Shown here piece by piece: positions 1 to 64,000 of a DNA stretch of 64,000 nucleotides. Numbering within the stretch: the first letter of the stretch is position 1; each line of letters starts with the position of its first letter. This DNA comes from a virus. Location of the stretch: positions 1-64,000 of the IMG/VR virus record IMGVR_UViG_3300009008_000009; one strand, written 5' to 3'. The notes below the pieces were generated by a model. It did no database searches. It had not been told where the DNA came from and saw only the letters and a list, made by a program, of their open reading frames with translations. The translations under genes were made by a program, and so were the position numbers.

Positions 1-90
1 TCTTCGTCATCTGACTCTTCGTCATCTGACTCTTCGTCATCTGACTCTTCGTCATCTGACTCTTCGTCATCTGACTCTTCGTCATCGACC
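1..90. repeat. 15-bp tandem repeat inside a coding region
   Basis: The unit tcttcgtcatctgac occurs five times without change from position 1, followed by a diverged partial copy that ends near 90. On the minus strand it encodes the pentapeptide DDEES in frame. The array is cut by the window edge, so the true copy number is unknown. Confidence 0.95.
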
Positions 91-338
91 TGTGTGTCGT
101 CAGACTCCGAAACGTCGTCCTCGTCTCCTTCATCCGCAACTTCCCACGGGGGGTCGGCGTTGAAGTTGTCCTTGTACTCGTCGGCCAGCATTGCAAGCTG
201 ATCTTCGTCTCCACCAACCTCATCAAGGATGGCTTCACGGTCACCGTTCACAATGTATCCAGCCAGTGTGTTGGCTTCCTTCGACTTCATCTCAAAGGTA
301 TCAACCAACCACTTCTTCAATTCCTTCATTCTCGGCAT
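1..338 (-). CDS. acidic repeat protein, C-terminus beyond window edge
   Basis: Function unknown. The reading frame starts at an ATG behind a GAGAGGATT ribosome site and runs off the left edge, so the C-terminus is missing. The first 80 or so residues look like an ordinary small helical protein (MPRMKELKKWLVDTFEMK). From about residue 85 the sequence becomes a tandem repeat of the pentapeptide DDEES, giving a very acidic tail. A promoter with near-consensus boxes lies 40 bp upstream, so it is probably expressed on its own. An acidic tail could mimic DNA or bind basic proteins, but nothing in the sequence decides this. Confidence 0.8.
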   Translation of the reverse strand, partial: MPRMKELKKWLVDTFEMKSKEANTLAGYIVNGDREAILDEVGGDEDQLAMLADEYKDNFNADPPWEVADEGDEDDVSESDDTQVDDEESDDEESDDEESDDEESDDEESDDE

Positions 339-377
339 AACAAATCCTCTCGGTTAACGCCGTACCTGTTGATTGCC

Positions 378-406
378 ATTATAATACATGGCAACAGATA
401 AATCAA
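378..406 (-). promoter_or_regulatory. sigma-70-like promoter
   Basis: Read on the minus strand, TTGATT is followed after 17 nt by TATAAT, a perfect -10 box. It sits 40 bp upstream of the acidic repeat gene and downstream of the gene ending at 419. Confidence 0.75.
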
Positions 407-418
407 CATCATAGTGCG

Positions 419-1345
419 TTAAAGAGCCACTAAGATGCCAATTGTTAAGTTTCCGTGGGGCTCTGACAATAATGCAGTCCGCCACCCAGCACTCACAAGT
501 AAGTTCTCGGAAAAAGGAAGGTGAGTGGACACGTTGTAGGCTATTGAGACTGAAAGTGAGTGTGAGTCATCTGCGTTCGTGGTAAGTGACAGCACAGGAG
601 CTCGCAATAAATAACCATCGTTCCCCAGAAGAGCGGAGATGATGGAAAGACCTATACCACCCTCCAATTGTCCAATACCGTTAGTCACCAACATTGCGCG
701 CGGGTTCCACCAATCAACCCAGTCCAACGGCTCCTTGGCGTGAACCGACTCAACGACATAGTCACCTAAGTAACGTCGGACCTTTGGGTCCCGTTCGGAC
801 TGCACCCACACTGAGTAAATCGTACGCTCGTTACCTGAGTCATCCATAGATCGAATTCGGACGTCACCTACTCGCATCGTAAAGTGGTAAAGAATCGAGT
901 CGCCCTCAGTCTGGATAGTCACCCACGGGTCAGTAAATGATCCAACTCCCCCACCCGCGATATCCACAAGCCCGGAACCAACATCAATACCAACAACGTC
1001 CTCCCGATCACGTAAAGAATCAACGTGGGCGCGGAGGCCGGAGTTACTACCAAGCAACGCGTCCACCCGGTCGAGTGCGTCGTCAAGCGCCCGTTCCTTT
1101 GTGGTGTTCAGGGTCTGTGCCTGCGACAGCTCATCGCTTAGACGCTGGTGCTCAACAACCATATCCCTGTTGCGGTTCGACACAGTGTCAAACCGGGTCT
1201 GCAGATCTTCGTATGACTTGCGCAGAGGATTCAATTCGTAAACGAGGTCACCCAGTCCACGAAGAATCGCCGGACCAGCTGTTGGTACCAGTATGGCAAG
1301 GATGACAACGACTACAGGTATCCGCCACTTCTTTGGCATCTTCAT
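419..1345 (-). CDS. membrane-anchored coiled-coil protein, unknown function
   Basis: Not recognised. The protein has 308 residues. Residues 1-7 are basic and residues 8-28 form a single hydrophobic segment, so it is probably an inner-membrane protein with a short cytoplasmic N-terminus or an uncleaved signal anchor. Residues 38-115 have heptad-like spacing typical of a coiled coil. The C-terminal 190 residues look globular and beta-rich. The start is the ATG behind GGAGA. Topologically it resembles a phage spanin or host-interaction protein, but no motif proves either. Confidence 0.75.
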   Translation of the reverse strand: MKMPKKWRIPVVVVILAILVPTAGPAILRGLGDLVYELNPLRKSYEDLQTRFDTVSNRNRDMVVEHQRLSDELSQAQTLNTTKERALDDALDRVDALLGSNSGLRAHVDSLRDREDVVGIDVGSGLVDIAGGGVGSFTDPWVTIQTEGDSILYHFTMRVGDVRIRSMDDSGNERTIYSVWVQSERDPKVRRYLGDYVVESVHAKEPLDWVDWWNPRAMLVTNGIGQLEGGIGLSIISALLGNDGYLLRAPVLSLTTNADDSHSLSVSIAYNVSTHLPFSENLLVSAGWRTALLSEPHGNLTIGILVAL

Positions 1346-1417
1346 TGATCTAGTCTCCGGTGATGGATCGTATGATGAATATCAACAATGTGACGGTGGA
1401 ATGCAAGAGATGAGGAA

Positions 1418-2122
1418 CTACATCCTGAATGCGGATGGATCTCCGCGCTGGATTGAGTTAAGAAGATCGATGTAGGTAGAATGAGTCGACTTTTCTTCCC
1501 AGTGACGTTCAGATGTGGTCAAATGCGAGAAATCTAAACTGGTTCCAACAAATTCACACAGATTATCTCTCATTCCGTGGTCATCGTGTATAAGAACGTC
1601 AAAGTCAACCAACATGAACGGAACATCGGTACCGTCCCGCACAAGGCCGAGAGCAGCCGAGATGAACAGTTCCCAGAGCTCAAAGGAGTCATGCACACTC
1701 ATGGAATCCCGCTTAGCCAGTGACCGGGCAACAGACTCTGGAGATCGAATGCAGCATATAAACTTACCTTCACGAGCGGCTGGGGTTAGACGATGAAGAT
1801 GGTGGAAACCAATACTCAACCGGGGATCTTTAAACACACCACGATCACCAATTGACTCTATATACTGTGCTACCTCAACGTCAAGTGGCTCGATTCCTAG
1901 ATAGGGAACCTTACCCCAGCTCGACGCGCCTCGTTCGAGACGGGAGATTACATTGATGTCAAAGCTGACGATGTTCGAGTTCTCAAATAACCCGAGACTG
2001 TTGCCCCACTTCTCACCACCAATGACGTCAGAATCTGGACCGGGGGTGAACCCGGATTTTACAAGACACCCGGTAAGTGCTGAAGTTCCGCACCGGTGCA
2101 TTCCGCCTATAAATAACGCCAT
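1418..2122 (-). CDS. sulfotransferase-like protein
   Basis: Probably transfers a sulfo group from PAPS to a sugar or protein. Residues 6-18 (GGMHRCGTSALTG) match the 5'-phosphosulfate-binding loop of sulfotransferases, and the segment around residue 125 (CIRSPESVARS) matches the 3'-phosphate-binding strand-loop. The length of 234 residues is near that of bacterial and phage members. It lies beside lectin-like virion genes, and the same genome carries nine glycosyltransferases, so a phage glycan is a plausible acceptor. That is inference; the acceptor cannot be read from sequence. P-loop kinases share part of this fold and are the main alternative. Confidence 0.7.
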   Translation of the reverse strand: MALFIGGMHRCGTSALTGCLVKSGFTPGPDSDVIGGEKWGNSLGLFENSNIVSFDINVISRLERGASSWGKVPYLGIEPLDVEVAQYIESIGDRGVFKDPRLSIGFHHLHRLTPAAREGKFICCIRSPESVARSLAKRDSMSVHDSFELWELFISAALGLVRDGTDVPFMLVDFDVLIHDDHGMRDNLCEFVGTSLDFSHLTTSERHWEEKSTHSTYIDLLNSIQRGDPSAFRM

Positions 2123-2135
2123 GCTTTATCCACCA

Positions 2136-2468
2136 TTAACCTGCAAAGCCATTACCCTCACCTAGATCTTCCACATCCTTTGGGTCCGAATCTACGGTAA
2201 GATCGTCTTCACGCATGGCAAGTCCAGCCGCCTGAAGACATCCCTTGGTACTTATGGTCTCGTCGTAGACTTGTAAACCGGGAAGTGTGGTCAATTGTGT
2301 ATGTTGATCTGAACTGATCGCACTTGGGTGAGCTGCGGATATGTAGTGAGTTACAATACCGGGTGGAGTTAGAAGCTCAGTGGTAAATGAGTTAATACCT
2401 GCAATAGCGCGAGCCTCGGTAACTCGTCCACTTGGGACAATGTACTTTATCCGGTCAGTTATATTCAT
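2136..2468 (-). CDS. hypothetical protein
   Basis: Not recognised; 110 residues from an ATG preceded by GGAGAAG. The frame extends eight codons further upstream but without a ribosome site. It overlaps the stop of the lectin-like gene by 4 bp, so the two are probably translationally coupled. Composition is mixed, with several Thr-Pro and Ser segments and an acidic C-terminal stretch, as in small virion decoration or adaptor proteins. Confidence 0.65.
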   Translation of the reverse strand: MNITDRIKYIVPSGRVTEARAIAGINSFTTELLTPPGIVTHYISAAHPSAISSDQHTQLTTLPGLQVYDETISTKGCLQAAGLAMREDDLTVDSDPKDVEDLGEGNGFAG

Positions 2469-3199
2469 GATGGTATCTTCTCCAGTCCCCACGCAGCAAC
2501 ATCAGCAACTTGACTGACGTCGTGGGCGGAGGTACATGCAAGAATCACACCAATATAACCGTTTCCGTACAGATAAGAGCCATCAAAGCCACCAATAGCT
2601 GTCGCGGCAAACGGAGTACCATTACCAGCATTATCTCGAGCAATCTCCACACCATCTTCATACCAAATCAGAGGACTACCAACCCCCGTATAAACCATAG
2701 TCTCCATTTGCCAGTTATTATTGGTAAATCCAGCAAGGTCAGCTGACCGATTACTGATAGTGTTAACTTGTGTTCTGATGTAACTACCAATATTGCTCAT
2801 ATCATAGGAATGGGGACCTCCGTAAGTACCTAAAGTCATAAACCCACTGACATGATTCACAAGTCGATAAAGAGTAATCGGAGGTACCGCCCCAAGTGTG
2901 GAACTCAGGTAAAGGATGTCATTTACGTCATCTAAGTACATATAGTTAGATTCATCCCACGTCGGTCTTGCTAGACCCGTAGCAGTTGCGTAGGGACCGT
3001 CAGTGAATGGATCAACTCGATCAACAGAAATGTTGTCAAGTGTAAGATAGTCCGGGATTGTTACGTCAATGCCCCACGCAAGTGAGCCATCTGTAATTGG
3101 AGGAGGAATCCAAATACCGCTCGGAGTCCGGTTCCACCCGGAGCGATTCCCGGGGAACCGATTACCATCAAGTCTATTTCCACCCTTCAGGAGATGCAC
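2465..3199 (-). CDS. lectin-like (concanavalin A/LamG fold) virion protein
   Basis: Likely a virion surface protein. The C-terminal half has the pattern of a LamG/concanavalin A-like jelly roll: WYEDGVEIARDNAG, then IGGFDG, and at the end YIGVILACTSAHDVSQVADV, which matches the usual closing strand and helix of these domains in phage tail and fibre proteins. The N-terminal 30 residues are rich in GNR repeats. The start is a GTG four bases after the preceding stop. Binding of host glycans is the usual role of such domains; here it is inferred. Confidence 0.6.
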   Translation of the reverse strand: MHLLKGGNRLDGNRFPGNRSGWNRTPSGIWIPPPITDGSLAWGIDVTIPDYLTLDNISVDRVDPFTDGPYATATGLARPTWDESNYMYLDDVNDILYLSSTLGAVPPITLYRLVNHVSGFMTLGTYGGPHSYDMSNIGSYIRTQVNTISNRSADLAGFTNNNWQMETMVYTGVGSPLIWYEDGVEIARDNAGNGTPFAATAIGGFDGSYLYGNGYIGVILACTSAHDVSQVADVAAWGLEKIPS

Positions 3200-3202
3200 G
3201 GG

Positions 3203-3769
3203 TCAACCCCTACGAGATACAAGAGTACCGGTAACAGCCAAGGTCTCACCACCGCTAAATGATAGCTTGACCGCGAGTTTCCACCCGTCTGGTATGATTG
3301 GAAGCACATCAGCTGACTTGGTTGGATCGTAAAAGATGAGATGATAGCCCTGCCCCGACGTCGGCTCCCACCCAACACTACTGTTGAGTGTGTTGATATT
3401 GGTATAGGAAGTGTCTCCGCTTATAGCGTCTCGTGACTCAAGATAAAGACCATGATTCACAGGACCAGTCCAGACCTTACCGTCAGCGTCCTCAACCCAC
3501 CACTCAGCGGTTACATACTGAAGTGTGGACCCGGTGATGTTCAGGAACAGCCCGTATAAACCAACGTCACCGTGAACATCAAACTTGGTGGTGAGCGGTG
3601 TTCCGGAACTCAGGTCACCCGTCATCCCAGACGTTTTCACGCCATGTAAGAAAAAGCCCTGTTCAATACCAGAATCAGCGTTCGCCGGGCTGGCGCTACC
3701 CTGAATCGCGGCACCGTACTGGTCCTTGGCCTCACGAAGGTCACTTGCTGCTGTCTGCTTCTGAGTCAT
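3203..3769 (-). CDS. hypothetical virion-associated protein
   Basis: Not recognised. It has 188 residues, an Ala/Gln-rich N-terminal helix and a beta-rich body with many Gly, Ser and Thr, as is common in tail or fibre accessory proteins. It has a GGAGTGATAC ribosome site and stops 3 bp before the lectin-like gene starts, so the two are co-transcribed. Confidence 0.65.
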   Translation of the reverse strand: MTQKQTAASDLREAKDQYGAAIQGSASPANADSGIEQGFFLHGVKTSGMTGDLSSGTPLTTKFDVHGDVGLYGLFLNITGSTLQYVTAEWWVEDADGKVWTGPVNHGLYLESRDAISGDTSYTNINTLNSSVGWEPTSGQGYHLIFYDPTKSADVLPIIPDGWKLAVKLSFSGGETLAVTGTLVSRRG

Positions 3770-3780
3770 GTATCACTCCA

Positions 3781-4698
3781 TTAACGCTCAAGCTGCTGCA
3801 TGGCAGCCTCAACCGCGTCACCAATTGACTCTGGTAGGATATCGTCTGCGCTGTCCTGCGCTATTGCGTACAGTTCTTCAATCAGCGCCGTTGCAGTCGC
3901 TGGGTTAAGATCGTTCGCGCCGTCAACCACGGGAGGGAACCCGGGGCGTCCAACAACGATCTCCCAGCCCTCATCGTCGGCGCGAGAAATGGCTACATAC
4001 GTTCTATCCGGGAAGGTGATCTCAGCCCGCCGTGGATTCTCGCCCATGCAGACCACGTCAAACTCACCAGTGGTTCGAACAGTATCATCTTCCGAGATTG
4101 CCCGGGTCACATGAATGTCGTGTGTGGACTCCATGATCAAGTCGTCCGGAGTGATGGCAACAGCGTCCATTGTAGATGGGGTATAGAAAGACTCACCGTC
4201 GTATGAAATCTCGGCGATGACAGCCTCGGCCTGATCTTCACTAAGACCAAGTGTCTCTGCAATGCTGGCCATGATATCATCGAATGAGAATCCAAGATCG
4301 ATCTGGTTGTTACCAAGCGCGATGGCTTGGTCCCACTTTCCGGTGCGCCGGAGATCGTCTTCATGGTGCTCGTACAGGAACTTGGCAACGACAACCTTCG
4401 CAGCTTCCTCAGCAACATTGGTCACATAGCTACGGACGACAGACCCGACTCGGTCGGTAACAATGACTGTAGACCGAGACTCATCAGGGCGACACAGAAA
4501 CTCATGGACGTCGTGAACCGATCCGTCACGTGGGTTATGGTACTGAATACCACTTACACCAAGGTCGCCAAAAAGGGCAGAGTCGGAGGTGTCATCGATT
4601 CCTGCGGTCCGGGAGAACCCCGGAACATAGTCTTCACCACCGGACTGACTGGCATTCATCCAGTCTTCTCCACGCTCGGCGTGCTTTCGGATACCCAT
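3781..4698 (-). CDS. hypothetical acidic protein
   Basis: Not recognised. It has 305 residues and is strongly acidic. The middle part (residues 85-160) is predicted helical with AEEAAKVVVAKFLYEHHEDD. It starts at an ATG behind GGAGCTGGA and lies 11 bp upstream of the next gene in the same putative virion operon. No catalytic motif or membrane segment is visible. Confidence 0.65.
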   Translation of the reverse strand: MGIRKHAERGEDWMNASQSGGEDYVPGFSRTAGIDDTSDSALFGDLGVSGIQYHNPRDGSVHDVHEFLCRPDESRSTVIVTDRVGSVVRSYVTNVAEEAAKVVVAKFLYEHHEDDLRRTGKWDQAIALGNNQIDLGFSFDDIMASIAETLGLSEDQAEAVIAEISYDGESFYTPSTMDAVAITPDDLIMESTHDIHVTRAISEDDTVRTTGEFDVVCMGENPRRAEITFPDRTYVAISRADDEGWEIVVGRPGFPPVVDGANDLNPATATALIEELYAIAQDSADDILPESIGDAVEAAMQQLER

Positions 4699-4740
4699 TC
4701 CAGCTCCGTCACAAATCTACAGTCGTTAGGGCTCAAAACA

Positions 4741-7107
4741 CTACTGGTCGTCTGAGTCCTTGAAATATCGCGCTACTTCTTCGGGGCTCAAGCCATCATC
4801 ATACCACTCGTCTAGCTCTTCCTTGAAGATCTTGTATCCGTAAAGACCACCCGGCATCATCCACTCACCCATCCCAAAAAACTCCTGTGACCCGGGGTAC
4901 TTTGTTTCATAAATTCGAATCGCTTCTTCCAGCCACTGTCTCTTACCAAGCTGCTGAGATGGTTCGTCTTGGTCACCAGATTGATCACTCACGTCCTCGT
5001 CTGGAAATTCAATGGTATCATACCCATTAAAAAACGTTACCACCTGATCATCAGATAGACTTGGCTTACTGTCAATCCACTCTTTCCATGATGCTGCGTC
5101 TGACTCCTCAAACTGAGGGAAGACGTTCATGTGGTCTTCAACTGCAATACCAGTCCACTTTGAAATAATCTCAATGAAATCCGATGTCTTGTCATTGAGC
5201 AAATGGTAAATCGCAGGGAAGTCTGCATTTTCCCCAGTCAGCTCGTAAGGATCAATCTCTTTGTAAGCATACTCTTGCCCCCACACCTCACCAATAATAA
5301 AGGGCTCAGTGTGTCCGGTCATCTTAGCAATGGTGTCTACGACGTCACTGGACGTGAATCCGTAGGCTATGACACGTTGCCGAACCGACCTCCGAGCAGT
5401 AAGTGCATCAATCACCATCTGCACATGCTCGGTAATCTTAGACCCGTAGTCGTCCCGGATGTTCGTAACCGCCATCTCGACGTCTTCCGATCCACCGTAG
5501 TCGTCGGTCAGATCTTCCCAAAGCTGGGGGTCCGACTTCTCGATGCTATCAATCGTCTGCTTGACGTTCTCGTCATCCCCGGACTCACCCGCGTCTTGCA
5601 GTGTTTCAGTAATGACACGTTTCAGTGCGTCCGTGAACTCGGTGTTCAGAAGGTCGGCGTGCTTCTGAGCCCTCGTACTAAATAAAGTTCCGAGTTCCTC
5701 ACTACTCAGATACCATTGCTGTGACTCACTGGTATCAACAAAGGTAACGTCTACGTCAAACATCCCAGATGGACCGTCCTCTGCTCCACCAGACATATCT
5801 TCAGAGATATTGTCAACCCTGACCTTATCCTGCTGACCGGGGTTATCCGGGTCGGTAACGAGGTACGTTTCCCCAATATTAACCCCACGACGCTTGCTGG
5901 CGGGACGGACTCCAAACTTAGCCTCCCACCAATCCTGAACCAGTGGCTTGATGGTGTCCGTATCACTCGATAAGTGCTGCTTGATGTGGGAAACAAGTGC
6001 TGTCAACAAGTAGTCCTTTGCTCCCATATCTTCAACATCCTGACTGAACTCATCGGCGAGTTGGAATACACTGTCCTTAAGATCATCCTGCGCACGTTTC
6101 TGCTTCTTGGCGGTACGCTGCACCTGATCTTGGACCACAGCCTTCTCGCGGTCGACAGTGCCTACCATTCCCTGAGCAACCCGCTGGTCGCGGTAAGGAC
6201 CGGAGATGGAGTCTGACTGAACGGTGTATGTAACGGTCGGGGTGTTGGCAGTGATCTTTGAATTCCGTGATCCCGGTCTGGGTGCGGTGTAGGAGTCTGG
6301 ACGTGTTCCCGCCCAGCGGCCACGGTTACCGGCACGGCCCTCAACCCAGAGTTGGACCTTACGGGCTGCGTCGTCGGCGTCATTGGCGGTTACGTAAACG
6401 TCGATCCACTCGCCCATGAAGTCGTCGTCGCCGTAGTGCATGGAACAGGGGACGTGGAATGTGGAGTTCGTTTCTGCAACGGATGCCCGTTTCTTCTCAG
6501 ACTGCTTAGAATCCACATGTTGAAACCCACCTCGAATCAGGAAGGTGGTCGACGGTGTTTCTCCAAATCCGAGCATGTCTGTGTCAGCAACGTAAGGATG
6601 CTCTTCCTCAACTTCCCAACCGAGATTCTGGAGTACGTTCTTCAATTCAGGAATCGCCGAGTCGATGATGGTGAGATCGACCTTGTCTCCCTCTTGCTCA
6701 GCCACAAACGCCAAGATACCTACGTCCTCAAGCTCGTCTTCAAGAGTACTTGCGTCTGCCGTTGCTCGCTTCGTCGTAGCTGCTCGCTTCGACACTCTCT
6801 CCCAGTTACCAGCTTCCTCGAAACCTTCAGGGAAAAACTCAACCACAATACCGCGAGAGGGGATAGTTACCCAAAAGCCGTCTAAGTTATTCGAAGATGA
6901 GTCAATAACCCCGTGCTCACCGGGGGTGACATTCGCATACTCACCGTCAACGTCGGTCTGGAGCTCCATCTCAGCCTTGAACTCGATCTTGTCGCCAACG
7001 GAAAGACTTGGAACAAGTGGTTCTTCTAAGTCATCGAACCCACCTGCAGATACGGTACGTGGGGTTGAGTCGGTAAGTAAATCACTGAGTTTTGTTACGG
7101 GCGACAT
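4741..7107 (-). CDS. large acidic multi-domain protein, unknown function
   Basis: Not recognised. The 788 residues fall into segments joined by basic linkers (SKRAATTKRATAD near 105, SEKKRASVAET near 205, SKRRGVNIGETY near 405). Residues 35-100 and 405-470 each read like a small SH3-like beta barrel. The C-terminal 250 residues are acidic and mostly helical. It has a strong AGGAGA ribosome site. The size and neighbours suggest a virion or injected protein, possibly processed at the linkers, but this is inference. Confidence 0.65.
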   Translation of the reverse strand: MSPVTKLSDLLTDSTPRTVSAGGFDDLEEPLVPSLSVGDKIEFKAEMELQTDVDGEYANVTPGEHGVIDSSSNNLDGFWVTIPSRGIVVEFFPEGFEEAGNWERVSKRAATTKRATADASTLEDELEDVGILAFVAEQEGDKVDLTIIDSAIPELKNVLQNLGWEVEEEHPYVADTDMLGFGETPSTTFLIRGGFQHVDSKQSEKKRASVAETNSTFHVPCSMHYGDDDFMGEWIDVYVTANDADDAARKVQLWVEGRAGNRGRWAGTRPDSYTAPRPGSRNSKITANTPTVTYTVQSDSISGPYRDQRVAQGMVGTVDREKAVVQDQVQRTAKKQKRAQDDLKDSVFQLADEFSQDVEDMGAKDYLLTALVSHIKQHLSSDTDTIKPLVQDWWEAKFGVRPASKRRGVNIGETYLVTDPDNPGQQDKVRVDNISEDMSGGAEDGPSGMFDVDVTFVDTSESQQWYLSSEELGTLFSTRAQKHADLLNTEFTDALKRVITETLQDAGESGDDENVKQTIDSIEKSDPQLWEDLTDDYGGSEDVEMAVTNIRDDYGSKITEHVQMVIDALTARRSVRQRVIAYGFTSSDVVDTIAKMTGHTEPFIIGEVWGQEYAYKEIDPYELTGENADFPAIYHLLNDKTSDFIEIISKWTGIAVEDHMNVFPQFEESDAASWKEWIDSKPSLSDDQVVTFFNGYDTIEFPDEDVSDQSGDQDEPSQQLGKRQWLEEAIRIYETKYPGSQEFFGMGEWMMPGGLYGYKIFKEELDEWYDDGLSPEEVARYFKDSDDQ

Positions 7108-7177
7108 GCTCTATCTCCTCATCACATGACTTTCATCTTAATTGTAGGGTGCAAATTTCTGAAAAGGGACGGGGAGT

Positions 7178-10100
7178 TCAGATACCACTACACCCCGTGT
7201 CCGTTCCACAGTTCGGGCACCGGTGGCATGCTCCGTTTGGAACCATTATAGTTCCACACCCACCACACACAGGGCCTGCGTCTGCGGAAACCATAGCCGG
7301 AACCGACTGGATGGGTTCCATGGAAACGTTGTGCATCGTTACGTTCGGCATTGCTGGACGAGACGCAGCAAACGATACGTTTTTAAATTCACCGTTACCG
7401 TTACCATTTCCGACAAGGTACTCTTCCGGTAACTCTTGGAAGGTGTGCATCTCCGGTACTTCAACTGGTGGGTTGTATGTCAGGTACAGCCACTTGAAAA
7501 TGTAATCTATAATACTGTCGGCTTCCTTGATGTCTTGGTTGGGGGTAAATCCATGCGGCTCAAATCTCATACCAGTAAATCGGTCTACAAAGGTCTGCAA
7601 TGGAATACCATGCTGGAACCCCAACGTAACCGCAGCGGCAAAGGCGTCAAGCAGCCCAGACAACGTTGACCCCTCCTTCGATATCACAACCATCAACGAA
7701 GATGGGAGACCGTCCGGATACTTACTCACCGACACGTACCCCTCGTGCCCGGAAACGTTGAACTTGTGCGTGATTGCCTTGGCGTCCCCGATAACCGGAC
7801 GTGGTAGTGGAATGACAACTTCGTACTCCGGAGTTGCGTCATCACCCTCGCTCTTCGACGCGTAGGGCTGAATTGCCTTACACCCGTCACGATAAATGGA
7901 CATCACCTTGATGCCCATTTCCCAGCCCTTCCAGTACACCTCTTCGATGTCCTCGACCGTGGCCGTATTTGGCATGTTGATAGTCTTCGAAACCGCTCCA
8001 GATAGGAAAGGTTGCACAGCTGCGACCATCTTCACATGGTCCATGTAGTGGATACTGCGCTCCCCGTTAAGCGGGGGAATGGAACAATCGAATACTGGCA
8101 GGTGGTCATCCTTCAAATCTGGGCAGTTCTCGATGGTACCGTTGTCCGTCACGTAGTTAGCAATACTCGCAACGGCATCGTCATCGTATCCGAGTGTGCG
8201 GAGGGCCTCGGGAACCAACCGGTTAACCATCTTCATCTCGCCGCCACCCACCAGACGTTTGAACTTAACAAGACCGAACTCCGGTTCAATGCCGGTGGTG
8301 TCAGCGTCCATCATAAACGCAATAGTGTTGTGGCTCACAAACCCAGATACAACATAGGTGTTATTCATCGGGACTGAAAGGTCAACGGTCTTTTGAATAC
8401 CAGCTTGGGTATTGGAAACTACAACATCGAAGTATACATCTCCGAGACTCAAAATCGCTGCGATTTTAGTTTTTCTTAGCTGCGGGTACTTACTTATCTT
8501 ATCCCTTGCCCATAGTAGATTTATCGCCGCAGTTTTTCTTACTGCAATGTCCTGCCTTACTTCACTTGGAAGACCAACAGACGCATCATAAAAGTCTTGC
8601 TGTATCACTGCATTCCTTATTGATATCCCGTGAGATTCATCGCCTGTACTGGTCGAAAGTCCGTCAGTGAGTCGGATTTTCTTCCTAGATGAAATAAATC
8701 CTATCTTATCAGCGTACACCCGTGCCGATCTTACGTTTGCCACACGAACTTCGTACCGCTGCTTATCACCAAATCTATCTCCACTTTCTGGCTGTTGCCT
8801 CCGTGTAGTCATAATACCCAGAGACTCTAAAACAACCTGAACCTGATTAACAAGAACAGGACTCACTGTTGAAAACGCTACGCTAGGAGTTCCTTTCACC
8901 AATGTTACTGTACCATCAGCGTCAAATAACCCACGGATGAAGGCACAAACAACACTTGTGCGAGACTTAAGAATGGAAATGGGTATTGATGCACCAAACG
9001 CCCCCTCCCCGTGGTTTCCTCTTGGTTTATCTGCAAGCCTGTTTGACTTAAGCCAGCGGACTAGTCTCCGAGATGGAATCGTTACAGTATGACAGCCTGA
9101 TCGTTCTTCAGACTGTATATGAACTCCAATACTTTCTGCCCATGACTCAAAAACTGAGTCTATATCTCTGTTATTATTAGGCACGGTAAGACAAAGACCA
9201 TAGTTATCCTTAGTGTATCCATTGCCAACATAGTAACCAATGACCTCAGCCAGACGTTCATCAAGGACGTCTGGAAAAGTAATAGAAGATTCATTTCCAT
9301 GTACTGGTGTTGAATCACCATGAAGAACTGTATAGGGCTTATCCATCAAAAGTTCTTCATGCCCACCAAGCCTGAAAACCGCGAGATCGCCCGGCTTGAT
9401 ATCTTGGAACTTCCTCCACACATACTCACCACATTCATCAATAATACGAATCTTGTGGCCGTAAGTACCTACTAGCGCATGCCCACGCTTCGTGGTAATT
9501 TCCATCACGTGGTCTTCTCCGTTAATGAAAAACTGAGAAGACTTCTCTACCGACTTCTCCTGCATGATATTAAGATCAAGGTCCTGCCACTTATCACCGT
9601 TTACGTCTCCAAGTACTCCCAGCGGAAGAATACCAGCAGATGACAATAACATAGTATCCGTAGCCAAACAGCCTGTAGGAGCCAGCAGCGTAAGCTGACC
9701 ATTTCGAATCCCAGCCCCATGGGCAATAGAATTGCATACGTCAGCAAGGATGGTATTTGCCATGTCATATATCGGAGCAGTAAATCCATCAAGATCAAGG
9801 CCAAGACTCTCTGCGGCTGTCCGATGCTTTTCCATAACCCGCAAGTACGGGTCTCTATTCTCTTCAAACAGATCAAATGGTCCGAGTTCATCTGCAACCT
9901 GACAGCTCATACTGGCGGCTGACGCGTGCATCAGCGCCGTTATAGCAGCGGCAACCCGACGTCCGTCCTCTGACCCATACGGAAGGCCCAGAACCATAAG
10001 CAGCCCACCGAGGTTGGCGTAACCAAGGCCCAACGGCCTGTGTGCCTTGCTGTTCCTTGCAATCTCCTCGGTCGGGTAGTCGACATTGGCAACCATGATC

Positions 10101-11269
10101 TCTTGTGCAAGGATGATGAGTTCCGATGCTCTACGGAAACGGTCCACTGCAAACGCACCGTCTTCGGTCTTGTACCTGATGAGGTTATGGCTGGCAAGGT
10201 TACAGGCAGAGTTATTGATGTAGTGATACTCAGCACACGGATTACTGGCACCGAAGTAATGAGTGTTACTGACTGGGTTCCACATGTTTATCAGGGTGTC
10301 AAACTGAAGCCCCGGGTCTCCGGTCTCCCATGCGTTCTCTGCGATGGACCGGAAAAGGTCGGCTGCGTGGATCGTGTCTGACGTCTCTCCGTCGGTCACC
10401 CGTTTGAGATCCCAGTCTGACTTGTCGGCCACGGCCCGCATGAAGTCGTCTCCAACCCGAACACTGTGATTGGCATTCTGGTAGGCTACAGTTCCGTACG
10501 CATCGCCGTCAAGGCCACTACTATACCCAGCCGCTAAAAGATCACGGGCCTTCTGGTCTTCCTTGGTCTTGCACTTAATGAAGTCTACGATGTCTGGGTG
10601 ATCAATGTTCAGGATGATAATCTTTGCCGCACGTCGAGTACGGCCACCCGACTTAATTACACCAGCAAAGGCGTCGTACCCCTTCATAAAGCTCACCGGG
10701 CCACTGGCCTTACCACCAGTTCCGGAAAGAGACTCGGTAGAACCACGAAGGGTGCTGAGGTTTACCCCAGCACCCGACCCGCCTTTGAATATGATTGCCT
10801 CGTCCCGGGCCAGCTTCATTATTGATTCCATGCTGTCATCAACCTCGTTGATGAAGCATGCACTGGCCTGCTGAGGACCGTCCGCACCAATATTAAACCA
10901 CACCGGACTGTTGAAGGCAAAGTACTGGTTGATCAACAGCCAAGTCAGCTCATCAGAGAATGCCTCGGCGTCGTCAGCATGGAAGTAACCGCCGTGTAAA
11001 CCCCACTGCGTAATGGTACTGACAACCCGATTAATAACCTGCTTGATCGACGTCTCGCGCTGGGACGTTCCGGGTTCACCACGAAAGTACTTAGAAACCG
11101 CGATGTTACTAGATTGATGTGACCACGTAATCGGAAATTCTACGTCTTCTTGCTTGAACACCGCTTCACCGTCAGCTCCGATAATCTTCGCGTCCCGCTT
11201 TTCCCATTCAATTTCGTCGTATGGATGAATGTCCGGATTGGAAAAGAGACGAGAGATACTTAACGCCAT
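7178..11269 (-). CDS. nrdJ: class II (adenosylcobalamin-dependent) ribonucleotide reductase with intein
   Basis: Reduces ribonucleotides to deoxyribonucleotides with a B12-derived thiyl radical, without oxygen or an NrdB partner. Numbered from the ATG at 11269 (AGGAGAT ribosome site; an upstream TTG extends the frame by seven codons), the active site is complete: C138, N343, C345 (radical cysteine, in NPCAEYHY), E347 and C356 in ACNLAS, matching the spacing of known NrdJ. Residues 534-981 are an intein inserted in the conserved APTG/TIAFMMD loop; removal leaves about 915 residues. The C-terminus has a CGGC...CPNC zinc ribbon plus a last cysteine for electron transfer. It supplies dNTPs for phage replication. 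Confidence 0.95.
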   Translation of the reverse strand: MALSISRLFSNPDIHPYDEIEWEKRDAKIIGADGEAVFKQEDVEFPITWSHQSSNIAVSKYFRGEPGTSQRETSIKQVINRVVSTITQWGLHGGYFHADDAEAFSDELTWLLINQYFAFNSPVWFNIGADGPQQASACFINEVDDSMESIMKLARDEAIIFKGGSGAGVNLSTLRGSTESLSGTGGKASGPVSFMKGYDAFAGVIKSGGRTRRAAKIIILNIDHPDIVDFIKCKTKEDQKARDLLAAGYSSGLDGDAYGTVAYQNANHSVRVGDDFMRAVADKSDWDLKRVTDGETSDTIHAADLFRSIAENAWETGDPGLQFDTLINMWNPVSNTHYFGASNPCAEYHYINNSACNLASHNLIRYKTEDGAFAVDRFRRASELIILAQEIMVANVDYPTEEIARNSKAHRPLGLGYANLGGLLMVLGLPYGSEDGRRVAAAITALMHASAASMSCQVADELGPFDLFEENRDPYLRVMEKHRTAAESLGLDLDGFTAPIYDMANTILADVCNSIAHGAGIRNGQLTLLAPTGCLATDTMLLSSAGILPLGVLGDVNGDKWQDLDLNIMQEKSVEKSSQFFINGEDHVMEITTKRGHALVGTYGHKIRIIDECGEYVWRKFQDIKPGDLAVFRLGGHEELLMDKPYTVLHGDSTPVHGNESSITFPDVLDERLAEVIGYYVGNGYTKDNYGLCLTVPNNNRDIDSVFESWAESIGVHIQSEERSGCHTVTIPSRRLVRWLKSNRLADKPRGNHGEGAFGASIPISILKSRTSVVCAFIRGLFDADGTVTLVKGTPSVAFSTVSPVLVNQVQVVLESLGIMTTRRQQPESGDRFGDKQRYEVRVANVRSARVYADKIGFISSRKKIRLTDGLSTSTGDESHGISIRNAVIQQDFYDASVGLPSEVRQDIAVRKTAAINLLWARDKISKYPQLRKTKIAAILSLGDVYFDVVVSNTQAGIQKTVDLSVPMNNTYVVSGFVSHNTIAFMMDADTTGIEPEFGLVKFKRLVGGGEMKMVNRLVPEALRTLGYDDDAVASIANYVTDNGTIENCPDLKDDHLPVFDCSIPPLNGERSIHYMDHVKMVAAVQPFLSGAVSKTINMPNTATVEDIEEVYWKGWEMGIKVMSIYRDGCKAIQPYASKSEGDDATPEYEVVIPLPRPVIGDAKAITHKFNVSGHEGYVSVSKYPDGLPSSLMVVISKEGSTLSGLLDAFAAAVTLGFQHGIPLQTFVDRFTGMRFEPHGFTPNQDIKEADSIIDYIFKWLYLTYNPPVEVPEMHTFQELPEEYLVGNGNGNGEFKNVSFAASRPAMPNVTMHNVSMEPIQSVPAMVSADAGPVCGGCGTIMVPNGACHRCPNCGTDTGCSGI
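8327..9670 (-). mobile_element. intein with LAGLIDADG homing endonuclease in nrdJ
   Basis: The element encodes 448 residues. It begins with Cys (CLATDTML) and ends with SHN, followed by Thr of the host protein, as needed for protein splicing. The B block is present as GTYGH. Two LAGLIDADG helices are visible: EVIGYYVGNGY and AFIRGLFDADG, the second with its catalytic Asp. The endonuclease therefore looks intact and could home into intein-free nrdJ genes. Insertion at this active-site loop is a known site in class II reductases. Confidence 0.93.
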
Positions 11270-11331
11270 GGGACATCTCCTATGGTACAAGATTTCTCAA
11301 GTGTTGTAGATAACCGAACGTAAGACTATGA

Positions 11332-11562
11332 TCAGCCTCCAATCAATAAGTGAGTTGCAAGAGATCCGATAATCGTTCCGATAACCGCACCCAGTGCACC
11401 AACAATTACAAACTTAGCCTTCATCGCGGACACAGCCAGTGCAAGGTCGTAAATCCTGTCTGAGTTCTTGGTTATCGACTCACGATTTGACATTATACAG
11501 AATGAGCAAGATGCTTCTACCGGCCCCGTGTGCTGCTGATATTGTTCCGGCTTTGTAAACAT
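11332..11562 (-). CDS. small single-span membrane protein
   Basis: Not recognised by family. It has 76 residues with one hydrophobic segment near the C-terminus (FVIVGALGAVIGTIIG) after a helical, charged N-terminal part. An alternative start at MSNRESIT would give 52 residues and remove a CSFC pair. The layout resembles XhlA-type haemolysin/holin accessory proteins, but short tail-anchored proteins of other roles look alike. Confidence 0.6.
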   Translation of the reverse strand: MFTKPEQYQQHTGPVEASCSFCIMSNRESITKNSDRIYDLALAVSAMKAKFVIVGALGAVIGTIIGSLATHLLIGG

Positions 11563-11588
11563 AACGAATGACCCCGGGAGGTTTTGCC

Positions 11589-12113
11589 CTATTGGACTAT
11601 GAGTGATGGCCGGTTAATGAAAAATACCTGAGTGTTGGGTGCGAGCGCACGCCCAGAATGAACAACCCCCGGAATAGCATGGTACGCCGGAGAGGTGTTT
11701 GTAAGCACCTGAGAAGGGCCGTCTGGGTGCTTAATTTCTAAAGACCCCGCGTAACAGATAATCCATTCGTGAACGTCATGGTCATGATCTGGAAACTCTG
11801 CGTCTGGTGTGAGCGCCCGTGATATCCCAGCAGAGATTAGATTTTCCGGGTCATTGTACAATAGGGTTAGCGACCAGTCTCCTAACACAAATGGAACTCC
11901 TTCAACCTCGGCAGATTCAGTTCGTTGAAGATGTTCTACAATATCGGCGTCGCTTTGACAACCCATACGCAGTACATGTGATCGTTTTCGTGGTATGATA
12001 CGAGCAATAGCAAGAGAAAACTTTGAAATAATATCGTTGCCCATAATATCTTTAGGCGACGACGGATGACGCAAGTCAATATTAACGCATACCCCTCCAC
12101 TACCGTTCTGCAT
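11589..12113 (-). CDS. cupin-domain protein
   Basis: The C-terminal half (about 95-170) carries a single cupin barrel: PDHDHDVHEWIICYAGSLEI supplies the HxH...E metal ligands, and AYHAIPGVVHS supplies the second-motif histidine. The N-terminal half is unlike known families. Small cupins bind a metal and act as isomerases, dioxygenases or binding proteins; some act on nucleotide sugars, which would suit this glycosyltransferase-rich genome. The start is the ATG behind GGAGACTGACT, coupled to the upstream stop. Confidence 0.65.
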   Translation of the reverse strand: MQNGSGGVCVNIDLRHPSSPKDIMGNDIISKFSLAIARIIPRKRSHVLRMGCQSDADIVEHLQRTESAEVEGVPFVLGDWSLTLLYNDPENLISAGISRALTPDAEFPDHDHDVHEWIICYAGSLEIKHPDGPSQVLTNTSPAYHAIPGVVHSGRALAPNTQVFFINRPSLIVQ

Positions 12114-12115
12114 AG

Positions 12116-12454
12116 TCAGTCTCCGGCTACGTTACTTAAAAACTGGGCACCACCATCAGCTAGTAAAAGTTCAGGGGTAAGTCTCGTCTTGATGACAATG
12201 ACACCAAGAAGCCGCCCTAACTCAGATTCGTAAATGTAAAATCTATCAATGTCAATGCGATGAATTGCAGTTGAACCAACAGGAAATGGAAACTGTGGAA
12301 CGGCGGCTGGATGATGATGGACATTCCACGGAGTGATCTTATGTCTTATCCCACGCTCTTTGAGCCATTCAACAAATCGGTCGAGGTTTCCGAAGACGTC
12401 GGAATGCGAGTCACCTCTCGAAGAGCGGCTTGTAGGGTGTTGACTGTTAGGCAT
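12116..12454 (-). CDS. hypothetical protein overlapping a zinc-ribbon gene
   Basis: Not recognised; 112 residues from the ATG at MPNSQHP (three codons more if the GTG at 12463 is used). The body, from NLDRFVEWLKERGIRHKI to the C-terminus, has good alternating hydrophobicity. It overlaps the 3' end of the zinc-ribbon gene by about 110 bp in another frame, which is unusual for this genome. Confidence 0.55.
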   Translation of the reverse strand: MPNSQHPTSRSSRGDSHSDVFGNLDRFVEWLKERGIRHKITPWNVHHHPAAVPQFPFPVGSTAIHRIDIDRFYIYESELGRLLGVIVIKTRLTPELLLADGGAQFLSNVAGD

Positions 12455-12609
12455 CTCGTACACTCTCGTTCTACCTCTATGGCAACAATATCCAGTCTCG
12501 AATGCCGTTCCCTAATGCAGAAGATTCCCTCTCCATAAAAGCCAAGGGTTATTCCACACTTTATACACTTCCACCTCTTAAGACCCTTAACCTGCTTATC
12601 ATTTAACAT
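12346..12609 (-). CDS. Com-like zinc-ribbon protein
   Basis: An 87-residue protein with a four-cysteine pattern like phage Mu Com: CIKC at 15-18, a further Cys at about 31, and CTRC at 50-53 followed by LTVNTL, resembling the CPRCxxxN ending of Com. Com proteins bind mRNA and control translation of a DNA-modification gene. The last 27 residues overlap the next gene and may be non-conserved. No clear ribosome site precedes the ATG. Confidence 0.5.
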   Translation of the reverse strand: MLNDKQVKGLKRWKCIKCGITLGFYGEGIFCIRERHSRLDIVAIEVERECTRCLTVNTLQAALREVTRIPTSSETSTDLLNGSKSVG

Positions 12610-12782
12610 ATGCAGCCCAAGTACTGTACCAGAATGATAGACTTACACCACCAAGTATCAGCACCTTAGTAAAGCCAGCCTGTAAAATATCAAAGTTTTG
12701 GATTCAGGCTTAGCCAAAAGTCAATACAGCCTTCAGATATTAAAGTAACCTACATAAATTATTACAGTACTAACAAGTGTAC
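12610..12782. other. AT-rich intergenic stretch
   Basis: No gene is seen. It contains an imperfect inverted repeat (TTTTGG...CCAAAA on the minus strand) just after the stop at 12783 and a TATCAT box near 12650 without a convincing -35 element. Confidence 0.5.
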
Positions 12783-13343
12783 CTACACAGAAAAGAATGT
12801 ACTTGCCTCTCTAATGAGATCTGCAGCTTGTGCATGGGGAAAATATACGCTCCGAATTGCAGACATGATCCTGTCATTGATCGAGTATACAGATCCATCC
12901 CACAGTGGAAAGGCGAGAATTGTTTTATCAAAGCTGGATAGATCATTAACAACTACAACGTCTAGTGGATTCATCACATAAACAAACCTGATATTGTCTT
13001 CCGTCACATTATTAATGTTGTAAGTGAGATGCGTAATGTTAGCACTAATATGAACAACCAAGTCAACCAACCCGGCCCACGTGTCAAGCTGCCCCGGTTG
13101 ACTTGTGTAAGCTGCTTTGTAGGAAACATCACCCGCCGACCCAATCCCCTCACTTGTAACAAAGGTCTGATTGATCACAGATGTCTGCTGACTGGTAAGA
13201 TAGCGAAAGGCAATAGTACTTCCAGTTGTTCGAGCTTTGAGTGCAATGATAAACTCAGAAACCCGGTCGTAGGCAACAAGTGCCCCACCACTCTCATAGG
13301 CCATTGCATCTTCTGGATCGAGCGCTATGGCAATTGATGGCAT
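12783..13343 (-). CDS. hypothetical virion-like protein
   Basis: Not recognised. It has 186 residues, is rich in beta-formers, Ser and Thr, and has no Cys or membrane segment. The N-terminus (MPSIAIALDPEDAMAYESG) and the rest resemble small structural subunits. The ATG follows AGGACTGGTT. It lies alone between a terminator and the AT-rich stretch. Confidence 0.65.
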   Translation of the reverse strand: MPSIAIALDPEDAMAYESGGALVAYDRVSEFIIALKARTTGSTIAFRYLTSQQTSVINQTFVTSEGIGSAGDVSYKAAYTSQPGQLDTWAGLVDLVVHISANITHLTYNINNVTEDNIRFVYVMNPLDVVVVNDLSSFDKTILAFPLWDGSVYSINDRIMSAIRSVYFPHAQAADLIREASTFFSV

Positions 13344-13354
13344 AACCAGTCCTC

Positions 13355-13402
13355 AAAACTTTGTGCGAGAGCTTTCTCCCTCACCGGTACTAACTCTCGC
13401 AC
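13355..13402 (-). terminator. rho-independent terminator
   Basis: Read on the minus strand, a perfect 9-bp stem (GTGCGAGAG / CTCTCGCAC, arms 13394-13402 and 13363-13371) is followed by AAAGTTTTG. It lies downstream of the membrane-protein operon that ends at 13466. Confidence 0.7.
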
Positions 13403-13465
13403 GGGGCGCAGGAGGTCAACGACTCGTACAGCCTGTGGGGAGAATCGCTGCATCCATGGAAATAC

Positions 13466-14005
13466 TCACTTCTGCTTGTTACGTTTCCGGTTGGCCTTGG
13501 TCAGTTCTGGCTTGGGAATCAGGTCGAGCAGTGGTTTGCACGGCCCCCAGACAACGAAGAACCCTGCACCATACAGCGCAAGTAACTCGAAAGTAAACTT
13601 CCAGCCAGCACCCCATGGCACCGTTACAGTCAAACTTCCCGTGACAGCCTCAGCTACGGCGACTACGAGGTATGAAAAGGTCATTGCAATGATAACCCCG
13701 CGTATGGTTCCAAGCGCGTGAACCGCGTCGCTGAATAGACTAATGCCCTGTTCAAAGAAGCTGATAAGCCACGGTGGATAGTTGTCGTACCATAGTTCTT
13801 TCATCGGAAGATACAGAGACCGTTCGCTGTGATGCCAAGCGTACGAGTTAGTCCACCACTCTCTGGACAGCGGGGAGACTAGAAAGTCTCGAACCGAGTC
13901 CGGGACTCGTTTCATGAAATGGTCGCGGAGTGCGTGAATTGCACCGAGTACAATCATCACAATTCGCAGCACCCAGATAAGATGACCAAGTAAGAAATCC
14001 ATCAT
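13466..14005 (-). CDS. multi-span membrane protein
   Basis: Not recognised. The 179 residues contain hydrophobic segments at about 3-24, 92-117 and 137-158, and a basic C-terminal tail ending KANRKRNKQK, so three or four spans with a cytoplasmic tail are likely. It overlaps the upstream gene by 4 bp (ATGA). A holin role is possible but unsupported. Confidence 0.65.
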   Translation of the reverse strand: MMDFLLGHLIWVLRIVMIVLGAIHALRDHFMKRVPDSVRDFLVSPLSREWWTNSYAWHHSERSLYLPMKELWYDNYPPWLISFFEQGISLFSDAVHALGTIRGVIIAMTFSYLVVAVAEAVTGSLTVTVPWGAGWKFTFELLALYGAGFFVVWGPCKPLLDLIPKPELTKANRKRNKQK

Positions 14006-14637
14006 GACTCCGCATCTTGTTCACTTAATGGTAGTTCATTATACCAGTATTCGTACGCCGTTTTCCACTGAAACTCGTCGGGGGTGTAAACTTCCCCGCG
14101 ACTACACTCAAGACACGACGTACTAATCTCCCCACCCTCAAGGTAAATGTAATAGGTCTTTTCGCCACACTGCGGACACTTCGGCGTTCTTATTGGACGA
14201 GGCAGGGACTTCCATAACAACCGAAACTCAGCCTCAACCAGCTTAATCGTACGGGGGTCTTTGGAGTACTCCTCCAGCAGTTCCCGCCTCGTCCGATAGA
14301 AGGCCACGGAGTACTGAGTCCGACGCATTCCGGGTTTAATCTTCTTTGACAGGTACTTGAAAAACTTAGTGTCTCGCAGTACGAGCATCGTCCGGACAGG
14401 CCAGTTATCGCGGAATGGTGGAATGAATGACTCAATGGTAGATCGTCCGAGGTCGCCAATCTGAAAGTACCTACCGTTCTTCGACCGCCGTACGTAACGC
14501 GGTGTTAGCCTGTCGGCGGATTCCCGGTAGGTCTCGTCGGTGAACTCAAGTCGGTTCAGTTCACCCTTTACACGTGCCCGCTCGGTCTGTACGTACAACT
14601 TGGTCAGGACTGCGATATCTTGCGCGTACAGCATCAT
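14002..14637 (-). CDS. zinc-ribbon protein, unknown function
   Basis: Not recognised beyond a C-terminal zinc ribbon: C154-C157 (CPQC) and C175-C178 (CLEC), separated by a short hairpin. The N-terminal 140 residues are basic and helical and include YVRRSKNGRYFQIGDLGR. It sits in a three-gene chain with 4-bp overlaps at both ends. Nucleic-acid binding is a reasonable guess. Confidence 0.65.
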   Translation of the reverse strand: MMLYAQDIAVLTKLYVQTERARVKGELNRLEFTDETYRESADRLTPRYVRRSKNGRYFQIGDLGRSTIESFIPPFRDNWPVRTMLVLRDTKFFKYLSKKIKPGMRRTQYSVAFYRTRRELLEEYSKDPRTIKLVEAEFRLLWKSLPRPIRTPKCPQCGEKTYYIYLEGGEISTSCLECSRGEVYTPDEFQWKTAYEYWYNELPLSEQDAES

Positions 14638-14909
14638 AGATGAACGCCCAGTCCGGTTGTTAGCACCTCAAAGAACTTGGCCTCGTCGACGATCTTGGTG
14701 GTGCTGGCCGAGTCGTCTCGGACCAAGGACAGACGAACTCGACGGTCGCACACACCTTCAACTTCTGGAACGACGTCAATGGAAAGTTTGAATGACTCGT
14801 TATCTTGCTCGCCATGTACAACTAATGGGCCAGCCCCTGCATCAATCTGCTCACGCTGCTCACGGATGGTTGATAGTAGGGCGGACTTCTCGAATTGCTG
14901 CTCCGACAT
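14634..14909 (-). CDS. hypothetical protein
   Basis: Not recognised; 91 residues, an N-terminal helix followed by beta strands, no Cys pair. It is the first gene after the promoter at 14941-14969 and overlaps the zinc-ribbon gene by 4 bp. Confidence 0.65.
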   Translation of the reverse strand: MSEQQFEKSALLSTIREQREQIDAGAGPLVVHGEQDNESFKLSIDVVPEVEGVCDRRVRLSLVRDDSASTTKIVDEAKFFEVLTTGLGVHL

Positions 14910-14940
14910 AAAAACCTCAGGTGGTTATGGTTACATCAAC

Positions 14941-14969
14941 ATGATAAAGAAAAACCCCTACAGGGTCAA
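14941..14969 (-). promoter_or_regulatory. promoter of the terminator/promoter family
   Basis: TTGACC, 17 nt, TATCAT on the minus strand. The palindrome after the -10 box is imperfect here (CATGTTGATG). The -35 element lies inside the loop and stem of the terminator of the preceding gene. Confidence 0.75.
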
Positions 14970-14984
14970 GTGCTCCTGTAGAGG
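14945..14984 (-). terminator. rho-independent terminator
   Basis: A ten-position stem with one mismatch (CCTCTACAGG / CCTGTAGGGG on the minus strand) is followed by TTTTTC. It ends the gene 15005-15319 and overlaps the promoter of the next unit. Confidence 0.8.
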
Positions 14985-15004
14985 TTTGTGGGGTTCCGGT
15001 CGTT

Positions 15005-15319
15005 TTACTTTGGTTCGGTCGCCTGTGTCAGGGCGGCAAGATTTACGTGATATGTCTTGGAAGTCCAAGAGTTGCCTTCGTAGTCAAGTTCAAAAACCAG
15101 CTCGGTCTCGCCCTTGGCGATCTTCTCGCCGGTGATCCGGCAGCGGGCTCGGCCAGTTGCGGTCTTTATCTCGATCAGGCTGTTCGGGTTGAACCAAGGT
15201 GTGCGGCTGATGATGGTGTCCTTATCTCCCCGCACACTGTTGCGATGGTTTTCATAAGCCTCTGCAAGTTCGTGAATCTCGTTTGCGGGCAGGGTCTTGA
15301 ATTCGGTCTTGGTTTCCAT
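15005..15319 (-). CDS. hypothetical protein with degenerate PARP-type zinc-finger pattern
   Basis: A 104-residue protein. The start is the ATG behind CCGGAGGACGCCCC; the open frame upstream of it runs through the promoter and into the tmRNA and is not coding. The C-terminal half (ARCRITGEKIAKGETEL, then SKTYHVNL) resembles PARP-type nick-sensing zinc fingers, but the second and fourth Cys are absent, so metal binding is doubtful. It has its own promoter and terminator. Confidence 0.65.
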   Translation of the reverse strand: METKTEFKTLPANEIHELAEAYENHRNSVRGDKDTIISRTPWFNPNSLIEIKTATGRARCRITGEKIAKGETELVFELDYEGNSWTSKTYHVNLAALTQATEPK

Positions 15320-15356
15320 GGGGCGTCCTCCGGGGTTGTTTACTTTGCACATGTAC

Positions 15357-15385
15357 ATGATAACACAAAGCGAGCCGGAAAGCAA
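15357..15385 (-). promoter_or_regulatory. promoter with CATGTACATG palindrome
   Basis: TTGCTT, 17 nt, TATCAT on the minus strand, with the perfect palindrome CATGTACATG starting at the end of the -10 box. It drives the gene starting at 15319. A second copy of the palindrome lies in the loop of the overlapping terminator hairpin. Confidence 0.8.
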
Positions 15386-15414
15386 CCTCATGTACATGAG
15401 ATGCTCTCCGGCTC
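15372..15414 (-). terminator. terminator downstream of tmRNA
   Basis: An 8-bp stem GAGCCGGA / TCCGGCTC with an inner 14-bp palindrome (CTCATGTACATGAG). It lies 15 bp after the tmRNA 3' end. The T-rich stretch after the stem is weak, so this may instead be a processing or attenuation hairpin. Confidence 0.6.
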
Positions 15415-15428
15415 TTAAGCGAGGATAC

Positions 15429-15777
15429 TGGTGGAGACGTGGGGAATCGAACCCCAGTCCGAATGGTTTTACCAACCCCATTCTACGTGCGTAGTCTACT
15501 CAGACCGCAGACAGGTCATCACCGTGTATTTTGTGCTCCGGGACACGATAAAACCGGATCAACACAACCCAGAGGATTGAAGTGCCGACATTTGTCGACC
15601 GGAAATCCTGAGTCGCTATCGGCTTGCTACTCAGGGTCCGGGAGATGACTACTGTTTAAGCAGCCGCTCTCAAGGGAGTTTGCTCTTCAGCAATTATGGA
15701 TGTTCTGCCCTCTTGCAGTTGGACAGCCACTGGCACGCATGAAATCAACTTACCACCCGTCGAAACCAATCGTCCCC
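15429..15777 (-). ncRNA. ssrA: transfer-messenger RNA (tmRNA)
   Basis: Rescues ribosomes stalled on broken mRNA and tags the peptide for degradation. The 5' end GGGGACGATTGGTTTCGACG is the hallmark of ssrA. The 3' end has a T-arm (TGGGG TTCGATT CCCCA) and CGTCTCCACCA. The 5' GGGGACG pairs with CGTCTCC and keeps the G3-U70 wobble that alanyl-tRNA synthetase needs. The tag frame lies about 70 nt from the 5' end and ends in Ala-Ala-Ala. CCA is encoded. The length of 349 nt is normal. The host mostly supplies this RNA, so a phage copy is notable. Confidence 0.95.
15656..15709 (-). other. tmRNA tag-peptide reading frame
   Basis: On the minus strand the frame from GGC reads GRTSIIAEEQTPLRAAA and stops at TAA. 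The hydrophobic end LRAAA fits a ClpXP/ClpAP-type degradation tag. The resume codon is inferred; codons further upstream (CTG CAA GAG) are also open. Confidence 0.75.
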
Positions 15778-15805
15778 GCTTGTGAAAGATCAATGGTACA
15801 AACTT

Positions 15806-16306
15806 CTATTCACCGTCAGCTAGTGTACGCTGTGAATTCTTAATCACCGTCTGCACTGAATCAGCTGCGGCTGTCATTCCAGCCCGGTAGTACAAGTTAC
15901 CTAAAAACCAGCGGAAGAAGTTAATGCCTTGTAACGTACCGGCAGTAGCCTCTTCCCCCTGTAAGAGCAGCTGTTCCTCCCATCTCGGAAGGATCAGCTC
16001 CATCGCAGTTACAGTCACAATAGGAGAAACTGATCTGTGGTCGGCGAGCTGGTAATAGCAATATACAGTCACCGCTCTATCACGGAGTGCGTTGATCGAC
16101 TCAGGTCCAAACAACGTGACTGCCAGCTCAGCAGCTGCACTCGAGTTAGTATAAGCAACATAAAAGTTCTCGTCAAGCGCATCGTAGTAAGCAGTCACAC
16201 GTAGTGACTTATACAAGAGCTCGTCCATACTCAGTTCTTGCTCTGGTTGGCCCAGAACCATGGAAGTGAGCATTAACGATAATAGCAATGTCAAGATGTA
16301 CTTCAT
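15806..16306 (-). CDS. exported protein with signal peptide, unknown function
   Basis: The first 19 residues (MKYILTLLLSLMLTSMVLG) form a typical Sec signal peptide with probable cleavage before QPEQ; there is no lipobox Cys. The mature part of about 147 residues is helical and not recognised. It lies between the structured RNA region and the tmRNA and may share their transcript. Phage genes with this layout often act in the periplasm in superinfection control or lysis, but nothing here proves that. Confidence 0.7.
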   Translation of the reverse strand: MKYILTLLLSLMLTSMVLGQPEQELSMDELLYKSLRVTAYYDALDENFYVAYTNSSAAAELAVTLFGPESINALRDRAVTVYCYYQLADHRSVSPIVTVTAMELILPRWEEQLLLQGEEATAGTLQGINFFRWFLGNLYYRAGMTAAADSVQTVIKNSQRTLADGE

Positions 16307-16327
16307 GGTCTTCTATCCTGTTAGACT

Positions 16328-16392
16328 GAGACGGTGCAGCCCTATTAGCAACCAAGCACGTGGCTGGTGCAGGATGGATACTGCACCGTCTC
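16328..16392 (-). ncRNA. structured RNA element closed by a perfect 12-bp stem
   Basis: GAGACGGTGCAG pairs perfectly with CTGCACCGTCTC 41 nt away. Inside, GCAACCAAGC can pair with GCTGGTGC with two bulged A residues, so two stacked hairpins are expected. It lies 20 bp upstream of the exported-protein gene. It lacks a T-arm and is not a tRNA. Confidence 0.55.
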
Positions 16393-16443
16393 TTAATCGA
16401 ACCCGGTGCCGCGAGATTCCACCTCGTGGAAAGGTTCAATGGG

Positions 16444-16453
16444 TTGTCAAAGT
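16444..16453 (-). promoter_or_regulatory. boxA-like motif 1
   Basis: ACTTTGACAA on the minus strand, followed by CCCATTGAACC. The core CTTTGACAA is shared with two further sites about 300 nt apart and resembles the boxA antitermination element of bacterial rRNA leaders. Confidence 0.4.
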
Positions 16454-16544
16454 CTGGTGGTCGACTGGTTCTCCGGAGGAGTCGTTCCCCAGCCTCTGGA
16501 ACAGAGCCGCAGCGCTCCTCACACTACGGTTGCCCCACCACCAG
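16454..16544 (-). ncRNA. structured RNA element downstream of tRNA-Pro
   Basis: A 91-nt segment bounded by CTGGTGG and CCACCAG. Inside are complementary stretches such as CTCTGTTCCAGAG. It begins 5 nt after the tRNA 3' end in transcript direction. It lacks tRNA landmarks; the function is unknown. Confidence 0.4.
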
Positions 16545-16549
16545 TTTGT

Positions 16550-16624
16550 CGGAGATACAGGATTCGAACCTGTGGCCCCCTGCTCCCAAAGCAGGTGCGC
16601 TCTACCGGACTGCGCCAATCTCCG
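16550..16624 (-). tRNA. tRNA-Pro(UGG)
   Basis: Seventy-five nt. The acceptor CGGAGAT pairs with ATCTCCG. The anticodon arm is CCTGC TTTGGGA GCAGG with anticodon TGG, and the T-arm is ACAGG TTCGAAT CCTGT. The C1-G72 pair is the known identity element of bacterial tRNA-Pro. CCA is not encoded. UGG reads most Pro codons and may support phage protein synthesis. Confidence 0.97.
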
Positions 16625-16743
16625 ATGAGGAGTCACCACTTGCCCCGTTGCCCGCGTTCGCGGTTCAGCCGCTCTGTCGCCTTAATCCCCGTTTCCGGTT
16701 GAGGCCGAGAGCCAACGTTGGGTTCGTGACAACCCCTGTCTGA

Positions 16744-16753
16744 TTGTCAAAGT
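16744..16753 (-). promoter_or_regulatory. boxA-like motif 2
   Basis: ACTTTGACAA on the minus strand, 300 nt upstream of motif 1 and followed by TCAGACAGG. Confidence 0.4.
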
Positions 16754-17042
16754 AACCTGCTGATAATACTACCTACACCCCACATTACACCAATGCTGCG
16801 GGGAGGCCAGTACCGGTTACCAACCACCGCGCACTACAAAGGTTCATCTGACAGCCATCGACGCAGATGTTAGCGTCAGAATGGGTCACCCACTCCCACA
16901 TTCCTCAATAGTATCCAACCGTAGTCAGCGCCAGAAAAGGAAAGTGTTAGTCTCCAGTTCTATTGATCTACGATCTGAGGTAGCAAGGACTCCACATCGT
17001 TCCACAGAACTTCGGACGGTCCTTGGTCTCGTATTCAGCAGG

Positions 17043-17054
17043 TTGTCAAAGAAC
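17043..17054 (-). promoter_or_regulatory. boxA-like motif 3
   Basis: GTTCTTTGACAACCTGCTGAA on the minus strand is close to boxA in rRNA leaders. It lies about 85 nt after the predicted transcript start, a normal place for an antitermination signal. Only the core 12 bases are given as the feature. Confidence 0.5.
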
Positions 17055-17136
17055 GTTCCCGCTACTTGGTCCATCCACACGAGCGGTCAGCGTGGTTGTC
17101 GATGAGCGAGGCTATGCCATGGCTCGCTCTGGTACT

Positions 17137-17165
17137 AATATACGTTCAACCGGGCTACGCAGCAA
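17137..17165 (-). promoter_or_regulatory. promoter of the RNA region
   Basis: TTGCTG, 17 nt, TATATT on the minus strand. The -35 box overlaps the last codons of the preceding gene. It points into the 848-bp non-coding region. Confidence 0.6.
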
Positions 17166-17682
17166 CTGCCGCCCGGACCCTCTTCATCTCATCCTGCAAC
17201 CACTCAAACTTGAGCTGTTCGAATGCTCGAAAGGCTGGAATGCACTCCGGGCCGCCGTTCCACAAGTCCGGATGATCTCGAATGGTAAGCTGGGTCGCGG
17301 TACTGCGGACCAAGTCATCCACGTGATCGAGATGGTTGATCTCGCGGCACGCCTCGTAAAGCTCAATGGCGCTGCTGTAAATCCGCAGTCCAAGCAGGTG
17401 GCTCTTGGCAGCGTACGCTGCGGCCTTCTTATCCTCGTGCCCGCTGCTGCAAATGCAAGGATAAAGACACTCTGGATCGTCCGTGTGAATCAGGAAATAC
17501 CCCCAGCCATTGCGCGGGTCGCGGAAGACGACCGCTGTCTGCTTGTCGCTGGTGATGTACATCGGGGCGTAGCTGCCACCAAGCATCTTCTGAATCTTGT
17601 GCCCGGCGTCTTGCTTGGCTGCGGTCACGTTGCGACCCTCGCCCTCAACACCGTAGTACTCGACCTTGACCTTGGTACTCAT
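17155..17682 (-). CDS. hypothetical protein with dsRBD-like N-terminus
   Basis: A 175-residue protein. Residues 4-35 (VKVEYYGVEGEGRNVTAAKQ and the following helix) resemble a double-stranded-RNA-binding motif: beta strand, EGEGRN loop, then AK..A in the last helix. The fit is partial, since the other strands are not clear. A CICSSGH segment near residue 75 adds Cys residues. It has a GGAGGATTTT ribosome site and its own promoter/terminator module upstream. An antisense open frame across it is a shadow. Confidence 0.6.
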   Translation of the reverse strand: MSTKVKVEYYGVEGEGRNVTAAKQDAGHKIQKMLGGSYAPMYITSDKQTAVVFRDPRNGWGYFLIHTDDPECLYPCICSSGHEDKKAAAYAAKSHLLGLRIYSSAIELYEACREINHLDHVDDLVRSTATQLTIRDHPDLWNGGPECIPAFRAFEQLKFEWLQDEMKRVRAAVAA

Positions 17683-17717
17683 AAAATCCTCCAGTGGTTG
17701 TTACATTGCACATCTAC

Positions 17718-17746
17718 ATGATAAGAAAAGCCCCTGCTGGATGCAA
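17718..17746 (-). promoter_or_regulatory. promoter of the terminator/promoter family
   Basis: TTGCAT, 17 nt, TATCAT on the minus strand, with a one-base variant of the palindrome (CATGTAGATG). It drives the gene at 17682. Confidence 0.8.
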
Positions 17747-17761
17747 GCTCCAACAGAGGCT
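17729..17761 (-). terminator. rho-independent terminator overlapping a promoter
   Basis: The stem AGCCTCTGTTGGA / TCCAGCAGGGGCT (with mismatches) is followed by TTTTC on the minus strand. It ends the gene at 17780-18085. Confidence 0.8.
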
Positions 17762-17779
17762 CTTGTATAACTTAGTGAA

Positions 17780-18085
17780 TCAGTTCATCGAGTGGTCCGC
17801 AACCTTCGGGGTCTCGACCGGGACGGGAACCAGCCGGTAGTTCTCGTCGCCCTCGGTGATGCTGCCGGACATCCGACCGCCGTTGCCACCGAAGTGAATG
17901 TAGAAGCAGCAGTAAGCCCGACCGTCGATGAGGTTGTCACCCCGGGCGTGAACTTCTGCGATCTCATACGGACCGTGGTACTTGGCGTTTGGCTTGGCCA
18001 CGCTCGGCGTGGTGAAAGCCTGCATGTCGAGGGTCCACTCCAGCCACATTCCGGGCTGCAAGGATTCTACTTCGGCGCGGGTCAT
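17780..18085 (-). CDS. hypothetical protein
   Basis: Not recognised; 101 residues, beta-rich, with WLEWTL near the start and a GGNGGRMSGS glycine-rich turn. It is a single gene between two terminator/promoter modules, with a GGAGGTCACC ribosome site. Confidence 0.7.
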   Translation of the reverse strand: MTRAEVESLQPGMWLEWTLDMQAFTTPSVAKPNAKYHGPYEIAEVHARGDNLIDGRAYCCFYIHFGGNGGRMSGSITEGDENYRLVPVPVETPKVADHSMN

Positions 18086-18131
18086 GGTGACCTCCGGGTT
18101 AGGTTACGGGCGGTGCCCGATGCACATGTAC

Positions 18132-18160
18132 ATGATAACAAAACCCCCTATAGGATGCAA
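18132..18160 (-). promoter_or_regulatory. promoter with CATGTACATG palindrome
   Basis: TTGCAT, 17 nt, TATCAT followed by GTACATG on the minus strand. It drives 17780-18085. Confidence 0.85.
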
Positions 18161-18172
18161 GTCCTATAGAGG
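18145..18172 (-). terminator. rho-independent terminator overlapping a promoter
   Basis: The stem CCTCTATAGGA / TCCTATAGGGG with the 6-nt loop CTTGCA is followed by GTTTTG on the minus strand. The loop is the -35 region of the promoter. Confidence 0.8.
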
Positions 18173-18222
18173 ATTAGTAAGAGCACACATGACTGCGTTG
18201 TTGAAAACCGAGGAGTCTGAGG

Positions 18223-18300
18223 CTACTTATCCCATCCAATAACCTCGATAAGAACTGCGAATTCATCACCGGTTGGAATTGAAATCTGGTTTCCACCCTT
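18223..18300 (-). pseudogene. possible gene remnant without start codon
   Basis: An open frame of 25 codons, read on the minus strand, gives KGGNQISIPTGDEFAVLIEV then IGWDK and a stop. The composition looks like real protein, but an in-frame TAA precedes it and no start codon is present. It lies just after the terminator at 18314-18339. Confidence 0.25.
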
Positions 18301-18313
18301 TTAGTTTCAAAAC

Positions 18314-18339
18314 CTCGGTGGAGCTTTCACCCCACCGAG
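18314..18339 (-). terminator. rho-independent terminator
   Basis: A perfect 8-bp stem CTCGGTGG / CCACCGAG is followed by GTTTTG on the minus strand, downstream of 18421-18771. Confidence 0.75.
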
Positions 18340-18420
18340 ATCCAAGGGGAAGGAGGCACTACCTGCCGAAGATGCCTCACACAATGATAGACAAAGCGAG
18401 AACCCCATGGACCTCGTTTA

Positions 18421-18771
18421 TCACCATAGTTTGATCATTCGCTGCGGCTTTGGTTTCGGTGCGGGAGCGAACTTCAAAATCCCCGGTGCGATGTTGTTTT
18501 CCGGTCGCAAGCGGTCGGGCATCTCCGGGCGACCAAATCCAAGAATCACGTCTCCTGCGACCTGCATCGCCTCCTCCGGCGACCGACCACGGTCAAGGGC
18601 GTCGTTGATGGCTGCGTTGAACTGTTCCACCCGTTCCGGGGTGTTGACCACTTCACACATCGGACCTTGCCCGGCTTCTGACGGTGGTTGCATGGTCCAC
18701 AAAACTTCAGGGTCTTGCCCGACCATCTTACAGACACGAACAAGACCCTGCGGCACGTCGCTGTGTTCCAT
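18421..18771 (-). CDS. hypothetical protein
   Basis: Not recognised. It has 116 residues, with a helical middle (ERVEQFNAAINDALDRGRS) and a proline/lysine tail (PAPKPKPQRMIKLW). Its start lies 4 bp after the upstream stop, so it is the second gene of a two-gene unit. Confidence 0.65.
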   Translation of the reverse strand: MEHSDVPQGLVRVCKMVGQDPEVLWTMQPPSEAGQGPMCEVVNTPERVEQFNAAINDALDRGRSPEEAMQVAGDVILGFGRPEMPDRLRPENNIAPGILKFAPAPKPKPQRMIKLW

Positions 18772-18774
18772 CGG

Positions 18775-19281
18775 CTACTTCTCCTTGTTATGAACTGGAA
18801 GTTCCATGCACTTTTCGCATGTCACTGGAGTGCTGTCGTCCACAATCGTCATCCGAGCTCCCAACAAGCGGCTGCGTGACTGCATCTTCACTGCACCGCA
18901 TGATGGCTGGTATAGTTCGTCTGTTGAAATCTTCAGGGTAGCATAGTGAATGTGGGTGCCGTCGCCGACGCGGACCTTGACTACTTTGTAGTCGCTCATG
19001 TCAGGTGGCATGGGCTTACGGGTCTCGAACCGTTCCCATGCGTGCTGACGGACGGTGTCTGGGTCCAGTGGCTTATCGTAGTCGGTGTGCCCATCTGCCT
19101 TGTTCTCAAAGCAGCAAGCGTAGAAGCAGGATATGTATGGAAACTCAGTGCTTCCCGGGTTTTCAACCTTGTCGAAGCCGGGAAGTGTAATCCAGTAAGT
19201 CCCCATCCCCTTTGGATAGCTATCGCGGCGTACGTGCCCGCCAGCGTCTTGGATGGCCTTACGGAATGCGCGGTCTTTCAT
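18775..19281 (-). CDS. hypothetical cysteine-containing protein
   Basis: Not recognised; 168 residues. A CEKC pair near the C-terminus and a distant CFYACC cluster could bind zinc. It has a good GGAGGATACC ribosome site, its own promoter and a compact two-gene unit with 18421-18771. Confidence 0.65.
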   Translation of the reverse strand: MKDRAFRKAIQDAGGHVRRDSYPKGMGTYWITLPGFDKVENPGSTEFPYISCFYACCFENKADGHTDYDKPLDPDTVRQHAWERFETRKPMPPDMSDYKVVKVRVGDGTHIHYATLKISTDELYQPSCGAVKMQSRSRLLGARMTIVDDSTPVTCEKCMELPVHNKEK

Positions 19282-19313
19282 GGTATCCTCCAGTGTTGAT
19301 TATGCACATGTAC

Positions 19314-19342
19314 ATGATAAGAAAAACCTCTATAGGATGCAA
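19314..19342 (-). promoter_or_regulatory. promoter with CATGTACATG palindrome
   Basis: TTGCAT, 17 nt, TATCAT followed by GTACATG on the minus strand; drives 18775-19281. Confidence 0.85.
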
Positions 19343-19354
19343 GTCCTATAGAGG
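19327..19354 (-). terminator. rho-independent terminator overlapping a promoter
   Basis: A perfect 11-bp stem CCTCTATAGGA / TCCTATAGAGG with a 6-nt loop is followed by TTTTTC on the minus strand. It is the cleanest member of the family and ends 19378-19710. Confidence 0.9.
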
Positions 19355-19377
19355 TATCTAAGAGAATATCGTTAGGT

Positions 19378-19710
19378 CTAATCTATATTTAACCCATCAA
19401 CCACATCCGAAGTATGATCAATGAATCCTTTCATATTTTCATCCATAAGATAGGCGTTATCATTAAGTAACTTGTATATATCAGCAATCCCAGTCATAAT
19501 TCCGTCAATGAGATGCGCCCCGTTATCACTGACCGGTTCCACGGCATTCTTTGCGAGTGCAAGATCAGAGTATAGATCTTCCAGCTCCCCACTAACTTCC
19601 CGCAGCTTTGTAGCTGCGTTTTTGAGACGTTCTTTCGAGCCAGCAACAGTCTCGCTGGGAGACAACTGAGACTGAACTTCAATCATATCTGCAATTCGTG
19701 TTATTGGCAT
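19378..19710 (-). CDS. hypothetical helical protein
   Basis: Not recognised; 110 residues from the ATG at MPITRIAD (four codons shorter than the longest frame). Nearly all helical, with heptad-like ERLKNAATKLREVSGELEDL, so a small coiled-coil protein is likely. Confidence 0.65.
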   Translation of the reverse strand: MPITRIADMIEVQSQLSPSETVAGSKERLKNAATKLREVSGELEDLYSDLALAKNAVEPVSDNGAHLIDGIMTGIADIYKLLNDNAYLMDENMKGFIDHTSDVVDGLNID

Positions 19711-19748
19711 AACTACCCTCACAAAATGATAAACGTAGCACTCAGTAA

Positions 19749-19776
19749 ATGATAGAGTCCGAGGGTCATTATTCGA
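19749..19776 (-). promoter_or_regulatory. weak promoter
   Basis: TCGAAT, 16 nt, TATCAT on the minus strand, overlapping the terminator at 19757-19785. The -35 box is poor. Confidence 0.4.
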
Positions 19777-19785
19777 CCCCCGGAC
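19757..19785 (-). terminator. hairpin terminator
   Basis: GTCCGGGGGTC pairs with GACCCTCGGAC with one mismatch around a 7-nt loop; it lies after the gene ending at 19820. The following T tract is short. Confidence 0.65.
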
Positions 19786-19819
19786 ATGGTAGATTACTAG
19801 TTATCTACTGTCATAGTAC

Positions 19820-20647
19820 TTAGCCGAGGATGTCAATGTTCTGGCTGAGGATGCTTGGTGCTGCACCTGCCTCTCGCCAGTCGGTCATCTCGTTGTCGGC
19901 GTTGAAGAAGGCTGTGCCCATGTCCATGCCGTTGCCGCCAAGGCCGATGTGCTTATACTGAATCTTGAAGTCGATGTTTCCGGTGCCCATGCTTTTTTCA
20001 TGGAGGCTGCGGTATACCCGGGCGGTGATTGCGCACTCGGTCAGTAGATGCCCGAAGATGCCAATCTCGCCGCCGTGGAGCTTGCAGACGTAGTAGGAAT
20101 ACTCTACCGGGTTCGGTTCACCTTCTTCAGTCTGGTGGTTGCGCGTCCGGCGCATGTTCTGTTCGAACCTGAAGGTGTAGTCGCCACCCAGTCGATACTT
20201 TGCGCGGAAGGTTTCGACCGCTTCTTCATTGAGCGGCAGGGCATCCGCCTCGTCCTTGATGCGCTGGGCTTCCGCCCGTTTCGCCCGTTCCTGTTCCATC
20301 TGGGCCGCGATGGCCTCGTTCTCGGCCTTGACCTTCGGCATCAGCTCGTCGAACTCGTCGGCGGGCATGGTGCTCAGCTGCCATTCGGATACACCCTCGC
20401 CGCCGAGGATGGTATGATGGGCAAAAAGCTGGCCCTTCTTGATCGCGGCTTCGACTGCTTTGAAGTCAACCTTCGGATTGTTTTCGCGGGTGAACCGCTG
20501 GGTCGTCTGTGAATACTGTTCCCGACTACGAACCATGTTGAAGACTTCCTGCGCTCGCTTGCTCAGAATCAGGCCGTTCAGGGTGAAGGTTCCGTCGTCG
20601 TTCGTGGTGTAGTTGCGCTTGCTGTTTGCCAATACTGTGCGTGTCAT
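19820..20647 (-). CDS. hypothetical protein
   Basis: Not recognised; 275 residues. Residues 115-145 are a highly charged helix (AQMEQERAKRAEAQRIKDEA), and the last 40 residues are glycine-rich (GLGGNGMDMG). It is well expressed by layout: its own promoter, a GGAGGATTGAAAG ribosome site and a terminator. Confidence 0.7.
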   Translation of the reverse strand: MTRTVLANSKRNYTTNDDGTFTLNGLILSKRAQEVFNMVRSREQYSQTTQRFTRENNPKVDFKAVEAAIKKGQLFAHHTILGGEGVSEWQLSTMPADEFDELMPKVKAENEAIAAQMEQERAKRAEAQRIKDEADALPLNEEAVETFRAKYRLGGDYTFRFEQNMRRTRNHQTEEGEPNPVEYSYYVCKLHGGEIGIFGHLLTECAITARVYRSLHEKSMGTGNIDFKIQYKHIGLGGNGMDMGTAFFNADNEMTDWREAGAAPSILSQNIDILG

Positions 20648-20696
20648 CTTTCAATCCTCCTGCTGGGGTGTTTGTTATCCTAACGCTCACATGTAC

Positions 20697-20725
20697 ATGA
20701 TAACACTCCAGCGAGCCAAAAACAA
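20697..20725 (-). promoter_or_regulatory. promoter with CATGTACATG palindrome
   Basis: TTGTTT, 17 nt, TATCAT followed by GTACATG on the minus strand; drives 19820-20647. Confidence 0.75.
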
Positions 20726-20752
20726 CTCATGTACAAGAGTTGCTCTTAGCTC
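20713..20752 (-). terminator. probable terminator hairpin
   Basis: GAGC...GCTC outer and CAACTC...GAGTTG inner pairing, with GTTTTTGG within the 3' side. The stem is interrupted, so strength is uncertain. Confidence 0.45.
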
Positions 20753-20758
20753 TCAGGG

Positions 20759-20986
20759 TCAACTCAGATCACATACTAAGTTTAACCCAGTTTCCGTAAG
20801 CCAGTACTCACGGAAACGATCACCCCACCGAATACTTCCACGCACCAGACCACGCCGTACAAGTGATGTAACAGTGCTGCTCGGAACCTCGTCGTGCTGC
20901 GGTGAAAGTCCGGCACCCCGGTGCGTTGCCCCAGCCCGCAGCATTTCAAATAGTGTTAGTCTTTGAAGTTTAGTAATCCTCTTCAT
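20759..20986 (-). CDS. winged-helix DNA-binding protein
   Basis: A 75-residue protein from the ATG right after the upstream TGA. The pattern ITKLQRLTLFEMLRAGATHRG, then SSTVTSLVRRGLVRG, then REYWLTETG is that of a winged helix: helix, recognition helix, two-stranded wing. It is likely a small transcription regulator. Confidence 0.6.
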   Translation of the reverse strand: MKRITKLQRLTLFEMLRAGATHRGAGLSPQHDEVPSSTVTSLVRRGLVRGSIRWGDRFREYWLTETGLNLVCDLS

Positions 20987-20987
20987 G

Positions 20988-21878
20988 TCATCCCTCAAGG
21001 TCAAGTGCTATCTTCCGCAGCTTAGCGCGGTGCTTGTGCTCGATATCCTGAGCCTTCTCGAACAGACTCTGGTCCATGTGGTTGGTGACCGTCCCTTGAA
21101 TCAGGTCGATAAGCACAGTTGGGTTGAGTGCGTCCAGCTCCCATGAACTGTATCCATACTCTTCAACGTACCCATCCGCCCGGGAGTCAGAAAGTTTTGT
21201 TGGGTTTGGCGGTGGCTGGTACTCCTCCACCTGATCATAGTTCAGCGCGATGCGATCAACCTTCAGTGCTGGAAATCCGTGCGTGGTAAGAAAGGTGTCC
21301 ATGCGCTTTACGATGTCACGGGTCATGTCCATACCGCTGGGGTCATGGTCGCCGAGATGGATAATAACCGGTTTGCGATTTGCGGCCCGTTCCATGATCC
21401 GACGAGCTGCCACCCACATCTCGGACAGCGAAACGTAGCCCCGGCAAGAGAACCAAGTGACGTCCAAGGGCTTGCACGCGGCCTCAAGGATACCAGCCAG
21501 CGCTTCCTTCTCAATCCAAACCTCGACGTAGAAGGGCTGGTCGGCCCACTTATCGATGGCGAATTGATCCGCACACGCCCTGACAATTGACGCCGGTCCG
21601 GACCAGTGGCTGTTCTCTTCCTTCTTCCGGGTGCGGTCTTCGATGGCTTCCCAGTCAATGAGCCCAGCCAGCCGTGCATCTGCGACGACCTTGCCCAACT
21701 TCTTGTACTCACGATGGGTGTTCGGAATCAGGTCTCGTGCCACGAACTGGTAGTAAAGCTGCCTGAGTGTGAGCTTGAGATCGTCTGCCAGATACTCATC
21801 GATGATGGTATTTGCGTGCTCAATCAACTGCACGGACTTGGTAGTGAACCTTTTAGGCACATAATCAATCTTTGGCAT
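20988..21878 (-). CDS. Spo11/topoisomerase VI A-like TOPRIM protein
   Basis: Looks like a stand-alone relative of the DNA-cutting subunit of topoisomerase VI. Numbered from the ATG at 21878, an N-terminal winged-helix part contains LTLRQLYYQFVAR, where the second Tyr lies where Spo11/Top6A has the catalytic Tyr (RDxYY). A TOPRIM domain follows: VWIEKEAL gives the Glu and HLGDHDPSGMDM the DxD. No Top6B partner or GHKL ATPase is seen in the window. Related phage proteins are usually annotated only as hypothetical. Cutting activity is inferred. Overlaps upstream gene by 14 bp. Confidence 0.6.
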   Translation of the reverse strand: MPKIDYVPKRFTTKSVQLIEHANTIIDEYLADDLKLTLRQLYYQFVARDLIPNTHREYKKLGKVVADARLAGLIDWEAIEDRTRKKEENSHWSGPASIVRACADQFAIDKWADQPFYVEVWIEKEALAGILEAACKPLDVTWFSCRGYVSLSEMWVAARRIMERAANRKPVIIHLGDHDPSGMDMTRDIVKRMDTFLTTHGFPALKVDRIALNYDQVEEYQPPPNPTKLSDSRADGYVEEYGYSSWELDALNPTVLIDLIQGTVTNHMDQSLFEKAQDIEHKHRAKLRKIALDLEG

Positions 21879-22353
21879 TGTCGTCCTCACGTGGTTCGAG
21901 CTTGTTGACCTGCTCAATGATTGCCGCTGCTACTTCCGGAGTTCCCCGCTTGCTGGGAATGTGAACGGTCATACAATCTGGCCCACACATGTCAACGATG
22001 CAGCCCTCGTCCTCCAGCATCTTGACCGTGGTCGCGTTAAGCTGTGTCATCATCTTCGCAGCCGCGTCTGCCTGCCTGATATAGTGATCGGTTGCTTGCT
22101 GTGGAATCTCGTGTGGAATGGTAATCGACCGAAATCCGATGTCCACCGATGGGTCGTCAATCATGAACCAGATATTGAGATCGTCATCGATCAACTTGAA
22201 GGCTATCTGCAGGCTCAGCAGCGCCTTGACCGCATGGTCCTCGCTATCGAAGTAGAACGGGCCGTCAAGGGTCCGACCTAACTCTGTGTCTGGCAGCGGG
22301 TCGTTGGTAATGAACCCGTCGAATACGATTCTGTCAATCTTCAGTTCTGGCAT
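21865..22353 (-). CDS. hypothetical protein
   Basis: Not recognised; 162 residues from MPELKIDR behind GAGGATTGATACA. It is acidic, with a mixed alpha/beta pattern and no Cys pair. The shared overlap suggests coupled translation with the TOPRIM gene. Confidence 0.65.
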   Translation of the reverse strand: MPELKIDRIVFDGFITNDPLPDTELGRTLDGPFYFDSEDHAVKALLSLQIAFKLIDDDLNIWFMIDDPSVDIGFRSITIPHEIPQQATDHYIRQADAAAKMMTQLNATTVKMLEDEGCIVDMCGPDCMTVHIPSKRGTPEVAAAIIEQVNKLEPREDDNAKD

Positions 22354-22357
22354 TGTA

Positions 22358-22714
22358 TCAATCCTCATCTGAAAACTTGTCAACAAACCCACGTAGAACG
22401 TCAATGGTTACTAGAATACCTCGATTCTTGTTTTCAACGAACTCCAAGGTGTCCTCTGCGTCCTGCTTGCTTGTCATCTGGTAAAAGCCATCGTTGCCCG
22501 ACCCAATGGGAAGACCGTGCAGTCTAAGCTGCTTCACAACGTCACTTATCTTGCGCTGGACGGTACCGAGGTCTTTCTCCATCTTGCCCGACGCGGTTAC
22601 CGGGTTATCTCGCGTGCGTCTCCAGACCCGCTTAAGAACCGCCTGCCCAAAGGAAGAGATACATAAGTACTTCCCTTCTTTGAGGGTGAAGATGTTGTCA
22701 TTCGATGTCGTCAC
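22358..22714 (-). CDS. putative helix-turn-helix protein
   Basis: A 118-residue protein. KDLGTVQRKISDVVKQLRLHGLPIGS followed by GFYQMTS has the shape of a winged-helix recognition helix and wing. The last 35 residues are helical. It lies 4 bp upstream of the next gene in a compact operon. Confidence 0.5.
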   Translation of the reverse strand: MTTSNDNIFTLKEGKYLCISSFGQAVLKRVWRRTRDNPVTASGKMEKDLGTVQRKISDVVKQLRLHGLPIGSGNDGFYQMTSKQDAEDTLEFVENKNRGILVTIDVLRGFVDKFSDED

Positions 22715-22727
22715 TGGTCGTCACCTT

Positions 22728-22982
22728 TCAATAGAGAAACTTGCTAGTCTGGTCCTGCAGCATACGCGAAGCCTCATAGAGGGCGGCTCTTGAAGCCTCG
22801 AGCTTTGTCCGCAAACGAACGCCGGCCTCCATACGAATGTTAGCCTCGCTCGTTGACATACACTCCTCAATACCTGTACACTGAAGTACAATTGTATCCT
22901 GAATTGCGATCTCCAAGAAAGCTACTTTCCAGCGGATCTCTTCGAGTTGTTCTTGGAACGAGTCTCTCTCTTTTGTAGTCAC
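22728..22982 (-). CDS. small helical protein
   Basis: Not recognised; 84 residues from a GTG placed eight bases after GGAG. Almost entirely helical with amphipathic spacing. The first residues encode a duplicated KERD motif because the DNA itself is a near-repeat. It overlaps the next upstream frame by about 115 bp, so one of the two ends may be wrong. Confidence 0.5.
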   Translation of the reverse strand: MTTKERDSFQEQLEEIRWKVAFLEIAIQDTIVLQCTGIEECMSTSEANIRMEAGVRLRTKLEASRAALYEASRMLQDQTSKFLY

Positions 22983-23106
22983 GTCTCTCTCCTTTGTTGT
23001 AAACACCTTGTGCCTCTGTTGGGTCTCGCTCCCTTACAATTGGAAATGGAAGACGAAGGGAGTCTAGAAAGTCAGGGTCTTTAACCAGTAAGTCATCATA
23101 GTCCAC
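22867..23106 (-). CDS. hypothetical protein, overlapping its neighbours
   Basis: Not recognised; 79 residues from a GTG that overlaps the upstream stop by 11 bp. The first 35 residues (VDYDDLLVKDPDFLDSLRLP) read like real protein, while the rest overlaps the helical gene 22728-22982 in another frame and is Arg/Lys-rich. A frameshift joining the two frames is the main alternative. Confidence 0.4.
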   Translation of the reverse strand: MDYDDLLVKDPDFLDSLRLPFPIVRERDPTEAQGVYNKGERRDYKRERLVPRTTRRDPLESSFLGDRNSGYNCTSVYRY

Positions 23107-23380
23107 CCCCGGTCCACCCCATATTCCTCGGCATCTCAATGGCATGTGCCTCGACCAACATATCGAACTTCAGTTGGGTCTCATCATCAAAGCGAACCTT
23201 GGATCGCAGACTCTCGTTCTCTTCTATAAGATCAGCCAACTCTGCCTTGATCTTTGGATCACTGATACTCTTCTTTTTCATCTCAGTGATACCATTCTCA
23301 GTTCTGGTGAGAGTAACGTCCACCGTATTCTTAAGCCGTTTGACCTCAAGCAGATGCGCAATGACATGGTGCTTTCGCAT
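23096..23380 (-). CDS. hypothetical protein with DDETQLKFD motif
   Basis: Not recognised; 94 residues. The ATG behind GAGGCGGCT is chosen because the longer frame runs through the promoter at 23409. It is helical (AELADLIEENESLRSKV) and then carries DDETQLKFD, which is also encoded by the identical 27 bp in the unrelated gene at 26645. Confidence 0.65.
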   Translation of the reverse strand: MRKHHVIAHLLEVKRLKNTVDVTLTRTENGITEMKKKSISDPKIKAELADLIEENESLRSKVRFDDETQLKFDMLVEAHAIEMPRNMGWTGGGL

Positions 23381-23408
23381 AGCCGCCTCAGTAAATTGAT
23401 GGTTGTAC

Positions 23409-23437
23409 ATGATAAAGACAGCCCGCACAGGATGCAA
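23409..23437 (-). promoter_or_regulatory. promoter of the terminator/promoter family
   Basis: TTGCAT, 17 nt, TATCAT followed by GTACAA on the minus strand; the palindrome is cut short. It drives the gene at 23380. Confidence 0.8.
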
Positions 23438-23452
23438 GTCCTGTACAGGCTT
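23420..23452 (-). terminator. rho-independent terminator overlapping a promoter
   Basis: The stem AGCCTGTACAGGA / TCCTGTGCGGGCT (with mismatches) is followed by GTCTTT on the minus strand; ends 23458-23802. Confidence 0.75.
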
Positions 23453-23457
23453 TACTC

Positions 23458-23802
23458 TCAGCATACAAAGCTGCAGGTGTCGTTATTGAACTCGTAGACA
23501 GGTTCGATACTTTCCCAGTCACAAAGCCGGAACCCAGTCTCCTCGTCCGTCCACGAGTGTTCGTAAACCTGCTGCTCAGCCTGCACCGTAAACTGACCGT
23601 CTTTGAGGTGCTTGTTTACGTAGGCAGACGCGAGCCCGAGGTTTGGGAAGCTCCGGGTGTTCTCGATGAGCTCATCGATGTCCGGGTACTCCATCCCTTC
23701 CTTCCACCAGTCTGGTTCTGTCCACCAGAAAATTTTCCAGCGCTTGTCACCCTCTCTTGTGGTCGGCAGTGGTGGGCTCTCGACGGATCTCCGTAACTCC
23801 AA
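23458..23802 (-). CDS. hypothetical protein
   Basis: Not recognised; up to 114 residues. Trp-rich near the N-terminus (RWKIFWWTEPDWWKEG) and acidic in the C-terminal half. The only start in frame is a TTG without a good ribosome site, so the true 5' end is uncertain. Confidence 0.55.
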   Translation of the reverse strand: MELRRSVESPPLPTTREGDKRWKIFWWTEPDWWKEGMEYPDIDELIENTRSFPNLGLASAYVNKHLKDGQFTVQAEQQVYEHSWTDEETGFRLCDWESIEPVYEFNNDTCSFVC

Positions 23803-23831
23803 AGGAGGAGCTAAAATAGGGGGTTTGTTGG

Positions 23832-24167
23832 CTAAATAAGTCTCGCCATACGTCCAACAATGTCAATACGGTCGTACCGGGTACCATCTGACTCAAACAG
23901 CTTACCCTTCTCATGGAATCGGATAACATAGGTCTTATCACCTTCGTCGCAGTGAAAAATACATACGCGGAAGCGACGGGCCTTACCATGATACATGAGA
24001 TCTATAGACTCTCCGCCCTCAAGACGAGTCTTACCAAGATAGTCATGTACCTTGCCATCCTCTTTCTTACGAACAATCTCGAACATGTCGCCAGTAATTG
24101 ACTGTTCCTTCTCAGGGGACTTTGACTTCTTCTTCAGTTTCAGTGGTTCACGCTTCTTGAGTAACAC
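23832..24167 (-). CDS. hypothetical protein with lysine-rich N-terminus
   Basis: Not recognised; 111 residues. The N-terminus has EPLKLKKK, a motif that recurs at the C-terminus of the glycosyltransferase at 56066. The rest is beta-rich and could be a small OB-like or SH3-like domain. Confidence 0.6.
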   Translation of the reverse strand: MLLKKREPLKLKKKSKSPEKEQSITGDMFEIVRKKEDGKVHDYLGKTRLEGGESIDLMYHGKARRFRVCIFHCDEGDKTYVIRFHEKGKLFESDGTRYDRIDIVGRMARLI

Positions 24168-24170
24168 AAC

Positions 24171-24500
24171 TCACCTCACAAACTTTGAAATGTCGAGTTC
24201 CCAGCTGAACTCGCTCCGCTCATCGCATTCCATCTTGACCTGCTCAATGTGTTCTTCTACGTGGTTACGGGTCCAACCATTAACCCGCATAATATGTTCT
24301 ACAGCTTCTTCGTATCTCCCAATCCGCTGTGCCCGACCAATGTGAATAGAAAGATGGCACAACGGACAAAGAGCAATGATATCAGTTAGAGTCTGTGTCC
24401 AAGTATCAAAGTTAAAGTCCCAGACCTCGTGGGCTTCAACGGGGTGCTTAGGACTACAACCAGCGTCCTTTGTACCTCCCAAGGAATCTATTTGCAGCAA
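24171..24500 (-). CDS. HNH-type nuclease
   Basis: Residues 20-60 (HPVEAHEVWDFN..., then IIALCPLCHLSIHIGRA) match the HNH fold of phage nucleases, with the EAHEVW and CPxCHxxxH elements. The N-terminal zinc Cys pair usual in the family is missing, so the zinc site may be reduced. The start is uncertain: only TTG codons are available, and the frame overlaps the preceding gene by 47 bp. Confidence 0.65.
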   Translation of the reverse strand: MLQIDSLGGTKDAGCSPKHPVEAHEVWDFNFDTWTQTLTDIIALCPLCHLSIHIGRAQRIGRYEEAVEHIMRVNGWTRNHVEEHIEQVKMECDERSEFSWELDISKFVR

Positions 24501-25161
24501 CGTGCCACGCTGGCTTGATCTCCCCCCTGCTCATGTGGGCAACGTCGGTGAGAACTGCGTAGCAGGCGGGCTGGTTATTGTGCTCCAACATGAAGTTTGA
24601 CATGTTGAGTGTAAAGGCGATGTCGTAGAAGTGAGTGGTGAACTCATGGTCCCACGGACTCGTCTTCATGGTCTCCAAGTATGCATCAACAACAGACCTC
24701 CTGACAGCGATGCAACACCCGTCCAGAACGACCACAGGTCCGGGTCCGCCGAAGTAGGTAAACCCGAACGTAGTCTCGCCGTGACGGGCTTGACCGGTTG
24801 GATGCATAACAAAGCCCCGGTTCGGGCCGTTGTACATGTCTGCGGTGTGGGGTGCTTGAACCCACCACGCCGGATGGTGCTGTGGATGATAAGCTCGAGA
24901 CCCAGCAACCCCAACCACAGGATAGTGATCGAGAACGATATCAATATGTGCCAGAAAGTCGTCTGGCTTACGAATTGAAAAGTCATCGTGCTTGAACACA
25001 ACAACGTCACCACCTACTGTATTGAATCCACGTTCCCACGCTTGACTCAAATTGCCATCGGCGCACTCAACTAAAGTAGTTACAGCCAGATCTTCAGGGA
25101 CTTGGAACTGGTCCGAGTCCCCCGGCCTGACTGGAACGATGATCTTGTAAGATCGACTCAT
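24454..25161 (-). CDS. StrF-like family 2 glycosyltransferase
   Basis: A GT-A type glycosyltransferase of 235 residues. FKHDDF near residue 56 carries the metal-binding DD. VVGVAGSRAYHP and LDGCCIAVRRSVVDAY match the StrF-type branch of family 2, where GxC/G-x-x-AVRR forms the acceptor side. It is one of nine glycosyltransferases in the window, but stands apart from the cluster at 52614. Coupled to the upstream gene by a 4-bp overlap. The sugar and acceptor are unknown. Confidence 0.75.
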   Translation of the reverse strand: MSRSYKIIVPVRPGDSDQFQVPEDLAVTTLVECADGNLSQAWERGFNTVGGDVVVFKHDDFSIRKPDDFLAHIDIVLDHYPVVGVAGSRAYHPQHHPAWWVQAPHTADMYNGPNRGFVMHPTGQARHGETTFGFTYFGGPGPVVVLDGCCIAVRRSVVDAYLETMKTSPWDHEFTTHFYDIAFTLNMSNFMLEHNNQPACYAVLTDVAHMSRGEIKPAWHVAANRFLGRYKGRWL

Positions 25162-25895
25162 TTGGACTCCTGCTCTTCAAGCTGGCGAACCATGGACTGC
25201 ACCTTGTCAATGACCATCTCAGAAAGCTCACCGGTGCCGTAGTCCTTGGACGTGTCAATACCCACCGCACGTGCAACAGCGGCCTTGAAACCACTCAGCT
25301 CATTCATCCGATTCTGCTGGTATGCAATGTGGTTGCTGATCGGAAGTGGTACGGTCGTCTGCACTGGGAATTGCTCCCCTTGGTCCACCGAAGGATGTCC
25401 AATTGTATCTGACTCTTCAATCGGAACAGGATCAATAAAATCCGGGGGGTCAAGTGGGAACTTATCGCCTTCGGCACGAACCGTCAGTCTACCAAACAGC
25501 TCTTCGCCGGTCAGATGCTGGCGATCCTTGATCCAGTCATGGATACGCTCGCAGGCTAACTCCCATGCCCCCCGAGGTGAGACCCCAAACGGCGACCCAC
25601 CGAGAATCTCCTTCAGCTCGGGAATGGATGCGCGGAGATCTTCAAGTGCCTTCGGGTCGTTGCTCTCAAAAGCGTCGATTACCATGCCCATGTAGTTCCG
25701 AAACATCAAGATCACATTCCGGGCCGACATGAGGGCGTCACCAATAACAACGTCACTATCACTTTTGAGATCGACGGGGACTCGCATTGTCCAGCGACGA
25801 CCACCGCGATAAGGCCCGTCACACAGAGCGGAAACCTCATCGTGTGCCTTTGCCAGCTTGGTAAAGACGTTCTGGTTTAACATCTCTTGGATCAT
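25158..25895 (-). CDS. hypothetical protein
   Basis: Not recognised; 245 residues, helical N-terminal half, a Pro-rich middle (PLDPPDFIDPVPIEES) and a helical C-terminus. Overlaps both neighbours by 4 bp. Confidence 0.7.
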   Translation of the reverse strand: MIQEMLNQNVFTKLAKAHDEVSALCDGPYRGGRRWTMRVPVDLKSDSDVVIGDALMSARNVILMFRNYMGMVIDAFESNDPKALEDLRASIPELKEILGGSPFGVSPRGAWELACERIHDWIKDRQHLTGEELFGRLTVRAEGDKFPLDPPDFIDPVPIEESDTIGHPSVDQGEQFPVQTTVPLPISNHIAYQQNRMNELSGFKAAVARAVGIDTSKDYGTGELSEMVIDKVQSMVRQLEEQESK

Positions 25896-26200
25896 TCGAC
25901 ATCCTCCGTTTTCTTTTGAATCACGAGTCTTAAGTCAGTACCATAAGATTCATCGCGAGAAGACTGGCTTCTGAAAAAAGACCATACGTCGTCAGACGTG
26001 AATCCCTTACGGTTATACAGATCATGGACTATCAATAGAAAGTCATTCTTGGCTTCTTCCGGTAGAGGGCCAACCACCTCCACAGCGAAGTCTTCTAGTC
26101 CATCCATCGGTATAGCAACAAGATCTGGGTTTGCATCAAACTCTTTCCAGAGTTCTTCCGCCAAGTCATCTACATAATTTGAAAACTCAGCTCCGGGCAT
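25892..26200 (-). CDS. hypothetical acidic protein
   Basis: Not recognised; 102 residues, acidic, mostly helical (YVDDLAEELWKEFDANPDLV). The ATG is one base after the macrodomain stop... the two are in one operon with overlapping signals. Confidence 0.65.
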   Translation of the reverse strand: MPGAEFSNYVDDLAEELWKEFDANPDLVAIPMDGLEDFAVEVVGPLPEEAKNDFLLIVHDLYNRKGFTSDDVWSFFRSQSSRDESYGTDLRLVIQKKTEDVE

Positions 26201-26201
26201 A

Positions 26202-26648
26202 TTAACCCCCGTATTTATAAACCTTCACATCGATATCCGAGTAGTCTTCAAATACCTCGATGACCAGTGGCTTGACGTCCTCCCACTTGAGCCCACCAAG
26301 CCCACATCCGAGAAGTGGAAGTGCTACCGTCTTGATCTTGTGCGCGTCCAGTAGCTTCGCCAAGGCATACAAGCCCTCTCGGATGTATGAGATCTGCGAT
26401 GGGTTCTTCCAGTGGTCCTTGGTCGGGAAGTTGAAAATATAGATGCCGGACTCAGTTCTCAGCATCTGAACCTCGCCCGGCACCAGCGCTTCCTCATCGC
26501 AGGCAGTTCTATATAGATTTATGATCTCTGGAAATCGGATCGCGAAGTCCTGAGCCAGCCCCGCACCCATGCGCCCAGCACAATTGACTGGATTTACAAG
26601 GGCGGCTGCTTTGGACTTGAATATATCTCCGCGAATGTACCGGATCAT
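26202..26648 (-). CDS. DarG-like macrodomain protein (ADP-ribosyl hydrolase)
   Basis: A stand-alone macrodomain of 148 residues. NPVNCAGRMGAGLA forms the ADP-ribose-binding loop with the catalytic-site Asn, and LPLLGCGLGGLKWEDVKPL the second loop. The stretch FNFPTKDHWKNPSQISYI is characteristic of the DarG branch, whose members remove ADP-ribose from thymidine in DNA. In bacteria DarG is the antitoxin to DarT, which blocks phage DNA. A phage copy without a DarT partner could protect phage DNA. The branch assignment is from pattern only. Confidence 0.8.
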   Translation of the reverse strand: MIRYIRGDIFKSKAAALVNPVNCAGRMGAGLAQDFAIRFPEIINLYRTACDEEALVPGEVQMLRTESGIYIFNFPTKDHWKNPSQISYIREGLYALAKLLDAHKIKTVALPLLGCGLGGLKWEDVKPLVIEVFEDYSDIDVKVYKYGG

Positions 26649-27154
26649 GATCGATGCACCTCAACTTCGAACTTACCACTCGGCATGTAATAGGTACCCT
26701 TGTTGATCTTGCCGAGCCCATCGAACTTCAGTTGGGTCTCATCATCGTTGGAAATGTCCTGAGTCTCAACTGCACTGAGAATGCTTGGAACCTCGTCCAC
26801 CGAGGTGTAAATCCTGATTCCGATGTTACGTGCCAGCTCCATCTCAACAGCAGCGCCGCTAGACCCGTAAAAGCCCGGAGCACCGACGAGGATGTCCAAC
26901 TCCGGATCAAGACGCCGGACGAGGGATAAGTCCTGCGCCAACCACCACTGCCATGGAACCTCGGGCATCAGCCGTTCGAATCCGGCTGTGTTCTTGTGCG
27001 GGCAAATGACGCCCCAACCTTTCTCAACCAAACAACGCTCAACCGCCTCGGCTGCAGCGATGTTGGACTGGATAGCCTCCGGGCTACTACCTGAATACCG
27101 CCCGAAGACATAGGCAAATCTCTCAACGTATGGTAGAATGAGTTTGGTGCTCAT
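26645..27154 (-). CDS. nucleoside 2-deoxyribosyltransferase-like protein (DUF4406 type)
   Basis: Belongs by pattern to the deoxyribosyltransferase-like Rossmann family: YVFGRYSG at the start, AEAVERCLVEKGWGVICPH, a WWLAQDLSLVRRLDPELDIL segment and the GSSGAAVEMELARNIGIRIY motif near residue 110 with the usual Glu. Such phage proteins may cleave or exchange bases of nucleosides or act on NAD-like molecules. It overlaps the macrodomain gene by 4 bp, which suggests a shared ADP-ribose or nucleotide role. The C-terminal tail carries DDETQLKFD, shared at DNA level with 23096-23380. Confidence 0.7.
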   Translation of the reverse strand: MSTKLILPYVERFAYVFGRYSGSSPEAIQSNIAAAEAVERCLVEKGWGVICPHKNTAGFERLMPEVPWQWWLAQDLSLVRRLDPELDILVGAPGFYGSSGAAVEMELARNIGIRIYTSVDEVPSILSAVETQDISNDDETQLKFDGLGKINKGTYYMPSGKFEVEVHRS

Positions 27155-27390
27155 TCAGATCTCCCCAGTTGTAGTGCATCCTTACCAGCCGATGAAATAA
27201 CAATCGAGCTGTGTTTATTTATGTAGGTCATACCCTTCTTATCGAGAATGGAAATGGTGCTGGCCAGCGCACGTGCGGCACCTTGACGAGACTTGAACTC
27301 TCGGTCGGGCCATACTTCCTCAGCAATTGCAGCTGGGCGGCTTGGTCCGTTGCTGAGCACAGTAAGTACCTGAAGTTGCAGATCGGTCAT
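27151..27390 (-). CDS. winged-helix DNA-binding protein
   Basis: A 79-residue protein from MTDLQLQVL; the longer frame overlaps the membrane-protein gene. The pattern PAAIAEEVWPDRE, ARALASTISILDKKG and SSIVISSAGKDAL is a classic winged helix of the MarR/PadR shape. It overlaps both neighbours by 4 bp. Likely a small regulator. Confidence 0.6.
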   Translation of the reverse strand: MTDLQLQVLTVLSNGPSRPAAIAEEVWPDREFKSRQGAARALASTISILDKKGMTYINKHSSIVISSAGKDALQLGRSE

Positions 27391-27731
27391 AGGTAATGCG
27401 ACTCCGATTTCACTACGTGAGCTACTGGTGGATCTTGATCTTGATCTACACTGATAACAACGCACACCATCGAAGGATTTTTACCTTCCTTCATGTAGTC
27501 TTCGCAGGTATTCCACTTACGATATGGCTCTACCCAGAACTCAGCCCGCCAGTTCGACATCAGACGAACTAGGTCATCCTCGTAAACTGGACCGTTGCGC
27601 ACGACGAAGCTATGTGTGGCCGGGTGGTTATTGACCCGAGCCTTAGTAATAACCGTGGCCAGTCGTAGCAGTGTACCAGCCACTAGCGCAGCGACCAGCA
27701 ATAGACCAAGTAGATAAATTACGAATTCCAC
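27387..27731 (-). CDS. single-span membrane protein
   Basis: Starting at the GTG behind GGAGATGAT gives 114 residues: a very short N-terminus, one span (FVIYLLGLLLVAALVAGTLL), then a soluble basic/acidic domain of about 85 residues. The longer frame upstream overlaps the neighbouring gene and lacks a ribosome site. Function unknown. Confidence 0.65.
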   Translation of the reverse strand: MEFVIYLLGLLLVAALVAGTLLRLATVITKARVNNHPATHSFVVRNGPVYEDDLVRLMSNWRAEFWVEPYRKWNTCEDYMKEGKNPSMVCVVISVDQDQDPPVAHVVKSESHYL

Positions 27732-27732
27732 A

Positions 27733-28008
27733 TCATCTCCGAATACCAAGTACAGTTCGAACCTCACGGGCCTTGTCTTTTCTTCCAAGGCAACGGCCAC
27801 GGTCAACTCCCATGTCCCAGACCTTGATGTACGCAGCGATGGACTTCTTTACCTGTTCCTCGCTGGTTTCCATGGGCAACGAAATGTGAAACCGGGTCTT
27901 GAGATCAGCCCCCTCACGGACATGCCAAACTATCTGGGACTCAGTATCTTGGGTGGTGTCGTGGTTAATCCACCACCCCACAACGACATCAATAAGGTCG
28001 CTGAACAA
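27733..28008 (-). CDS. hypothetical protein
   Basis: Not recognised; 91 residues, Trp-containing N-terminus and a basic C-terminus (GRCLGRKDKAREVRTVLGIRR). Its stop overlaps the ribosome site of the membrane-protein gene. Confidence 0.6.
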   Translation of the reverse strand: MFSDLIDVVVGWWINHDTTQDTESQIVWHVREGADLKTRFHISLPMETSEEQVKKSIAAYIKVWDMGVDRGRCLGRKDKAREVRTVLGIRR

Positions 28009-28010
28009 GG

Positions 28011-28268
28011 TCAGTTCTCCTTGCCATAGCTAACGCCCAGCAGAAACGCACGAAGGAGCTCGTTGGCGTGGTCCTGTACTTCAGTCTCGGACACCGATAC
28101 GGAAAGAGAGAAGGTCACAAGCTCCGCCTGCGACCATCGTTCGGTATAGATAACCCACGTCGTGACCTCTTCCGTACCCTCAGGGCGGAATGATCGAACT
28201 GACTCAACATAGAATCCGGGACGTAGTTCAATCCGTTGTGGCTCGAATACAGCTCTCTTCCTCAGCAT
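28011..28268 (-). CDS. hypothetical protein
   Basis: Not recognised; 85 residues, beta-rich first half and a helical end. It is the first gene after the promoter at 28299-28327 and starts the unit that runs leftwards. Confidence 0.65.
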   Translation of the reverse strand: MLRKRAVFEPQRIELRPGFYVESVRSFRPEGTEEVTTWVIYTERWSQAELVTFSLSVSVSETEVQDHANELLRAFLLGVSYGKEN

Positions 28269-28298
28269 TACGTCTGTACCTCTGTCTTGTGTTCAAGT

Positions 28299-28327
28299 AC
28301 ATTAAGAACTACAGAGTAAAGGATCAA
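28299..28327 (-). promoter_or_regulatory. promoter
   Basis: TTGATC, 17 nt, TAATGT on the minus strand, followed by GTACTTG, a degraded form of the palindrome seen at other sites. Confidence 0.6.
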
Positions 28328-28353
28328 CTCACTTCGCTCGGCTCTTAAGAACA

Positions 28354-28563
28354 TCAACTGTCAAAGCACTCAATACCCATGATAACAAAGTACTCAGTGT
28401 CATGAGGTGGCGGCTTGTTGGGAACTGCGAACCCTTTGGTGGCCAGCGCTCGGAGGTCGTTTAACTCCACCGACCGGCGTGCCGGTTGAATCGAACGCCG
28501 GGAATACAAGGTTTCCAGTAAAGATCTCTCCCGGGAGGTCAACTTCTTGTTCTTGTTTGCCAC
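28354..28563 (-). CDS. hypothetical basic protein
   Basis: Not recognised; 69 residues from the GTG behind AGGAAAAC. An ATG at 28605 would add 14 residues but has no ribosome site. Basic and probably a short winged or three-helix domain (SRERSLLETLYSRRS, ELNDLRALATKGF). May bind DNA. Confidence 0.5.
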   Translation of the reverse strand: MANKNKKLTSRERSLLETLYSRRSIQPARRSVELNDLRALATKGFAVPNKPPPHDTEYFVIMGIECFDS

Positions 28564-28729
28564 GTTTGTTTTCCTGAGTATAACTGGTGAACTTTGATGT
28601 TTCATCAAGGACATACCGCTACTTAGCCATACTGAGAGTTGCATCGACGCCACCACAATATGGTAAGAAGATAATATAGGTCTTTGTACTAAATCAAGTC
28701 AGATCTAGTTATGAAAGATTGAGAGGTCA
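28564..28729. other. intergenic stretch with possible promoter
   Basis: No gene is seen. On the minus strand a possible promoter reads TTGATT and, 18 nt on, TATCTT (about 28675-28705), in the right place to drive 28354-28563. Confidence 0.4.
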
Positions 28730-28764
28730 AACTAAAAGGGTCAGCAACACTACGGCTGACCCTT
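28730..28764 (-). terminator. terminator of the groESL operon
   Basis: A perfect 10-bp stem AAGGGTCAGC / GCTGACCCTT with a 9-nt loop is followed by TTAGTTT on the minus strand. It lies 28 bp after the groEL stop. Confidence 0.9.
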
Positions 28765-28791
28765 AGAATAATCGTAAGTGAAATGGTTAGA

Positions 28792-30435
<1,644 letters not shown>

Positions 30436-30479
30436 CCTTCCTAACTCCTGAGTAATATCACATGAAGTACAACTTAGAC

Positions 30480-30779
30480 TTACTTCTCGATCACACCGAG
30501 AATGTCAGTGCGGTTGACCAACAGATACTTCTTGTTGTCGATGTCGACTTCCGTTCCGCCGTACTTCGCGAACAGAATCTGATCACCAACATTGACGATC
30601 TGTGACAACGGTTTACGGTTCTCACGCGTGTCAGTAATGTCGTCACCAACGGCGACTACCTCACCGATCTGAGGTTGTTCCTTGGAAACCGTGTCTGGGA
30701 TGATAATCCCACCGCTGGTTTTCTCGTCCTTCTCTACTACGGTGAGAAGAACACGTTCATCAATCGGACGTACGTTCAT
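30480..30779 (-). CDS. groES: co-chaperonin GroES
   Basis: A 99-residue GroES: the N-terminal [10 protein letters not shown] strand, a mobile loop with GGIIIPDT (binds GroEL), GEVVAVGDD, and the closing [26 protein letters not shown]. The length and order match bacterial GroES. It lies 44 bp upstream of groEL and has an AGAAGGAGGAG ribosome site, so the pair is one operon. Confidence 0.97.
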
Positions 30780-30822
30780 CGAGCTACTCCTCCTTCTATG
30801 TGGTTAGAATATGTCAATCTTA

Positions 30823-31077
30823 CTACTTAGACTGCTGAATTACTTTCTCGGCCTTGGCCCACGCCACCAAAATCAGGTCGGTGGTGGCAAGTGAACACAA
30901 TGTTTCAACCTCATCGTACGAGAGCTCGGCAGGAGAGAAAGGTTTAACAACCAGCTCACGCAGTTGAGTCATGAACTCTCGGATGTACCCAGCCTTTCCA
31001 TGCGCCCAAATGAACACAGCATGTCTGGTCTGCTCGGAGCTGAGCTGCTGATCCGGTGGATCACCAACCAGAAACAT
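30823..31077 (-). CDS. hypothetical protein, possibly the shifted end of the upstream gene
   Basis: Not recognised; 84 residues from the ATG. The frame stays open 36 bases upstream... and more: back to a TGA near 31140 it reads PDLFSWLEPYGADDVHCSPTG, which looks like real protein but contains no start codon. The upstream gene 31061-31282 runs over the same DNA in another frame. A +1 frameshift at ACC CCC G would join the two. Confidence 0.5.
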   Translation of the reverse strand: MFLVGDPPDQQLSSEQTRHAVFIWAHGKAGYIREFMTQLRELVVKPFSPAELSYDEVETLCSLATTDLILVAWAKAEKVIQQSK

Positions 31078-31282
31078 CCCAGTCGGTGAGCAGTGAACAT
31101 CGTCTGCACCGTAGGGTTCCAGCCACGAAAAGAGGTCCGGGGGTCAGCTGCGAAGGTTGGGGCTTAGTCAGCGACTTGAACGTTCCCCCGAAACGGAATG
31201 ACCACTTCCAGTAAGAATCGCCTTTCTTAATACCTTGGGCTGGGTAGTCCTTCCGTGCGCGTTGCTGTGTTGCTCGTGCCAT
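31061..31282 (-). CDS. small conserved phage protein, possibly frameshifted
   Basis: A 73-residue protein from the ATG behind GGAGGTTATTGAC. The first 45 residues (ARKDYPAQGIKKGDSYWKWS, then FRFGGTFKSL and PQPSQLT) match a widespread family of small phage proteins of unknown role. After SQLT the family similarity stops, and the remaining residues (GPLFVAGTLRCRRC) look unlike it, at a run of five C residues. A programmed +1 shift or a recent mutation are both possible. Confidence 0.6.
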   Translation of the reverse strand: MARATQQRARKDYPAQGIKKGDSYWKWSFRFGGTFKSLTKPQPSQLTPGPLFVAGTLRCRRCSLLTDWDVSGW

Positions 31283-31283
31283 G

Positions 31284-31454
31284 TCAATAACCTCCTTCAA
31301 TCAGCGCCTTGCGATTTACAACCGCAAGATATGTTTCTGGCTGTGGTGTTATGGTCGGATTGTCCGGTCGGACTTCCCATTCTTCTAACCAGTTAAGGTG
31401 ATCGATAACCGCTGAAAACTTGATCAGAGTTGCGGTACCCGCTGGAAGTTTCAT
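31284..31454 (-). CDS. small hypothetical protein
   Basis: Not recognised; 56 residues beginning MKLPAGTATLIKFSAVIDHL and ending KALIEGGY. The ATG lies in TGAGATG, overlapping the end of the upstream gene, and its stop lies next to the start of 31061-31282. The frame is also open with protein-like sequence upstream of the ATG (KATGVQLYDRPTE), without a start codon. Confidence 0.6.
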   Translation of the reverse strand: MKLPAGTATLIKFSAVIDHLNWLEEWEVRPDNPTITPQPETYLAVVNRKALIEGGY

Positions 31455-31455
31455 C

Positions 31456-31800
31456 TCAGTGGGCCGGTCGTAAAGCTGAACCCCGGTCGCCTTCCTGAAG
31501 GACGTGGTATCCGAGCTTGGCAGCCTTGCTTGCGCTGACTACCTCAATCCCAAATCCGTGAGAGTAGCTCTCATTAAACCCAATGAGATACCCAGACTCA
31601 AGTATCCACCAGATTGTTACGCTCTTACGCTGGCCGGGCCACCTTTTACTAGGATACCCGTACTCACCGTTAGAGCTGTAAGTCACGGCGACTAGCGTGT
31701 CAAAGTGACGAGACGCTGGTAGCTCGTTCGTCTCAAAGTATGATACAAGGTTGCTGGCTGGGATTGCGTTTCGTAGAGTTTCTCTCTTCTTCGATTCCAT
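31456..31800 (-). CDS. hypothetical protein
   Basis: Not recognised; 114 residues from the ATG behind GGAGATGGTAAG. The open frame continues into the promoter and is not used there. Contains a Trp/Gly-rich beta core (KSVTIWWILESGYLIGF). Confidence 0.65.
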   Translation of the reverse strand: MESKKRETLRNAIPASNLVSYFETNELPASRHFDTLVAVTYSSNGEYGYPSKRWPGQRKSVTIWWILESGYLIGFNESYSHGFGIEVVSASKAAKLGYHVLQEGDRGSALRPAH

Positions 31801-31846
31801 CTTACCATCTCCTGCGTTTCGGGGTGCTTGTAACTCGCTCATGTAC

Positions 31847-31875
31847 ATGATAACATTTTAAGCATCTGAAAGCAA
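31847..31875 (-). promoter_or_regulatory. promoter with CATGTACATG palindrome
   Basis: TTGCTT, 17 nt, TATCAT followed by GTACATG on the minus strand; drives 31456-31800. No strong terminator hairpin overlaps it here. Confidence 0.8.
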
Positions 31876-31889
31876 GAGTTATACGGGAG

Positions 31890-32174
31890 TTACTCAGGCT
31901 CTCCATAAGGCCAGTCCACCATCTCTATTGTCTGCCCAGCTAGTTTATGAGTACTGTCGTCCAAGTAACGAATCTGTCCATCAGTGATGAACAGGTGGCA
32001 TCGATGCCCATTCGATCTGATGTCGCCGTGCGTCAGCACAGACGGTGTGATGGTTGGTTTCTCTGTATCCCCGTTCCACGACCAGCGCCCCGGCGACGTA
32101 ATGATTCCGTGGGGCTCGTCGCACCCGGGGCACCAGAAAAAGAGTTGTCCTCCTTGTACTGGCTGAACCTTCAC
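31890..32174 (-). CDS. DUF6527-like small protein
   Basis: A 94-residue protein with the pattern of a common phage and bacterial family (DUF6527-like): FWCPGCDEPHGI, WSWNGDTEKPTITPSVL, and RCHLFITDGQIRYLDDSTH. The CPGC pair and the later Cys/His suggest a zinc-bound fold. Function is unknown. Coupled to 32171-32794 by a 4-bp overlap. Confidence 0.65.
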   Translation of the reverse strand: MKVQPVQGGQLFFWCPGCDEPHGIITSPGRWSWNGDTEKPTITPSVLTHGDIRSNGHRCHLFITDGQIRYLDDSTHKLAGQTIEMVDWPYGEPE

Positions 32175-32794
32175 CGGATAGTACCAAGAGTCCGATGAGT
32201 TGTACCAGTCTTCCCAACCCCCGGAGGAAGTTCAGAAAATCCAATGTCAGTGGAAAGATCAACATGTATAGAATGTTGTTTCCGCATAGACACCGGATCA
32301 ATCACCGTCCCCCTCTCTGGTATTGTACTCGTAGCTAGATAGCGTGTCTTATACTCAGGGTTTCGCAACCGCTGGTCACGCCGTGAATGTGGATACATCC
32401 GTTTGAATATCCCCCGAATGGTCTCTGGCTTGACATCGCGGTGATACAGCATCATACAGTAGTTAGCAATGTCGACCACGTCGCCCTTGGGAATGTGCTC
32501 AACAAACATCCGAACAAGATCTTCTTCTGAGCAGATCTTGGGGTCGTCCCATCCGTGCTTGCCGTTCTCCTCACTCTGCCACTCCATCTCTTCGTTCATG
32601 GCAACTGAGAACTCCAGCACCGCCTGCTCGTCCTTACCGTCCATGGGAACTTGAGTATCGATCCAGTCACTGAGTCTAGAAACGGCGAAGAAAGTATCTT
32701 CTGGAATGTCCTCGATCTTCTTATCGCGGTCGAAAAGTACCGCTTCCAACAAGGGACGCAACTTGAACAACATGGTCTTCAACATGGTAGTCAT
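32171..32794 (-). CDS. MazG-superfamily-like protein
   Basis: A 207-residue protein. FSVAMNEEMEWQSEENGKHG followed by DVVDIANYCMMLYHRDV matches the helical all-alpha NTP pyrophosphohydrolase-like family found in phages, where E...E and E/D-xx-D residues bind metal. The expected EExxE helix is only partly kept (SEEDLVRMFVEHI). The C-terminal 70 residues are a basic extension not usual in the family. It may control (d)NTP pools; activity is uncertain. Confidence 0.5.
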   Translation of the reverse strand: MTTMLKTMLFKLRPLLEAVLFDRDKKIEDIPEDTFFAVSRLSDWIDTQVPMDGKDEQAVLEFSVAMNEEMEWQSEENGKHGWDDPKICSEEDLVRMFVEHIPKGDVVDIANYCMMLYHRDVKPETIRGIFKRMYPHSRRDQRLRNPEYKTRYLATSTIPERGTVIDPVSMRKQHSIHVDLSTDIGFSELPPGVGKTGTTHRTLGTIR

Positions 32795-33159
32795 GTGCCT
32801 TTTCTCCCAACTAGTTGATCAACCCCAGCTGCCTGTCCGACTTCAACCGTGCGCCATTCGCTTGAGTTAGCCATACGAAAGTAAACGGAAGCGCCGGACG
32901 GTGCCTCGAGCGCGGCCACTACGGCACTACCCATTGCAAGAGTGTTTCCGGTTCCCGCAGGGACAGTCTCTTCATCAATCACCCGACCATCGAGTACGGT
33001 AACAATATGATGTGCATCAGTTGCGTAATGTGAAAGTTCCTGCTCAGGTGAGAAATCTTTCTGAAGCAAGGTGTCCTCCGAAGGGTTGTCGACGCCGAAA
33101 CCAGCGAGCTGGTCCTTAAGCTGACCTAACTGGCGGAACCAGACATGACCGTACGTCAC
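32791..33159 (-). CDS. hypothetical protein
   Basis: Not recognised; 122 residues, beta-rich from residue 50 on (HHIVTVLDGRVIDEETVPAG), perhaps a small jelly-roll or SH3-like fold. Overlaps 32171-32794 by 4 bp. Confidence 0.65.
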   Translation of the reverse strand: MTYGHVWFRQLGQLKDQLAGFGVDNPSEDTLLQKDFSPEQELSHYATDAHHIVTVLDGRVIDEETVPAGTGNTLAMGSAVVAALEAPSGASVYFRMANSSEWRTVEVGQAAGVDQLVGRKGT

Positions 33160-33195
33160 AATACCACGCCTTTCCGCTCCGCTAGAGAAGTGGTG

Positions 33196-33750
33196 TTACT
33201 TACCGACCTTCTCAAACTTAACCACAATGAAGCGACCGAATGGTCCCTTGTTCTGCGGACGGTAGTCTCCAATGCCAATCCGACGTCCGCCGTACACGAG
33301 GGCTTCGTTTACCGTCTCCGGCTTGAAGTCCTCCTCATCGAACTCAATGTCGAACTCCAACGCCCACTCTGGAAGATGAGGACGATGGCGAACAATTCTC
33401 CCCTTGGTTGCCCGAACAACCACCGGACGTGAGTCGATCTGCCAACTCTGATTTTCATGGGGAATGGAGAAGGGAGTAATCACAATGGCACCAGAAGCGT
33501 ACAGGGATGAGAGCGTTGAACGCCCCTGCTTCTGCTTCTTACCTGCCTCGGTCAACATCGCAATAATGTGCTGCGAAGGCTGATAGATTGTACCATCTTC
33601 CATACGGTACAACGCATTTGCAGCCTGTGCCTTGTAGTCCGGGTTCTGCTTCTTCTGTTTCGGACCCGTGTCCATCTGCTCTTCGATGGGGAACCTGTTA
33701 TGTAACATCCCCGGTTCAATACCCTCGAGTCGTACATGGTAAGTCAGCAT
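33196..33750 (-). CDS. RAMP-like (Cas7-type fold) protein of unknown function
   Basis: Not a named family, but the layout resembles RAMP/Cas7 RNA-binding proteins: an N-terminal strand LTYHVRLEGIEPGMLHNR, then DGTIYQPSQHIIAMLTEAG where Cas7-type proteins have a 'P-S-x-x-x-G' helix start, and a C-terminal glycine-rich loop GGRRIGIGDYRPQ...GPFGRF. Its leader RNA is an array of sixteen GG-marked 5-nt units, so the protein may bind that RNA or its DNA as an oligomer. This link is inference. It has a CGGAGATGATGAAAG ribosome site; no other cas-like gene is near. Confidence 0.55.
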   Translation of the reverse strand: MLTYHVRLEGIEPGMLHNRFPIEEQMDTGPKQKKQNPDYKAQAANALYRMEDGTIYQPSQHIIAMLTEAGKKQKQGRSTLSSLYASGAIVITPFSIPHENQSWQIDSRPVVVRATKGRIVRHRPHLPEWALEFDIEFDEEDFKPETVNEALVYGGRRIGIGDYRPQNKGPFGRFIVVKFEKVGK

Positions 33751-33778
33751 CTTTCATCATCTCCGTTTGTTAAAACTT

Positions 33779-33858
33779 CCGTACCTTACCTAACCTAGCC
33801 TGACCAATACTCTCCTCGCCCAGCGTTACCGAGCCAGACAGGACCATACCAGGCCGAC
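33779..33858 (-). repeat. array A: sixteen 5-nt units marked by GG (leader RNA)
   Basis: On the plus strand CC recurs every 5 bases: CCGTA CCTTA CCTAA CCTAG and so on for sixteen units, thirteen of them with CC. On the minus (transcribed) strand this is NNNGG repeated. The three other bases vary, so this is a spaced binding-site array, not a simple repeat. The predicted transcript start lies at its first unit. Confidence 0.9.
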
Positions 33859-33862
33859 TTTT

Positions 33863-33890
33863 ATGCTATGAGACTCTTGTTGACTTACAA
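33863..33890 (-). promoter_or_regulatory. promoter between the two GG arrays
   Basis: TTGTAA, 16 nt, TAGCAT on the minus strand. Counting about 7 nt from the -10 box puts transcript start at 33856-33858, the first unit of array A. Confidence 0.55.
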
Positions 33891-33893
33891 ATC

Positions 33894-33963
33894 CCGTACC
33901 TTTCCTTACCAGACCGGACCCCTCCTTGCCATACCTTACCGGACCCCGCCCCGCAATGCCAGA
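33894..33963 (-). repeat. array B: fourteen 5-nt units marked by GG
   Basis: The same pattern as array A: CCGTA CCTTT CCTTA CCAGA and so on, thirteen of fourteen units with CC on the plus strand. Both arrays begin with CCGTA and are in the same 5-nt phase (115 bp apart). It lies upstream of the promoter, in the 3' region of the UDG-like gene. Confidence 0.9.
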
Positions 33964-34010
33964 TCAAATCCGCCCAGTTTGTATAACAACTTTCGCTTAG
34001 CAACGAAAGA

Positions 34011-34382
34011 TCATCCGTATCCATCCTTCCCGTATTCCATCTCTAACATAAGCTCCTGAATCCTGTGCCCAGCCACCCGCAAAGGATCAACCGTGTTCAT
34101 CCGTGCTGACGGATGAGGTGCATGGACAATTTCACACGGACAACATACAGATGATAATGTATCCTGTGCAACCTTTCCGAGAGCAAGAATGACCTTCGGT
34201 CGAGCCACATCTATAACCTTCTTGACGTGATTCCGGTCGACCGGCGTGTTGTCGCCACAGTAGTTTCCGACCCTTGGTGCCACCTCCTCGTACATCCAAG
34301 ACATGCAAACGTCGCCAAACGCACGGCGCAGTGTCTTGCCCACCCGGCCACCATTAAAGTTGATGACCCGGATCATCCGCAT
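34011..34382 (-). CDS. uracil-DNA-glycosylase-like protein
   Basis: A 123-residue protein with the C-terminal core of the UDG superfamily: ARPKVILALGKVAQDTL (central strand and helix) and HAPHPSAR (DNA-intercalation loop with the HPS motif). The N-terminal water-activating motif of typical UDGs is not clear; NFNGGRVGKTLRR lies in its place. It may be a small phage branch or a non-catalytic relative. Overlaps the upstream gene by 10 bp. Confidence 0.6.
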   Translation of the reverse strand: MRMIRVINFNGGRVGKTLRRAFGDVCMSWMYEEVAPRVGNYCGDNTPVDRNHVKKVIDVARPKVILALGKVAQDTLSSVCCPCEIVHAPHPSARMNTVDPLRVAGHRIQELMLEMEYGKDGYG

Positions 34383-34564
34383 GCGGCCTTCGTAGCACCC
34401 TTGAGCTTTGGTGTGTAGACATCGAAGATGTCCTTCTCCGGGTCCACCAACTTGGATGCGTCGTGGCTGATAGCCCGACGTTTCAGTTCCTCGATAACCG
34501 CAGTAATTCGACGAGCTACCTGATCGATATGTTCAACGGTAGCTTCTGTTGAGTCGTAGCTCAT
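34373..34564 (-). CDS. truncated DUF5662-like protein
   Basis: A 63-residue protein matching only the first third of the DUF5662 family: HIDQVARRITAVIEELKRRA, then SHDASKLVDPE and FDVYTPKLKG. In the family this continues for about 100 residues with His-rich motifs; here the frame stops after AACG and the UDG-like gene begins. A truncated remnant or a short functional form are both possible. Confidence 0.55.
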   Translation of the reverse strand: MSYDSTEATVEHIDQVARRITAVIEELKRRAISHDASKLVDPEKDIFDVYTPKLKGATKAACG

Positions 34565-35106
34565 ACAGTCTTACCCCCTCGTTTCTTTCGGAAGGCCAGC
34601 AACCCGCTCACTGCAATCGGACGGTCTACAGTTATGTCGTCGGCGCAGAGAAGATCAGCATACTGATCCGAGTCGACCTTTCGGTACCACTCCATCTCAT
34701 CACTTGTGTATGTGTTTATAAATGACTTCGCTGCCCTGACTGCCTTGTCCTTGTCTACACCGCGACCAAGTGCCGATCCGGTGCGAGGATCGAAGGCAAG
34801 ATAAACAGATCCCCATAGACGTTTGGCAGCGGAGCGTGCGTACGGAAAGAGATCGCCGATCTGGCTGTTCAGGGCGTACCGGGTGAGATTCGCAAATGAC
34901 GATGCCCAGTCTTTCCAGTCACCAGTCGGCATTCCCCAAGTGAAGATACCAGTCGTCGGGCTCAGTGACCCCACCGCTGGCTTCTTGATCTTGACCACGT
35001 AGATCTGAACACCCCGGTGACGTCCACCATCGTGAGTGTTGGCCACGGCCTTCTTACTCAACCGCCGTTTCTTGACCCCAGTGCTATCGCGAAGAAACAG
35101 ATGCAT
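34561..35106 (-). CDS. hypothetical basic protein
   Basis: Not recognised; 181 residues from the ATG behind AAGGAGCGCCGAGACA. The much longer open frame upstream is antisense-free shadow of the next gene and is rejected. Basic at both ends (VKKRRLSKKA, FRKKRGGKTV); residues 60-150 are helical. Confidence 0.65.
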   Translation of the reverse strand: MHLFLRDSTGVKKRRLSKKAVANTHDGGRHRGVQIYVVKIKKPAVGSLSPTTGIFTWGMPTGDWKDWASSFANLTRYALNSQIGDLFPYARSAAKRLWGSVYLAFDPRTGSALGRGVDKDKAVRAAKSFINTYTSDEMEWYRKVDSDQYADLLCADDITVDRPIAVSGLLAFRKKRGGKTV

Positions 35107-35584
35107 TGTCTCGGCGCTCCTTGCACTCATTACAAATGTCGCGTTCGTATTGACAGTGCGGACAGTAAATCTGGTCGCAGACTTCACACGAACGTACGTC
35201 CCCGGACAGTATCTCCCGTGGGCTGCCACCGCTTTTAACGCAGTTCGAACAGTACCACTTATCGTCAACTTCAATGGTAGACTCGTCCAACGCATAAAAG
35301 CCACAGGTGTCCTTCGACCCCCGTGGCTCGTCCCAGCGCTGACAGTGGCCGTCAGAAATGAGCTGGGTCGACCTTCCGGGGATGTGTCGATGTAGATCTT
35401 CCACGGTCGCAACCAGCAGCTCGGGTCGAGATCCCAAGTACAGGCCACCGTCGTTGTCCTGCCAGATCTCGTCACCTGCGGCGAGCTCGTACGTACCGCG
35501 AAGTCCCTTAAATCGGATGGCCAGCACCGTGTTCCGACCACCGTCGATGATCTTAGTGGTGATTGTGGCCAGCGCCTTCTTCAT
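35084..35584 (-). CDS. protein with C-terminal zinc ribbons
   Basis: A 166-residue protein. The first 80 residues are beta-rich. The C-terminal half has CSNC, then CEVC, CPHC and CNEC pairs, enough for two zinc sites, as in RING/FYVE-like or double zinc ribbons. Function unknown; nucleic-acid or protein binding likely. Overlaps the downstream gene by 23 bp. Confidence 0.65.
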   Translation of the reverse strand: MKKALATITTKIIDGGRNTVLAIRFKGLRGTYELAAGDEIWQDNDGGLYLGSRPELLVATVEDLHRHIPGRSTQLISDGHCQRWDEPRGSKDTCGFYALDESTIEVDDKWYCSNCVKSGGSPREILSGDVRSCEVCDQIYCPHCQYERDICNECKERRDNASVSSR

Positions 35585-36652
35585 CTAATCCTCCTCTGCA
35601 ATCCTCCTTAACTTCAGTCCCTTACTCACTGGAACCTGTACCTTCTTCTGGTGCTCAACCACCTCAACGCCGTCCTGCTGCTCTGCACCGTTCCTGAACG
35701 TGAGCAGGTTGCGTGGTCGGTAGCAATGAGGAGAGAACCAAACGGTCTCCCTCGACGCGTTCTGGACAGCTTGTGAGTTGCGGTCCTTGCTACTGCCACT
35801 GAAGCCACCTACAGCTTTCCACCTTACCTCTTCCCAGCCCGGCAGTTCGACGTAGCCTTCGTAACCGCACAGTGCAATGCGATACGTCGGATCGTCACCG
35901 TGTTCCCGGCACCAGTCGGCTGCAGCGTCCCAGACTTCCGCGCTGTCCTCATCGTACATACCCATTACCCGGTCGCCCTTGTACGGCGGATCAAGGACCA
36001 CCCCGATAGACTTGTAGGTTCCGGTTCCGTCTTCCCTTGCATTACGAACATAACCCTCCCCTGTATAGGAATCTGACAGGACACGTTCCCATGAGCCGTT
36101 ACAGATGAGGACACCGCGCAAGCGACGGTGCAATGTTTGGATGTACTTCTGGAGCTCTTCGCCATGATAGCAGTTCACCCCACATCGACCGCTGACCGGC
36201 TTCTTGACACCGGCGATGACGCTGGAGAATCCTGAACCCAACCATGCGCTGATTCCCCATAACCACTTAGCAGCGATCTCGACGTCATTCCACATCTCGT
36301 CGGACTTCAACTTGGGAATGATCAGACCACGGTTCTCTGTCAGGGCGTTGTTGACCGCCACGAGGTCCGCTTCGACGATTGGACGCTGGAGTAGCTCGAT
36401 GAGCTTGCCCGGACTATACGCAATGGCCCGCCATGCGTTAACGAGATAGCCATCGAGATCGTTGATCACCTCGTTCGGTGGGTCTTCGAAATCGATACCG
36501 GGACGACCTAAAAGAGTCGCGGCGGAACCTACAAAGGGTTCAATGAACCGTTGTGGGTTTCCAAGGCGACTCCAGATGGTTGGTGCAATGCGGCTCTTTC
36601 CACCGAAGTATGGAAAGGGTGCCTTGATAGTCTCGTTGCGTCTTAGAAGCAT
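35585..36652 (-). CDS. D12-class DNA adenine methyltransferase (Dam-like)
   Basis: Methylates adenine N6 in DNA using S-adenosylmethionine. All D12-class motifs are visible: PFPYFGGKSR near residues 12-21, FIEPFVGSAATLL near 36-48 and the catalytic LDPPYKGD near residue 225. The 355-residue length exceeds Dam (about 280); the extra part is an insertion with a long C-terminal tail. Dam itself targets GATC, but the target here cannot be read. Likely protects phage DNA from host restriction. Confidence 0.88.
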   Translation of the reverse strand: MLLRRNETIKAPFPYFGGKSRIAPTIWSRLGNPQRFIEPFVGSAATLLGRPGIDFEDPPNEVINDLDGYLVNAWRAIAYSPGKLIELLQRPIVEADLVAVNNALTENRGLIIPKLKSDEMWNDVEIAAKWLWGISAWLGSGFSSVIAGVKKPVSGRCGVNCYHGEELQKYIQTLHRRLRGVLICNGSWERVLSDSYTGEGYVRNAREDGTGTYKSIGVVLDPPYKGDRVMGMYDEDSAEVWDAAADWCREHGDDPTYRIALCGYEGYVELPGWEEVRWKAVGGFSGSSKDRNSQAVQNASRETVWFSPHCYRPRNLLTFRNGAEQQDGVEVVEHQKKVQVPVSKGLKLRRIAEED

Positions 36653-36673
36653 TCTGGTCTCTGTATAGGTCAG

Positions 36674-37099
36674 TTACTTACGTTTCTTTTTCGGGGACAA
36701 CCACTTCTGCTTGGTCCAGCTCCACTTACGGATACGACGGGACTTCCCACCCTTGAACTCATAGACATAAACCGCATCGTCCTCGGTGACATCGTTCAGA
36801 TGGATACTTGGAGTGTATTCCAGCATGTCGAGTAGGTCGGGTAACGGGCCACGGAACATTCCAACCCCACCGCCCTCGCGCTTCACACCAATACCGTACA
36901 TGACCTTGTCATCCTTGGGGTTCAAGATCTCGTCAATATAGCGAGACAGGTTAGGTATGTCATTATGGTGAATGCGCTTCTCTATGTGCCGAAGGGTGGC
37001 GTCGACGGCGTCCTTTTTGAGACACCACTCGTGGTGGGCTTCAAAGTCGTCTGTATGGGGCTCTTGCCCGATGATGAGCAAATACAGGTTATGCGCCAT
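36674..37099 (-). CDS. hypothetical basic-tailed protein
   Basis: Not recognised; 141 residues from the ATG behind GAGGAATGTACAA (the longer frame upstream is a shadow of 37089-37511). Ends with KSRRIRKWSWTKQKWLSPKK, a Trp/Lys tail that could bind nucleic acid. Confidence 0.65.
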   Translation of the reverse strand: MAHNLYLLIIGQEPHTDDFEAHHEWCLKKDAVDATLRHIEKRIHHNDIPNLSRYIDEILNPKDDKVMYGIGVKREGGGVGMFRGPLPDLLDMLEYTPSIHLNDVTEDDAVYVYEFKGGKSRRIRKWSWTKQKWLSPKKKRK

Positions 37100-37511
37100 T
37101 TGTACATTCCTCACGCTCCACATCTCTTGCGACGGCGCGGTACTCCCGAATAATATTCTTCGCGATTGAACGTGGCACCTTGGGTTTGTCCCCCTCTCCA
37201 AAACGAACCCAGCGCTCCCATGTCGCTCGAATAAAGTAAGACGTACGTGCCACATCCTGAACTTGATCTTCAGTGAGTTCTTGACCTTCCCACGCTGTAG
37301 GAATCGTAACACAATGATTGCGTAGAAATGCATGTTCAACCCAGTGAAGAGAAAGGAGTCGGTTTTCCATCTCCGCGAACTCTGCAAACTCCTTCCGGGC
37401 CTTATTGGTCTCTGCTCTGGTGGTAAGAGACCCATGATAATCCATAACTGCTATATACTGGTCTGGCCACAGACTGGTTTCTTCGGCTACCGACTCAGGT
37501 TGTACTTCCAC
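37089..37511 (-). CDS. hypothetical protein
   Basis: Not recognised; up to 140 residues, helical (TNKARKEFAEFAEMENRLL), overlapping the next gene by 11 bp. Start not certain. Confidence 0.6.
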   Translation of the reverse strand: MEVQPESVAEETSLWPDQYIAVMDYHGSLTTRAETNKARKEFAEFAEMENRLLSLHWVEHAFLRNHCVTIPTAWEGQELTEDQVQDVARTSYFIRATWERWVRFGEGDKPKVPRSIAKNIIREYRAVARDVEREECTNGA

Positions 37512-37523
37512 TTTTCAACTCCG

Positions 37524-37907
37524 TCACGTCTTCGGAAACAAAGTATAGTGCTTTCTGAGGTACTCTGCAACTGCGTCCAAGGTTTCCTGCGGGCAATCCT
37601 CCTCCGCCCGAACCAGATACATTGTATCGTCAGACATAAAGGCTGGGTCACCTGAGGTGAAGACCAGTAGCTTGGTACCAATGATATCTGATGTAACAAG
37701 TGGATGATCTTCAATGAGACCTACCTTGGTATCAAGACAATCGTACAGGGCATCGCACATGTCGGGAGCATTATCTTGGATAGTTCTGAAGGGGGTCACT
37801 GTATCCGCCCAGTCAAACTCAGGCTCCCCGTTGTACATGAATAGAAACATCGAAAGGTAGTGGCCCCAGTCAACCAAGTCGGAATTACTGAGTGTCTTCA
37901 ACGCCAT
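37524..37907 (-). CDS. hypothetical acidic protein
   Basis: Not recognised; 127 residues, acidic, with a C-terminal helix (ETLDAVAEYLRKHY). Clean ATG start and single-gene spacing within the operon. Confidence 0.65.
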   Translation of the reverse strand: MALKTLSNSDLVDWGHYLSMFLFMYNGEPEFDWADTVTPFRTIQDNAPDMCDALYDCLDTKVGLIEDHPLVTSDIIGTKLLVFTSGDPAFMSDDTMYLVRAEEDCPQETLDAVAEYLRKHYTLFPKT

Positions 37908-37919
37908 TATCAGCCTCCG

Positions 37920-38129
37920 TCATCTTCTCAGTTTGATGTATGACTCAATGCAAATTGCTATAAACTTCGCAGCCACTCCACCAATAAATATCCGTGAGCA
38001 CACTGCGGCTGCTAACTGATGTTGATCAGGTACAACATACTGAATTATGAAGAAAGATGCAAAGGACAACACCATGAGAACCGAGGCTGCCCACTCAAAG
38101 ATCTCCATCCATTTACTTCGTATGACCAT
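37920..38129 (-). CDS. small two-span membrane protein
   Basis: A 69-residue protein with hydrophobic segments at about 9-32 and 44-62 separated by a short polar loop, and a basic C-terminus (YIKLRR). Two-span proteins of this size include holins, but a host-membrane role cannot be specified. Overlaps the upstream gene by 17 bp. Confidence 0.6.
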   Translation of the reverse strand: MVIRSKWMEIFEWAASVLMVLSFASFFIIQYVVPDQHQLAAAVCSRIFIGGVAAKFIAICIESYIKLRR

Positions 38130-38832
38130 TCATCATCCGGATCAAGTTGCGCTGCACCCCGGCCATGCTCAGTCCACTGGTGTCCTCAACAAACACCTGT
38201 CGACGTGACTTCCGTCTTGGGAAGAAGTGGTCGTACATCTTTCCGCGTTCGACATCCCCGGGGTTCGGTATTTCAATCTGTACGTCAAGTCGACCGGGTC
38301 TCAGTAGTGCTTCAGATACCCCGGCCAGCGCTTCACGGTCGGTGAGCATCCCATCCGGCAAGATCACGCTACCCTTCGGTCGAATCGGCAGGCTGCGACT
38401 GTTGCCCCAACCAAATCCGTGGCTGACCATCACGTTAACCCGATGGTCCTTTCCAAGCTCGGTGTAAACCTCGTCAGCGAACGTGTGAATGGTAGCAAGC
38501 CGAACGCCCTCGGAAACCACAGTGTTCGCAGTCTCTCCGCGAATCTGGCCCAGAGCAGTTTCGAGCTGGTCGATCATTTCAAGAAGGTCGCGCTGGTGAG
38601 TCCAGCGAAGTTCCATGTACCAACCACCCCGGCACGATTCCCAGTTATACCACTTGCCGCCAATGCGGACGTACTTGGGAAACGTGTTCCCGGGGCTAGT
38701 ACGAGTCCGAGAGTTAAATGTAGAACCGATGCACTTCTCGTACACCGCGTTCAACTCATCTGGGTGTTCCCGCACCGCGTTGCGCTGGTAGCAGTGCTTG
38801 CCCTCAAACTCCTGTCGCTGTTCTTGGGTCAT
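38113..38832 (-). CDS. protein with C-terminal AAA+ fragment
   Basis: A 239-residue protein from the ATG behind GAGGAGACGGGT. The last 100 residues contain GMLTDREALAGVSEALLRPG followed by RLDVQIEIPNPGD, which is the sensor-1/arginine-finger region of AAA+ ATPases of the FtsH/proteasome type (LxPALLRPGRxD). Walker A and B motifs are absent, so it cannot be an ATPase by itself. The N-terminal half is unrelated and unknown. It looks like a fusion or a remnant. Confidence 0.55.
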   Translation of the reverse strand: MTQEQRQEFEGKHCYQRNAVREHPDELNAVYEKCIGSTFNSRTRTSPGNTFPKYVRIGGKWYNWESCRGGWYMELRWTHQRDLLEMIDQLETALGQIRGETANTVVSEGVRLATIHTFADEVYTELGKDHRVNVMVSHGFGWGNSRSLPIRPKGSVILPDGMLTDREALAGVSEALLRPGRLDVQIEIPNPGDVERGKMYDHFFPRRKSRRQVFVEDTSGLSMAGVQRNLIRMMNGHTK

Positions 38833-39274
38833 ACCCGTCTCCTCGCTCACTTTCATCTTCATCAAAGTCATCCGGAAGTGGAAGAGTGATGTCCATCTTG
38901 GTTAGTGCCAGTGCGTGGTAGCGCTGGGACACGTCAGTGTGCATGATCAGACGGGCACGAATGCACTCGCGAGCGCTCTGATCTTTACAGTGGTCTTCAT
39001 AGGTGTATCCACCAATCACCGCAATGTTGTGAAGATAGATCAGCCAGTCGGCCATCGTCTTGAGAACCGCTTCCTCAATCCGGATCAGTTCATCGACCCC
39101 GTAGCAAAGCTGGGTCTTCATGACTTCGACCGTGTCTCTGCACCACCCTTTTTGACAGGTGTAACCGATCTTGGAGTCACCGCACCAGCCACATAGCTCT
39201 GCTGCTGTGTTGGTGAGTTTCCAGTCCTGCATCCAGTGGTCGATGCGCGTGGGCATCTGACTTCCATGTACCAT
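38804..39274 (-). CDS. cysteine-containing hypothetical protein
   Basis: Not recognised; 156 residues. AELCGWCGDSKIGYTCQKGW followed by Cys gives a possible zinc site near residue 30. The start is placed at the ATG behind GGAGATGGAA, downstream of the promoter at 39313. Confidence 0.6.
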   Translation of the reverse strand: MVHGSQMPTRIDHWMQDWKLTNTAAELCGWCGDSKIGYTCQKGWCRDTVEVMKTQLCYGVDELIRIEEAVLKTMADWLIYLHNIAVIGGYTYEDHCKDQSARECIRARLIMHTDVSQRYHALALTKMDITLPLPDDFDEDESERGDGYDPRTATGV

Positions 39275-39312
39275 TTCCATCTCCAATTCCGTCTCAGTAG
39301 TTCTTCTCGTAC

Positions 39313-39341
39313 ACAGTAACACATCAGCACTCGTAAAGCAA
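39313..39341 (-). promoter_or_regulatory. weak promoter
   Basis: TTGCTT, 17 nt, TACTGT on the minus strand, followed by GTACG. The -10 box departs from consensus. Confidence 0.5.
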
Positions 39342-39346
39342 CAAGT

Positions 39347-39670
39347 CTATATCTTAAGAGGATCAGATAATGGCATCCAAAGGCAGTGCAATGGATAGTT
39401 AACCACAGTAAGTCCATACTGGTCGGTCAGCTTACCCGTACCTCGATCACGCCAGCGGCTTGCCTTGACCTCACCTATTGTAGGATCGCAAACAGCCCAC
39501 AGCCCGGGACGGTCGGGGACGTTGGTTAATCCCCAGTCCCAGTTCTCCTGCTCAGCGATCTCTCGCCAGTACTCCGTCTCGGTCTTCTGAACAGCCCACA
39601 GGAACATCTTAAAACATTGCCCTGCAAACCATAACCGCAATCGAATATACCACGGTAGCTTTCCCATCAC
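39347..39670 (-). CDS. DUF551-like hypothetical protein
   Basis: A 107-residue protein. After a hydrophobic N-terminus (IRLRLWFAGQCFKMFLWAV), the segment VPDRPGLWAVCDP...CLWMPLSDPL resembles DUF551, a short Trp-rich domain of many phage proteins that ends THWMPLPxPP. Function unknown. Confidence 0.5.
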   Translation of the reverse strand: MMGKLPWYIRLRLWFAGQCFKMFLWAVQKTETEYWREIAEQENWDWGLTNVPDRPGLWAVCDPTIGEVKASRWRDRGTGKLTDQYGLTVVNYPLHCLWMPLSDPLKI

Positions 39671-39682
39671 TCATCCACCAGT

Positions 39683-39955
39683 TTCTTAATCTCCGTCGGT
39701 GTCCACCTCAACAAGAACCCAACGATCAACATTATCATCGTTCTTGATCAAGCGAGCTGCGATCACTTCACAGCACGCACCACACTGAAACTCATCATCT
39801 TCTTCGCAGGAACCCGACTCGTACTCTTCCCCACAGACAGGGCACTGTACCAAGTGACTATTCGTCATCGGTGTTCTCCTTTGTATGCCGAAACCAACGA
39901 TGATAATGTTGATCGTTGGGTTCTTGTTGAGGTGGACACCGACGGAGATTAAGAA
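39683..39955. repeat. 60-bp perfect inverted repeat (arms 39683-39742 and 39896-39955)
   Basis: The sequence beginning ttcttaatctccgtcggtgt at 39683 is repeated as its exact reverse complement ending at 39955. The 60 bp match without error; the arms are 153 bp apart. One arm encodes the C-terminus of the zinc-ribbon gene; the other lies in the 3' end of the methyltransferase gene, where it is read in the opposite sense. It marks one edge of the AT-rich methyltransferase pair. Confidence 0.95.
39686..39868 (-). CDS. zinc-ribbon protein
   Basis: A 60-residue protein from the ATG behind GGAGAACACCG. CPVC at residues 9-12 and CGACC near 32-36 make one zinc ribbon. The C-terminal NDDNVDRWVLVEVDTDGD lies in one arm of the 60-bp inverted repeat. 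Function unknown. Confidence 0.7.
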   Translation of the reverse strand: MTNSHLVQCPVCGEEYESGSCEEDDEFQCGACCEVIAARLIKNDDNVDRWVLVEVDTDGD

Positions 39956-40709
39956 TTTGTTCATCTTGTTTATTTATTCGCTTCTCTGCTATCTTGAAGT
40001 ACGTTTCATCAAGTTCGATTCCGATGAAGTCCCGGTTGAGGTTCTTACATGCTACTCCTGTTGTTCCGCTTCCCATTGTGAAATCTAATACCGTTTCACC
40101 CTCATTAGTGTATGTCTTGATTAGGTATTCCATCAGGGCAACTGGTTTTTGGGTTGGGTGTAATTTATTCCCTTTTGGTGTGTTTGATACACTATTAAAA
40201 AATAATACACTTTTAGGGTTTACTCTGTTTGGGTCATATTGCTTAGCTTCTTGCTTACCCAAAGAAATATGGTTACTTGAACTTTTAGACTGTATTGGTT
40301 TTTTTGCCCTAACCTTACCTGTGTCCGACCTCTCTCTCATAATTTTATTGTATGTTGGCTTTCCTTTTTTTATAAAAACTGAAATCATTTCGTGATACTT
40401 CATCGGCATAAATGAGCTTGTAGCCATACCTGTAGGCATTGATTTTTCCCAAATCCAATCATACTTATAGTTCTTAATATTACTCATCCTCAAAGCACTA
40501 CTAAAAGGCTCGCTCCCAAACAAAACAATAGCCCCGTTCGGTTTAATAATCCGCTTCAACTGCTCCCACATAAGTTCCAAGGGAATGATGCTGTCCCACT
40601 TACAAGCTGTAGTTCCGTATGGCGGGTCGCATATCACGGCATCTATGCTGCCCGTTTCAATGTCCTTCATCTTCTCAAGACAATCGCCATGTATTAAGTC
40701 TATTTTCAT
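39858..40709 (-). CDS. DNA methyltransferase (DPPY type), paralogue 1
   Basis: A site-specific DNA methyltransferase of the N4-cytosine/N6-adenine type: catalytic ICDPPYGTTACKWDS near residue 30 and SAM-binding DFTMGSGTTGVACKN near residue 215, in the beta-class order. Its last 25 residues (RCPPQQEPNDQHYHRWFRHT and on) come from reading through the inverted-repeat copy and are not family sequence. The paralogue next to it has a nearly identical C-terminal third. The gene is clearly more AT-rich than its neighbours, a sign of transfer. Confidence 0.88.
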   Translation of the reverse strand: MKIDLIHGDCLEKMKDIETGSIDAVICDPPYGTTACKWDSIIPLELMWEQLKRIIKPNGAIVLFGSEPFSSALRMSNIKNYKYDWIWEKSMPTGMATSSFMPMKYHEMISVFIKKGKPTYNKIMRERSDTGKVRAKKPIQSKSSSNHISLGKQEAKQYDPNRVNPKSVLFFNSVSNTPKGNKLHPTQKPVALMEYLIKTYTNEGETVLDFTMGSGTTGVACKNLNRDFIGIELDETYFKIAEKRINKQDEQILNLRRCPPQQEPNDQHYHRWFRHTKENTDDE

Positions 40710-40710
40710 T

Positions 40711-41496
40711 TTATATATCCATTCTTATTTGTTCATATGGAATTCTCCGGTGACCCAGCCGGTTGAACTCAACTCCTTGTTTATTTATTCGCTTCTCTGC
40801 TATCTTGAAGTACGTTTCATCAAGTTCTATGCCGATGAAGTTTCTGTTTGTGTTTTTACATGCTACTCCAGTTGTGCCGCTTCCCATTGTGAAATCTAAA
40901 ACTGTCTCGCCTTCGTTAGTGTATGTTTTAATTAGGTATTCCATAAGCGCAACAGGCTTTTGTGTGGGGTGTAGTCCTCTTTCTTGCTTAAAGTCGATCA
41001 CCCGCTTCGGTAACCTATCCCCGTTGTTTATTGTCGTTGTCTCCCGAAATACGGCCCCATTCAGCTCGTTCAGCCTGTGTTTTTTATCCCGTTTAACGGT
41101 ATACGGCTTGCCCGGCTCTTTTTGGGGGTTATACATAGTTTTTCCAGATGAGAAAACCACGACGTCCTCGACATCATTTAAAGGCCGAATTTTAGCCATA
41201 AACGGGTCGACCCCTTGAGGTTTACGGTAAACCCAACAATATCTAAACATCTTCATATTGGAAGCAATCAGCGTTGTAGTAAATGGCTGGCTTGCCGTCA
41301 TAACAATAGCACCGTTCGGTTTAATGACCCGCTTCAACTGCTCCCACATCGGCTCTAAAGGGATAACTGAGTCCCACTTACAAGCGGTTGTCCCATAAGG
41401 GGGGTCAGTAATAATAGCATCTACTACTACACCCCCGGCTATAAGCCTATCCATAACCTCTAAGCAATCACCCCGCATCAAGTCAATCTTTAACAT
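40711..41496 (-). CDS. DNA methyltransferase (DPPY type), paralogue 2
   Basis: A 261-residue DNA methyltransferase with DPPYGTTACKWDS near residue 33 and DFTMGSGTTGVACKN near 205. It is the tandem copy of 39858-40709: the start of the catalytic domain and the last third (from HPTQKPVALMEYLIK on) are almost identical, while the target-recognition middle differs, so the two probably methylate different sites. AT-rich like its copy. One base separates the genes; a promoter lies upstream at 41530. Confidence 0.9.
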   Translation of the reverse strand: MLKIDLMRGDCLEVMDRLIAGGVVVDAIITDPPYGTTACKWDSVIPLEPMWEQLKRVIKPNGAIVMTASQPFTTTLIASNMKMFRYCWVYRKPQGVDPFMAKIRPLNDVEDVVVFSSGKTMYNPQKEPGKPYTVKRDKKHRLNELNGAVFRETTTINNGDRLPKRVIDFKQERGLHPTQKPVALMEYLIKTYTNEGETVLDFTMGSGTTGVACKNTNRNFIGIELDETYFKIAEKRINKQGVEFNRLGHRRIPYEQIRMDI

Positions 41497-41529
41497 CTTT
41501 TTATCTTTGTAAAAAATCCTGCTGCCATA

Positions 41530-41558
41530 AGTATAGCAATGTTTATCTTAGAATGCAA
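41530..41558 (-). promoter_or_regulatory. promoter of the methyltransferase pair
   Basis: TTGCAT, 17 nt, TATACT on the minus strand. The -35 end overlaps the last codons of the hydrolase gene. Confidence 0.7.
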
Positions 41559-42336
41559 TGTCATACTTCTGGCTCAGCAGATCCTTCATCCACTTCACCA
41601 TCACGACGGTGGCGTTGATACCAGCACCAGCCCGTTCCCACTGCCAGCGGTGGGTCTCGTCAATGTCCGGAGCCCAGTCAACCGTAACGAACCGGGTGTC
41701 GTTGGTGTCGCTGACCCACGCCTCCTCAAAGGCTGCGGGGTCATCGTTGAGCGTGGTAATGACCGGTTGGCCACGGTGGCCCATAACCTTCGCTACAGTT
41801 TGAATGAACCGGCGTCCTTCCGCGTGACGGGACTTACCGTCACCGTCAAAGTCGCGTAGGGAATTGATCTTCAGGACATGAGTCTTATGTGTTGGACGAT
41901 CCTCAGTCGGGTCCAAGGCTCCGCAGTTCACCGGACAAATGGCAAAGAACAGATCGCTGTAGTGCAGAGCAATACGAGTGATCATACCCGCTCCCTGACT
42001 GTGGCCGCATGCCATCACCAAATTGGTGGTCAGGTTCTTAAACTTCTTCAGCCGCTTCTTGAAGTCCTCAGTCGCATTCACGATGTACTGTTGGTCGTGG
42101 CCCGTTCCCCACGATGGCCCTTTCGAATATGGCAGGAAGATGGGGACGTGATATTCATCGGCGACGCGTTTCAACTGTGTGGAATTGAAGAATGCCTCGC
42201 TCGTACCGTTCGCACCGTGGAACCCACCCAGCGCAACACCAACCAACGAACCTTCTGGAATGTACGCATCGTAGGGTCGCATACGACCGATGCCCATACC
42301 GTCATCACACTCAAACTGCAGTAGGCCGTTGCCCAT
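41548..42336 (-). CDS. alpha/beta-hydrolase, esterase/depolymerase-like
   Basis: A 262-residue serine hydrolase. GHSQGAG near residue 112 is the nucleophile elbow (GxSxG). NSLRDFDGDGKS matches the acid loop, and DETHRWQWERAG near residue 222 supplies the likely catalytic His. The pattern is closest to the polyhydroxybutyrate depolymerase/feruloyl esterase-like branch. No signal peptide is visible, so it acts in the cytoplasm or is part of the virion. The substrate is unknown; a host polymer or an acyl group on a glycan are possible. Confidence 0.75.
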   Translation of the reverse strand: MGNGLLQFECDDGMGIGRMRPYDAYIPEGSLVGVALGGFHGANGTSEAFFNSTQLKRVADEYHVPIFLPYSKGPSWGTGHDQQYIVNATEDFKKRLKKFKNLTTNLVMACGHSQGAGMITRIALHYSDLFFAICPVNCGALDPTEDRPTHKTHVLKINSLRDFDGDGKSRHAEGRRFIQTVAKVMGHRGQPVITTLNDDPAAFEEAWVSDTNDTRFVTVDWAPDIDETHRWQWERAGAGINATVVMVKWMKDLLSQKYDIAF

Positions 42337-42393
42337 GTCCAGATCTCCTAGTTGTCTGGTAGCTGGTACCAGAGGTAATTTCCGCGCTGGAAG

Positions 42394-42636
42394 TTAGTAA
42401 GAAAATACCCCAAACGCCACTGCGTCGTCTGAACTCACCGCCTTGAAGTGCGCAACGCTCTCCACGCCGTTCGGCTGTGAGCTGTCGCGCATGCGCATCT
42501 CTCCATCATCATCTAGTTTCTGTACGGAGAGGGTACCTTCGCCAACAAACAGCCACAGGGACTTAGGCCAGCGCTTTGCCAACCGCTCCAACGTATTGAT
42601 TGCGTTGCGTTCTTCCTTGGTGAGTTCTACATCCAT
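42394..42636 (-). CDS. hypothetical protein
   Basis: Not recognised; 80 residues from the ATG behind GGAGACAATACCG. N-terminal helix (LTKEERNAINTLERLAKRWP) then a small beta part. Probable small globular protein. Confidence 0.6.
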   Translation of the reverse strand: MDVELTKEERNAINTLERLAKRWPKSLWLFVGEGTLSVQKLDDDGEMRMRDSSQPNGVESVAHFKAVSSDDAVAFGVFSY

Positions 42637-42650
42637 CGGTATTGTCTCCG

Positions 42651-42986
42651 TTAACACACCTCCGGCCACAGGTCATGTTCAATAACGACGTCCTCCAGCC
42701 ACGGTCGGGTGTAACTCCACATTGGACAGCCGTCGCAGTCGTGCCAAACACGGATACGCATTACCATCCCGGGCTCAATAGACCCACGGTCATTCTTCAA
42801 GACATCAATATCTTCAGGAGTGAACTTGTTGTATTCATCATATGGCTCGCCGTCCTCGTCCCAGTCCAGACCCCACTCCAACGCCAGCGACGCTGAACAG
42901 TCGTGCCGCTCGGACGCAATCACCAGTGTAGTTGGTGGGTACTTCGTCCGCTGGGATGTTGGGGTTGTCTCCAGCCTCATATTCAT
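42651..42986 (-). CDS. hypothetical acidic protein
   Basis: Not recognised; up to 111 residues. The region ALEWGLDWDEDGEPYDEYNK and the Cys-rich WHDCDGCPMW look like real protein. The 5' part overlaps 42838-43044 by about 150 bp in another frame and the start has no ribosome site, so a frameshift between the two or a later start is possible. Confidence 0.5.
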   Translation of the reverse strand: MNMRLETTPTSQRTKYPPTTLVIASERHDCSASLALEWGLDWDEDGEPYDEYNKFTPEDIDVLKNDRGSIEPGMVMRIRVWHDCDGCPMWSYTRPWLEDVVIEHDLWPEVC

Positions 42987-43044
42987 CTAGAAGCCGCTGG
43001 TAAGCAGGGCCATACTTCTTCTTGTACTCCGCCTCGGTAATCAT
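42838..43044 (-). CDS. hypothetical protein
   Basis: Not recognised; 68 residues. The N-terminal 45 residues (MITEAEYKKKYGPAYQRLLD) are convincing, with a CGGAG ribosome site and coupling to the 21-residue gene upstream; the C-terminal end (VGVGSGLGRGRRAI) overlaps the next gene and is probably not conserved. Confidence 0.55.
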   Translation of the reverse strand: MITEAEYKKKYGPAYQRLLDEYEAGDNPNIPADEVPTNYTGDCVRAARLFSVAGVGVGSGLGRGRRAI

Positions 43045-43106
43045 CTCCGCCGTCCTCGGTCAGTAAGCTCTTCTACTGTAGTCTGGGATTCAGTGAGTTC
43101 CGACAT
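43041..43106 (-). CDS. 21-residue mini-gene
   Basis: MSELTESQTTVEELTDRGRR plus one Arg. It has an AGG ribosome site and its stop overlaps the next start as ATGA, the usual coupling here. It may be a real micropeptide or a translation leader for 42838-43044. Confidence 0.4.
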   Translation of the reverse strand: MSELTESQTTVEELTDRGRRR

Positions 43107-43115
43107 TATGCGTAC

Positions 43116-43229
43116 CTACCCAGCTTCACACGGCCCGAACATCTTCATCACCCAACAGTCATGACCACAGTCTTGGCTCGGATGCGGGTAACTTGCACTT
43201 ACGTGCCACACAGTAAAAGAGCTGAACAT
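43116..43229 (-). CDS. 37-residue Cys/His-containing small protein
   Basis: The ATG lies only 10 nt after the -10 box of the promoter at 43240, so its mRNA would be nearly leaderless. The peptide includes SQDCGHDCWVMKMFGPC, a possible metal site. The gene is too short for confident assignment. Confidence 0.4.
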   Translation of the reverse strand: MFSSFTVWHVSASYPHPSQDCGHDCWVMKMFGPCEAG

Positions 43230-43239
43230 CGTAATGTCA

Positions 43240-43269
43240 ATGATAACACTTATAGATGGTTCGAGTCAA
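43240..43269 (-). promoter_or_regulatory. promoter
   Basis: TTGACT, 18 nt, TATCAT on the minus strand, followed by TGACATTACG and then an ATG. Confidence 0.7.
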
Positions 43270-43274
43270 CCTCT

Positions 43275-43793
43275 CTATCTCCGGTTGTCCTTGATCCATA
43301 GCTCCGAGTCACTCCATACCTCATCGAACTTATCGGACACGTACCGCACGCGCTCGTTGATAAGGTCGGTTAACTTGGTAATGTAGAACTGCTCAGCACT
43401 CGCTGCATCCTTGCCGTACGTGAACCGCACCAGCTTCAGGAACCGATCCCAGAACAACATTGAGCTGTCCGGCTGCGCTGGTAGGAAGTGAGTTATAGAA
43501 CCAATGACGTCGGGCGCTGGAACCTGCGGTGCTGGTGTGTCGCCCACTGGCTGGCTCGGCGAACCGTTGAGCAGATAGTCATCTATCATGTCGTAGGCTT
43601 TCTGACGCACCTGCTTCATGATCTCACGTACCTCATCCTTGAACTGGGCAGACCGCTGGGACTCCCTACCTAACGACATGGATGCCCAGTCATAGATACG
43701 GATCTGAATCCCTCGGACGGTGTATGCGATGATGTTACGCTCAACCTCACCCGGGTTGAATGTAGTTTCTGTACGCTTCTTCAACATTGGCAT
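43275..43793 (-). CDS. hypothetical protein
   Basis: Not recognised; 172 residues with two helical halves joined by a Pro-rich linker (PVGDTPAPQVPAPD). The N-terminal part is basic. Confidence 0.65.
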   Translation of the reverse strand: MPMLKKRTETTFNPGEVERNIIAYTVRGIQIRIYDWASMSLGRESQRSAQFKDEVREIMKQVRQKAYDMIDDYLLNGSPSQPVGDTPAPQVPAPDVIGSITHFLPAQPDSSMLFWDRFLKLVRFTYGKDAASAEQFYITKLTDLINERVRYVSDKFDEVWSDSELWIKDNRR

Positions 43794-43898
43794 GTTCTTA
43801 TGGTTAGTGGTCAGCGCCTGTAATGCTTCATGAGTGCTGCCAGTCTTACTGAATCGCTTGTTCTACTGTCACCTGTCAATCCTCCTAGTAGTACTTTG
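43794..43898. other. short gap with strong ribosome site
   Basis: On the minus strand TAGGAGGATTGACAG is followed by GTG and a frame of only eight codons; a TTG one base after the ribosome site opens 22 codons. Either could be a leader peptide. No larger gene is seen. Confidence 0.35.
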
Positions 43899-44234
43899 TC
43901 AGCCTTGCTTACAGGGCTGACGTGGAGATCCTGCTGTGTCCCAAGATACACCAACACTGGGGTTCTGCAGTGCCCCAAAGTAGATGCGTACGTCCTCGTA
44001 CCCACGGGTTTCCTCCACGACGCCGCCCTTCCCTATTGATGCGAAGGTTAGATTCACATCCGTCACAATGTACCCATCGGTGTCGGGGTGTAGGACAAAT
44101 CCCATGATCTCCATCTTGGAGCAGCGTGGGACGATGTTATTGTTTCCATCAACAACATGAATGTTGGTAATGTCTATCGCACCTGATGGTAGCCCGGTGA
44201 GATGAATATGCTTTATCGACTCTGGGAATTCCAT
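43899..44234 (-). CDS. hypothetical beta-rich protein
   Basis: Not recognised; 111 residues with a strongly alternating beta pattern (HIHLTGLPSGAIDITNIHVV) as in small virion decoration proteins. Confidence 0.6.
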   Translation of the reverse strand: MEFPESIKHIHLTGLPSGAIDITNIHVVDGNNNIVPRCSKMEIMGFVLHPDTDGYIVTDVNLTFASIGKGGVVEETRGYEDVRIYFGALQNPSVGVSWDTAGSPRQPCKQG

Positions 44235-44247
44235 CTCCGACCCCGTC

Positions 44248-44976
44248 TCAGTACCCCGGATCTACCCTGAACTGCTGATTCGCTTCATCACCTGCGTTCG
44301 CGATACCATCGATGAGGTTGTACGTCACCGTGAACATGATCAGGGCCTCGGGGATGCCGCTGTCGAGCACTGGCCCTGCGAGGTTCTTCAGTCCCTCAAG
44401 CGCTACGCCTGCGTCGTTGACCTGTGCCCTGCGCTCACGGAGGATGTATACGTTTACGTCGGTCGGATGAGCTATCAGCTCCAGCATGTTCTCATACCGA
44501 GCAAGCCTGAGTGCGCCGTTAGTCTCACCATCCTCATTGGCCTTCGTGGCAATGAGGAGATTACCATCTACATCAATCTCGTATACCTCACCAACCACAC
44601 CGGGAAGTCGACTGCGGACAGTGTTCTTACCTGACCCGTCGAACAACCCACGGATACGATCAGCAATCGCGGTCAGAGAATGCTGACTCTCGTCTGCTGT
44701 GTCACGCAGCTCTGCGGTCAGTCTCTCAGTCGCACGCTTATGGACATGCGCATGAGTCATCGAGGATTCAATAACATTGTACGCCCGCTGAGCTGCTACC
44801 TTACGCGGATCGTCGTTGGGGAAGATCGCGCTCTCGTCAACCAGCACGTCCTTCAACCGGGCGATACACGCGTCGTACAGTCCCCACGCCGGGTTAAGCC
44901 TTGCAATTAGCTCTTGGAGCGTGGTTGCCCCGGCTACTGCGGCCTTGAGCTCGTTACTCACTGCTGTCTGCGTCAT
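44248..44976 (-). CDS. hypothetical protein
   Basis: Not recognised; 242 residues from the ATG within GGATGACGC, nine bases inside the longest frame. Mostly helical for residues 1-110, then a beta part (VGEVYEIDVDGNLLIATK). Overlaps the small gene 44954-45085 by 23 bp. Confidence 0.65.
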   Translation of the reverse strand: MTQTAVSNELKAAVAGATTLQELIARLNPAWGLYDACIARLKDVLVDESAIFPNDDPRKVAAQRAYNVIESSMTHAHVHKRATERLTAELRDTADESQHSLTAIADRIRGLFDGSGKNTVRSRLPGVVGEVYEIDVDGNLLIATKANEDGETNGALRLARYENMLELIAHPTDVNVYILRERRAQVNDAGVALEGLKNLAGPVLDSGIPEALIMFTVTYNLIDGIANAGDEANQQFRVDPGY

Positions 44977-45085
44977 CCTTCGCATCTCCCTGCGTCTCGT
45001 CCTTCTCCGGCGCTTCCGCCTCTGTATCGGCTTTCTTCTGGGGGTCTACAACCAGTGTACCCACCCCGTGTTTACGCATCACCAT
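44954..45085 (-). CDS. 43-residue acidic protein
   Basis: MVMRKHGVGTLVVDPQKKAD, then a Glu/Asp/Lys-rich tail ending DDADSSE. It has a clear CAGGAGTGAAAG ribosome site and overlaps the next gene. Too short for family assignment; likely a real small protein. Confidence 0.6.
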   Translation of the reverse strand: MVMRKHGVGTLVVDPQKKADTEAEAPEKDETQGDAKDDADSSE

Positions 45086-45193
45086 CTTTCACTCCTGAAA
45101 ATATTCATGTATCCGCTGTGTGCCGCACGTGTACTAAGTTGAAGGTCTACATCTACCCTGTGCTGGTTTTCCGTTTCGTTGTAAATTAACAGG

Positions 45194-45703
45194 TTAATCT
45201 TTCTTTTCCCGTATGGTCTTCACATTCACAACGCTACGGTCTGCGCGAATACGCTCTTCCTTGACTACTGAATTATAGGAGTTAAGTGCATCGGGCCGTG
45301 CCTCGAGTACACGATCAAGATGATCCTTGTCAATAATAAGCCAATTCACGGCCCATCGCAAGAACTGTCCCATGTGATCGGTCGGCAGTAAGCATGCGCT
45401 TGTTGCGACTGTGTTGGGGCTGTGGAACAGTTCAAGAACCTTCTCCTGCCTTATACCGCGTGGGTCTTTGAACTTGACATTGTGCGCTGCTGCTACATGC
45501 ACGATACGGCGTAGGTTCTGCGGCATGGTCACTATGATTGGCTCATCGATTATCTTGTCGACCACGGTGCCGCACGGGATCACAGGTAAGGGTGACATGT
45601 CCTTCTGGAAACCGCATGCGACAAAGTCACGGAACGCACTGATCTCGAACGGGCCGGTGGTGCTTTGTAAAACGATGAGTTGGAGTCTGAATTTGTCGGC
45701 CAT
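45194..45703 (-). CDS. hypothetical protein
   Basis: Not recognised; 169 residues, mixed alpha/beta, with basic C-terminal ENVKTIREKK-like end (VVNVKTIREKKD). It follows the methyltransferase gene by one base, so it may work with it. Confidence 0.65.
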   Translation of the reverse strand: MADKFRLQLIVLQSTTGPFEISAFRDFVACGFQKDMSPLPVIPCGTVVDKIIDEPIIVTMPQNLRRIVHVAAAHNVKFKDPRGIRQEKVLELFHSPNTVATSACLLPTDHMGQFLRWAVNWLIIDKDHLDRVLEARPDALNSYNSVVKEERIRADRSVVNVKTIREKKD

Positions 45704-45704
45704 A

Positions 45705-46634
45705 TCACACGCTGTCCTGTATAATAGTCACAGGTGGGCTTAGTAAGGTCTTCGGCAACTTATCTCGTGCAAGACCTACACAGCTACTGTCCAGTTCGAA
45801 CAAGAGATAGTGACGTCGTCTGTTTCTTGCAACCACCCCGGTAGTACCGGTTCCAGCAAACGGATCGAAAACAATACCACCCTCCGGGCTCCCGGCCAGT
45901 ACCATAGGTTCAATAAGTGATTCTGGATACACAGCTACGTGGCCAGCCTGTTTAGAGTTTGGTGGAACGGTCCACACCGACCTCTTCCTCCGCTTACCAT
46001 TTGCCGCCCACGTGCGCTTGTTGTCAGCGTACTGGTGGTTAAATCCTTCCTTACCCCGAGCCATTGGACCAACTGCGCGACGTTTAACGGTGTCTGGATG
46101 AGCTTGCATTCGCTGTGGTCCCTTTACCGCTGGTTCTTGTATGGCCTCATAGTCAAAGTAGTACTTGGAGCTTTTGCTGAACATGAATATGTACTCATGA
46201 GATCTTACACATCTGTCTTTCACCATTTCAGGCATTGGGTTTGGCTTATGCCATATGTCGTCTTGGCGGAGGTACCAACCTGACGCTCGGAGTGCAAGTG
46301 CAAGTGTCCATGGTATCCCAATAAGATCTTTAACCTTTATGTCACCACCGACACCTCTCTTTGACGACGCATACGTATCCCCAATTACAACCCATAGTGT
46401 TCCGTCTGACATGAGCACCCGTTTTACTTCTGTAAATAGATCTACAAGATAGTTAATAAATTCTTCTGGAGTGGGCTCAAGTCCAATCTGCCCGGAAACT
46501 TGGTAGTCACGTAACCCGTAGTACGGAGGGCTGGTAACGCACATGTTAATAGACTCATCCGGTAGCTTCTTAGTGAGTTGTAGTGCATCACCTATGACCA
46601 TAGAGTCACGTATAAATGGATTTAACGTTAGCAT
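45705..46634 (-). CDS. DNA methyltransferase (SPPYYGLRDY type)
   Basis: A site-specific DNA methyltransferase of 309 residues: catalytic VTSPPYYGLRDY near residue 34 and SAM-binding FDPFAGTGTTGVV near residue 262. The SPPY variant is typical of N4-cytosine enzymes, but phage members of this SPPYYGLRDY group also include N6-adenine ones. It is the fourth DNA methyltransferase in the window and of a third type. Confidence 0.9.
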   Translation of the reverse strand: MLTLNPFIRDSMVIGDALQLTKKLPDESINMCVTSPPYYGLRDYQVSGQIGLEPTPEEFINYLVDLFTEVKRVLMSDGTLWVVIGDTYASSKRGVGGDIKVKDLIGIPWTLALALRASGWYLRQDDIWHKPNPMPEMVKDRCVRSHEYIFMFSKSSKYYFDYEAIQEPAVKGPQRMQAHPDTVKRRAVGPMARGKEGFNHQYADNKRTWAANGKRRKRSVWTVPPNSKQAGHVAVYPESLIEPMVLAGSPEGGIVFDPFAGTGTTGVVARNRRRHYLLFELDSSCVGLARDKLPKTLLSPPVTIIQDSV

Positions 46635-46828
46635 TTCCCCACCATAAACGGGTGAGTAACCTTGACCGTAACCTTACCATCTGCGTCCGGATGTGAGCAC
46701 TCTGTGCTCGGCTCAGTCTTCTGGAAGTCCTTATGCCCGGGTGCGAACTTGAAACCAGTCAGCCGCACACTATCTGATAGCAGTCCAAAGCCCGACGTTC
46801 CCGGGGCAATGCGTAGCTTTACGCCCAC
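46628..46828 (-). CDS. small hypothetical protein
   Basis: Not recognised; 66 residues from the GTG behind GAGGACGGCAGC. The longer frame from 46888 overlaps the glycosyltransferase gene. Beta-rich with one Cys in STECSHPDADG and one at the end. Confidence 0.55.
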   Translation of the reverse strand: MGVKLRIAPGTSGFGLLSDSVRLTGFKFAPGHKDFQKTEPSTECSHPDADGKVTVKVTHPFMVGKC

Positions 46829-48066
46829 GCTGCCGTCCTCGGGGCGTTGAGCTGTGGCTCCGGCTCCCACTCCCTGAAGTCGTCCCATCGCGGTATCTCC
46901 TGTACAGGGTCCGGGTGGTCTGGGTCACCTTCCATGATTGCCTCATAGAACTTCCTACGGGCTGGGTTCCACGCTGTTGCATCGTACCGTGCCCGGATGA
47001 ACTTATGGAGGAGATGCCCCTTGTGGTCTCGCAACATTGGATCTTCGATAAGCGGTGCGAGGGCCTTGGTCCATTCAATCGTACTCGGGTTTGCTGACAC
47101 CCACTCAACGATGTCCTCGTTGCCCTCCATGGCGAACGTGTACGGCTGTGCGCTTGAAACTACCGACGCTACACCGTAGGCACCGAACTCCAGTAACTTG
47201 AGCTCGGACTTGGACCTGTTAAACTCGTCGTCCTCCAACGGCACCACCCCTACGTCGAAGTGAGAATACAACCATCCGTACTCGCTGATCGGCAGGGCAC
47301 GCAAGATGCGCTGGCCGTCTGCGGGGATATCGGAAAGAAGTACATCACGCATTGCGTTCCAGACTGTCTCGTGCTCTTCCATCTTACGCTGGGTGAGATT
47401 GCCCAGCTCGTCTTGGTATGCGTACGTTCCCCGGATGTCAAACCCGCCGATGCAGTAAACGACGTCTGGACCATACTGCTTGTACATGGTCGAGAACACG
47501 TTACGCAGCAGGCTGATGTCCTTGAGGTGAGAGCTACCACCTGCCCAGCCTACGTAGGTCACCGGCGACGTGATCCTCGGGTAACGCCACATGGGCTCAA
47601 CCCAGTCGAGGCAGTTCGGGAAGACGTACACCTTGCCACCTCCACCGTGCTCAAATAACCGGTCGCGTAGGTACGGGGTTGTAGTCGTAGCGTAATCGGC
47701 CAGTGCAAGGTTAGCCTTGATCTTCTCCGGGATGCCGTGCTCTTTGTAGCTATGGAATAGGCCGTGGTGTGTCGGCAGCGCGATATCATTATCATCGTTG
47801 TCGTAGACGAGCTTGATACCCTTGTCCTTCGCGGCCAGCATCAACGGGTGGTTGAGATCGACCATCCCCTGCTTATCGTCCTGATGCATACGTGTCCGCT
47901 GGGTCACCAGAATGTCAACACCATCTAAGTCCTCAATCGTCGGCTGGTGGTGGATGATCACATTGATATCAGTGTACTCACCCAACTTCCGCCCGGGCTG
48001 AATCATGCGGTAGTAACCGCAGCCAGCGTTATCGGACGGTACGAACATGATGGTGAACTTAGTCAT
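46819..48066 (-). CDS. GT-B-fold glycosyltransferase
   Basis: A 415-residue glycosyltransferase of the GT4-like GT-B fold. The N-terminal domain has FVPSDNAGCGYYRMIQPGRK and a DxD-like YDNDDNDI. The C-terminal domain has VTYVGWAGGSSHLKDI, the GxxPLxDxEFNRSKSELKLLE nucleotide-sugar site (here DVGVVPLEDDEFNRSKSELK), and EFGAYGVASV. Acceptor unknown. It lies 4.5 kb from the main glycosyltransferase cluster, next to a methyltransferase. Confidence 0.82.
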   Translation of the reverse strand: MTKFTIMFVPSDNAGCGYYRMIQPGRKLGEYTDINVIIHHQPTIEDLDGVDILVTQRTRMHQDDKQGMVDLNHPLMLAAKDKGIKLVYDNDDNDIALPTHHGLFHSYKEHGIPEKIKANLALADYATTTTPYLRDRLFEHGGGGKVYVFPNCLDWVEPMWRYPRITSPVTYVGWAGGSSHLKDISLLRNVFSTMYKQYGPDVVYCIGGFDIRGTYAYQDELGNLTQRKMEEHETVWNAMRDVLLSDIPADGQRILRALPISEYGWLYSHFDVGVVPLEDDEFNRSKSELKLLEFGAYGVASVVSSAQPYTFAMEGNEDIVEWVSANPSTIEWTKALAPLIEDPMLRDHKGHLLHKFIRARYDATAWNPARRKFYEAIMEGDPDHPDPVQEIPRWDDFREWEPEPQLNAPRTAAWA

Positions 48067-48467
48067 TTACTACCCATGTCTATCGCGTGAAGAATCTTGA
48101 GATCTCGCATAGGACCGTGAAGCACTGCACCCCTATGTATCGCCCAGTCGTACCCGGCTTCCCCGTCCGAGCGGGATTCAAATATGATCCGGTCCGCGCC
48201 TCGGATACCTGAGAACAGCGCACTTGCAACAATCGCTGCTGCGTGGGCCTGCGGGTTAGTGTGAACGTCTGGCCCGGCAAGACCCAGTGTACATCTCAGT
48301 GTCTCTGGCTCGTGGGCCTCAGCTCGTGAACTAAACTTCGCCTCTATAACATCCACGTGTGTAACCTGAGGTATACTACTTATCAACTCGGCTACACGAT
48401 CAATGTCAGCCCACGAGTACCGGGTCGTTACAACTAACCTATCTAATCGAACCTCTTCATAGGACAT
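48063..48467 (-). CDS. hypothetical protein
   Basis: Not recognised; 134 residues from the ATG in TGATG at the upstream stop. Alternating alpha/beta pattern (ADIDRVAELISSIPQVTHVD) like a small ferredoxin-like fold. Overlaps the glycosyltransferase start by 4 bp. Confidence 0.6.
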   Translation of the reverse strand: MSYEEVRLDRLVVTTRYSWADIDRVAELISSIPQVTHVDVIEAKFSSRAEAHEPETLRCTLGLAGPDVHTNPQAHAAAIVASALFSGIRGADRIIFESRSDGEAGYDWAIHRGAVLHGPMRDLKILHAIDMGSK

Positions 48468-49216
48468 CAGCGAGTCCTGAGAATCACAGGTGTGTCTCCG
48501 ATCTGGTTCACTTTGTCTGCGGTCGGCCACCCGTAAACGGACAGCGGGTCTCCTTTGAGCAACATGTCATATATCTGAGCAGTCACAAGAACATCGAAGC
48601 GGCAGTACAGAATCACTTCCAGTGCCTTGCGCTTACGCCACGCCTTCGGAGCCTCAGCGCCCCCGGCAAATCCAGATGCCTGCTTACCGATACCGAGCAT
48701 ACCCTGCGCCACGTTGTCGAGCTTTGTCTTGCGACCACGGTACGGATAGTGAAGGTCGTCCAAGTGCTGCTTGATGTCTCGTAGGATATCCACCTGCTTA
48801 GCACGCAGCAGGGTACGGACACACTCCCAGTCTGGCTCGGCCTCGGAAAAGTCGATCTCGTCCTCAAAGATCGCACGAACCTGCTTTGCACCCGGACCGC
48901 CCAAGTTGAACTCTCGGATTACCGACCCGGCTGCAAGCGACGAGTCAAAGCTATGAGAATTGAAACCGACGATACGATTGAACTTGGTAAGGTACTTCAG
49001 CATGGCCACAGTGCCACGGTCTCCAATCCAGTCCCGGAACCCATGCTTGACGTTGAATGTACAAAAAACAGACGAATGCAGCTGCTCCGCCTTTCCAAAC
49101 ATACTGAAGTCTGTGATGGTGTCGACAATCTCCCCGTCAAATACAACTACGTCTTCAGGTAGGTCGGGGGTTTCAATGTCGATCTTCCCATGCTCACCGA
49201 GAACTAACGACCACAT
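48467..49216 (-). CDS. DEDD-type 3'-5' exonuclease-like protein
   Basis: A 249-residue RNase H-fold nuclease-like protein. VVVFDGEIVDTI near residue 24 gives the first Asp-x-Glu, VGFNSHSFDSSLAAG near 84 the second Asp, and YCRFDVLVTAQIYDML near 208 the final Tyr...Asp, the DEDDy pattern of proofreading-type exonucleases. No polymerase domain is attached. It probably trims DNA or RNA in replication or repair. Has its own promoter. Confidence 0.7.
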   Translation of the reverse strand: MWSLVLGEHGKIDIETPDLPEDVVVFDGEIVDTITDFSMFGKAEQLHSSVFCTFNVKHGFRDWIGDRGTVAMLKYLTKFNRIVGFNSHSFDSSLAAGSVIREFNLGGPGAKQVRAIFEDEIDFSEAEPDWECVRTLLRAKQVDILRDIKQHLDDLHYPYRGRKTKLDNVAQGMLGIGKQASGFAGGAEAPKAWRKRKALEVILYCRFDVLVTAQIYDMLLKGDPLSVYGWPTADKVNQIGDTPVILRTR

Positions 49217-49280
49217 ACTTGGTGCTCCGAGTCACTGTTAAACTTCATCAGGTCTTCCGCCGTGTTTCCGTCCAAGTACA

Positions 49281-49309
49281 AGTATAGCAACCGGGGACGC
49301 TGAATTCAA
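49281..49309 (-). promoter_or_regulatory. promoter overlapping a terminator
   Basis: TTGAAT, 17 nt, TATACT on the minus strand; the -35 box lies in the terminator loop. Drives 48467-49216. Confidence 0.75.
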
Positions 49310-49318
49310 CGTCCCCGG
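49291..49318 (-). terminator. hairpin terminator after the helicase gene
   Basis: A perfect 10-bp stem CCGGGGACGT / (A)GCGTCCCCGG around GAATTC-containing loop on the minus strand, with only a short T tract. It lies 48 bp after the helicase stop. Confidence 0.65.
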
Positions 49319-49365
49319 CCACCTGCGAGCGTCGGGGGCACCCCTGCCCCTTACGCAGGAAATCC

Positions 49366-52300
49366 TTATGCTGCTGTGTCTAATACCGCCAGTTCCTGTA
49401 GGAATCTTGACGGTTGGAACTCTCTGCTCATCCCCGTGCGCCTGCCGCAGCTACTCAGGAATGCCCGCTCCTCGGCCCGGGTTACGGCTACGTACGTCAC
49501 CCTGCGCTCTTCCTCGATACCCTTGTCGCCTTCCATCAGGGAGCGCCAGTGGGGCAGGGTTCCGTCGCTGAGTCCGATTACGAATACGGTCTTGAACTCG
49601 AGCCCCTTACTACGATGGACCGTCAGCAGTGTGATGGCCCTGCGTTCGGTGCTGTCTGACTCCGGCTTGGCTGCGCTGGATGCGTAAATCAGGAATCCGG
49701 TGAGGTCGTCGAAGTCGATCATCTTACCCTGAAGGGTGTCGAGGTTCTCAATCTTCGGGTTCTCTACGCTGCTGGAGAAGTTCTTGGAGATGAACTTGTC
49801 GTATCCGAACATCGACCGGATGTTGGAAATCAGCCTGCTCAGGTCTGGTTTCATCCGGTAGGCATCGAGCAGCTGCTTGAGCTTGCTGGCAAACTGCTGG
49901 GCGTTCCGGCTCATGTAGCTCTTGCTGTATCCTCCGCGCCTGAGCGCCTCGTAAGGGTCTTCACCGTTCTTCACCCGGCGTGCCCACTCCTGTGTAAAGG
50001 CTCGGCCCAGATACCGGTTCGGGCGGTTGATTATCCGTTCGAATGCGCCGTAGTCGGTTTCGAATCCCCACTTGGTCTTGAGCAGTCTGGTTACCGCTTC
50101 CTGTGTGGTGTCGTTCTCGGTGTCAATCCAGTCGATGACCGCCATGTAGGCAACCATGTCCTTTATCTCTTCGCGCCCGTAGAAGCCGGTGGAACCGAGG
50201 ATTACGTAGGGCAGGCCCTTACGTATCAATGCGTCCTCAATGGCTGCGCTCTGGGCGTTCGTGCGGTAAAGTACCGCAAAGTCCCCGGGGCTCGCTCCGC
50301 CTTCAATCTCGTCGCGCATGATGCCGGTTACCTCGTCCGCTTCCATGACATCGTCAGGGTAGTGGGCAAGGAACTCTACTCCGCCTGTGGCTGCGTTGTT
50401 GGCGACACAATCCGGTGCGTCGAATGCTGCGTGCTGAATGATACTGTTGCCTGCTTCTACTACTTGCGAGCTCGACCGGTAGTTGCGGCTCATGTAGAGC
50501 ACCTTCCCATTGGGAAAGTGGTCGGGGAAGTTAATCGTCAGGTCGACCTGTGCTCCCCGGAATCCGTAGATGCTGTTGTGAACGACAACGTCGTTTGCAA
50601 AGTAAAGATGTGTTTGGTCCACCTCAAGATCATAAACATCAACTTCACCAGTAATAACCTCAATATCAACAATCTCGTCCGGAACAATCGTGTAGTTCAC
50701 CCTGTTGTATGGAGGTCTTTTAGCCTTAAGTGGTTCATCCAGTTTAATAGCTCGGAACAAACGAAACCCACGGTGAAGACCTCGGGCAGGAACTACAATT
50801 ACTTGACGGTGACTTTTCATGTGAGGAATATGAACGTTCTCCTGAACGCAACCACCACATTCTTCTGCGAGTTTTCGAGCGTACTGTTGAGCTGAAGAGT
50901 AAGATGCAAAACTCCTCCGAGTCTGACTCCCATCAACATCAAGAACAACCCCGTGTAAAATAGAGGAACGATCTATGTACTTACGAGCACGTTTACTTTT
51001 TAGGTCAGTATGAAGTTTAACGGAGTCATTGAGATTTAGATAAACCACAGGAAGTCGTCCGGGATCGAACTCACTTACTTGTCTTTTTGCACCGTTGTTA
51101 GACACTGGAACGTTGTCAACGTCGTTAAGTTCAGGAAAGTCGGAGAGCATCCGGGAAACACCACTCAAATGATGATCACCGAGCTTTCCATAAAGTTCGT
51201 ACAAAGTCTCTTCAGATATTACTTCACCACCATGTCGATGATAAGTCTGAGTGGGAATACAGTACACTAATGAAATCCAAGACTCAAACAGAAGGGCATC
51301 TCTTTTGGTCTTGAATGACCTAAGAATCTTCATATGGTCAGGGCGCTCTCCTGTTCTCCGAGACCAAATGTTCTTTGTAACCCCAACTCTCCACCCGAAA
51401 TTTCCCTTTTTCATGACGTAGACATAGTACCATTCAGCAGGATTATTGTATCCAACAATCACAGAATGAACAGGTATTCGATGTTCCGGGGTTGTCAAAA
51501 ACTCAGTCCCCGAAGCTAGTTTTATTTTCAGAAGAGTTTCTTTCTTAGTTTTGTAAACTTCATTCACAAAAGACTTTGTGACGCCAAGTTTGCGAACTGG
51601 TGTAGCAACACTGTCCCCCTTCACAATAGTCTCAATCGCCTTCGCAGTCCCGTCCCCCATCCGAACCATTGTACCAGCAGGAAAACATTGTCGATGATCT
51701 CCGACCGCAAAAAGGTTACCGTGAGTCTCGGCGAGGTTCGCGACAATCTTGGCCTGTAGGGTGTCGGTGTCTTGGAACTCGTCTACCATTACCCACTGAA
51801 AGCGCTTCGACCACTTCCGGGCAATGGCTGGCTTGTCCCTGAACATCTTATAGGTCAGCACAATCATGTCGTTGAAGTCGATGAACTTTCCGCGTGAGTC
51901 GCCGCGCTTCTTGGCCTTGATGTACTCTCCCCAGATCTGGTAAGTCAGGGCGTCTCGGGGTGTTGAGTCCTCACCGTAGAAAAGCTCCACCGCTGTTTCG
52001 TAAGTGTAGCCTGCACTGACAGCGCTGGAAATCTGGCCGAGGTAAAGCAGAGGCTCCCATGCATCCGACTCTTCGTCGTATCCGAGCTTCTTCAAGATCT
52101 CCTCGATCATGCGCCGGGCCTTGAAGTCGTCCAAGGTCTGAATGCGTGGTGCGTAATCGGGATCGTAGCTAATCAGGTCTTCGCGCAGCACCCGATAGCA
52201 GAAGGAGTGCATGGTGCTGATCCAAGGTTTGTTCGGTTCGAACTTACCAATCTCGATACCGAGCTGCTGACCGAGGCGGTTCTTCATCTCGTCAGCTGCC

Positions 52301-52506
52301 TTATTGGTAAAGGTAAAGGCAAGAATCTCGCCCTGTGGAATACCTGTGTCTTGGATGAGATGAACAATCTTAGAGGTGAGCACGCGGGTCTTACCCGACC
52401 CGGCTGCTGCTACCAGTAAGGTTGTCCCGGTGGACTTTACTGCTGCCATCTGATCCGCGTCAAGGTCGACCGCAGCGGCTGGGTCGGTTTGGCGGGTAAG
52501 TTTCAT
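49366..52506 (-). CDS. UvrD/PcrA-type superfamily 1 helicase with intein
   Basis: Unwinds DNA 3' to 5' using ATP. Motif I AAAGSGKT at residues 33-40, motif Ia AFTFTNKAADEM, motif II MVDEFQDTD near 240, then VGDHRQ interrupted by the intein, and SIYGFRGA (motif III) after it. Motif IV (YRSSSQVV) and motifs V/VI (LLTVHRSKGLEFKTVFV, RRVTYVAVTRAEE) follow. Without the intein the protein has 675 residues, the usual size. The gene has a GCGGAGGAACCG ribosome site and its own promoter. Role in phage replication or repair. Confidence 0.95.
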   Translation of the reverse strand: MKLTRQTDPAAAVDLDADQMAAVKSTGTTLLVAAAGSGKTRVLTSKIVHLIQDTGIPQGEILAFTFTNKAADEMKNRLGQQLGIEIGKFEPNKPWISTMHSFCYRVLREDLISYDPDYAPRIQTLDDFKARRMIEEILKKLGYDEESDAWEPLLYLGQISSAVSAGYTYETAVELFYGEDSTPRDALTYQIWGEYIKAKKRGDSRGKFIDFNDMIVLTYKMFRDKPAIARKWSKRFQWVMVDEFQDTDTLQAKIVANLAETHGNLFAVGDHRQCFPAGTMVRMGDGTAKAIETIVKGDSVATPVRKLGVTKSFVNEVYKTKKETLLKIKLASGTEFLTTPEHRIPVHSVIVGYNNPAEWYYVYVMKKGNFGWRVGVTKNIWSRRTGERPDHMKILRSFKTKRDALLFESWISLVYCIPTQTYHRHGGEVISEETLYELYGKLGDHHLSGVSRMLSDFPELNDVDNVPVSNNGAKRQVSEFDPGRLPVVYLNLNDSVKLHTDLKSKRARKYIDRSSILHGVVLDVDGSQTRRSFASYSSAQQYARKLAEECGGCVQENVHIPHMKSHRQVIVVPARGLHRGFRLFRAIKLDEPLKAKRPPYNRVNYTIVPDEIVDIEVITGEVDVYDLEVDQTHLYFANDVVVHNSIYGFRGAQVDLTINFPDHFPNGKVLYMSRNYRSSSQVVEAGNSIIQHAAFDAPDCVANNAATGGVEFLAHYPDDVMEADEVTGIMRDEIEGGASPGDFAVLYRTNAQSAAIEDALIRKGLPYVILGSTGFYGREEIKDMVAYMAVIDWIDTENDTTQEAVTRLLKTKWGFETDYGAFERIINRPNRYLGRAFTQEWARRVKNGEDPYEALRRGGYSKSYMSRNAQQFASKLKQLLDAYRMKPDLSRLISNIRSMFGYDKFISKNFSSSVENPKIENLDTLQGKMIDFDDLTGFLIYASSAAKPESDSTERRAITLLTVHRSKGLEFKTVFVIGLSDGTLPHWRSLMEGDKGIEEERRVTYVAVTRAEERAFLSSCGRRTGMSREFQPSRFLQELAVLDTAA
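50575..51687 (-). mobile_element. intein with GIY-YIG-like nuclease in the helicase gene
   Basis: 371 residues (274-644) starting with Cys (CFPAGTMVRMGDG) and ending VVHN before Ser of QSIYGFRGA. Splicing blocks are intact (TTPEHRI for block B). Between them lies WYYVYVMKKG...WRVGVTKNIWSRR and later LFESWISLVYCIPT, the pattern of a GIY-YIG nuclease (Y-x-Y, x-V-G, Arg, catalytic Glu) instead of LAGLIDADG. Inteins with this insert are known in UvrD-type helicases from the motif pattern, but are rarer than LAGLIDADG ones. Confidence 0.9.
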
Positions 52507-52558
52507 CGGTTCCTCCGCGTGGATGTAGGGGTGCGTTCTCTCTAACGCTCACATGTAC

Positions 52559-52587
52559 ATTATAAGAAATATACGAGACAATTGCAA
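52559..52587 (-). promoter_or_regulatory. promoter with CATGTACATT palindrome variant
   Basis: TTGCAA, 17 nt, TATAAT followed by GTACATG on the minus strand; drives the helicase gene. Confidence 0.85.
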
Positions 52588-52613
52588 GTCTTATACAAGT
52601 TAGCTCTTGCTCT

Positions 52614-53690
52614 CTACCACGTGTCTCCATCAATAAGTCGCTCGTAAACCTTCATGACTTCTTCAACGTAAGCCTTAGCTGTGTAGCGGTCTCGGGCGTG
52701 AGCTCGCATCGCACGTCGGTTGCTATCACTACCGTGCAAGTCAATGTCAGCTAAGGTATCCACAAACCCCTCAACGATGGCACCCTTTGTGTAACCATCA
52801 ACATCAATAAGAGACCCAAGTGGTGTGTCTGGCTGCCCAGTTTCGTACGGGTCAATGAGCTCAGGAACTCCGCCGACACGCGTAGCTATAGGATAACAGC
52901 CGAGGGTCTGCGCTTCCTTGACCACCCCCGGTGACGCATCCATCCCAATCGAAGTGAATAAAAATGCTGCACAAGTTTGATATGCTCGCCACTTTGATTC
53001 GGAGTAGGCACCAAGTGGACCCATATACTTGACCATCTCCGTATCTCTAGCGTAGGTCTTGTGCCAGTAAGTATGATCGGAAATGTGACCATAAATGTGA
53101 ATCTTGAGTCCAATATCCTCGGCCACAGTCATTGCAATGTCTGGCCGCTTAAGCTCCCAGATACCAGCAAGCCACATCAACGTGTCCGGAGATCGTTCAA
53201 TTTCCGGGTAGACATCCTGCAAGTCTGCTGGGTCCGTCCCAAAGGGTGGAGTTAGAACTGGTGCCCGTTCATCCCACTCAGAATGGGCACGTGCGCCCTT
53301 GGAACAAAAGGCTACGTTTGTCATCCCCGGTTGTAGGTACTTACGCTCAGCGTCGCCGTGTGATTGCGCTAGGTATGGAATGTCAAAGTCAAGGATGATG
53401 TCCCGTAGTCCAAGGAAGGCAGAGTGGTCATGGACAAAGTCAACGTCCTGATCCTTGAGTAGGTCTCGAAGAGTCGAAGCCATAGCAAGCTCCGCACCAA
53501 TCCCCCACCCAGAAGGAAACTCGTACGAACGGATAATCGGTGGAAGTTGTGACCCAGACCGACAGAACACGATGACCTCGTGGCCTGCCTTGGTGAGCTC
53601 TACCGCCTCCTGAGCAACGACCTGCTCAACCCCACCCCATGTGTCTGGTGGAGTTTTGAGTAGTAATCGTGATATCAGCAGTACTTTCAT
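52614..53690 (-). CDS. GT4-type glycosyltransferase
   Basis: A 358-residue retaining glycosyltransferase of the GT-B fold: N-terminal GGVEQVV glycine-rich start, C-terminal LMWLAGIWELKRPDIA and the EAQTLGCYPIATRVGGVPEL segment with the donor-binding Glu. Transfers a sugar from a nucleotide sugar. It is the last gene of the seven-gene glycosyltransferase cluster. Confidence 0.88.
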   Translation of the reverse strand: MKVLLISRLLLKTPPDTWGGVEQVVAQEAVELTKAGHEVIVFCRSGSQLPPIIRSYEFPSGWGIGAELAMASTLRDLLKDQDVDFVHDHSAFLGLRDIILDFDIPYLAQSHGDAERKYLQPGMTNVAFCSKGARAHSEWDERAPVLTPPFGTDPADLQDVYPEIERSPDTLMWLAGIWELKRPDIAMTVAEDIGLKIHIYGHISDHTYWHKTYARDTEMVKYMGPLGAYSESKWRAYQTCAAFLFTSIGMDASPGVVKEAQTLGCYPIATRVGGVPELIDPYETGQPDTPLGSLIDVDGYTKGAIVEGFVDTLADIDLHGSDSNRRAMRAHARDRYTAKAYVEEVMKVYERLIDGDTW

Positions 53691-53693
53691 AGG

Positions 53694-54422
53694 TTAGTCC
53701 GCGAATACTGGTTTACGTTCCACAGTCTCATCTGGGTCTTCCCACGGGACGTCCTGACCAACCCAGCGCTGCACAATTCGACGGTGGTTCTCTCGCTGTA
53801 GCTCGTGCATGAACGGTCCGGGGGGCTTGGCAGAGTTATGAGTTGCCACGGACCCATCACAGCACTTCATACGAATCCCCAGCATCTTCATGTTGAGCTG
53901 AAGGTCAGTTTCCTCATGCCAGTGCAGCCCGAAGTCGGTGTCGTAAGACAACCCACGATTCGGGAACGCCCAGCAATACCCCATCAGCAGATCACAGTAC
54001 TCGCCGGGATTTGCACGGAGCCGTGCGATGGGTTCGTGAAGGTCGTGGAAGGCAAAGTGCCCCATCGGACCGACTGCGGTATTTGCATCCAAGTGCTCGT
54101 TGAGCACAGGTAGGAGATTGTCACTAACAACTACGTCGTCGTCCACCTGAACAACGTAGGCACCGTTCGCAATCTCAAATCCGTAGTTCCGAGCAACCAC
54201 GCCTTCATTCTTTTCCAGCTTGATATAAGCCATGGCCGCGTCTGCGCCGTGAACGTATCCCTTCACAAACTCCAGCGTCCGAGGGTCAACCCCACCGTTG
54301 TCAACTACAATAACCTCGGATACTCCGTCCCCCTTGCGGATTGCATTGGCAACGGACATGACACACTTGGAAAAGTGTTCTGGTCGGTTGTAGGTAAGAA
54401 TCACAAAAGAGTACTTCACCAT
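53694..54422 (-). CDS. family 2 (GT-A) glycosyltransferase
   Basis: A 242-residue inverting glycosyltransferase: FVILTYNRPEHFSKCV at the start, VVDNGGVDP, the metal-binding QVDDDVVVSD near residue 97 and the C-terminal HWHEETDLQLNMKMLG (ED of the acceptor base). Overlapping organisation with its neighbours (3-bp gap) marks one operon. Confidence 0.9.
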   Translation of the reverse strand: MVKYSFVILTYNRPEHFSKCVMSVANAIRKGDGVSEVIVVDNGGVDPRTLEFVKGYVHGADAAMAYIKLEKNEGVVARNYGFEIANGAYVVQVDDDVVVSDNLLPVLNEHLDANTAVGPMGHFAFHDLHEPIARLRANPGEYCDLLMGYCWAFPNRGLSYDTDFGLHWHEETDLQLNMKMLGIRMKCCDGSVATHNSAKPPGPFMHELQRENHRRIVQRWVGQDVPWEDPDETVERKPVFAD

Positions 54423-54423
54423 G

Positions 54424-55206
54424 TTAATTCCCTCCGAAGTACTGAGCGTGAATGTTCTGCGCTGAGCTCAAAAGACGGTCGGTGTCGGTATTGGCAAGTT
54501 GACCGTCGTGATATCTGTACAGGTATAGTGTTTCCCATGTGTTGGCGAACTTCCATCCGGTCTTCGTTACAATCTCACACCAGAGTGCGTAGTCCTCAGC
54601 GGCGTGCTGAACCGGATACAGGCTACCAAGGTCAAGGAACACCTGCATACGCATCATCACTGTCGGATGAGCAAAGCATGGTCGACCTACTTGAAGACGC
54701 TCTTGCACCAATCGGTCGTGCTCGTATGGCTCACGGACCAGTTCACGTGGCTCCCTGTCCGGCCCGATAGCTTTCCACGAAGTACCAACCACACCGACCT
54801 TTGGATTGTCCAGTAAAAACTGGAGTTGCTTTTGAAACCGGTCGGGCATGGATAAGTCGTCGGCGTCCATCCGAGCAACAAACTCAAACTGGAGTGTGTC
54901 TGCTAAGGTGAGTCCGTCGTTCAAGAGATAGGCAACCCGGGAGTGAGAGTCGGGAACATCCTCAGGAACACGTCCAAGCGCTAGACTTGTATTAACGAAT
55001 GGCGTCTTGGCCTCGGCATCTTCCGACAGATTCCACTTGAAGATTGAGTCCTTGTGATCGTTCGACATCGCAGGATCAAGTACCATGATAAGCAGCACCT
55101 GAACATCTCCGCGCTCGTCAAGCTCGCTGTCGAGAACTGACTTCGCTGCCTGCCTGAAGTAGTCGTCGTCCTGCTTTACCGGCATAATTACGGCAATGCG
55201 ATACAT
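54424..55206 (-). CDS. family 2 (GT-A) glycosyltransferase
   Basis: A 260-residue glycosyltransferase with ARMDADDLSMPDR near residue 110 (DxD-type metal site), a GVVGTSWKAIG strand and HAAEDYALWCEI near 212 for the catalytic base. It closely resembles 56066-56857 in order of motifs. Overlaps the upstream gene by 19 bp. Confidence 0.9.
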   Translation of the reverse strand: MYRIAVIMPVKQDDDYFRQAAKSVLDSELDERGDVQVLLIMVLDPAMSNDHKDSIFKWNLSEDAEAKTPFVNTSLALGRVPEDVPDSHSRVAYLLNDGLTLADTLQFEFVARMDADDLSMPDRFQKQLQFLLDNPKVGVVGTSWKAIGPDREPRELVREPYEHDRLVQERLQVGRPCFAHPTVMMRMQVFLDLGSLYPVQHAAEDYALWCEIVTKTGWKFANTWETLYLYRYHDGQLANTDTDRLLSSAQNIHAQYFGGN

Positions 55207-56069
55207 CGTTTAACTCCGGTCATAACCATATCAACAGAAACAGAATCAAGACACTTCGGGGGGTCAAGATTCAACGGGCAGTTCGCCGCCTGATCATCAA
55301 ACTTGCGAATTTCACATTCATTGCATACCCCAGATGAAACAGGGTGGCTAAGTAAGTTGTGATGGGCGTACACCCGGGCGGGTACAACTGAAAAAATAAC
55401 TACAGCGGGTACGAGGTGGCTGGCAGCCACGTGAGCCCCAGCAGAGTCATTACCAATAAACAGACTAGATACAGAAATCAGAGTGGCTGCCTGCCTCCAC
55501 GTTGTCTCACCTCGGTAGTCTACAAAGCGAGGATCGTCAATACGTATTTGAGGTGAGTCAGAAGTACCAATCTGTACCACCCACAGCGGAGTGGAGCTCA
55601 AAAGCTCAAGAGCAACCTGCCGGAAACGGTCGACATCCCACTCACGAGTGCGCCATCCAGCTCCAGTGTCTATGGTAACATAACCGCCCTTGATCATGGA
55701 GTGTCCGGCATAATTGTAGGCTGGAGAACAAATCTTGGATGGAAATTCGTCTGCAAGTCCCAGACAAAGAACAGGAACCCTGTCCGCAAGAACGTCTGGT
55801 TCCAAGGTTACACCAGCCTGACCTGCAAAGTGATCTACAATGTGCTGGTCATAGCGCACGGCACCGAAGGGTGGATGTAGTATCTTTTCACCACCCCCAA
55901 CGTCACCATCACGAACATATGGGTTGTACTTCCATACGTCAGGAAATCGAGTGGACTCATTCTGCCACTCGATCTTGATCTCTTCATTAGGGTTCTGAAT
56001 TGCGTACCGTCGAACGGCAGGGGTCATACAAAGCTGGTCTCCACGCCCGCCCCGCACCTTGAAAATCAT
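55188..56069 (-). CDS. GT9-like glycosyltransferase (heptosyltransferase family)
   Basis: A 293-residue GT-B protein related to ADP-heptose:LPS heptosyltransferases: VRGGRGDQLCMTPAVRRYA matches the family start (GxGD), and FIGNDSAGAHVAASHLVPAV the donor site (GxDSGxxHxA). Family members build the LPS inner core. A phage copy is unusual. The Cys-rich end (CNECEIRKF, CPLNLDPPKC) is extra. Confidence 0.82.
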   Translation of the reverse strand: MIFKVRGGRGDQLCMTPAVRRYAIQNPNEEIKIEWQNESTRFPDVWKYNPYVRDGDVGGGEKILHPPFGAVRYDQHIVDHFAGQAGVTLEPDVLADRVPVLCLGLADEFPSKICSPAYNYAGHSMIKGGYVTIDTGAGWRTREWDVDRFRQVALELLSSTPLWVVQIGTSDSPQIRIDDPRFVDYRGETTWRQAATLISVSSLFIGNDSAGAHVAASHLVPAVVIFSVVPARVYAHHNLLSHPVSSGVCNECEIRKFDDQAANCPLNLDPPKCLDSVSVDMVMTGVKRCIALP

Positions 56070-56857
56070 GACTCAGTCTCCCGCTTTTTCAGCTTCAGCG
56101 GCTTCTTCTTTTTCAGCTTCATCGGTTCCTTGACTGGCTGCTCCTTGAACATGTCTGGCCACAACTTCGGTCCCCACTTGAAGTAAGCCCGGTCCTTACT
56201 GGCCTTCTGAGTTTCAGCGTGCTCCGTGGATACCTGACTCGGGTGCATCCTATACAGGTTCAAGGGTGCCGGGATGTTGGCGAATCGCATGTCAGTGGTT
56301 GCCAAAATGCGAAGCCACATCTCGATGTCCTCGGCGTGTCTGAAGTCGGTGTCATACCCCCCGGCCTCCTTGACCTTGTCGGTCCTGAACATCACTGTCG
56401 GATGACCAAGAGCTGTGTAAGTCTTGAACCCTTCGACAATTGCATCGTGGTCTGTCGGGAATTGGACGCCTCCAGACGATCTGCTGTTCTCGTCGATGTA
56501 GTCAAAGTTCGTGCCTACAACGTCGATGTCCGGATTCTTCTGTAGGAACTCGAGCTGGGCCTCAAGTCTGCTCGGGTGCATAACATCGTCAGCATCGAAG
56601 CGGGCGGCAAACTCAGTGCTACAGTGCTCAAGCATTGTATTGAGCGCCGCGATGAGACCTTGGTTCTGTTTTCGACGAAGAATAGTGGTGCGGTCGTCCA
56701 TCATATCACGGAGAATGGTCTCGGAGTTGTCCGTGCAGCCGTCCAGCAGTGCAATAAGATGAAAGTCGGACATGCTCTGCATCTGAATACCCTGCAACGC
56801 CTCAGTCAGATACTTCTCGGCGTTGTAAATGGGCAGGAGGATTGATACCTGTGCCAT
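56066..56857 (-). CDS. family 2 (GT-A) glycosyltransferase with lysine-rich tail
   Basis: A 263-residue glycosyltransferase: SILLPIYNAEKYLTEALQ start, ARFDADDVMHPSRLEAQL near 88 with the DxD metal site, VVGTNFDYID, and HAEDIEMWLRI near 178. The C-terminus is a repeat of KLKKK (EPMKLKKKKPLKLKK), which recurs at the N-terminus of 23832-24167 and may bind DNA, RNA or membrane. Confidence 0.9.
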   Translation of the reverse strand: MAQVSILLPIYNAEKYLTEALQGIQMQSMSDFHLIALLDGCTDNSETILRDMMDDRTTILRRKQNQGLIAALNTMLEHCSTEFAARFDADDVMHPSRLEAQLEFLQKNPDIDVVGTNFDYIDENSRSSGGVQFPTDHDAIVEGFKTYTALGHPTVMFRTDKVKEAGGYDTDFRHAEDIEMWLRILATTDMRFANIPAPLNLYRMHPSQVSTEHAETQKASKDRAYFKWGPKLWPDMFKEQPVKEPMKLKKKKPLKLKKRETES

Positions 56858-57789
56858 TACACCATCTCCTTGAGTTTCGGCACCACTTCTTGGAACCTGT
56901 GAATGTACTGGTGTTCCCGAATCACCCGGGCACGGGCAGCTATTGCGATCTGGCTCCGCAGTTCTTCGTTGTCCACCAGCATCTCTATCTTCTCACGAAG
57001 GTCGTTCTGGTCTGTAAATGTCTCGCACTCCACCCCCGGCTCAAACATATCACTGATTCTCGGGTTGTCTGAGATGGGGACGGCCCCCGATGCGGCGGCT
57101 TCGAAGTCCCGGAACTTAAACTGGTGTCCGTCGCCGTGAGACGCCTTGCTGGGAGAAATGACAGTCTTCGCTGCTGACATGTGAGCGGTGTACTCCACCC
57201 ACTTGAGGTACAGCCCGTTTATACCCGCGACAAAGGCTTGGTCTAACCCACCAGTTGCATTGTTGATCAGCGATGGGCGATTACCGTGGCCGGTCCCGGA
57301 GAACATTGTTGAATACAGTTTATTACCAGCCACAGAAAACCAGCTCGGACAAATCGCTCGGGGACAGTAAACTACGTCCTCAAACGCAATCTCCTCATAC
57401 CGGGCTGGTCCTTCGGGTGAGTCGGTCACAACCGCGTCAAAGAGCCAGCACATCGAGGAATAGTCAGTTTCAAACCGCCAGTCATCGTTGAACACCCACA
57501 TCACCGTAGGAATACGTGGACGAGACTTCCACGTCTCTTCCGTTATCTCGTGACCGGCAAGGGGGAAATAGATGATCATTGAGTACTTATGTGCCCGAAA
57601 GGCAGTGCGAAGCAGCTCGTTCGCAATCTGGTCCCCGTACTTCCTCCCCATTCTAGTGTAGTCGAACACATCCAAGTCCACCCCATTAGTCTGAAGTGAA
57701 TGGATAAAGTGAACGTACTCCACAGAGAGATGAACAATGTCACCTTCGTAAAGATGAACTGGAGCAACCACGAGATACTTAGCGTCCAT
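56857..57789 (-). CDS. CgeB-like glycosyltransferase
   Basis: A 310-residue GT-B protein of the CgeB-like branch. PTVMWVFNDDWRFETDYSS is the family marker (W-x-x-DD), followed by FDAVVTDSPEG and a C-terminal donor site KFRDFEAAASGAVPISDNPR. These proteins glycosylate spore or surface glycoconjugates in bacteria. One-base overlap with the next gene. Confidence 0.8.
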   Translation of the reverse strand: MDAKYLVVAPVHLYEGDIVHLSVEYVHFIHSLQTNGVDLDVFDYTRMGRKYGDQIANELLRTAFRAHKYSMIIYFPLAGHEITEETWKSRPRIPTVMWVFNDDWRFETDYSSMCWLFDAVVTDSPEGPARYEEIAFEDVVYCPRAICPSWFSVAGNKLYSTMFSGTGHGNRPSLINNATGGLDQAFVAGINGLYLKWVEYTAHMSAAKTVISPSKASHGDGHQFKFRDFEAAASGAVPISDNPRISDMFEPGVECETFTDQNDLREKIEMLVDNEELRSQIAIAARARVIREHQYIHRFQEVVPKLKEMV

Positions 57790-57794
57790 GGGCC

Positions 57795-58661
57795 TTAGTC
57801 AATGTCAATGATTTCAGGTGATAAGTACTTGTCAAACGACGGTCGATGCTTAGCTTTGATCTGCTTCAATATTTGGGGGAAGCGAGCGTTAGCCCCGTGA
57901 GACCGAGCTTCATCATGGTGGCGGTAGAACAACGTCGCCTTCTCCGCCCAGCAGAATTCAGCTCCATGCCCCGCCGCACGAATCCAAAGCTCCCAGTCCT
58001 CAAATCCATCTTTCATGTCAAGGTCAAATCCACCCAGATCTTCAAATAAAGACCTCCGGATAAGCGAGGTCGCTGGTATGTAGTTTGATCGAAGTAGTGC
58101 GCGGAAATCGTAGTCGTGCTGCTGAATAGTCCCGTGCTGGGATATGCCGTCGTCCGAGAAGATAGCAACCTTCGGGTAGGCAATGTCAGCCTTCGCGGTG
58201 TGAACCGCCCGCCACATCTCAAATAGAAAGTCTGGGTGCAGGTAGTCGTCACCGTCTACAAAGACAATCCACTCAGACTTACCTTTGGCTGCCACGGTGT
58301 TCCGGGCTTGGCATACGCCGACGTTCTCCCGTGATATCGTAACGTCAATGCCATAGTTGTCCCGGATGCGCCATAGCACCTGCCGGGGTGAGTCACTCTT
58401 GATCCCAGCCTGCGACACAGGTAGTCCAGTCCGCTGGTCGATCCGCTGCTGCAACGTTCTGTTTCCACCTTCGTCAACGGACGCCGACCCAACCGTGGAC
58501 TTTGTCGCAGGGTAGATAATCCCACGCTTTGTACTATGATCGTCAAAAACAAGTACAGAAAAGGGGATGCGTGAGTTCTGCGTAATCGCAGAATCCACGC
58601 ATCTCTCAATGTAGGCAGCATGATTATGAGTTACTACACAAACATCTATCTTACTTTCCAT
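57795..58661 (-). CDS. family 2 (GT-A) glycosyltransferase
   Basis: A 288-residue glycosyltransferase: VCVVTHNHAAYIERCVDSAI start, VFVDGDDYLHPDFLFEMW near 142 with the DGDD metal site and GFEDWELWIRAAGHG near 220 with the ED base. An insertion of about 45 residues (from KRGIIYPATKSTVGS on) after VFDDHS is unusual. First gene of the cluster. Confidence 0.9.
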   Translation of the reverse strand: MESKIDVCVVTHNHAAYIERCVDSAITQNSRIPFSVLVFDDHSTKRGIIYPATKSTVGSASVDEGGNRTLQQRIDQRTGLPVSQAGIKSDSPRQVLWRIRDNYGIDVTISRENVGVCQARNTVAAKGKSEWIVFVDGDDYLHPDFLFEMWRAVHTAKADIAYPKVAIFSDDGISQHGTIQQHDYDFRALLRSNYIPATSLIRRSLFEDLGGFDLDMKDGFEDWELWIRAAGHGAEFCWAEKATLFYRHHDEARSHGANARFPQILKQIKAKHRPSFDKYLSPEIIDID

Positions 58662-58686
58662 CTGCTACTCCGTCTCGAACTACCTG

Positions 58687-59523
58687 TCAGATAAGAACTG
58701 GTGACCTCAGTGCCTCGTCAACCATTGCATTTGCACCTCGGCGGTCTACCCCCACCGTTACTAAGTCTTCAACCAGCTCCTCTGGTTCAATACCGTCAGC
58801 GATGTAAGCCTGAAGGGTTCGAATTTCACGGGTGAGAACGTTGTCGTTGGATACTATCCACGTTGCCCCACCGGTAGCATCAAAGGGCCATGCATTAAAT
58901 TCAGCTGTTTTCCCTTTGGTTCGATTGATCTTCCCACCAGCCTTCCGATAGGCCAGAACAACCTTGCCCCAATATAAGTCATCCTGAGGATCAACATCAA
59001 GAAGAGATCGCTTCCAGAGCGAGATGTCGGAAACCCAAGGTGGGGCCTGCATCCGAGACGCCATGGAGGCAAGAATATCACGACGGGTACCATCCTTGCC
59101 GTCGATCTCTCCACCCATTTCTTTGTAGATCTTGGTCACTGTTGCCCAGTACTCATCTGACCCGTCGTCGTCGCCCGCTGCGTCCTTGGCCTCTTCCCAC
59201 TTGGCCTCGTCCTTGACCCATCCGGGGGCCTGCTTCATGAGGGACAGCTTCTTCTTCCGAGCATTAACAAGTTTAACAAACCCATCCTTATCAATGGTGA
59301 CACGGTTGTCTCGATACGCAATGGAAAACGCGTCCTCGACCTCCTCACGGGCTGCACCGGAAAACTCAGCAACATCGTCAACGATGTCCCACAGTATAAC
59401 TGGGACGGCCTTCCTGCGTGAGGAAGATCTACGCACTGCGGCAATGACCTCATCAACCAAGCTCGCGCCTGATCCGTCAACTAACCGGTCGATATCACGA
59501 ACATCAACTCCCGCGCATCTCAT
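58687..59523 (-). CDS. hypothetical head-module protein
   Basis: Not recognised; 278 residues. Two similar segments, APGWVKDEAKWEEAK and APPWVSDISLWKRS, each followed by YW...VTKIYKEMGGEI / YWGKVVLAYRKAGGKI, show an internal duplication of a small helical domain. The KxxGG turn recurs. It lies just downstream of the portal operon and may act in head assembly. Confidence 0.65.
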   Translation of the reverse strand: MRCAGVDVRDIDRLVDGSGASLVDEVIAAVRRSSSRRKAVPVILWDIVDDVAEFSGAAREEVEDAFSIAYRDNRVTIDKDGFVKLVNARKKKLSLMKQAPGWVKDEAKWEEAKDAAGDDDGSDEYWATVTKIYKEMGGEIDGKDGTRRDILASMASRMQAPPWVSDISLWKRSLLDVDPQDDLYWGKVVLAYRKAGGKINRTKGKTAEFNAWPFDATGGATWIVSNDNVLTREIRTLQAYIADGIEPEELVEDLVTVGVDRRGANAMVDEALRSPVLI

Positions 59524-59876
59524 TCCTCAGCCTCACTTTCCACGTACTTTTCAAGCAAGTACGCCACCACCTCTTCGGCGTTTGTAATGTCTGTTTCCCA
59601 GTTTCCACGAACTTCGACGTAGACTGGAAGATTGACCTTCACACTTGCATACTCAAGGTAGTCCGGGTCAGAGTAAGTCTTCTTGACCCGATTATACTCA
59701 CCGTCACCAGCGGGAATGTTAGCCCACACAGTCGGACGCTCGAACAGGAGCTTGCAAATCTTCTCGCCCTGCTTGCTGGTGGACGCCCACACTGGTGCGT
59801 CACCGACCTTGTGAACTACAACCCCCAGCGGCTTGGTACGCGGAGTTTCATTGAGTACAACAAAGTGCCAGATCAT
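59520..59876 (-). CDS. hypothetical protein
   Basis: Not recognised; 118 residues, alpha/beta, with an acidic C-terminus. 4-bp ATGA overlaps on both sides tie it to the portal gene and to 58687-59523. Confidence 0.65.
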   Translation of the reverse strand: MIWHFVVLNETPRTKPLGVVVHKVGDAPVWASTSKQGEKICKLLFERPTVWANIPAGDGEYNRVKKTYSDPDYLEYASVKVNLPVYVEVRGNWETDITNAEEVVAYLLEKYVESEAEE

Positions 59877-62800
59877 TCCTCCTCCTCGCCGCCCTGCCGA
59901 TATTCCTTGCCGTCAAAGACATGGTCACGGAGAAGCTCGTACATGTTATTGTCCAAGAACTCCAGCTTGTAGGAGTCGGTCTGGTATAGACTGTAAGACT
60001 CAATGAAGTACTCCTCGGCGCTGGTGGCAGCATTTGGATTGATAAACCCAACACCCTCACCAGATCGCGGAGCACCTATGAGCTCAATTCCATCGTCCTC
60101 TATGCGCATGCTCTGCAGCGCAATCTTGGAATCGTAAAGATCGTTTACGGTATCCTGTGCCTCGCTGGCCAAGTCAACAAACTCGCGGCGGGCGCGTTCC
60201 TTTACCACAAACCACGACGGGTCGTCCTCATAGAATGAGAACCCACTGATCAGCAAGCCGTCGTCGGTCTCGTATGATGAAATGTTGCCCCGCTGCGTCT
60301 CGCGAAGCTCATCAAGCTCAACATCGATGCGTAGGTCGGATGGTGGCTTGCCATCACGCTCTTCAATCTCGTCCAGAATGCGCTGTCGTTCCTTCTCAGC
60401 CCACGCACGTGTATCTACGATGTCAGGCACAACGTTAATCGAGGTGTCCTCGATTGGATTCTCCTTAAGGGCCAGCGCGATATCGTCAAGGAGCTCGGTC
60501 GGCACAGACTCAACCGTGGTGCTGCCCTCAGAAACGGTGCCGGTGTTTTCGAACTCAGCCCCCGGAGGTGGAATGAAGTCGTCCCATTCAGCGAATCCAA
60601 CAACTGGCTCGTAACTACCACGACAGTTTGGATGGCCTTCAAACTCCTTCGTCTCTGGGTTCTGGATCAGTGGATACTCAAGCTCAAGAACCTTGGAGAG
60701 ATCAAACTCGAGACCGTCCACCGACCGGCAGTAATCACAAGTCCTGAAGTCCTTTATCTCACGGCGAATGACCTTCTTCACCCCAGCGTCGTACCACTCT
60801 TGAAGCGCAGCCTTGCTGTAGATGTTCATCGTCTCGGTCCGGACGATGCGCTGGTAGATGTTACGCTGGTCGTTCCATACCTCGCCAAGACGGTCTGAAA
60901 GCTCCTCCTCGCTCAGCTTCTCGAAGTCCGGATCGTCGAACTCCTTAAACAGCGCCCGGGTGATATCCTCGATGGGCTCGTCAGCCTTGCTGTGCAACAT
61001 CTCTCGAATGCGGGAAATCACCTCTTCGGATACAGTGGAAACGTTCTGAAGCGCACGGTCGACTGCAGCATCCAAGTTTCGCTGGCGCTGGTCATCGAAC
61101 GCCGCCCGCTTGGCGGAAAGGTAACGGCGACCTCGTCTGGACCTACGCAGGGCCTTAACAACCGTGTCCTGTGCCTTCTCGTAGATGCTCCGGATACGGG
61201 TGGCAAAGTCTGCACCCCCCTCTTCGGAAACGTCGTCCAAGTTGTCACGGAACGCGTGCTCCAAGTCCTCAATGCGGATGTGACCACGTTCTTTCCATCG
61301 ATCAAGCAATCTGGATACGAAGTCTTCTTGCTTCTTATCGAAGGTGTCGATGAGGTTATTCTCGGCGGCAAGGACATCAGACTGGGATGACTTATCCATC
61401 CGGGATGTCATCAGCTTGGTCTGCCAGTCGTTCATCGAGTCCATGTGATCGTCGAGACGAAGTATCTGTGCTCGGAATGATCTACGGTGAACGGTGGGGA
61501 GCTTGGCACGCTTATGGTTAAGCTCAGCTCGCCGTGACTTTCCCGGCGTCTTCTTAGCCCCCGACTCTGTGACGTTCTCGCCAGACTCACCACCCACCGG
61601 AGCCTGCGTTCCCGGCTCCTTTGGCGGTGATGGTGACGTGGGTGGTGGAACTCCGCCACCACTCTCTGATTCTGGTACGTCGGGTGGGGCTGGTGCGGAT
61701 GACTCATCGCTGTCCATCGTCACACCAGCAGGGTCTTCCTTACCCTCATCAACCTTCTCAACATCCTGCTCTTCCTTCGGAAGGAATGTGGACTTCAAGG
61801 TCTTCAATATATCCCTAAAGCCTTCGAGTGCGGTACGTCCCGCAGTGGAGAAGTACTGCTTTCTGGCCTCACCAAGATTGCGGTCGGCCAGAGTACCCTG
61901 CTCCTTATCAAGCCATGTCAGGGCCTCATCGTAGTCAACGTCAAGTGCGTCACAAACAATCTTGAGTGGTAAGTCGCCCCGGTCACGGAGCTGGATCAGT
62001 GAAGATCGAATTGACGCATCGTCAGTCAGGTTCTGTTTATGACGCCAGTTGAAGTCCGGAACGACCGGCTCTTGCACCTCCGTCCTCACCTTGTGGTCAA
62101 GGTCGGCGGACTTTCGTACGTAAAAGTCGTTAGCCAGCGCTGTGGGTAGGAAGACTTTACGCTTGTACACATCTTCCATCATGTTGCGGATCACCAAGTA
62201 CCGTGACATCAGCGTCCGAAGTGCAACACTGGCTGTAGCGAAGTTCGGACCTTCCCCGGAAGTCAACGACTTATTCGTAAACAGTCGCGTCATGATCCGT
62301 TTGTCAATGGCGTCCAGCTCGGGGTTGATTGGCAGTACCTTACCCGTCGACCCAATCACATCGGTGGAAACAGCGTGGTGGGTTATGATGGTAAACATCG
62401 GGTCGTTGTTCGCGGCCAGTAAAAGATCTCGGAAGTTCTGAAGGTCGTTATTAGTCGGCATGTACCCGTCAGGGCCGGGTGTTCCGAGCTTCCACACCCA
62501 CTTCGGGGTGATGTGCCCCTGTGCGATTGCGTTCTGGGCCAGCCGGAGGGTATCACCGTAGAGTAAGTCCTTGATGATCCCCAAGATAATCGACGTGCCT
62601 CGCAAGTCCCACGGCATTGCGCGGTTAGCGACCAGTTCGGTGGAGAAGGAATCGAGCTCTACGTTGACCCCGCTGTTAACAGCGAACCGCACCTCAGGGT
62701 GAATGAGCTCAGCAACCCGACGATCATAGGGGTCGTCCGACTTAACCAAGTTCCGCAGAGGTGCGTCTGGGGCCAGCTCGTAGTGCTCAGCTGGTTCACC

Positions 62801-63391
62801 ATCGTCAGAGTGAGCAAGATAATGACCAACAACCCGAACGTAGGCTGTATTAATGAAAGTCTGATCTACAAATCGATTATAGTCTTCAGACCACCACGAG
62901 TACGGCATCACCTCGCCGAACAACCACCAGCACTTGAGAAAGTTATAGAGGTTGTCAAGCAAGTTCATGTCGTCTGCCATGGTCTCATAGGTGTTCAATA
63001 TCTCCGGGTCTTCAACACCAGTAAGAGAGAATCGTGACAGTGGAAGCTGAGAGTGAATCTCGATAGCGTTACCAACCAGTGGATGAAACTTGAAGTAGTA
63101 TTCAATCCACTCCATTAACACCGGATTCGGATCTCCAACAGTTCCGGGCTGCTGGGGAATGTAAAAGTTGTCAACGTTTAAACGAGGGTCTTTGATTGGT
63201 GGTAGGAGATTCTGAATGTCAGCTGACGCAGTGCTACTCATACCGGCCACAAGACCACCAGCCCCGGGGCGAGACGGTACATGGACTCCGGCTTTATCAA
63301 ACACACCACGAGATGAATCGGCGCCTACCCGGGCATTGCGCTCTATCACATCCTTCTGTGGAAACGGGCGTTTTTCATCACCCATAGTCAA
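59873..63391 (-). CDS. portal protein fused to Mu F-like head morphogenesis protein
   Basis: A 1172-residue fusion. Residues 1-560 have the portal pattern: PNPVLMEWIEYYFKFHPLVG, then FKCWWLFGEVMP and LYGDTLRLAQNAIA, with a long helical stem. A Pro/Gly/Ser-rich linker (570-640) follows. The MuF domain lies around 660-960, with NIYQRIVRTETMNIYSKAA, C885/C888 (CDYC) and HPNCRGS at 920-925, as in Mu F/SPP1 gp7. The last 200 residues end with EEYFIESYSLYQTD, like the end of MuF-attached metallopeptidases but without HExxH. The portal is the DNA gate of the head. Confidence 0.88.
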   Translation of the reverse strand: MTMGDEKRPFPQKDVIERNARVGADSSRGVFDKAGVHVPSRPGAGGLVAGMSSTASADIQNLLPPIKDPRLNVDNFYIPQQPGTVGDPNPVLMEWIEYYFKFHPLVGNAIEIHSQLPLSRFSLTGVEDPEILNTYETMADDMNLLDNLYNFLKCWWLFGEVMPYSWWSEDYNRFVDQTFINTAYVRVVGHYLAHSDDGEPAEHYELAPDAPLRNLVKSDDPYDRRVAELIHPEVRFAVNSGVNVELDSFSTELVANRAMPWDLRGTSIILGIIKDLLYGDTLRLAQNAIAQGHITPKWVWKLGTPGPDGYMPTNNDLQNFRDLLLAANNDPMFTIITHHAVSTDVIGSTGKVLPINPELDAIDKRIMTRLFTNKSLTSGEGPNFATASVALRTLMSRYLVIRNMMEDVYKRKVFLPTALANDFYVRKSADLDHKVRTEVQEPVVPDFNWRHKQNLTDDASIRSSLIQLRDRGDLPLKIVCDALDVDYDEALTWLDKEQGTLADRNLGEARKQYFSTAGRTALEGFRDILKTLKSTFLPKEEQDVEKVDEGKEDPAGVTMDSDESSAPAPPDVPESESGGGVPPPTSPSPPKEPGTQAPVGGESGENVTESGAKKTPGKSRRAELNHKRAKLPTVHRRSFRAQILRLDDHMDSMNDWQTKLMTSRMDKSSQSDVLAAENNLIDTFDKKQEDFVSRLLDRWKERGHIRIEDLEHAFRDNLDDVSEEGGADFATRIRSIYEKAQDTVVKALRRSRRGRRYLSAKRAAFDDQRQRNLDAAVDRALQNVSTVSEEVISRIREMLHSKADEPIEDITRALFKEFDDPDFEKLSEEELSDRLGEVWNDQRNIYQRIVRTETMNIYSKAALQEWYDAGVKKVIRREIKDFRTCDYCRSVDGLEFDLSKVLELEYPLIQNPETKEFEGHPNCRGSYEPVVGFAEWDDFIPPPGAEFENTGTVSEGSTTVESVPTELLDDIALALKENPIEDTSINVVPDIVDTRAWAEKERQRILDEIEERDGKPPSDLRIDVELDELRETQRGNISSYETDDGLLISGFSFYEDDPSWFVVKERARREFVDLASEAQDTVNDLYDSKIALQSMRIEDDGIELIGAPRSGEGVGFINPNAATSAEEYFIESYSLYQTDSYKLEFLDNNMYELLRDHVFDGKEYRQGGEEEE

Positions 63392-63396
63392 GCACC

Positions 63397-63783
63397 TCAG
63401 TTGACCTTATAGGGGTCCATGTGGTCACGAAGATTGGCCTTGCCGAACATCCACTTCCTCACCCCGACTTCAGTGAATCCACGAACTTGACCAATGTTAT
63501 CCTCAAAGAGAGGAGGGGTATACACATGGTCAGCGTCGAAGCGAAGGATAAGAAATGCGTCCTTGGTAAAGTCCATACGAATCGGGCTCACACGAAGTGA
63601 CACATGTATCTCACCAGCAATAGCCACACCGTCCGATGAAAGCTCGCTGATCTTGATTTTCTTAATGTTGAGCTTACCTGTGTGTACAAACTTCCGATGA
63701 GGCTTAAATGCCGCACGGGCAGCCTTCGATGTAAGAAGTAAGGTTTGCTCGTCAATAGCACTGGCTTCAGAAACTCCGGGCAT
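63397..63783 (-). CDS. hypothetical head-module protein
   Basis: Not recognised; 128 residues from the ATG at MPGVSEASA, right after the upstream stop. Beta-rich (LNIKKIKISELSSDGVAIAG). Ends 6 bp before the portal gene, so it belongs to the head operon. Confidence 0.65.
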   Translation of the reverse strand: MPGVSEASAIDEQTLLLTSKAARAAFKPHRKFVHTGKLNIKKIKISELSSDGVAIAGEIHVSLRVSPIRMDFTKDAFLILRFDADHVYTPPLFEDNIGQVRGFTEVGVRKWMFGKANLRDHMDPYKVN

Positions 63784-63787
63784 CGCG

Positions 63788-64000
63788 CTATCCCTCTCGA
63801 ATAACTCGCTCGACGTCGGCTGCGTCAAACCCAAACTCCATCGCGACAATCTTAGCAACATGTGAAATGAATTCGTCGTCCTGCCGCCAATCGTCGATCA
63901 AAAGATCTTCTCCACGCAAGTCTGCCTCGGCCTGCGTGACCGCTCGACGGATATGAGAGTCAGATGCGTCCTTGACGATGTCTCGCTTACTGGAAGCTCG
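63788..64000 (-). CDS. partial gene at right edge
   Basis: The C-terminal 70 residues of a protein whose start lies beyond the window (HIRRAVTQAEADLRGEDLLI ... DVERVIREG). Helical and acidic. It lies upstream of the head genes in the same direction. Confidence 0.7.
   Translation of the reverse strand, partial: RASSKRDIVKDASDSHIRRAVTQAEADLRGEDLLIDDWRQDDEFISHVAKIVAMEFGFDAADVERVIREG

Follow-up and report, generated by a model that had tools for sequence, protein, structure and literature searches.

A predicted VIPR guide-RNA locus with two tandem arrays of YNNGG units upstream of vipr in a large uncultured phage

Background

The VIPR (Viral Interference Programmable Repeat) system combines Vipr, an ancestral RAMP, with vrRNAs in which 9-16 YNNGG units precede a tail (PMC13142463, bioRxiv 2026). 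In these RNAs the GGY is unpaired and the NN pairs read DNA with one base skipped, and the complex represses the transcription of competing elements; the VIPR of the Escherichia phage SUSP1 (PDB 36pp) is a DNA-recognition system by experiment (PMC13142463). Two further groups of RNA-guided systems invite comparison with the locus described here. The class 1 CRISPR RAMPs (Cas7/Csm3 of types III and VII) resemble its protein in fold, glycine-rich loop and presumed oligomerization on a guide RNA, but our locus is accompanied by neither a CRISPR array nor cas genes, and its units are 5-nt GGYNN elements rather than a contiguous spacer. TIGR-Tas (PMC12045711), also found in phages, is reported to combine short guides in arrays with one adjacent RNA-guided protein, whereas in our case the protein belongs to the RAMPs and the arrays are of the GGY/NN type.

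The locus lies in a stretch of 64,000 nucleotides, hereafter the window, taken from a virus record of 127,741 bases, and a portal/head gene is found at 59873-63391. We interpret the locus as a VIPR guide-RNA locus with two predicted vrRNAs beside vipr in a large uncultured phage, a reading to which we assign a probability of roughly 95%. We file it as a member of VIPR because the main defining features that can be tested from sequence were found in it.

Results and discussion

Two in-phase arrays of GG-marked units

The 5-nt periodicity of GG on the minus strand, which a preliminary description had reported together with its counts and coordinates, was reproduced on recounting and exceeds what shuffled sequences yield. 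In the transcript direction the units of array A are GTCGG CCTGG TATGG TCCTG TCTGG CTCGG TAACG CTGGG CGAGG AGAGT ATTGG TCAGG CTAGG TTAGG TAAGG TACGG, with GG in 13 of 16, and those of array B are TCTGG CATTG CGGGG CGGGG TCCGG TAAGG TATGG CAAGG AGGGG TCCGG TCTGG TAAGG AAAGG TACGG, with GG in 13 of 14; the four units without it (three in A, one in B; 26 of 30 carry GG) each retain a single G. Array B can be extended by three weaker in-phase units, to 17. The best stretch of 12 units has GG in all 12, as against a maximum of 7 in sixty second-order Markov shuffles of 64 kb and of 9 in 2000 local shuffles of the 260-nt region. The autocorrelation of GG at lag 5, proposed earlier as a check, likewise stands out, at 22 for the region against a local-shuffle mean of 5.6 and maximum of 19. 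No second array of such quality occurs anywhere in the 127,741-base record, and the array region has no Rfam match. A simple tandem repeat was ruled out since the array units differ from one another, as the preliminary description had held.

Along the minus strand, from 5' to 3', the order is hairpin, array B, a 35-nt spacer, array A, ribosome-binding site and the gene itself (Table 1). The two arrays had been described as opening with the same unit 23 periods apart. This is true of the plus strand, where CCGTA stands at 33779 and again 115 nt away at 33894, but not of the transcript direction, in which the common unit TACGG is the last of each array. A promoter that had been placed between the arrays was not found on searching. 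Both arrays finish with GGNAAGGTACGG, after which their sequences diverge, with weak or no folding downstream; in the related loci L067 and L097, GGNAAGGTAC is found at module ends.

Table 1. Parts of the predicted VIPR locus and the genes that follow it (window coordinates)
Feature	Position	Strand	Evidence
Hairpin of 8 bp, after the stop of the upstream gene and before array B; may act as a terminator or in processing	33990..34009	-	z -3.0
Array B, 14 units (33963-33894) and a further 3 weaker ones in phase; variable tract of a predicted vrRNA	33894..33978	-	unit split
Spacer following array B, possible vrRNA 3' tail	33859..33893	-	weak hairpin, z -1.4
Array A, 16 YNNGG units, 3 of them with one G; variable tract of a predicted vrRNA	33779..33858	-	unit split, one-G statistics
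Short 3' flank of array A (aagTTTTAACAAACGGAG...), leading into the vipr ribosome-binding site	33751..33778	-	layout as in relative L116
vipr, 184-aa RAMP/Cas7-like protein, phrog_4652	33196..33750	-	profile and single-protein match to 36pp_D, AF2 model, G-rich loop
Next co-directional ORF, 122 aa, no family	32791..33159	-	family searches
Following ORF, 207 aa	32171..32794	-	only PHROGs of unknown function, best phrog_8298

The downstream gene encodes a Vipr homolog

The preliminary description had likened the protein encoded downstream to RAMP/Cas7 proteins, and both structure and profile comparisons bear this out. An AF2 model (pLDDT 82.8, pTM 0.79) used as a Foldseek query retrieved chains from Csm complexes of type III-A and from the type VII effector (E 3e-6 to 1e-5, TM about 0.6; 3e-6 for the Csm chains), while a profile of the family recovered PDB 36pp chain D, the SUSP1 Vipr protein, with E 8.8e-43 as its one strong match in the Protein Data Bank. 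The window protein on its own also reaches 36pp chain D (E 2.8e-7), and with SUSP1 Vipr it shares 26% identity across 154 aa (E 5e-15). The alignment features an N-terminal IxGxxPLxxH motif and a C-terminal AGxxxGxGDxRP...GRF motif, the latter being the RAMP-type glycine-rich loop. In PHROGs the family corresponds to phrog_4652, of unknown function, which was matched by all 46 aligned members; Pfam and PADLOC gave no match for the window's vipr, Pfam being without any family for it, and a protein-pattern search of IMG/VR retrieved no close relatives. In a phylogenetic tree the window Vipr clusters with those of L116, L007, L090, L067/L097 and L109 (support 0.91), apart from SUSP1. By homology with SUSP1 Vipr, the protein is likely to bind the GG-periodic RNA, probably as an oligomer, in line with the earlier suggestion.

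The array pattern is associated with Vipr across viral contigs

Viral contigs were scanned for (GGNNN)8GG using DNA only and no protein information. This yielded at least 120 stretches and, once simple repeats were removed, at least 97 loci with non-simple arrays. A six-frame HMM search detected a relative of the window protein in 72 of the 97 array loci listed as against none of 38 control loci (335 kb, fetched by unrelated patterns); this HMM is circular to the extent that it was built on members from the same array loci, but an initial plain BLAST with the window protein had already found about 45 of those members. Nearly all of the Vipr relatives were obtained via the array pattern itself. 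In the vipr-bearing loci listed, 152 of 154 arrays are on the sense strand of vipr, 96% of these at a distance of up to 1 kb from it. The unit consensus, drawn from the first 67 locus-strands, is GGYNN, with C (74%) or T (21%) at position 3 (95% Y) and positions 4-5 nearly free. Many arrays show variable tracts set between conserved separators, with hypervariable NN pairs.

Three of the 25 remaining records listed have the Vipr gene elsewhere or at their edge. Vipr was undetectable in the GGYNN-array records L037 (G005, 105 kb), L100 (G019, 105 kb), L046 (56 kb), L077 (51 kb) and about 18 more. Such records might be fragments, might encode very divergent Viprs, or might carry orphan vrRNAs that borrow the Vipr of another element. 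In L083, L036, L066 and L078 the junction between one GGYNN tract and the next often consists of a constant unit and then a 4-nt shift, for example GGCACCGCA, seen six times in L083; such junctions probably correspond to the vrRNA arrays, staggered or overlapping, that the description of VIPR mentions (PMC13142463).

One-G units, decoded guides and the question of decay

Read as NN pairs, array A gives the guide TC CT AT CC CT TC AA TG GA GA TT CA TA TA AA AC and array B gives (CT CG TT) CT AT GG GG CC AA AT AA GG CC CT AA AA AC, the bracketed pairs being those of the weaker units. The window's own genome held no self-target above shuffled guides with skips of 0-3. Four exact scans of IMG/VR viral contigs with half-guides of A and B, and one partial exact scan of GTDB genomes with part of guide A, returned matches at chance level, none of which extended beyond the seed. 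Cross-targeting among the array loci, again with skips of 0-3, revealed nothing above about 85% except one array common to L067 and L097. Two control decodes were made: LESphi2 guide 3 gave 0 matches, and SUSP1 vrRNA1 gave two near-identical matches at 19/24 that are indistinguishable from chance, so that the skip rule, which is taken over from PMC13142463, was not reproduced. The target negative is weak, since exact seeds admit no mismatches and both control decodes failed.

These results have some bearing on whether the locus could be decaying, with vipr and the arrays as remnants that guide nothing. Such a view would accommodate both the lack of a target in the scans made and the four array units without full GG; however, the vipr ORF is intact with all of its conserved residues, and one-G units prove to be a normal component of these arrays. 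Among single in-phase non-GG interruptions in the other loci listed, 130 of 136 (96%) keep one G and 88% keep the Y; for the NN pairs of these units, leaving aside those that are GG, the share containing a G is 49%. One-G units also occur in the experimentally active vrRNAs of SUSP1. The main text of the VIPR preprint gives GGY as maintained in all vrRNAs inspected (PMC13142463). Units without GG are thus not random decay, and we regard degeneration of the locus as improbable. The pattern suggests that each Vipr subunit can do without either G of the pair provided that the other is present, and annotation tools should accept units that carry GG, or no fewer than one G, usually followed by Y.

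Arrangement of the locus and regulatory alternatives

The locus resembles that of SUSP1, which we extracted for comparison, in combining a homologous Vipr with sense-strand GGYNN arrays that flank vipr. It differs in several respects: SUSP1 has one vrRNA upstream and three downstream of vipr, whereas both arrays of the window are upstream; each SUSP1 vrRNA bears a long structured tail, whereas the tails here are short and weakly structured; and vap1 follows vipr in SUSP1, whereas no vap was recognised here, the adjoining ORFs matching neither a named family nor the ORFs of other array loci. A scan of the adjacent genes revealed no cas-like or other defence match except a DNA methyltransferase, and no CRISPR-like tandem repeat was reported at the locus. 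Array A reaches the ribosome-binding site of vipr through a short TTTTAAC flank, and L116 is alike in this.

The preliminary description had compared the spaced GG sites in the leader with those bound by TRAP. An alternative reading is a leader regulator of the TRAP kind, in which the encoded protein, as an oligomer, attaches to the GG repeats of its 5' leader and controls its own expression with no guide role. TRAP recognises short sites spaced about 5 nt apart in a leader, and both that spacing and the position of the arrays directly upstream of the gene, with A leading into its ribosome-binding site, recall such an arrangement. The fold, however, is that of a RAMP rather than of TRAP, the motif is one GG per unit rather than AG/NAG triplets, and the variable bases appear to carry a code, being hypervariable beside conserved separators. 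Moreover, arrays in the relatives listed lie mostly downstream of the gene (112, as against 24 upstream), and SUSP1 VIPR recognises DNA by experiment, its arrays serving as guide RNAs rather than as an attenuator (PMC13142463). Self-regulation as the sole function is consequently very unlikely.

A guide function could nevertheless be joined to feedback of this kind. The flank of array A, here as in L116, is short, of TTTTAA type and without a long structured tail, and in the clade of the window the leader of the vipr mRNA might itself contain the guide RNA; Vipr binding to array A might then serve two ends, maturation of the guide and arrest of vipr translation. We mention this as a speculative idea of low probability.

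The idea that the arrays are two-tetrad G-quadruplexes acting as structural or regulatory elements in DNA or RNA is scarcely credible: that motif does accommodate GG with 3-nt loops, but it requires no strict 5-nt phase, no pyrimidine after GG and no linkage to a RAMP gene, and it leaves the retention of phase and of one G in the interrupted units unaccounted for.

Proposed mode of action

The VIPR reading is based on the arrays, their adjacency to vipr, the homology and fold of the protein, and the association of the array with the family. The arrays, with 16 and 14 (to 17) in-phase units on the strand of vipr and directly upstream of it, provide the vrRNA feature; transcription, RNP formation, the skip rule and repression at this locus are expected by analogy with the studied SUSP1 system. 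Two tandem noncoding RNAs of in-phase YNNGG units would be produced just upstream of vipr from the same strand. Vipr would coat them with about one subunit per five bases, as the 5-nt period and the RAMP fold suggest, gripping the GGY and exposing the NN pairs. These pairs would jointly read double-stranded DNA as xNNxNN..., skipping one base per pair, and the bound complex would repress transcription, most likely that of a competing phage, satellite or prophage.

Other features of the phage genome

The window contains a phage-borne tmRNA at 15429-15777 (minus strand), which matches Rfam RF00023 at 122 bits and carries the tag AEEQTPLRAAA; not far from it, at 16548-16624 (minus), is a tRNA-Pro. 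Inteins are present in a class II ribonucleotide reductase (7178-11290, minus), with a LAGLIDADG domain, and in a UvrD-type helicase (49366-52506, minus). A GroEL gene (Pfam Cpn60) is encoded at 28792-30779 (minus), and a small ORF just upstream of it appears GroES-like by eye. The protein encoded at 20988-21917 (minus) matches phrog_6247, 'DNA topoisomerase', with E 1.7e-105 and has no Pfam match. The record starts with a perfect 15-bp tandem repeat of 5.7 copies (1-86).

Conclusions

VIPR, a guide system whose code is noncontiguous, was described only in 2026 and may predate CRISPR. The locus reported here places it in an uncultured phage of 127.7 kb, with a Vipr whose clade is separate from that of the tested SUSP1 type, and in a layout that is apparently vap-poor and possibly leader-embedded. 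The accompanying survey yields a simple DNA signature by which VIPR loci can be fetched without recourse to protein homology.
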